23,388 nucleotides of DNA from a virus: the IMG/VR virus record IMGVR_UViG_3300045107_000169, positions 1-23,388 of that record; one strand, written 5' to 3'. Every line of letters starts with the position of its first letter. The stretch's first letter is position 1. The position numbers and the translations under genes are program-made. Positions 1 through 23,388 of this stretch are shown here, piece by piece. The notes beneath the pieces were generated by a model. The model was not told the DNA's origin. It saw nothing but the letters and a program-made list of their open reading frames with translations, and made no database searches.

Positions 1-125
1 GGCAGCATCCTGACGGTAAAGGCCGATGGCTGCAGGCCGGTCAGGTTCGGGTTGGTGCCATCGGCATATTTCAGCGTATATTTCCAGGGGCGTCCGGTGT
101 CGCCCACATAGGTTGAGATTGCCAT
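1..125 (-). CDS. Baseplate-type protein, N-terminal fragment (3' end outside window)
   Basis: ATG at 125 (AGAAAGG upstream, 12 bases after the hydrolase stop) opens a frame that leaves the window after 41 codons: MAISTYVGDTGRPWKYTLKY, then ADGTNPNLTGLQPSAFTVRM. The YVGDTG....TL.YADGT..NLTG....F..R pattern resembles the N-terminal domain of BppU-like upper baseplate proteins and related phage beta modules (GDT...I..TL.D.DG..VDLTGA.V.F). Only the first domain is visible, so the full function is open; a baseplate or appendage-anchoring role fits its position after the tail-tip genes. Confidence 0.65.
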   Translation of the reverse strand, partial: MAISTYVGDTGRPWKYTLKYADGTNPNLTGLQPSAFTVRML

Positions 126-137
126 GAGAAAGCCTTT

Positions 138-2333
138 CTACGGCGCGGGGGCCGTCACTGTCGCGGCTAGCGCATCGCCTGTGAGCGTCGCGCTGTTGGC
201 GTCTCTGGTCAGTGTCGCGCTCCGGTACGCGGGCGCGGGCGTCCAGGGAACGGTGAGCGGATTGCGCGCATAATATTGCATGATGTAGTACGGCGGCAGA
301 TACTGATAGCCGCCCTGCGGTAAGTAGGTCGCAGCCAGCGATTTCGGATCGCCGCTCGTATTGCATTTCGGTGGCAATTTCGTGAAATCGATGGTCGTGT
401 TGGCATTGATCGTAAAGCAAAAAGCTCGGCCATAGGGAATTTGCCTTACCGCGTCCAGCAACTCCTGATAATAGGTTGTCGCCGCCTGCCACGTGTCCAG
501 TGGCAGCGTCGCCCCGTAACACGCCGCGCTATTGGCATGGTTGTAGCGCGGCGTAAACGCCGCTTGCGCCGCGCCATTCCCAAGCGGGTTCGATGTCACC
601 TGAACCGGCGAGGTAGTGGCCTGTCCATAGGTGTACAGCCCCGTTTCCTGTACGCTGGATGAGCCGTAATCCAGCGTAATCGGCGTCGCATTCGGGATAT
701 TGCTTGCCAGCGGCGTCGTCACATTGATGCTGGTGATCGGTACCCCTGCCGTGATGGCCCCTGTCGAGGCGTTGAGGCTGAAGCTCACGCCAGAGCCATC
801 GTCATACATATTCCAGCCGAATTCCCCGACCATGACCGTGCTTTCGTAAAAGCCATATTGCTGAAGCATCGAATAGATCGTGTTCAGCGTCGTCTGGATA
901 TTCGGCGTGTTGGAATCCGATGAGTACGGGTCTGGCCCTGCGCTCGCGCCATCCCTGTAGGAATGGGTATCTTGAATGAAATCCCCTACGACGCTCTTAT
1001 TGAGATTCGACAGCAGATTATTCATCCAGTTGATGATATGCGCCAGCGCATTTGTCGGCGTCTTGCGCACCGCGCCAAGCGCGATCAAGGCAGAGGGTGA
1101 CGCGGCCCGAATCGCCGGATAGACGGCGTTGACCTCCATGGCCAGCACTTTGCCTAGCCCGTCCCTTTGCGCCGTCGTGACATCGCTGTACGTGGCGTCA
1201 TACTCCTCATTGCCGATCTGCCACATATCAATAAAGCCATAGCCATTTTGCCCGTTGTAGCGCGTCGCCGCTGCCGTCGCGAAGTTGGCGGCCATCGTCG
1301 GATCGGCAAAATCCCCCGTTCCCATGCTCACAAATTGCCCGGCCCCATTGATATCGAGGTACCAGACCGGGAAACCTTCTAAGCACGCGCACACGCGCAC
1401 CCCTGCCCTGTTGCACAGCCAGACCAGGTGATCGAGGTACGCCCAATTTCTGATGCCCGGCGCGGTTTCTAGCACCCCCTGCACCTGATATTGTTCGCGA
1501 ATCCACGCGCCATTCGCGAGATTGGAAAGATCGACCGGCGTCTGTGCGTTGATCGGATTCGGCGCATTCTGGCTGAAGTAGATCGTCGCGCCAACGCGCG
1601 CATCCTGATACGGCGCATACGCGGGCGCGGGCTGTAACGGCGCGGAGAGATCAGTCGCCAGAAACGAATCCACGCTCTGGATAGACCCGTTGGTTGCGCC
1701 TTTCATCCTGACACCCACCAGGCCTGGCGCAAGTAGGCTCGCATCAGAGGCCACAACCTGATAATTGCTCGGTTCTGAACCTGTTGCCAGCCAGATTTTT
1801 GCCTGAAGATTGTTGTACGCGCCGTTCGCGCCAAAGCCCTGAATGGTGAATTTGACCGTAAACTTCGCTCCGCCGTCGGCAAATGAAAACGGCGTACCAA
1901 GCACGGTAGACACGCCGCCAACAAGCTTCGTGATATAGAGTTGGCCGCTTGAATTCAGTCCGGCGCGGTAGTAGTTGTTCACGTCCTGAAATCTGACAAT
2001 GATGCTGCAATCGTCACCGGTGTTCGTGCGCTGGAAATTGGCGACAACGGTTGTGTCCTGCCATTTTTTGCTGTAGTTCGTCGGCACGCCGTTGATCGTC
2101 GCGCTTGAAAAACCGTTGAGCGTAATGATATTGGCAGAATTGGCGCCGGTTGTCTGGCCCTGCTTTGTTCCCGAATTGTACGAAAAAGCCGACGGCGCGC
2201 TCTGCGCTATCCAGTTGTCGCCGTTTGAGGCAGGCGAAAACGCAGTGATCGTTGCGCCTGCTGACAATGTTCCCGCCCCATTAGCCGCCCCGCGCCCGCC
2301 GGTTGCGAAGGTATCAGCTTCTTGCGTACTCAT
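138..2333 (-). CDS. Tail-associated clan-A glycoside hydrolase with lectin-like N-terminal domain
   Basis: A 731-residue protein with a very good AGGAGGT site before ATG 2333. Residues about 35-230 are a concanavalin A-like sandwich (VVANFQRTNTGDDCSIIVRF, NNYYRAGLNSSGQLYITKL), probably sugar-binding. Residues about 240-660 are a TIM barrel of glycoside hydrolase clan A: MWQIGNEEY with candidate acid/base Glu376, DTHSY with His457, and VMVGEFGWN with candidate nucleophile Glu504. The pair of glutamates after strands 4 and 7 defines the clan; the exact family (GH5, GH39 or another) cannot be fixed by eye. A beta insertion (about 513-590, ITSINVTTPLASNIPNATPI) follows the nucleophile strand. The C-terminal tail has SATLT repeats. 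It probably degrades host capsule or exopolysaccharide at adsorption. There is no signal peptide, consistent with virion incorporation. Confidence 0.82.
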   Translation of the reverse strand: MSTQEADTFATGGRGAANGAGTLSAGATITAFSPASNGDNWIAQSAPSAFSYNSGTKQGQTTGANSANIITLNGFSSATINGVPTNYSKKWQDTTVVANFQRTNTGDDCSIIVRFQDVNNYYRAGLNSSGQLYITKLVGGVSTVLGTPFSFADGGAKFTVKFTIQGFGANGAYNNLQAKIWLATGSEPSNYQVVASDASLLAPGLVGVRMKGATNGSIQSVDSFLATDLSAPLQPAPAYAPYQDARVGATIYFSQNAPNPINAQTPVDLSNLANGAWIREQYQVQGVLETAPGIRNWAYLDHLVWLCNRAGVRVCACLEGFPVWYLDINGAGQFVSMGTGDFADPTMAANFATAAATRYNGQNGYGFIDMWQIGNEEYDATYSDVTTAQRDGLGKVLAMEVNAVYPAIRAASPSALIALGAVRKTPTNALAHIINWMNNLLSNLNKSVVGDFIQDTHSYRDGASAGPDPYSSDSNTPNIQTTLNTIYSMLQQYGFYESTVMVGEFGWNMYDDGSGVSFSLNASTGAITAGVPITSINVTTPLASNIPNATPITLDYGSSSVQETGLYTYGQATTSPVQVTSNPLGNGAAQAAFTPRYNHANSAACYGATLPLDTWQAATTYYQELLDAVRQIPYGRAFCFTINANTTIDFTKLPPKCNTSGDPKSLAATYLPQGGYQYLPPYYIMQYYARNPLTVPWTPAPAYRSATLTRDANSATLTGDALAATVTAPAP

Positions 2334-2858
2334 TTATGGAAGACCTCCTGATGTCACCGCGCTAAAGACGGGATAGGCCCCGGTTGGCGCGAGGATCGCG
2401 CCTAATGTCGTGGGAAGTACGCCAGAGCTTGCGTTGTTGGTGGCCACTCTGAAGTTGCTCATTGCGCCTGGTACGGCAAGGGTTGTCGCTCTTGAGTAGG
2501 TATCCGTGCCGTTGTCGTTTGTGAAAGCCAGATAATAGATGCCCGGCGAAAGAATCAGATTGCCATTGGAGAGCGCATTGGTCATGGTGGTCGAGGCCGT
2601 ATTCGTGACAGCGCCGGTATGATCGAGTCGGTTGCCGTTGCTATCATAAATGCCCATATCAGTATGGCCGGTGGCCGTACTTCCCACATGAACGCGCATG
2701 CCCGTTACGGTCGTTTGTCCGTTGACTTTGACCGCAATCAGATACACCTGGTTGGCTGTGAGCGTGTTCGTCGTTCCGCCCGCGCTGGCTTCAGCGGCGT
2801 CGCTGCCCAGGTAGGTCTCCGGTATTTGATTGGCGTCAACGCTTGAAGGATACGGCAT
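2334..2858 (-). CDS. Beta-sandwich tail appendage / receptor-binding-like protein
   Basis: A 174-residue protein of almost pure beta character. VYLIAVKVNGQTTVTGMRVHVG, TDMGIYDSNGNRLDHTG, LSPGIYYLAFTNDNG and the terminal VLPTTLGAILAPTGAYPVF are the usual parts of a jelly-roll-like module (MRVYVG...GIYD..G..L..TG.....L.PG.YYLA) found in phage appendages. It may be the adhesive head of the neighbouring fibre or a collar around it. GAGGTG lies upstream of ATG 2858. Its stop directly abuts the glycoside hydrolase ATG, indicating coupled translation. Confidence 0.7.
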   Translation of the reverse strand: MPYPSSVDANQIPETYLGSDAAEASAGGTTNTLTANQVYLIAVKVNGQTTVTGMRVHVGSTATGHTDMGIYDSNGNRLDHTGAVTNTASTTMTNALSNGNLILSPGIYYLAFTNDNGTDTYSRATTLAVPGAMSNFRVATNNASSGVLPTTLGAILAPTGAYPVFSAVTSGGLP

Positions 2859-2867
2859 AACTCACCT

Positions 2868-4112
2868 CTATTTCCCGTACACATTCGCACTGAGGGTAAA
2901 GGAGGGGCTTGTACCTCCAACAACCCAACGCAAACGGCCTGTCAGCCCTAAGCTCTGGTTATAGGCCATGCCCGCGCCGATACTGGTGCTAATTTGCTCT
3001 GCCAGCGAATCGGTTGACAACACGGTTTTGCTCTGCCAAAGCGGATAGTACACGCCGTCCGCACCCTTCCTATCCCAGAAAAACTGGATCGTTTCGTTCG
3101 TGCCTGAATCGGCGGTGACGTTGATATCAATGCCGATTTCGGTATATGCGCCAACGGTCAAATCTCCGCTATTGCCGTTAGTGGTTTGGGCGCCGGAGGC
3201 CAGCGAATAGACCGCGACGGCACTGCGCTTGACCGCCAGCACGCCGGAAAGCAGCGATACCACGCCTTTTAGAAAGGCCATGAGCGTGCCACTGGAAGCT
3301 GAATTGGTGATAGCGGCGTCGGCTTCTGTTCCGACTGTTACCAGCGAGCCGTCGGCAAAGTCACCAGAAGCGGCTTTTGTTGGCAGCTTTGATTGATCTG
3401 AGGCAATCACTACCGGTACAGAAGCTGCCATTGTCCCCTGCCCATGAGCGAGATCGGCAATATCGCCCGCCGCCGCCGTCACCGGCTGTTTCGTGGTTCC
3501 CGTTGGATTGGTGCGGATCGGATTGCCGCTCGTCCCAAGCGCGTTCGTCCCGTCAGTCAATTCCACGAAAGACGGGTTGGTCACTGACTGTACTGACCCG
3601 CCTGGATAGAGGTTGGTTTGCAGCGGATTGGCGTTCGTGATAGCGCCGCCTGAATTCGATATTTGCGCTTTACCGATCTGGTTGGTTCCGGCAGGCAGCG
3701 CGCCAATCACATTCACACCCACATTGCCGCCGGCGTCCGTTGCAACGGCGGTATCCCCCGCCGTCACGTTTTTGCCATAGAGCGATGCTCTGAGTTCGGT
3801 TCCGGTCTGGTCGGTTCCCAGCGAAGAAAAAGCGTTGGTGTTTGTGACCAGGCTGGTCAACTTCTGCAAAGCGCGTTTGAACAGCGCCAGAAGACTGAAT
3901 GTTCCTGTATCTGATGTAGCCGCCGCGTCCGCTTTCGCGCCGAAACTGACATTATTTCCATCTGCCATATAGACCTGAACGGTTGTTTTGGTATTGCCCG
4001 AATCGACATACGACGGCCCGCCCGCGATAGCATACGGCTGCGTGGTTCCATCAGGCACCGCGCTGCTCATGATATTGCCAGCGCCGTCTGCTGGCTGGTT
4101 GCCAAAGCTCAT
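2868..4112 (-). CDS. Tail appendage structural protein with internal duplication
   Basis: A 414-residue Gly/Ala/Thr/Ser-rich protein typical of phage appendage subunits. Residues about 58-89 (GAKADAAATSDTGTFSLLAL plus a helix) and 261-292 (GTEADAAITNSASSGTLMAF plus a helix) are copies of the same module, each a beta edge and an amphipathic helix. The middle has MAASVPVVIASDQSKLP, a stretch common in phage tail or decoration proteins. The C-terminal about 110 residues form a beta-sandwich-like region (TEIGIDINVTADSG, IQFFWDRKGADGVYYPLW, LRWVVGGTSPSFTLSANVYG). It is probably a fibre or baseplate component downstream of the hub. No enzymatic motif is present. Confidence 0.72.
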   Translation of the reverse strand: MSFGNQPADGAGNIMSSAVPDGTTQPYAIAGGPSYVDSGNTKTTVQVYMADGNNVSFGAKADAAATSDTGTFSLLALFKRALQKLTSLVTNTNAFSSLGTDQTGTELRASLYGKNVTAGDTAVATDAGGNVGVNVIGALPAGTNQIGKAQISNSGGAITNANPLQTNLYPGGSVQSVTNPSFVELTDGTNALGTSGNPIRTNPTGTTKQPVTAAAGDIADLAHGQGTMAASVPVVIASDQSKLPTKAASGDFADGSLVTVGTEADAAITNSASSGTLMAFLKGVVSLLSGVLAVKRSAVAVYSLASGAQTTNGNSGDLTVGAYTEIGIDINVTADSGTNETIQFFWDRKGADGVYYPLWQSKTVLSTDSLAEQISTSIGAGMAYNQSLGLTGRLRWVVGGTSPSFTLSANVYGK

Positions 4113-4453
4113 TTCACGCTCTCACTTTCCGCGTCCGCTTTCGCGACGCTGCTCTGCTTCAAGGCAGGGGAGGCTGGACGGCTATGCTTTTGTGTCAACC
4201 GCTTGCGCGCTTCTTCCATTGCCACCAGGTCATCGATGGTGCTTTGCAATTGCTCCTTATCCTTTTCCAGTTGCTCCACCTTTTGCTCAAGCAACTCAAC
4301 TTTCTTCATCAAGCTGTCAATCAGTTCGTTTTTGAGCTTGATGGCCGTCTGCTGGCCGTTTGAGCGCGCGGAAAAGTAGCCCGCTGCAACGCCGACAATC
4401 AGCAAAGCAATATTAATCAATAAGTTCAGATAATACGGGTCATTCGCACTCAT
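4109..4453 (-). CDS. Membrane-anchored coiled-coil protein
   Basis: A 114-residue protein with one membrane segment (about residues 9-27, LNLLINIALLIVGVAAGYFS) followed by a strong coiled coil (about 38-85, with LLEQKVEQLEKDKEQLQ heptads) and a basic/polar tail. The ATG at 4453 has AAAGGA about 7 bases upstream; the stop overlaps the next ATG by 4 bases. I do not recognise a named family. The layout could fit a holin- or spanin-related protein, a membrane receptor for tail assembly, or a superinfection-exclusion factor. Its place between hub and appendage genes argues that it is part of late expression, but no function can be assigned. Confidence 0.65.
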   Translation of the reverse strand: MSANDPYYLNLLINIALLIVGVAAGYFSARSNGQQTAIKLKNELIDSLMKKVELLEQKVEQLEKDKEQLQSTIDDLVAMEEARKRLTQKHSRPASPALKQSSVAKADAESESVK

Positions 4454-4465
4454 TGTCCGTCCTTT

Positions 4466-7400
4466 CTATGTAAGCAGTCCATTGAATACCTTCTGCCATG
4501 AGTCCAGCGCAGGGGCCTCGGAGGCCACGACAGAGTACCAGTACAGGGTGTTCACTACGCCATTTTGCATCGTGGTCTGCGGCACGATATCGATCTGCGT
4601 GATGAGCAGCTGCGCATTGTTCATGGCAAACGGCGTGATAAACGCAGCAAGCTGCTGGCCGATCTGCAATCCAGATTTTAGCGTCATAAAGCTCAAGATT
4701 CGCCCGATGACGCCGTAGCGTTGCAAGAGGCTCGTGGCATACGCGGTGGCCGCTGCGACATCCATATTTTTGGCGCTGACATCTTCCACCGCCTCGACAA
4801 TGCCTGATGGATAGCCGGTCCCGGTCGGGTCGAGAATCGCCTGATATTGCGCCTGTGTGACCGTGCCAGGGCAAAACACCGTTGGATACGGCGTGGCTGA
4901 AGGATTGTTCACGCCCGTATTGTCGATGGTGACGGTTGTGGTATAGGCGCCGATGTACTGCACAACCAGCTCATCGAAATAGCCTAAGACGGTGCCGCCA
5001 CTATCCTGCGTGATCGTCGTGGAGCCGATCTGGTAGTAAAAATTCTTGCCGGTGTCGATTCCCAGAATGCCCACGCTCTGTTTTTGCCCGTTGAGCGTGA
5101 TCGTCGGCGGCAGGCTGTTTTGCGCTATCGGATACGTCAGCGTCCAGCTGGTGCTTTTGGTGTCGCCAAATACGTCCAGCAGGGCCTGCTTCGTAGCCTG
5201 TACCCCCTTGAGCTTCATGCGGTTGCGGTAGAGATCGCCTCCATTTTCCATCGTCAGGTTTTTGACCTGGACGTTGGCAGTGTTGCTATCCGCGACCGTT
5301 TGCACCACCCAGGGGGCCGGTACCGCCGTCTGCGCCTGAAAGGTCAGTTGGCGCGATGGCAGCACCGTCCAGGCGTAGTTAGCCTTTTTGTTCTGGTCAT
5401 CGATGTTGGCCGAGCAGTACGTATCCTGATAATTGTCCGATGCGTCCAGTATGCCGGGGCCAATCGTGCCATCGGAAACAAAGACAGCAGAATCCAGCAC
5501 CTGCGGCGTCTGCGTCGGGTCGGTAGAAGTGAGCGTAAATTTGAGCTTCACACTTTTCCCAGAGAGGCTATCGCCATACGCTTGCGCCCAGATTTGATAA
5601 CAGCGCAAGAGACCATTTTCTAAGAGGCCAAATTTCCCCGCTGCCAGTGGAGAGATGTCGGTGTATTGCAGCACCTGTACGCCATCGAAAAAGACGGTCA
5701 GCACGCCGCCCTGCACATCCAGCTTCACAATATGCCATGTTCCGCGCACAAAATTGATCGTAACATCGCTTCCAAGCTGCGTATTGGAGCCAGACGAACG
5801 CTTGTACAGCCGAAGCAGATTTTGATTTGATGCGCCCTGACTATCCCAGACGCGCACGAAATAGGAATTGTTCGCGTTTTGGTAGTTGGTGATGATGCCG
5901 GAATTATCGGCCTGATCGAAAATCGCCTGTATCCAGTTGTCGGCCTGCGACCAGGCCGTGTTGTAGATGAGCGTGGCATTGGTGCCACTATTGTTGTACA
6001 CGCGGCTGTTTGGCGTATCCCACGTCCAGTTGCCGCCCGCGCTGGCAAATTTGAGCGTGGAGCCAAACGCGCGCGAAATATAGAAATACCCCGGCCCCCC
6101 GCCGGTAAAGCTGCTCTCGGTATAGCTCGCACTGTCATTGCTCGTAAAAAGATCGACAAAAGCGACGGGCTGCGTATTGATGCCAGAAATACCGGAGCCG
6201 GGGGAAACGACGCTTTGCCAGGTGGAGCCGCCGTCGATGGAGGTAGCCGCCGCGACGCTGGTATGTGCGGGCGTGTTGGCATTCCAGTTCACCAGCGCCG
6301 CCCCTGCCCGGCCAACGCTGGAGAGCGACAGGGCAGGGGAGACCCAGGTTCCGCTGGCGTTGGGCTGCGAGGCCAGCCAGAGCGTCACGCCATGCAGCAC
6401 GCCGGTCATGTACTGCGTCCCGTCAGCAGCGACCGTCACGATGCTGGCCGCGTTCTGCATGGTGAGAATCGCCTGTACGTAGAGATTCGTTCCGCCCGCC
6501 GGATTGACCCCCGGCCCAAAGTTCGGAATCGCCGCGCCATTCGTACACACATGCCACGTGGAAAGGTCGGTTGAGGTCTGGATCGTAAGCGTGGCCCCCG
6601 CAGGGAGATCGTCATCCCACTGGACTACGCTGTTTTCGATGGTTCCCACCGAACCGATAGCCAGCGCGGCAGACGTGTGAGTGCCTGTCAGGCTCTGGAC
6701 AATGCCAAAATTGTCGAAGAAGCCGCTATGTACCAGACCATCGCTGGCATTGTTCCAGAAGCGCAGGCCCACGCCGCCGCTGGCTGTGTAGGTGCTGTCG
6801 GTTGCGTTCAGGTACAGCACCTCGTCGAGATAGACCTTGTGCGAGGAGCCGCTCACCACCACCTTCAGGCGATGCACGTCGCCGGGGTTGAGCGTCAATG
6901 CCTGACTGGCAACGGTGGTAAACGTCGTTCCACTGTTGTTATTGGCCCCATAACCCAGCGAAATGAGCGTGGGGCTGATAGCCGCATTGTAGGCAAAGCT
7001 ATTACTGCCATTCGCCCAGTTGGTAGTGCGGTAGACAATGCCTGAGTTGCAGCCAGCCACCGGAACCTGTACATCCAACTCCACCGTAAAATCTTGCCAG
7101 TTGCCGACAAAGTTGAGCTGGCAGCGCGCATCATTGCCGTGCGCGCAGGTACAGAGCTGCTGGCCCTGCAGGAGTGGCGTGGTGCCGCCGGGGTCGCTAC
7201 TCCACGTCGTTTGATTGGATGTGTTCGCATCATCCCAGTTGCGCCAGTAGCCCCAGAGGTAGATGTCCCCGCCCACAACCTGAAGATTGCTATTGGAGCC
7301 GCCGGAGAAGTTGTCCGCGAGATGCGCGTCGGTTTTCGTGCAGGCGTAGGCGGGATTGACCGTCCAGCCGATGGCCGAAAGCGTGGGCGACGCCTCTGGC

Positions 7401-8812
7401 GACGGCCCGACAATCGCAAAGCTGATTTTTGTCTGGATGGAAACGCCGCTCGTGTTCATGCCCACCGGCAAATTGGGAATAGGCGTGGTGGACAAAAGCT
7501 GAGAAAGATCAGGCAGCGTCTGCCAGGTCACGCCGCCATCGAAGCTACTTTGCACTGTCAGCACCGTGCCAACGGCGCTCACATCGGCGGTGTAGGAAAT
7601 CGTTGACGACTGCACAATACCCACACTGGCGATGCTCGTGGCGGGCGAGATGCGATAGCCGTACTGGTCATAGGCCACAACCGTCGTCACGCTCGGAAAC
7701 TCATATCCGAGCGTCTGCAACTGCACATTGGTATTGAGCGAGTTGCTAAAGATCGTCAGCCTGGTTGTACCGCCGTTGGTAATGCGGATATTGCGAAAAT
7801 ACGCCGTGTACTGGCCCTGCGAATCGCCTTCCAGCGCGACCATCGCCTGTGAAAGCGTGCCATGTCCGTTGGCCGGTAAAGATGAGAGATCAATGGAGCG
7901 GCTATACCATTGATCGTTGGCAAAGCCAGAAAGATCGGAGGATGGATGCAAGTTGAAGCCCTGCTGATCGACCAGCTTGTGCGTGTTGCCGCTGCTGGTA
8001 TAGGTGAAGTCTCTGAGCGTCTGCCCGTCGCTGCATATCCCGTCCACGCCCGCCTCAATTTGCGGGCTGGTTGAGGAAATCCAGACATCATATTGCAAAG
8101 TGTCACCGCTGGCAATGCTGTACGAGCCAGCCCATATCTTGAAATACACATATTGATTGCCATATCCCGTGCTGGCCGTGCCTGTCAGCTTGATGGCCTG
8201 CATTGAGGCCAATGAGAGCATATTGTTGGCTGCCGCGACGTTGTGCAGCGTCCCGCTGCTAAAGGCGCTGGTCGTTTTCTCCGTTTTGCTGACGATGCTG
8301 CCGGCCAGCGCAAGCTCAAGATCGCCGTCGCCCGCGTTGCCATCCCCTGCATTGCCGGTTGCGCTGGTGTTGGTGAATGTCGCGCCCGTCGTCCAATCCG
8401 TCTGGAAGTGATTGAAATCGAGGGCAAAGTTCCCGAAGATACCTTCTTGCGCAAGCACTTGCTGAATTTGATCGGCCACAATCACGCCGCCATACTGATT
8501 GGCATACAGGCTATGTGATGTGCGTTTCGAAGCCAGCCACGTCATGTCTGCGATGCTATTGCACGTCCACAGATTCGCGGGTTGGGGCGTGAGATTGCTG
8601 GCAACAGGGTCAATCAAAAAACCGGCGAAAATCGTGCCTTGCACTGAGTCGACAATCGAAACGGGCTGACCTTTGCTGTATTGCGCCGTTCCGGCGGGGT
8701 CAATAATGGTGAAGCTGACTTGCGGTATCTGGTTAAGCTTGCTGGACATTTTCAGCGAGCCTTCTTTGATCTGCACGGCGTTGTTGTTGACAGTGACGGT
8801 AAGATTGCTCAT
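4466..8812 (-). CDS. Tail hub protein with large beta-sandwich insertion
   Basis: A 1448-residue tail-tip protein. The N-terminal about 140 residues are hub-like (SFTIIDPAGTAQYSKGQPV, IFAGFLIDPV, SIADMTWLASKRTSHSLYAN). About 1130-1448 is the matching C-terminal hub part: LTMENGGDLYRNRMKLKG, WTLTYPIAQNSLPPTITLNG, SVGILGIDTGKNFYYQIG, plus a terminal domain. Between them lie beta modules: a galactose-binding-like domain (about 165-350), short repeats with SxDGGxTW (about 385-485, 707-800, 820-880), and two concanavalin A/LamG-like domains (about 495-706 and 883-1080). The hub closes the tail tube and anchors fibres; the inserted modules probably bind cell-surface glycans. The hub assignment is from family patterns, the domain types from strand layout and typical motifs. 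The gene begins one base after the tape measure stop. Confidence 0.87.
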   Translation of the reverse strand: MSNLTVTVNNNAVQIKEGSLKMSSKLNQIPQVSFTIIDPAGTAQYSKGQPVSIVDSVQGTIFAGFLIDPVASNLTPQPANLWTCNSIADMTWLASKRTSHSLYANQYGGVIVADQIQQVLAQEGIFGNFALDFNHFQTDWTTGATFTNTSATGNAGDGNAGDGDLELALAGSIVSKTEKTTSAFSSGTLHNVAAANNMLSLASMQAIKLTGTASTGYGNQYVYFKIWAGSYSIASGDTLQYDVWISSTSPQIEAGVDGICSDGQTLRDFTYTSSGNTHKLVDQQGFNLHPSSDLSGFANDQWYSRSIDLSSLPANGHGTLSQAMVALEGDSQGQYTAYFRNIRITNGGTTRLTIFSNSLNTNVQLQTLGYEFPSVTTVVAYDQYGYRISPATSIASVGIVQSSTISYTADVSAVGTVLTVQSSFDGGVTWQTLPDLSQLLSTTPIPNLPVGMNTSGVSIQTKISFAIVGPSPEASPTLSAIGWTVNPAYACTKTDAHLADNFSGGSNSNLQVVGGDIYLWGYWRNWDDANTSNQTTWSSDPGGTTPLLQGQQLCTCAHGNDARCQLNFVGNWQDFTVELDVQVPVAGCNSGIVYRTTNWANGSNSFAYNAAISPTLISLGYGANNNSGTTFTTVASQALTLNPGDVHRLKVVVSGSSHKVYLDEVLYLNATDSTYTASGGVGLRFWNNASDGLVHSGFFDNFGIVQSLTGTHTSAALAIGSVGTIENSVVQWDDDLPAGATLTIQTSTDLSTWHVCTNGAAIPNFGPGVNPAGGTNLYVQAILTMQNAASIVTVAADGTQYMTGVLHGVTLWLASQPNASGTWVSPALSLSSVGRAGAALVNWNANTPAHTSVAAATSIDGGSTWQSVVSPGSGISGINTQPVAFVDLFTSNDSASYTESSFTGGGPGYFYISRAFGSTLKFASAGGNWTWDTPNSRVYNNSGTNATLIYNTAWSQADNWIQAIFDQADNSGIITNYQNANNSYFVRVWDSQGASNQNLLRLYKRSSGSNTQLGSDVTINFVRGTWHIVKLDVQGGVLTVFFDGVQVLQYTDISPLAAGKFGLLENGLLRCYQIWAQAYGDSLSGKSVKLKFTLTSTDPTQTPQVLDSAVFVSDGTIGPGILDASDNYQDTYCSANIDDQNKKANYAWTVLPSRQLTFQAQTAVPAPWVVQTVADSNTANVQVKNLTMENGGDLYRNRMKLKGVQATKQALLDVFGDTKSTSWTLTYPIAQNSLPPTITLNGQKQSVGILGIDTGKNFYYQIGSTTITQDSGGTVLGYFDELVVQYIGAYTTTVTIDNTGVNNPSATPYPTVFCPGTVTQAQYQAILDPTGTGYPSGIVEAVEDVSAKNMDVAAATAYATSLLQRYGVIGRILSFMTLKSGLQIGQQLAAFITPFAMNNAQLLITQIDIVPQTTMQNGVVNTLYWYSVVASEAPALDSWQKVFNGLLT

Positions 8813-8813
8813 G

Positions 8814-11800
8814 CTACGCCGCCTTCCTTACCGGCCCGCTGTGCGAGGCCATCTTGAGGATACGGCTCCCGACCATATCGGCCATTTCCATGCTGTCGAT
8901 GTAGAGATGATTGTGGATATGAATTTCCGGCGCGCTGCCCCCGCTCATGGCGCTGTACATGGCAGGGGTAGGGTAGCTGCCGGCGGGATAAATTGATGCG
9001 CCCTGCGGCACGTACATGAGTTCCGGGCCGTTCTCGCCCACGACGGCGATATGGCCTACTGGATTATCGATAATGCCGGAAGCGTGACCGGGAAATGGGC
9101 TATCGTTCGTCAGATTTTTCGATAGGCCGGGCGTAAAATGATTGATTCTGGCAAAATTCGCGTTGGCCGCGTCCGCCGCCTCTGCACTTTTCTGCTCGAT
9201 ATAGGCCGCCGTGTCATCCATGTACTGGATGGTACTTTGATCAAGATTCTGGAAATCAAGCGTGGCATTATCGGTAAATTGCTTAAATAAGTCCTGCGCT
9301 TTCTGCGTCAATTGCAATGTGCTGGTCAGGCTGTTGTCGGCCATGTTGGCAAAGGCCCCGCGCACATCCTGGCTCATATCGTTGGTCTGATCAACGATCG
9401 TGTTTTTCATGGTGACGGTATCTTTCGCAACATGGTTGCTCATATCATCCATAACGCCTTTGACGCCCTGAAGGACGGTTTCCATGTCCAGCGTTTTGCC
9501 CTCGATATGGGAAGTGAAATCGTCCCACATGGCCTTAATATTGCCCAGGCCGCTAAAGGGAGCAAGCCCGTCCAGCAAACCATTTTTGATGTTTTCGCCA
9601 ACGGAAGATGCCCAGGCGGGGTTGCTCGCGTCCTCTTGAAAATGATTGAAGTTGAGCGCGACGGCGGCAATGGCAATCGCTACCGGCCCTAATGCCGCGA
9701 TCATGCCAGAGGCTGCCGTCGCCACGCCGCCCTCTGCCGCCGTCGCGGCCTCACCCACCCCGGCCATTTCGCCAGATGTGGCCTCGGCGCTAGCGCCCAC
9801 GCCCTCGACGCTGGCCTCCATTTCTGTAGATGAGGCCGCGACCTCTTCGGCGTCGGTTTGCGCAGTTGCGCCGATAGATTCCATTTCGGTAGCCGATTCG
9901 TCCGCAGCGGTACCCACCCCTTCCAGATCGGTTTCCATTTCGGCTGCTGCCGTATCGGTTTCTGTCGCCGCCTCGTCGGCCTTTGTACCCATGTCCTCCA
10001 TTGAAGTACCGGCGTCATCGGCCTTCGCTTTTGTGGCATCCAGATCGGCTTTCAAATTCGGGAATTGCTCAGCCAGCATCTTATCGATGGCCGCGCCGAG
10101 CTTATCCTTCAGCGCGTTTGCCAGATTTGCGACAATCCCTTCTCCCGCGTTCCATTGCGCGAAAAGGGACGCGAAGCCAGAGACGGTATCGGCGATCTTG
10201 AGGCCCACGAAGGCCGCTGCCAGCGTGCCAATGGCTCCGGCGAAAATGTAGGTCTGCGGGCCGCCTGAAGTCAGCCAGCCGATGAGGCCAGACAGCCAAC
10301 CGATGAGCGTTCCGGCGACAGTAGCGACCGTACCCAGAGCGTCGCCCAGATTGGAAAGCGTATTTTTCGCGGCCCCGCTGGTGTCCAGCCACTGCGCAAA
10401 ACGTGCGACGGCATTCTCGACATTGGTAATCAGGCTTTCCAGCGGCGGCAGGACATTCTGATTGAGATCGGTGCCAACCGTGTTTAAAAAGTCATCGACG
10501 TGGGGCAAAATGTCGCGAATGGATACCAGCACGGTCTGGATATCGCCGCTGTTGTTGGCAGCGGAAAGCAGGCCGGAGCCGAATTGATAGAGGTCACGCG
10601 CGACGGTGCCAATGACACCGCCAACCTCTTGCAAGATGCCCCATACGTCAGAGAGGTCAGTTTTGAAGCTGGAAAAATCGGTATGCGACAGGACGGTTTC
10701 GATCTGAGAAAGCGCCTTTGACACATCGCCGCCGATTTGCTGCGCTTCCTTCTGGAATTGCGGAGAGGCCAGCAGATTCCCGACAGCGGTCAGGCCCTTT
10801 TCCAGCGTGTCGAACAGGCTCCCTTTGACGACTTGCCCGCCCTGAACACCGAGGAAGCTGTCCAGCGCCAGCTTGGCATTCGATGCCAGCGTGGACATCA
10901 GGCCGGTCATGGTTGTGGCCTGCTTGGCCATGCCGCCGCCGAAAACCTGTTCCATGCCCTTTACCAGAGCAGGGAGTACCACGTCTGATGTCAGCTTGCC
11001 CTGCTTTGAAAGCTCCTGCACCTGCGTGACAGAGAGACCCATCGCTTTTGCCAGCAGATTCCAAGCGGGTATGCCGTAGCTGGACAATTGCATCATGTCC
11101 ATTGCCGATACATGACCCTGCGCCTGAATCTTGCCGAAAATATCGACAACCGACGACAGATTGGCGTCGCTGGCTTTACCCAGATCGGAAAGCGAATCAC
11201 CGATAGCAGTGATGTAAGGGATGGTCTGCTGCGTGCTGAAGCCGAAGGCCACCATTTTTTCGGCGGCCTCGTTGATGGCATCCGTCTGGAACGGCGTTTT
11301 TGCCGCGAACGTGTTGAGTTGCGCCAGAAAGGCGGTCGCTTTCGACGTCGAGTGCAGCAAGGTATCGAACGCGACGCCCGTTTGCTCTGCAGATGCGGCG
11401 GGCGCAAGCAAGGTTTGAGCAAGATTGAGCGCGCCCTGGGCTAAGCCCTGCATGGACATGTAGCTCATGAAGGCTTGCTGTGCCATGCCCATCAGGCCGC
11501 CTGAAAAGAGCGACGCCGATTGATGCGTCCTGTCGGCGGCGGAACTTACGGCATCGCTAGATTCTGACATCGACGCGCTGATCTGGTCCGCCGCTTCTTG
11601 CGCGGCTACGCCCATATCGGCAAAGCCGGAATCGATGACGCTGGTCTGTAGATCGATATTGGATGAGATTTCAGAGAGGCTTTCCCCCAGACCGGAGATA
11701 GCCTCCATCAGATCGGCAATGGCCGATTCGGGCATGGTCAGGCTTTCGGTCATGGCCGTTCCGGCTGCTTGCGCCGAGGTTGCCAGATCGTCCTGCATAA

Positions 11801-11894
11801 TGGACGCAGCCTGTTGCGCTGCGCTATTGAGGCTGTCCAGATCGGCTTTGAAACCGACGGACATCACGCCTAAGCTGCCCAGATCGTCTGCCAT
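8814..11894 (-). CDS. Tape measure protein
   Basis: A 1026-residue tape measure protein that sets tail length and helps DNA passage. Residues about 165-350 match the conserved tape-measure domain: EQTGVAFDTLLHSTSKATAFLAQL, KTPFQTDAINEAAEKMVAFG, GKIQAQGHVSAMDMMQL...GIPAWNLLAK. Hydrophobic segments lie at about 515-565 and 727-747. Residues about 625-725 are an Ala/Glu/Thr-rich periodic segment (EME..LEGVGTAADESATEME type). The C-terminus carries ASGIIDNPVGHIAVVGENG, PELMYVPQGASIYPAG and IHIHNHLYIDSMEMAD, all usual endings. Alanine- and coil-rich composition fits. At about 0.15 nm per residue the predicted tail is near 150 nm. The stop is one base before the hub ATG. Confidence 0.93.
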   Translation of the reverse strand: MADDLGSLGVMSVGFKADLDSLNSAAQQAASIMQDDLATSAQAAGTAMTESLTMPESAIADLMEAISGLGESLSEISSNIDLQTSVIDSGFADMGVAAQEAADQISASMSESSDAVSSAADRTHQSASLFSGGLMGMAQQAFMSYMSMQGLAQGALNLAQTLLAPAASAEQTGVAFDTLLHSTSKATAFLAQLNTFAAKTPFQTDAINEAAEKMVAFGFSTQQTIPYITAIGDSLSDLGKASDANLSSVVDIFGKIQAQGHVSAMDMMQLSSYGIPAWNLLAKAMGLSVTQVQELSKQGKLTSDVVLPALVKGMEQVFGGGMAKQATTMTGLMSTLASNAKLALDSFLGVQGGQVVKGSLFDTLEKGLTAVGNLLASPQFQKEAQQIGGDVSKALSQIETVLSHTDFSSFKTDLSDVWGILQEVGGVIGTVARDLYQFGSGLLSAANNSGDIQTVLVSIRDILPHVDDFLNTVGTDLNQNVLPPLESLITNVENAVARFAQWLDTSGAAKNTLSNLGDALGTVATVAGTLIGWLSGLIGWLTSGGPQTYIFAGAIGTLAAAFVGLKIADTVSGFASLFAQWNAGEGIVANLANALKDKLGAAIDKMLAEQFPNLKADLDATKAKADDAGTSMEDMGTKADEAATETDTAAAEMETDLEGVGTAADESATEMESIGATAQTDAEEVAASSTEMEASVEGVGASAEATSGEMAGVGEAATAAEGGVATAASGMIAALGPVAIAIAAVALNFNHFQEDASNPAWASSVGENIKNGLLDGLAPFSGLGNIKAMWDDFTSHIEGKTLDMETVLQGVKGVMDDMSNHVAKDTVTMKNTIVDQTNDMSQDVRGAFANMADNSLTSTLQLTQKAQDLFKQFTDNATLDFQNLDQSTIQYMDDTAAYIEQKSAEAADAANANFARINHFTPGLSKNLTNDSPFPGHASGIIDNPVGHIAVVGENGPELMYVPQGASIYPAGSYPTPAMYSAMSGGSAPEIHIHNHLYIDSMEMADMVGSRILKMASHSGPVRKAA

Positions 11895-11897
11895 TGC

Positions 11898-12424
11898 CTA
11901 CTCTTTCGGCGTTCTCAGTTCCTGCTCTTTGATGAGAAAGAGAGCCTGCATGTCTACGAGTTCGCGCTGGTATCCACGTTCGAGGAGTTCGTGTTCAAAG
12001 CATCCGAACCGGAGACAGAGTTCGAGGACGAACCGTCGCTCTGGGTCGGATTCGATGCGTTTTTTGCGTCGGCGACCGCCCCGCGCGTGGCCTTCGAGAG
12101 TGTGAGCGCCTGATCAACCACCGGACGCACAACGCTGATGCCAAGCTGGCGCGTGACGGCCTGGCTATCCTTAATATCGAAGACCGGCAGGCCGCTTGCA
12201 TTGTCGATCAGACAGGTACAGAAGACAAAGCCGTTGGCCTGGTTCTCATCCCACTGGCCCGCCGCGTTTTTGAGGTTGCGAAACGTGGCGGACTCCTCTG
12301 CCGTCAGTTCGCGCACGGCAAGCTGGCTATCGGCTTCGTCGCCAAAAATCGGCGTCTTGAGCGGTTCTTTTTGCGCGCTCAGACTCAGGATGCGCGCGCG
12401 TAACTCTTCTCGCGAAAATGCCAT
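11898..12424 (-). CDS. Tail assembly chaperone, -1 frameshift product (gpGT-like)
   Basis: Slippage by -1 at A AAA AAC (12065-12059) joins residues 1-122 of the short form to 53 further residues, about 175 in all, ending at TAG 11900-11898, six bases before the tape-measure ATG codon ends. The extension reads RIESDPERRFVLELCLRFG, then CFEHELLERGYQRELVDMQ and ALFLIKEQELRTPKE. It is charged and helical like the T parts of lambda-type GT proteins (the LELCLRFG...FE.EL......E pattern). No start codon begins this frame, so it can only be made by frameshift. The GT form would link chaperone-bound tape measure to tube subunits. Seen in sequence: the heptamer in phase and the open -1 frame. Known: this arrangement at this position in siphophages. 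Efficiency is unknown. Confidence 0.85.
11954..12424 (-). CDS. Tail assembly chaperone, short form (gpG-like)
   Basis: A 157-residue protein from ATG 12424 (site AAGGGAG upstream), starting MAFSREELRARILSL. A longer reading from 12583 would overlap the preceding gene and lacks coding character. It contains TPIFGDEADSQLAVRELTAEE and GFVFCTCLIDNASGLPVFD, the pattern of tail chaperones that coat the tape measure protein before tube assembly. After residue 122 this frame degenerates into a Ser/Asn/Gly-rich tail, while the -1 frame carries conserved-looking helical sequence. That change occurs exactly at the slippery heptamer, giving a longer second product. Confidence 0.85.
   Translation of the reverse strand: MAFSREELRARILSLSAQKEPLKTPIFGDEADSQLAVRELTAEESATFRNLKNAAGQWDENQANGFVFCTCLIDNASGLPVFDIKDSQAVTRQLGISVVRPVVDQALTLSKATRGAVADAKNASNPTQSDGSSSNSVSGSDALNTNSSNVDTSANS
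12059..12065 (-). promoter_or_regulatory. Slippery heptamer A AAA AAC for programmed -1 frameshifting
   Basis: In the chaperone reading frame the codons are GCA AAA AAC, so the heptamer is in the X XXY YYZ phase required for tandem -1 slippage. Nine bases downstream begins a possible folded region: CCGACC (12049-12044) can pair with GGTTCGG (12010-12004), enclosing a hairpin GTTCG-TCCT-CGAAC (12033-12020), which may stimulate slippage. Confidence 0.85.
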
Positions 12425-12450
12425 ACTGTTCTCCCTTTTTTGATTTGCAA

Positions 12451-13083
12451 TCAGACTTGATAAAGTGCGCCGGTCAACTGGAAGGTCAGATTGTCCTCCA
12501 CGAGCTTTGAAACGGCAATGTCCAGTTGTGACTGGCTGACGTAGGCGAACGCTTCGTAGCGATTGCCGGAAGGCGCGACGCACGAAATGACGAGTAGATC
12601 GCCTGCGACAAGGTGGTTGACCATCGTCTGGTTAAACCACCACTTTTTGAGTGTGACCTTGCCAGTTGTCAGCAGCGGCTGGAAATCTTGCCACGTGGAG
12701 CCGCCAACGCCTTTATGTGTCGTGGCGTCTGCCATGTTCTTCGTTCCCTGCCACAGCCAGTCAGTGGTGTTGCCTACGCTGGCATACGGGTAGTAATTGC
12801 CCGCGTTCAGGCGTACCTGCGTTCCCGACGCGTTGGCAGTATTGAAGATGATCTTGCCGCCAACATACTGAATGGTGTAGTTGGTGACTGTTGACCAGGT
12901 GACGCCATCAGGGCTGGTCTGAACAGTGACCGCCACATTCGGGTCTAAGTACCGCTTCGTGGCGTCGTTGATGGTGTAGTTGGTATGATCTCCGCTATCG
13001 GTATAGGCGACAGGGCCACCGAGGGCGACCGAGGGCGGCGAGGTGACAAGGATGTCACCTTGCACGCCTGCGAGAAAGGCCAT
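12451..13083 (-). CDS. Tail tube-like paralogue with inserted beta domain
   Basis: A 210-residue protein homologous to its upstream neighbour: MAFLAGVQGDILVTSPPS matches the neighbour's opening, GSTWQDFQPLLTTGKVTLKKWW its centre, and NRYEAFAYVSQSQLDIAV...LTFQLTGALYQV its ending. Between about residues 28 and 105 it has an extra beta module (VQTSPDGVTWSTVTNYTIQY and KIIFNTANASGTQVRL) of a type common in phage structural proteins. It may be a second tube subunit, a surface-decorated tube protein interspersed in the tail, or a tube-baseplate adaptor. ATG 13083 has GAGGTG upstream. Confidence 0.75.
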   Translation of the reverse strand: MAFLAGVQGDILVTSPPSVALGGPVAYTDSGDHTNYTINDATKRYLDPNVAVTVQTSPDGVTWSTVTNYTIQYVGGKIIFNTANASGTQVRLNAGNYYPYASVGNTTDWLWQGTKNMADATTHKGVGGSTWQDFQPLLTTGKVTLKKWWFNQTMVNHLVAGDLLVISCVAPSGNRYEAFAYVSQSQLDIAVSKLVEDNLTFQLTGALYQV

Positions 13084-13108
13084 ACTTGCACCTCGTCTTT
13101 CTCAGCTA

Positions 13109-13513
13109 CTAGACAACGGTAACCGCGCCGGTGATCTGGATGGTGTACTGCACATCCACCACGTTGTTGACCGGATCGTGAATTTGCAAATCACTGATGT
13201 AGCCGGTGAAACTGTAGGTGTTCGTGCCACCGTTTGGACTGGCGATGAAGTAGAGCAGCGTATTGTTGAAGAATGCATTTTCCAACACGGCCTGCCCGTT
13301 GGTGTCTGATTTATCCCAGTAGCCCTTGACGACCGGCTTGCCGGATTTCAAGCCGGGGATAAACGACTCCCAGCCTGCCCCGCCCAGGCTTGTCGTGGTG
13401 TACATTGCCGCCGTGAAAGGCTGCGATACGTCATTGATACCGACCGGTTGATGCGTCGGACTGGGCGTCGTCGCGACCAAAAGCGACCCGCCATATCCTG
13501 CTACAGCTGCCAT
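13109..13513 (-). CDS. Tail tube protein, short paralogue
   Basis: A 134-residue beta-rich protein. MAAVAGYGGSLLVATTPS opens the protein, AGWESFIPGLKSGKPVVKGYW is in the middle, and the end reads TYSFTGYISDLQIHDP and VQYTIQITGAVTVV, the 'added strand plus ITG' ending usual for major tail-tube subunits. The strong AAGGAGG site before ATG 13513 predicts high expression, consistent with a major structural protein. The next gene encodes a longer homologue with the same opening, centre and ending. Which one builds the tube is not decidable; this short form is the likelier major subunit. Confidence 0.8.
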   Translation of the reverse strand: MAAVAGYGGSLLVATTPSPTHQPVGINDVSQPFTAAMYTTTSLGGAGWESFIPGLKSGKPVVKGYWDKSDTNGQAVLENAFFNNTLLYFIASPNGGTNTYSFTGYISDLQIHDPVNNVVDVQYTIQITGAVTVV

Positions 13514-13525
13514 AGAAGCGCCTCC

Positions 13526-13960
13526 TTATCCCTGTGTGTCGAGTTTGTATCGATGGATGATAGCCTGTGTCAGGCCGTCCGGTTGCGGGACTTCCTGCTC
13601 GTTTTCAAACAAGGTCAAAATGTTCGTAAAGCCGCCTGACAGGCTAAACTGGTACCTGTGTGTCAGGCTGTATACCTGTTTTGCGATGGCGCGCGCTTGC
13701 GCGAAGCCGCCGGATTGCGTGTAAACCGAGACCTGCATAAAGAGGTCGGTCGCGTCGGTACCGAAGGCAAAGGCTGTGCCAAGCTGGCTGGTAATGGGCT
13801 GGACAACGACATAGGGAAACGGCGCGCCGGTCGGTACCGACATGGCGTCATAGATTGCGCCGGGCGGGTTGGCGGGATTGCCAAGCAACCCTTGCAAAGT
13901 CGAGTCGCCCATGTAGCGCGTTATGAACGCCGCTTCTGCCTCTGCTGTCGGTAAGCCCAT
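13526..13960 (-). CDS. Tail terminator (DUF3168-like tail completion) protein
   Basis: A 144-residue protein with the layout of tail-terminator/DUF3168 proteins: an N-terminal helix (EAEAAFITRYMGDSTLQGLL), AIYDAMSVPTGAPFPYVVVQP, then FGTDATDLFMQVSVYTQSG followed by a helix FAQARAIAKQVYSL and a C-terminal beta hairpin with IIHRYKL. Such proteins form a hexameric ring that stops tail-tube growth and joins tail to neck. The gene follows the Acb2-like gene after 7 bases and precedes the tube genes, as expected. Confidence 0.83.
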   Translation of the reverse strand: MGLPTAEAEAAFITRYMGDSTLQGLLGNPANPPGAIYDAMSVPTGAPFPYVVVQPITSQLGTAFAFGTDATDLFMQVSVYTQSGGFAQARAIAKQVYSLTHRYQFSLSGGFTNILTLFENEQEVPQPDGLTQAIIHRYKLDTQG

Positions 13961-13967
13961 TTATACC

Positions 13968-14216
13968 CTACTCGTTACGCGCTATGGCGGCGTTTGCCCA
14001 CATCACCGCCTGCTCTAAATTCGTCAGGGCAAGGGACTTTTCACGGCTGTCAGGACACATCAAATCAATCTTGTAAGCCAGCCACTTTGCCCAACTACGA
14101 AGATACTCATAGCGTTCTACCTGGCTTCCCTTTGGCGGGTGATAACTGAATCGCTTTTCAAGGTCTGGATTCACTTTTTCGCCTGACTCTGATTTCTCCA
14201 CCACTTCTTCTGGCAT
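13968..14216 (-). CDS. acb2: Acb2/Tad1-hairpin domain protein, putative immune-signal sponge
   Basis: An 82-residue helical protein. After a charged N-terminus it shows RFSYHPPKGSQVERYEYLR (about 22-40), a helix AKWLAYKID, then CPDSREKSLALTNLEQAV and MWANAAIARNE (54-82). From memory this is the pattern of the Acb2/Tad1 hairpin-domain family. Characterised members form oligomers that bind cyclic di- or trinucleotides (Acb2, T4 Vs.4) or gcADPR (Tad1) and so block CBASS or Thoeris defence. The gene has a strong AAGGAG site 6-7 bases before ATG 14216, overlaps nothing, and lies between the gp10-like and tail-terminator genes. It would therefore be made with late structural proteins. Family membership is fairly sure; the ligand and the defence blocked are inferred, since many homologues are untested. 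Confidence 0.75.
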   Translation of the reverse strand: MPEEVVEKSESGEKVNPDLEKRFSYHPPKGSQVERYEYLRSWAKWLAYKIDLMCPDSREKSLALTNLEQAVMWANAAIARNE

Positions 14217-14226
14217 GAATTTCTCC

Positions 14227-14571
14227 TTACACCGTTATCGCTTTCAGTTCAGTTACTAAGTTTTTGGAAGCGCGTTGGAACGCGGGAAACAGGAACGGGC
14301 GCGCCGCGACAAAGCTATGATGCCCCCGGCTCCAATGCCCTAGCTCGATAAATGGGCCGTAGAACACGTTCGTGCCTACTGTACAAGCCGCCAGTCCTGT
14401 TTTCTGGTACTGGATGGAGGCGCGCAAGCGGCCTGTGTCGACGGGACACGCTTGCTTTGCGTAGGCTTGCGTATCGATACCCGCACCCTGAATGGCGGCA
14501 TCGACTTTCGCGGTGAGCGCCGCGAGATCGGGCTTGCCAGAGAAATTGACGCTGATCGTGACGCTTGCCAT
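14227..14571 (-). CDS. HK97 gp10-like neck/tail-completion protein
   Basis: A 114-residue protein with the diagnostic pattern of the HK97 gp10 family: CPVDTGRLRASIQYQ, then TNVFYGPFIELG, and AARPFLFPAFQRA near the C-terminus. These proteins connect the neck to the tail or complete the tail top. The start codon directly follows the stop of the preceding gene (TAAATG). The gene stands exactly where the family usually does, between head-closure and tail-terminator genes, except that an Acb2-like gene intervenes before the terminator. Confidence 0.9.
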   Translation of the reverse strand: MASVTISVNFSGKPDLAALTAKVDAAIQGAGIDTQAYAKQACPVDTGRLRASIQYQKTGLAACTVGTNVFYGPFIELGHWSRGHHSFVAARPFLFPAFQRASKNLVTELKAITV

Positions 14572-14787
14572 TTAGCCAGCCGCTTTCTCGACAATTTCCG
14601 TTTTGCCGCTTTTGCTCAATTCCTCTTCCAGTTCCGAGCGTTTGCTGTAGACAAACACATTGTCCTTTTTGTCGATATGAATGGTTTTGCCAGAAGCAAG
14701 CTCCAATGCCGTCGTTTCGACAATTTCTGGCTTGCCAAACCCAAACGGCTGTTTTTCTTGCTTCACTACCAATTCTTTCAATTCCAT
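14572..14787 (-). CDS. Small protein of unknown function in the neck genes
   Basis: A 71-residue protein starting with MELKELVVKQEK. The ATG at 14787 shares a base with the preceding stop and has AGGTGG upstream; an in-frame TTG at 14820 is less likely. The sequence is rich in Lys and Glu, with a central beta-like segment (TIHIDKKDNVFVYS) and a charged C-terminal helix (SELEEELSKSGKTE). I do not recognise a family. Position between head-closure and gp10-like genes, and direct abutment with both, suggests a small neck or assembly factor. Nothing indicates an enzyme or membrane protein. Confidence 0.65.
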   Translation of the reverse strand: MELKELVVKQEKQPFGFGKPEIVETTALELASGKTIHIDKKDNVFVYSKRSELEEELSKSGKTEIVEKAAG

Positions 14788-15188
14788 CAGTTCACCACCT
14801 GCGCTTGATTTTCCTGGCAAAGCAGCCAGAGCGAGACATTGGCCTCTGCCGGGTTCTCGACTCCCAGAATTTGATAGATGTGATTGACGCCATGCGCGGG
14901 ATACAGGACGCGCATGGGCTTATTGTTCAGGTCGCCCGCGCCCACTGCCACGCTTTTTTGAAAGCGAATCTGAATAATCGTGGTTAGCTGCGGATAGAGC
15001 TGGCCGTACAGGAACTTGCGCCACAGCCCCTTGCCCTTTGCCGGATTGCTGATATTCGCCCAGCAGGTGTAGATCGTCGTCCAGTTGTCGATACGGTTGT
15101 TCTGGCTATCGAAACTGTACTGATTTTGCTGGATCTGAATTCTCCGGTTCAGATCGGATGAGTCAACCTGATCTTGCGCGCCGGGCAT
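14787..15188 (-). CDS. Head-closure (head-tail joining) protein
   Basis: A 133-residue protein of the SPP1 gp16/HK97 head-tail joining type. The N-terminus has DLNRRIQIQQNQYSFD and NRIDNWTTIYTCWANISN, the middle TTIIQIRFQKSVAVGAGD, then MRVLYPAHGVNHIYQILGVENP, which match the family's L..RI.I......D....W and I.Y....Y.I....... patterns. These small beta-barrel rings close the neck channel after packaging. The ATG at 15188 has AAGGAG upstream, and a GGCAGGGG octamer lies in the space between this site and the start. The stop shares its last base with the next ATG (TGATG). Confidence 0.85.
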   Translation of the reverse strand: MPGAQDQVDSSDLNRRIQIQQNQYSFDSQNNRIDNWTTIYTCWANISNPAKGKGLWRKFLYGQLYPQLTTIIQIRFQKSVAVGAGDLNNKPMRVLYPAHGVNHIYQILGVENPAEANVSLWLLCQENQAQVVN

Positions 15189-15203
15189 GGCAGGGGTGTC
15201 TCC

Positions 15204-15431
15204 TTATGCTCTTTCAGGCCAGTGCCACGTACCTGGTTCTTTCGATTCGCTATAAGCAACATCCTGATGAAATTGCAAACCGAAATTCTTCAGGCCGTTC
15301 ACATTCAGCATGTTCGTGAACACAGCCAGATCAGCATTGACGCCACCTGTATGGCCGATCACAATAGCGGCTAAATGCCGATTGTTAAATGCCACATAAT
15401 GAGCAATGCGCCCTTCAGTCAGTCCTTCCAC
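15204..15431 (-). CDS. Conserved small phage protein with GTWHWPE motif
   Basis: A 75-residue protein that starts with GTG (AGAGGA lies 5 bases upstream). It has MEGLTEGRIAHYVAF at the N-terminus, HLAAIVIG and LAVFTNMLNVNGL in the middle and SKEPGTWHWPERA at the end. I know this pattern (EGRIVHYV ... AAIV ... LQVF ... GTWHWPE) from many phage and prophage genomes, often in or near head or replication genes, but without an established function. The compact beta-rich sequence and aromatic terminal motif suggest a small ligand-binding or assembly protein. There is no enzyme motif. It is clearly a real gene: conserved motif, good start, and it exactly fills the gap between connector and head-closure genes. 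Confidence 0.75.
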   Translation of the reverse strand: MEGLTEGRIAHYVAFNNRHLAAIVIGHTGGVNADLAVFTNMLNVNGLKNFGLQFHQDVAYSESKEPGTWHWPERA

Positions 15432-15444
15432 AAAATCCTCTTTT

Positions 15445-16089
15445 CTACAGCATCATCACGCGGTTTCCGGCCAGCTCCGCCTGTAAGCTGTCCGGTATCT
15501 CCGCTTCACGGTTGTCATACATGAATGAAATCAGCTTCAGCAGCTTGCGCCGGATGTCAAACGGCAACGTCGCATAGCCCGCCACGTAGGTCAGACGAAA
15601 GCGCGTGGCGGCCAGCACAGTGAAGATATTGACCTCGTTGGGATCGGCATAAGTATCTATCCGGTAGGTATCATTGCCGTTGCTATCAGGCGTTGCTAAA
15701 AACGTCCATTCGGGAACGTCCATACGCGTCAGCTGGTATTCCAGGCTGGTAAAAGTCTGGACAGGCCCCATCAGACATTGCAGGCGCAACAAAGCGTTAC
15801 CAAACAGCGGGATGTCTGGCCGCTCAGCAAGTCGCCACGTGTCGTATGGCACGTCTACGGGACCGGAAATGTCGCCTGATGCCACATGGTCAAATTCCCA
15901 GATTTCCTGAATGGTCTGCGTTGCCAGCGATTTGCGCAGCAGATTTTCCGCGTAGCGGCGCGCATCGCTGATGCACTGCGAGATCACGGTATCATCATCG
16001 CTGAAGTCGATACGCAGCCACGCTTTCGCGTCGGCAAGCGCAATCGGCTCCTGTACAGGCGGGACAATGACTTGATAGGAAATGGGCAA
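15445..16089 (-). CDS. Head-tail connector, gp6/phiE125 gp8-like
   Basis: A 214-residue adaptor protein. The N-terminal part carries the family pattern: PPVQEPIALADAKAWLRID, then DDDTVISQCISDARRYAENLLRKSLATQTIQE, a helical bundle that docks under the portal as a ring. The C-terminal half has IDTYADPNEVNIFTV and a RLTYVAGYATLPFDIRRKLL stretch typical of the longer phiE125 gp8-type members. It belongs to the neck, between portal and head-closure protein. The gene lies after the decoration-like gene with a gap of 21 bases and before a GTG-started small gene. Confident at the family level. Confidence 0.87.
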   Translation of the reverse strand: MPISYQVIVPPVQEPIALADAKAWLRIDFSDDDTVISQCISDARRYAENLLRKSLATQTIQEIWEFDHVASGDISGPVDVPYDTWRLAERPDIPLFGNALLRLQCLMGPVQTFTSLEYQLTRMDVPEWTFLATPDSNGNDTYRIDTYADPNEVNIFTVLAATRFRLTYVAGYATLPFDIRRKLLKLISFMYDNREAEIPDSLQAELAGNRVMML

Positions 16090-16110
16090 CGCAGACCTCC
16101 TTTCCCTGCT

Positions 16111-16578
16111 TTATGCAGCAGGCATCGTGTTCGGCATGCCGAGAACGGCGACGCCGGTGAAGTAGCCGCCGGTTGTCGCGCCGGTCACAGTGTCGACCAG
16201 GCGCACAAGGACTTTGTGCGCGGGGGCCGCGCCCAGCAGCGTCGAGTTGGCATAGGTACCCACGTTCGGGTTGCCGAGATAGCCAAATTTCAGGATGGTT
16301 CCGGCGGCTGTCGAACTGGTGACGGTATTGCTCTGGCCGATTGGCGTCTGGACGTAGGTTGCGGCCACGTCATTCCAGGTGCTGCCGTCAATCTGATCTT
16401 GCAGCTTGAAGACGTGCGAGCCGTCAGTGACCGTGCCAACATCGACAATGAAGCAGAGGCCGTCATTGCCGTCGTTAAGCGCGGTTACGTCGATGCTTGC
16501 GCCGTTGGTGGTCGCGGTGATAGCCGCGCCATCGCCGAAGGCGTGGATGGCGCTGATGGTATTCATCAAGTCGCGCAT
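16111..16578 (-). CDS. Putative capsid decoration or head-associated beta protein
   Basis: A 155-residue protein directly after the capsid gene. The ATG at 16578 (MRDLMNTISAIHAF) has GGGAGGA about 9 bases upstream; an in-frame TTG at 16596 would lack a ribosome-binding site. The sequence is Gly/Thr/Ala-rich with predicted beta strands. It carries the HVFKLQDQIDGSTWNDVA pattern, a 'query in a dispersed signal' type beta module common in phage structural proteins, and ends with YFTGVAVLG. No catalytic motif, signal peptide or membrane segment is visible. Its position suggests a decoration or capsid-stabilising protein; that role is inferred from context and composition, not from a recognised family. 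Confidence 0.6.
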   Translation of the reverse strand: MRDLMNTISAIHAFGDGAAITATTNGASIDVTALNDGNDGLCFIVDVGTVTDGSHVFKLQDQIDGSTWNDVAATYVQTPIGQSNTVTSSTAAGTILKFGYLGNPNVGTYANSTLLGAAPAHKVLVRLVDTVTGATTGGYFTGVAVLGMPNTMPAA

Positions 16579-16597
16579 GATTGATATTCCTCCCAAC

Positions 16598-16639
16598 CAG
16601 GGCAGGGGTGAGGAGAACAGCGAAAAGCCCCCTGCCCTG
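16598..16639 (-). repeat. Perfect 11-bp inverted repeat after the capsid gene (stem-loop)
   Basis: CAGGGCAGGGG at 16598-16608 is repeated inverted as CCCCTGCCCTG at 16629-16639, with 20 bases between. On the minus-strand transcript this forms a GC-rich 11-bp stem between the capsid stop (16667) and the start of the next gene (16578). There is no T tract after the downstream arm, so it is not a classical intrinsic terminator. It might stabilise the capsid message at its 3' end, pause polymerase, or be an inserted repeat: both arms are copies of the octamer family dispersed through this window. Confidence 0.85.
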
Positions 16640-16666
16640 TACAGTGTGAAAACAGCTAGCCAGCGT

Positions 16667-17962
16667 CTAGCTGTGGATTTTCAGGAAGTGACACGCCTCC
16701 GAAAGCGTGGTGTTGCCGCCGAAACGGTAGTAGCCGAGGTAGCCAACGGCGTTCTGGTCGGCATAGCGTTCCTGAAGGACCTGGATGCTCACCGCTTTGC
16801 GAATGACCAGCGTGTAGGCCGTCTTCCAGTTGCCGAAGCCGATGGGGAAGGCGTTGGCCGCGACCTGTGGCATGTCGGGCATCTCGTTGTAGGGATAGCC
16901 CAGCAGTTGGCCAGGGATTTCATTGCTCATCGGCCCCCACAACGGGCGGTTCTGGCTGTCGGTCAGCTTGCGAATGGCTCCCAGCGTCTCAGTGGTCATA
17001 ATCCAGCTTGCGCCTTTGCGGTAGCCCGTCTTCAGCGCGTGCAGCACATCCACCAGGTTCGGATAGGTGAAGGTGCCGGAGCCGGTGGACAGGATATAGC
17101 CCGTGCCACCGCCTGAACCGGAATAGGCGGAGCCGGTGATCGTGGCGTCGCTGAGCAGGCCCAGACACTCGTTGTCGCCCGCGCCCGTGCCGTTGATGAT
17201 TTCGTTACCTTCGAGCTTGCCAAACTGCGTGCTGAATTCCTGCATAATGAAGCTGCCCAGATCAAGTTCGGAATCGTCGAGGTCGGTACGCGAGATGAGC
17301 GAAAGGGCGTAGGATTCGTAGGGGAAGACCTGCACCATGCCGAATTTCGGGTTCTGGGTTTCCGTGCGCGTCGCCTGCTCAATGATGCGGTTGGCGGAGG
17401 CGGTCTGCGTCCTCTTCGGAATGCGAATATACGGGTTGGCCGTCATCCTGACGTTGACGAGCGAGTGCATATCCGAAACGAGGACAATAGCCTCGATGAG
17501 TTCGTTGACGTACTCTGGCACGGTGAGGAAGCCGCCGGTGGTATTATCGACGCCGTAGAGGGCCTTGACATCCATCAGGCCGTGTCCGACTTTTTCACCG
17601 CTGACAATGCCCGCCTCGGTATCGTGGCGGACGATTTTCTTCTCATCAGGAGAAAGCGCGCCCCAGCCCCAGCGCAGGGCTTTTTTGAAGGCCATTTTGC
17701 TGGCCTCTGCCTTGACTTTCGGGTCATCAAAGCCGGTCATGCCGCCGGGGCGGTTCATGGTAGCTTTCAGAGCCCTAATTTCTTTTTCGTAGGCCGTTAT
17801 TTGCGCGTTCAAGCGTTCAAGCTGCTCTTTCACTTCGCCGGAAAGCGCGTTCTCGACCGCTCTCAGATCGGCGCGAACCGGCCCTACTTCCTCATCCAGC
17901 ACCTGCTGAAAGAGATGCGCCACGTTCGCATTTTTGTATTGGAGATCGGTTAATACTCCCAT
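16667..17962 (-). CDS. Major capsid protein, HK97 fold
   Basis: A 431-residue HK97-fold capsid subunit. Residues about 20-70 form a coiled coil (DLRAVENAL through YEKEIRALKATMN), the delta or scaffolding arm usually removed by the prohead protease. The shell domain follows from about residue 140: TTGGFLTVPEYVNELI, SLISRTDLDDSELDLGSFI, FGKLEGNEIINGTGAG, then the WIMTTETLGAIRKLTDSQNRPLW and LLGYPYNEMPDMP stretch, and a C-terminal YLGYYRFGGN strand, all characteristic of the family. ATG at 17962 has a ribosome-binding site AGAGGA about 9 bases upstream. It sits immediately after the protease gene, the standard order. A perfect inverted repeat lies just downstream of its stop codon. Confidence 0.95.
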   Translation of the reverse strand: MGVLTDLQYKNANVAHLFQQVLDEEVGPVRADLRAVENALSGEVKEQLERLNAQITAYEKEIRALKATMNRPGGMTGFDDPKVKAEASKMAFKKALRWGWGALSPDEKKIVRHDTEAGIVSGEKVGHGLMDVKALYGVDNTTGGFLTVPEYVNELIEAIVLVSDMHSLVNVRMTANPYIRIPKRTQTASANRIIEQATRTETQNPKFGMVQVFPYESYALSLISRTDLDDSELDLGSFIMQEFSTQFGKLEGNEIINGTGAGDNECLGLLSDATITGSAYSGSGGGTGYILSTGSGTFTYPNLVDVLHALKTGYRKGASWIMTTETLGAIRKLTDSQNRPLWGPMSNEIPGQLLGYPYNEMPDMPQVAANAFPIGFGNWKTAYTLVIRKAVSIQVLQERYADQNAVGYLGYYRFGGNTTLSEACHFLKIHS

Positions 17963-18013
17963 ATTGATACATCCTCTTGTCTTGCCAAATGAACAATCGG
18001 TCGTGTGTTGTTG

Positions 18014-19675
18014 CTAGACCAGCAACGATTCCAGATCGGCCAGTGTCAACGTCTCAGTGCTGCGCTTTGTACGCGGCGGCTGTGCGCTGCTGTTCGCTTT
18101 GCCGTTTGAGCGTGGGAGTGCTTTTGCAGGCGGCTCCCGGCGCGTGAGGCCAGCAAAACGGGATTTGCCGGAATCGCTGTCGTCGTCGTTGCCGTAGGCC
18201 GGGCCTTGCCCTTCCTCGGACCAGAGTTGCGTGAGATCGGAAACTTTTTGCCGCATGGCCGCGCAGGAATCGGCAACGGCCTTCTGATGCTCGTCCAGCA
18301 TGGCTTTCATTTCGGCCTGGTGCTGTTCTATCGAGCTCTGCGTGGCCGCGCTGATCGTGCGCCCGGCCTTTGTGGCGTGATGACGCGCGCGACTCATGTA
18401 CCACATGAGGTTATCCGGGTCGGTGCAGCCGGTGGATTGCATAAGCTCATTGAGATAATTCGAGACATCCAGATCGATCCCTTTCTGAACGTAGTTCTTG
18501 AGCGCGGTGATGAAGCCAGGACCGCCAATGCCGTCATTCAAGACGGTTGTTTCAACATCGTCCTGTGGCGAGTCGCCAATCAGAAACATATCGAGAATGG
18601 CGGATTGCAGCGCCTTCGTGAGATTAAGCCAGTCAGACCACAACCAATCTTCGATGACTTCTTCTCGATAGTGGTCGTTGAAATCTTTTTTATCCATACG
18701 GAAACGTCCTCTCTTGGCCTTATCAGACCAGGGAACAACAATGGAGTCGTCGTCAAATTCCTTTGCCATACGCGTATAGTAGGTTTCAATCTTGCTCTTT
18801 ACAGATGTTTTGTCATCGTCTGGAATATCAGCAGCGTCTACGCCGTGCGAACCAGCGCAAGCAAAGATTGCGCGGGGCATCGCTTTAATGGCGCCATCGA
18901 CAAGATCGCAAAAGAGGAGCTTATACGAGGTGACATTTTCGGGCGCGCTGTCGTCAAACCAGAAATGCACGCTTTTCATGCCAGCGGTGTCCAGGTTGCC
19001 ATCGCTATCGGTAAAATGGTCAACAATGCGATTATGCGCCGCGCCGTTATCCCAGGCGGCGTCACGCTCTCCGAGCGGCCAGGTCGTTTTGCCTGATGCG
19101 CCTTTGTGTTGGAACATACTTTTCACTCCTGATGCGGGAACAAGCGCCTCTGGATTCATGGCAAAGTTCATGGTGACGGCGCTGATTTCGATAAGCTGGA
19201 TTTCGCGCAAGTGACGCACGCCCGCTTTGTCGTAGTCGTATTTAATGGGAATATAACCAATTGAAAGCTCATCAATATAGCCTTCCTTGAAGCCAGAAAA
19301 CACCATCGTGGCAATGGGATTGTTAGGAATACCGGCACCATTGGTGGAAATGTCATATTTCATCGTGACTTCAAGACCATCTGCTTGCTCAGTACCGGCA
19401 ATCACGCCGCCAGTGGGCTGTTCTGGGGTGTGCATCCAGAGGGTTGGATACATGAAGCGTCGTCCGCTCTGCATGCGCGACGCACCGTCAGCAAGCGTCT
19501 TTTTGTATGCGCCCGGCTCGACCATATCCTTGCCATAATCGACATTGCTGAATTTGGAGGCGATACCAGTCACAATGCCCTGATCCTGGTCAACTGATTT
19601 GACCAGAAACGAGACGGTTTTGTATTCAACCTGCTTGCCTTTGATGCTGTACGTTGGAAATTGCGACGCTTTCAT
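18014..19675 (-). CDS. Prohead protease (HK97 family) with long C-terminal scaffold-like extension
   Basis: A 553-residue protein starting at the ATG that overlaps the portal stop (ATGA). Residues about 15-185 are a HK97-type prohead serine protease: VTGIASKFSNVD, LWMHTPEQPTGGV with candidate catalytic His82, IDELSIGYIP with Ser138, and LIEISAVTMNFAMNPEA with Glu163. The protease matures the prohead by trimming scaffold and capsid N-arms. Residues about 199-305 (TTWPLGERDAAWD, YKLLFCDLVDGAIKAMPRAIFA, ending with IETYYTRM) form a segment I have seen attached to phage protease or Mu I-like proteins. Residues about 330-430 are acidic and helical. A segment with GRTISAATQSSIE and a predicted coiled coil (about 440-485) looks like an internal scaffold, followed by a disordered basic tail. 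No separate scaffold gene exists before the capsid gene, so the extension probably supplies that role. Upstream in-frame TTG/GTG codons are less likely starts. Confidence 0.9.
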   Translation of the reverse strand: MKASQFPTYSIKGKQVEYKTVSFLVKSVDQDQGIVTGIASKFSNVDYGKDMVEPGAYKKTLADGASRMQSGRRFMYPTLWMHTPEQPTGGVIAGTEQADGLEVTMKYDISTNGAGIPNNPIATMVFSGFKEGYIDELSIGYIPIKYDYDKAGVRHLREIQLIEISAVTMNFAMNPEALVPASGVKSMFQHKGASGKTTWPLGERDAAWDNGAAHNRIVDHFTDSDGNLDTAGMKSVHFWFDDSAPENVTSYKLLFCDLVDGAIKAMPRAIFACAGSHGVDAADIPDDDKTSVKSKIETYYTRMAKEFDDDSIVVPWSDKAKRGRFRMDKKDFNDHYREEVIEDWLWSDWLNLTKALQSAILDMFLIGDSPQDDVETTVLNDGIGGPGFITALKNYVQKGIDLDVSNYLNELMQSTGCTDPDNLMWYMSRARHHATKAGRTISAATQSSIEQHQAEMKAMLDEHQKAVADSCAAMRQKVSDLTQLWSEEGQGPAYGNDDDSDSGKSRFAGLTRREPPAKALPRSNGKANSSAQPPRTKRSTETLTLADLESLLV

Positions 19676-22191
19676 ATCAGCACCTCCATGAATTCGCGCA
19701 CGCTCTTGAATTCGCGCGGGGCCACAACCAGCGCCTTGCTGGTATCGTCTGGCTGAACGCGCTTGAAATAGACGGTGCAGCGGCACTGAATTATATTACC
19801 GGCGCTGCCAGACGGGTCGCCGGGTTGCATGAGTTCTTCCCCGCCAACAATAAAAGGGTCATCCATCGGGACTTCCTGACCGTCAGCGGCAGCATGATCG
19901 GGCCGCGTGCGCGCGTCGTCGGTGGCCAGCCAGACTTTATTAAGGATGAGGCCTGATTGCGCAGCGGCTTGCATGGCTCCATAGTTCGAGGCTGCAACCA
20001 CTTCAGTTCTGGCGATGACGGTAGAGCGATTGGGGATGATTTGCAGCAGGTAAAGATCGTCAATCCGTTTTGCCAGTTGCGGGATCGACTCCCCTGCTTT
20101 GACGCCTTCTGCGAGCGCGGATTGGATTTCCGCGAGTTCGGTACTGGAAATCTGTGTGACTTTCTGCCCTGCCAGCGACAGCAGATAGACCAGTGTGTCC
20201 GCATCCCAGAAACGGGAATTGGAGTTCGTAGCTTTGCGGGCTTCAATCTGGCTGGCAATCTGCGAACCTACATCACTGCCTACGTCCTGATAAAGCTGGT
20301 AGAGCAGGGTTTTCAGGTCGCTTTGACGCGCTTGCAAGGCAGGGGGTATTTCGGCATCGACGGTATGCGCATGGTCGCCTGCTTTGATAGTTGCCACAAC
20401 GGCTTTTCTGTTCTCATCGAAGTAGGATTGTAGGCGTTGCTCACCTTCGGCCTCCCATACAGCGCGCATGGACTCCATGCTGGCAAAGTAGGCGCTTTTC
20501 TCTTCTGCCGTTGCCAGATCGAGAGCTTTCGTCCGGCGAGGGCCGCGCCCATGAGCAGGAAGCCGCCCGTAAGCGTGCTGGCGACTACCAGCGCCATAGA
20601 TTCGATATTCTCTAGCATCATCTGTGCTGTCAGCATCGATAGCGACTCCTTTGGTGCGCAGGGCCTGCTTGTACGCCGCGACGAGCGGGCGCAGGCGGCG
20701 ATCATCTTCATCCAGACCGAATTTGCGCATGACGTACTGCTCAATAAGGATGTCAGCGGCGATTTCGTCGAGTTCAGCCAGGGCAGGGGTTGAGGCGGCT
20801 GGTAGCAGCATCTTTTGGGGCTGTGGCGGCTCCTCTGTGACGGTCGTTTGCCCAGGCGGGGGATTGTCCAGTATGTTCTCTGGCGTGGGCGCGGGCGGCG
20901 CGGCGGGCTTTTGCAGCGCCTGCTCGGCATATTTCTGCAAATCCTGAGAGCGCACCAGAATCGCGCCGATCTTGTAAATGCCCTTGCCGTTCGGGTCTGG
21001 TTCCATGCCGGGTTGCATCGTTTGCGCGGTGTAAAGGTCACATTGTCCTGTATTCCAGAGTTCGGTGGCTTTCTGTGAAGCGGCCGCTTCCTGCTCTGCG
21101 AACACCTGAGCCAACGTTTCAATGTCACGTTTGTCGTAGGTAAGATACGCCTGTGGTTTCCCCTGTTTGCATAGATCAGGGAACATGGGGATGAGCCAGC
21201 CGTTTGCATGGTCACGAAATCTGTCCATTTTGGGCAGGACGTTTTCGGTGTACAGCGCCTGCCGGGCCTCGTGCATGTTGGCGAAGGTTTTGCCTGCCGA
21301 GTCGCCAACGAGTTCGGGCGCGACATCGAAAATCGAGGCAATCTCGCGCGTGTTCATCTCGCGGGATTGCAGCCAGTCGAGTTCGTAGGGGGCCATGCTC
21401 ATCTGTTGCCAGGTCATGTCAGCTTCTAAGATAAGCGGAAAACCGGCATTGCGTTTGCCAGAGTAGCGTTTCAAGATTTCCTGCCGCACCTGGTTGCGCT
21501 GCTCAACGGTCAAATAGCCTTTCGCAAAGAACGCGGAGGCGGGCTTACCCGCATTTTGCATGAGCGCCGTGTTCCAGGCGTTGCCCTCGTTTTGTTGATC
21601 CACCAGCCACATGGCCGTCTCGACGGGTGAGAGGCCGTACCAGTCGTCGTCATAGGCAGGAAATTTGAGATGCATGATCTCTTCAGCATCGAAAGGACGC
21701 GCTTTGGGCGTCCCCCATCCGAGAACGTAGCCCTGTACGTCCGTCTCACCGGCGACGATCTTCATGAGATCGGGGCGTAATGCCCAGAGTTCCACCGGCG
21801 GCTCGTTCGGATTCGGGCGATTGGCCCAGAGGTACATGTTACCGGACAGGTGCCAGAAGCCCCACGCCTGTTCGATGAAGCTGCCCATGCCGTATCTGGG
21901 ATTGGGCTTTTTCCAGAGGTCTAACAGGGGATGGCTGGTGATTTCGCGGGAAAGGGTATCGTCGGTGTAAAGTTTCCATTTGATACCGGCGGCGGCGGCG
22001 GTGATCTTGTTGATGCAATTGTAGACCGTTGCGCAGCGCCGGTAGCCGTCACTCACAAACGTGCGGAAATCCCGATTGGAGAAAATCGGCTGGCCGGGGT
22101 TGAAGAACTGGACGGCGACGCCGTAATTGGGGTCGTCCTTCTGTTCTATTGCGCGCTTTTTGTCTTTCTTTTTGCCCACGAAAAAAGCCAC
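19672..22191 (-). CDS. Portal protein fused to MuF-type minor head protein
   Basis: An 839-residue fusion. Residues about 20-430 are a HK97-family portal: the N-terminal VSDGYRRCATVYNCI segment, SGNMYLWANR, HLKFPAYDDDWYGLSPV, and the FDVAPELVGD...KTFANMHEARQ stretch typical of these portals. A Pro-rich linker (about 428-470) leads to an alpha-helical region and a MuF-like domain (about 570-815) with IARTEVVAASNYGAM, KVWLATDDARTRPDHAA and the terminal IIQCRCTV. The portal forms the dodecameric DNA gate at the capsid vertex; MuF domains belong to proteins that enter the head with it. Portal and MuF are usually separate genes, so the fusion is notable but known. The start is uncertain: GTG at 22191 has its purine-rich stretch too close, while a second GTG at 22179 is better spaced. 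An Arg/Gly-rich linker at residues 526-556 looks odd (see findings). The stop overlaps the protease ATG by 4 bases. Confidence 0.93.
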   Translation of the reverse strand: MAFFVGKKKDKKRAIEQKDDPNYGVAVQFFNPGQPIFSNRDFRTFVSDGYRRCATVYNCINKITAAAAGIKWKLYTDDTLSREITSHPLLDLWKKPNPRYGMGSFIEQAWGFWHLSGNMYLWANRPNPNEPPVELWALRPDLMKIVAGETDVQGYVLGWGTPKARPFDAEEIMHLKFPAYDDDWYGLSPVETAMWLVDQQNEGNAWNTALMQNAGKPASAFFAKGYLTVEQRNQVRQEILKRYSGKRNAGFPLILEADMTWQQMSMAPYELDWLQSREMNTREIASIFDVAPELVGDSAGKTFANMHEARQALYTENVLPKMDRFRDHANGWLIPMFPDLCKQGKPQAYLTYDKRDIETLAQVFAEQEAAASQKATELWNTGQCDLYTAQTMQPGMEPDPNGKGIYKIGAILVRSQDLQKYAEQALQKPAAPPAPTPENILDNPPPGQTTVTEEPPQPQKMLLPAASTPALAELDEIAADILIEQYVMRKFGLDEDDRRLRPLVAAYKQALRTKGVAIDADSTDDAREYRIYGAGSRQHAYGRLPAHGRGPRRTKALDLATAEEKSAYFASMESMRAVWEAEGEQRLQSYFDENRKAVVATIKAGDHAHTVDAEIPPALQARQSDLKTLLYQLYQDVGSDVGSQIASQIEARKATNSNSRFWDADTLVYLLSLAGQKVTQISSTELAEIQSALAEGVKAGESIPQLAKRIDDLYLLQIIPNRSTVIARTEVVAASNYGAMQAAAQSGLILNKVWLATDDARTRPDHAAADGQEVPMDDPFIVGGEELMQPGDPSGSAGNIIQCRCTVYFKRVQPDDTSKALVVAPREFKSVREFMEVLI

Positions 22192-22209
22192 TCCCGCGAA
22201 AGGAATGGC
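22181..22209 (-). terminator. Terminator-like hairpin with U6 tract overlapping the portal start
   Basis: On the minus strand GCCATTCC (22209-22202) pairs with GGAGTGGC (22194-22187) over 8 bp with one T-G wobble, around a 7-base loop, and is followed directly by six Ts (22186-22181). This is the shape of an intrinsic terminator. The 3' arm contains the purine-rich GGGAG and the GTG start of the portal gene, so the same hairpin would also hide the ribosome-binding region. It may act as an attenuator or translational switch separating terminase from head-gene expression, or as a leaky terminator. The structure is visible; its function is inferred. Confidence 0.55.
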
Positions 22210-22254
22210 CTGATAGCTAATGCTTAACGGCTCTGATTATCGTTCTATGAGAAT

Positions 22255-22283
22255 AGTATAAACTACAGTTATCAATTATGCAA
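22255..22283 (-). promoter_or_regulatory. Candidate sigma70-type promoter before the portal gene
   Basis: On the minus strand TTGCAT (22283-22278), a 17-base spacer and TATACT (22260-22255) resemble a -35/-10 pair. The -10 matches the consensus at 5 of 6 bases; the -35 is poor (TTG only). It lies in the most AT-rich stretch of the module, at the end of the zinc-finger gene, where the otherwise tight operon opens to a gap of 84 bases. It would start transcripts just upstream of the hairpin at the portal start. This is a pattern match only. Confidence 0.3.
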
Positions 22284-22458
22284 GAGATTTTTCAATAGAT
22301 TTGACTTCTGCCTTTTCCGCTTCCTGCCGCTTCCCCTCCAACTCCGCCCATGTCACGATATGAATTGCGCGGCAGCCCCGGCATTTGATCGCTATGCCCT
22401 CTGCTGTGACCTTAAAAAGCAGATGTGCGCGTGGGCAGGAGATACGCTGGTCAGGCAT
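22276..22458 (-). CDS. Small Com-like zinc-finger protein
   Basis: A 60-residue protein resembling the Com family of small zinc-finger regulators (Mu Com activates translation of mom). The pattern is C-x3-H (ISCPRAHLLF) followed about 13 residues later by C-x2-C (IKCRGCRAIH), then an aromatic VTW and a charged helix. In most relatives the first pair is C-x2-C; here it is C-x3-H, which could still bind zinc. I chose the ATG at 22458 rather than the one two codons upstream at 22464, because the GGAGGG ribosome-binding site lies 8 bases before 22458 but only 1 base before 22464. The start overlaps the terminase stop (TAATG). Its role could be RNA or DNA binding around packaging or late-gene translation; the sequence alone does not decide. 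Confidence 0.7.
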   Translation of the reverse strand: MPDQRISCPRAHLLFKVTAEGIAIKCRGCRAIHIVTWAELEGKRQEAEKAEVKSIEKSLA

Positions 22459-23388
22459 TACCATCTCCCTCCAATTTCTACGTCAACCGTTTCGCCTTCG
22501 CTGAAATCCCACGCGGCGGGAACAGGCGGATTCCAGTCGATTTCTAGCAAACTGTGTTTTTCGGGTTGCACTGCGACAGGCAGGGCAGGGGTGGGATTGT
22601 AGTCGTCAGGCGACCACACAAGCGGGCCAGACGGGCCAAAAATCACCTCCGCCGCCTGCGAGCTACAGTCCACCATGTCATCGTGCGCGCCTTTGGGGAA
22701 TGTCAGATGTTCTGCTTTAATGATCTGCAAGTCTGGCAGTGTTTTGAGGAAATAGAATTTGCCCTGTTCCATCAACCAGGCCGGGGCTGATGCGCGCGAA
22801 ACTTTGTCACGCACCGGCTTGTATTCGCGAATAGGAAGAGAGTATTTGCGCCTGCGCTCAGCTTCCATACGCGCTATATCTTCTTTCCTGATTTCGCCAA
22901 CGATCTCCCCATAGCCTTGCTGTTCCATCGCAAATTTGAAGAAATAGATATCGCCCTGCACACGCACAACACAGGCGTTGGCATAGCGCGCATATTCATC
23001 CCCGATTTTGACCACAAACGCTTTGAAACCCTGCTCAAAAGCGCGCAGCGTTGCATCCAGTGCGGCAGGGTCGGAGCCGCGTACCAGGAAATCACCAACC
23101 TGCACATCAAGGTCTGGCAAATCCACCTGCTCTACCGGCTCGTCGCGAAGTTGCTGGATGATCGCAAGCTGGTACGCGACGCTTTCAATCTGAAAGAATT
23201 GCGGACGCAACCGGAAATACGTGGCGCGAATAATCTTCACCTGCTCAGGATTGTCGAAATGGCCGCGTATCTGATCGATTAAGATAAGATCGTTTTGTGG
23301 CGTCACATCATAGGTCTGAATGACGGTGTAGTCCGCGCTCTGCTTCGTGCTGATCGCGAGGTCAATGACCGAGAAACGCCAGCAATCC
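22458..23388 (-). CDS. terL: Terminase large subunit, C-terminal nuclease part (5' end outside window)
   Basis: This is the large terminase, the motor-nuclease that cuts and pumps phage DNA into proheads. Only the last 309 residues are visible; the frame is open to the window edge, so the ATPase part lies outside. The visible part starts in the RNase H-like nuclease fold: VIDLAIS with a candidate metal-binding Asp at visible residue 9, then SADYTVIQ. Near the end comes a PVRDKVSRA segment followed by FPKGAHDDMVD (visible residues about 231-240), the usual final acidic motif of the nuclease centre. Between IIQQLRDE and PVRDKVSRA there are about 100 extra residues compared with what I know of the family (see findings). 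The stop codon TAA overlaps the probable ATG of the next gene by one base, which indicates translational coupling. Position at the head of the module, before the portal, fits. The assignment is secure; the small subunit is not in view. Confidence 0.93.
   Translation of the reverse strand, partial: DCWRFSVIDLAISTKQSADYTVIQTYDVTPQNDLILIDQIRGHFDNPEQVKIIRATYFRLRPQFFQIESVAYQLAIIQQLRDEPVEQVDLPDLDVQVGDFLVRGSDPAALDATLRAFEQGFKAFVVKIGDEYARYANACVVRVQGDIYFFKFAMEQQGYGEIVGEIRKEDIARMEAERRRKYSLPIREYKPVRDKVSRASAPAWLMEQGKFYFLKTLPDLQIIKAEHLTFPKGAHDDMVDCSSQAAEVIFGPSGPLVWSPDDYNPTPALPVAVQPEKHSLLEIDWNPPVPAAWDFSEGETVDVEIGGRW

Follow-up and report, generated by a model that had tools for sequence, protein, structure and literature searches.

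A putative Acb2-type anti-CBASS sponge gene carried as cargo between the neck genes of an uncultivated phage

A small gene wedged between two neck genes of an uncultivated phage very probably encodes an Acb2-type cyclic-oligonucleotide sponge, an accessory cargo of the late operon that has its own ribosome-binding site and is directed against CBASS; we infer its hexameric state, ligand, timing and anti-CBASS effect. The gene is an 82-codon ORF on the minus strand (14216..13968) of a 23,388-bp viral metagenome fragment, hereafter the window, meaning the whole stretch of DNA that was analysed. Its product of 82 amino acids has the sequence MPEEVVEKSESGEKVNPDLEKRFSYHPPKGSQVERYEYLRSWAKWLAYKIDLMCPDSREKSLALTNLEQAVMWANAAIARNE, and both motif strings quoted in a preliminary description of this DNA are present in the translation. 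A search of the whole window returned this single family match. The Acb2 family is already known and the window protein is an added member, contributing a clear Acb2-type protein, by homology, from an uncultivated phage.

The preliminary description had proposed an HMM search against the Acb2/Tad1 hairpin family, and this search supports its assignment. PF24729 (Acb2/Tad1 hairpin) matches the protein over the full profile with an E-value of 3.8e-21 and 75.5 bits, against a curated cut-off of 27 bits. On the same profile, T4 Vs.4, a verified Acb2, scores 71.4 bits, likewise over the full profile, and the B3-like Acb2, whose DNA is identical in JBD67 and CF78a, scores 59.6 bits. Matching PF24729 over the whole profile is thus something that the window protein has in common with Acb2 (T4 Vs.4, PaP2/PaMx p26 and JBD67 gp34; 7uq2, 8h2j). 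The protein also matches phrog_1454 (4.6e-27), a subfamily whose conserved residues are F23, H26, P28, Q32, Y36, R40 and SREKS and which is only distantly related to T4 Vs.4 by pairwise comparison; phrog_1454 proteins of Paenibacillus, Mycobacterium and Gordonia phages share up to 70% core identity with the window protein. A profile of 41 relatives finds "Acb2 homolog 43" (9ptq) at 1.1e-6, in a match that spans almost the full length. By sequence profile this is the closest solved structure, and it has a lysine at the position of Arg40; it differs in having a threonine at the position of Tyr25, and its pairwise E-value against the window protein is 0.27. Judged from sequence, membership of the Acb2/Tad1-hairpin family is well supported.

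AlphaFold2 modelling of the monomer on an alignment of relatives gave a mean pLDDT of 84.6, with values of about 95 in the hairpin. In the predicted layout, residues 1-16 are disordered, residues 17-23 form a helix, and residues 32-53 and 58-81 form the two helices of an antiparallel hairpin; the model contains zero beta strands. Acb2 has been described as a short helix and a pair of long helices running antiparallel (PMC10419184), so the predicted helix and long helical hairpin point to the Acb2 architecture, from which the window protein differs by its disordered N-terminal extension of 16 residues. In a structural comparison, the complex of T4 Vs.4 with cGAMP (7uq2) ranked second, with a Z score of 6.2 and an rmsd of 2.6 over 56 residues; helical hairpins often attain Z scores in this range, and we regard the modelled similarity as supportive backing for an Acb2 fold rather than more than that. 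Foldseek alone against the PDB gave no match at E below 0.001.

The position of T4 K23 (PaP2 K26) is, we assume, that of a ligand-pocket lysine in Acb2. In our alignment, T4 Y8 corresponds to Y25 of the window protein, K23 to R40 and T68 to T65, with Y25 and R40 in ungapped register with the T4 residues. That T4 Acb2 acts as a cyclic-nucleotide sponge is established; Y8A abolishes its binding and activity, T68M lowers binding, and F82 makes a stacking contact with the cyclic dinucleotide in the site (PMC12657218, PMC12657230). The preliminary description had held that a loss of pocket residues would count against a sponge. By alignment, the tyrosine and threonine of the T4 ligand site are instead kept, with arginine in place of lysine, and in a set of 97 relatives and the window protein, 98 sequences in all, the three columns hold Y in 88, R in 93 and T in 95. 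The window protein differs further from T4 Acb2 in its low identity (21% in the structural alignment) and in having Ala79 in place of F82; alanine is also found here in PaP2-type Acb2, so this phenylalanine is not a defining feature. A predicted cyclic-dinucleotide pocket, consisting of a tyrosine, a basic residue and a threonine, therefore appears to be retained. It is nevertheless conceivable, if unlikely, that a sponge of the same fold has been tuned to another signal, such as a cyclic nucleotide of the Panoptes or type III CRISPR kind: phrog_1454 is a distinct subfamily with conserved residues of its own, pairwise distant from T4 Vs.4, and Acb2 proteins vary in ligand range (PMC12043709). 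The core T4 pocket positions are retained, however, and we found no pointer to any particular other ligand.

The preliminary description had named both CBASS and Thoeris as systems that the sponge might block. One rival reading is a Tad1-like sponge, which would bind glycocyclic ADP-ribose (gcADPR) and thereby block Thoeris. The motif SRE..ALT..E.A.MW.N is indeed common to the window protein and CbTad1 (7uav, 8kbe), where it lies in the C-terminal hairpin (SRE...T..E.A.MW.N), and the model overlaps the Tad1 hairpin with a Z score of 5.1. In the gcADPR-binding Tad1 protomer, however, the hairpin is joined to an antiparallel beta-sheet domain at the N-terminus (PMC12043709). With 82 residues and a strandless model, the window protein lacks this domain; the Tad1 alignment is confined to the C-terminal hairpin, and the profile of 41 relatives covers only about 20 hairpin residues of Tad1. 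We see no basis for gcADPR binding and consider a Tad1-like activity very unlikely. Since the Tad1 N-terminal sheet domain is missing, the Thoeris half of the earlier claim is dropped, while the CBASS half is upheld by homology, fold and pocket residues. On these three grounds, homology, predicted fold and pocket residues, an anti-CBASS-type role is well supported.

Pfam and PHROGs give the gene order Ad1, Hc1, gp10-like/Neck1, sponge, tail terminator and major tail protein (Table 1), and a terminase fragment, portal, protease, capsid and tape measure are also present within the window. The gp10-like and tail-terminator neighbours named in the preliminary description are confirmed by these matches, and so is its strong ribosome-binding site, an AAGGAG located 6 nt 5' of the sponge ATG that shares bases with the stop codon of the upstream gp10-like ORF. 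On the other side, the tail terminator starts 7 nt past the sponge stop codon. No sigma-70-like site was found near the sponge gene on the minus strand, and the total number of such sites was not above that in shuffled sequences. GC3 is 0.54 in the sponge gene versus 0.65-0.76 in adjoining structural genes. Two short ORFs that are interleaved with the neck genes also have low GC3 and are possibly further accessory cargo. The window capsid matches only distant phages from many hosts, at about 32% identity or less, and for this reason no host is assigned.

Table 1. Features of the sponge gene and the surrounding neck and tail region (window coordinates).
Feature	Coordinates	Strand	Basis
Acb2-type sponge gene (by homology), 82 aa	13968..14216	-	PF24729 75.5 bits; phrog_1454 4.6e-27; AlphaFold2 pLDDT 84.6
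Shine-Dalgarno AAGGAG	14223..14228	-	sequence
HK97 gp10-like / Neck1, upstream neighbour	14227..14571	-	PF04883 2.3e-7; phrog_5 ("tail completion or Neck1") 7.4e-18
Tail terminator (gp17-like), downstream neighbour	13526..13960	-	PF11367 3.1e-12; phrog_176 4.7e-7
Major tail (tube) protein	13109..13513	-	phrog_1407 2.6e-9
Head closure Hc1	14787..15188	-	PF05521 7.4e-11; phrog_25
Head-tail adaptor Ad1	15445..16089	-	PF05135 2.3e-11; phrog_442
Short ORF	14572..14820	-	GC3 0.49; no PHROG match; Pfam match below cut-off only
Short ORF, phrog_2293	15204..15431	-	GC3 0.45; PHROG match

PF24729 is absent from seven records related to the window by capsid or gp10. None of the capsid-sharing relatives (L058 and L063-L067) has a family member, and in the four whose neck region is readable (L058, L063, L066 and L067) the sponge gene is missing from every one; L058 and L063 have other short ORFs, without recognised function, in or beside the neck region. 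Relatives were also sought via the tail terminator, and none was found. The same-capsid relatives without the gene, the varying short ORFs of the neck and the low GC3 together suggest accessory cargo at a permissive junction.

We surveyed 98 sponge-bearing viral records, in 24 of which a Neck1 gene was found. Only in two of these 24 (L006 and L041) do sponge and Neck1 lie no more than 1 kb apart, and the idea of a conserved neck location, which the preliminary description had suggested checking, is rejected. L006 has the order tail terminator, sponge, putative major tail protein (both neighbours by position), while L041 has gp10-like, sponge, then scaffold and capsid (the latter two by position). 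In L164, the sponge lies just ahead of a small gene at the tail-chaperone position, followed by the tape measure. The sponge follows the portal in L045 and in the Gordonia phages ChisanaKitsune and UBSmoodge, and further sites are beside or before the terminase, after the lysin in the lysis region, and among replication genes. Acb2 genes that are verified, or close relatives of verified ones, are scattered in a similar way. T4 vs.4 adjoins regB and denV, and PaP2-type acb2 forms the end of a replication block. JBD67 acb2, in turn, lies between the major head protein and the head-tail adaptor, and the tail terminator comes next; this is the same type of position, between head and tail genes, as in the window. 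According to PMC13083879, which cites Huiting et al. 2023, JBD67 acb2 deletion mutants have been assayed for CBASS sensitivity. A late site is thereby established for a working Acb2, contradicting the earlier view that such a site is surprising in an inhibitor of host defence. The gene does lie within the neck block, but this location is neither conserved nor unexpected.

These positions also bear on the possibility that the sponge fold has been turned into a structural or virion-carried neck protein. The tight fit between two neck genes and the strong ribosome-binding site would be in keeping with such a role, as would the tail-gene settings of the L006 and L164 members. Relatives that share capsid and neck genes do without the sponge gene, however, homologues sit far from the neck as well, and in many phages they occur near replication genes, ahead of the terminase, by the portal or in the lysis region, and the predicted ligand-pocket residues are kept across the subfamily. 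We accordingly disfavour the virion or second structural role that the preliminary description had raised and regard it as highly improbable. More improbable still is a scenario in which the sponge is synthesised together with the neck proteins, travels inside the particle and is delivered to the next host, where it would disarm CBASS ahead of any phage gene expression. Given the survey and the JBD67 precedent, the late position is no evidence against an anti-CBASS sponge and does not hint at a second role either. More generally, the sponge turns up as a single gene at a wide variety of junctions in phage genomes, both early and late; this spread is informative, and the late position has a functional precedent in JBD67.

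For the anti-CBASS sponge that we favour, the following sequence of events can be envisaged. The sponge gene would be part of a late head-neck-tail transcript, co-transcription being suggested by the gene spacing, and its strong ribosome-binding site would serve for separate translation of the protein, which would be expected to assemble into a hexamer made up of helical hairpins. This hexamer would bind the cyclic di- and trinucleotides made by CBASS as a stoichiometric trap, and with the signal trapped the host effector would be kept off until lysis. The gene itself would have come in as cargo, at a permissive site between two neck genes, and would not belong to the neck. Late synthesis would coincide with a signal that increases as head proteins build up. 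In an acb2-deleted phage, escape from CBASS has been linked to the major capsid gene (PMC10419184), and late, abundant synthesis would suit both this link and a stoichiometric trap. Acb2 has also been reported to be active during lysogen induction, not lysogen maintenance (PMC12043709). A late-acting role would fit. By contrast, SPO1 Acb4 shows activity early (PMC11722364), so timing varies between sponges.

Several observations concern gene neighbourhoods and annotation. In ChisanaKitsune (L069, 4989-5204) and UBSmoodge (L070, 4983-5201), the sponge gene lies directly between the portal and an RNA ligase, after which comes an ADP-ribosyltransferase gene; the three could be a small counter-defence cluster amid head genes. 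An RNA-ligase-like ORF is also located directly 3' of the sponge in viral contig L042. Linkage to RNA ligase as a general rule is rejected, with PF09414 above cut-off in only 1 of 50 records. The phrog_1454 subfamily to which the window protein belongs is widespread in Paenibacillus and actinobacteria phages, at other genome positions than in the window, and mostly filed as "hypothetical" or "phosphomannomutase". In Paenibacillus larvae phages (e.g., NC_055030, 35536-35751), the homologue is labelled "putative phosphomannomutase", and in Beetreviruses the Acb2 gene is labelled "NAD/FAD-utilizing enzyme"; both labels look like misannotated PF24729. Similarly, L183 6346-6801 (JBD67 gp36) is labelled "portal protein", and its CF78a equivalent matches the tail terminator family PF23840 at 3e-50. 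In a Planctomycetota MAG (L097, 7992-8168), the sponge gene seems to shift frame, and the continuous ORF corresponds to the N-terminal half of the family only, possibly reflecting a frameshifted copy or a sequencing error. Finally, one genome of Paenibacillus bouchesdurhonensis contains two similar phage-like regions (L094 and L095), both of which encode a sponge amid nearly identical neighbouring genes.
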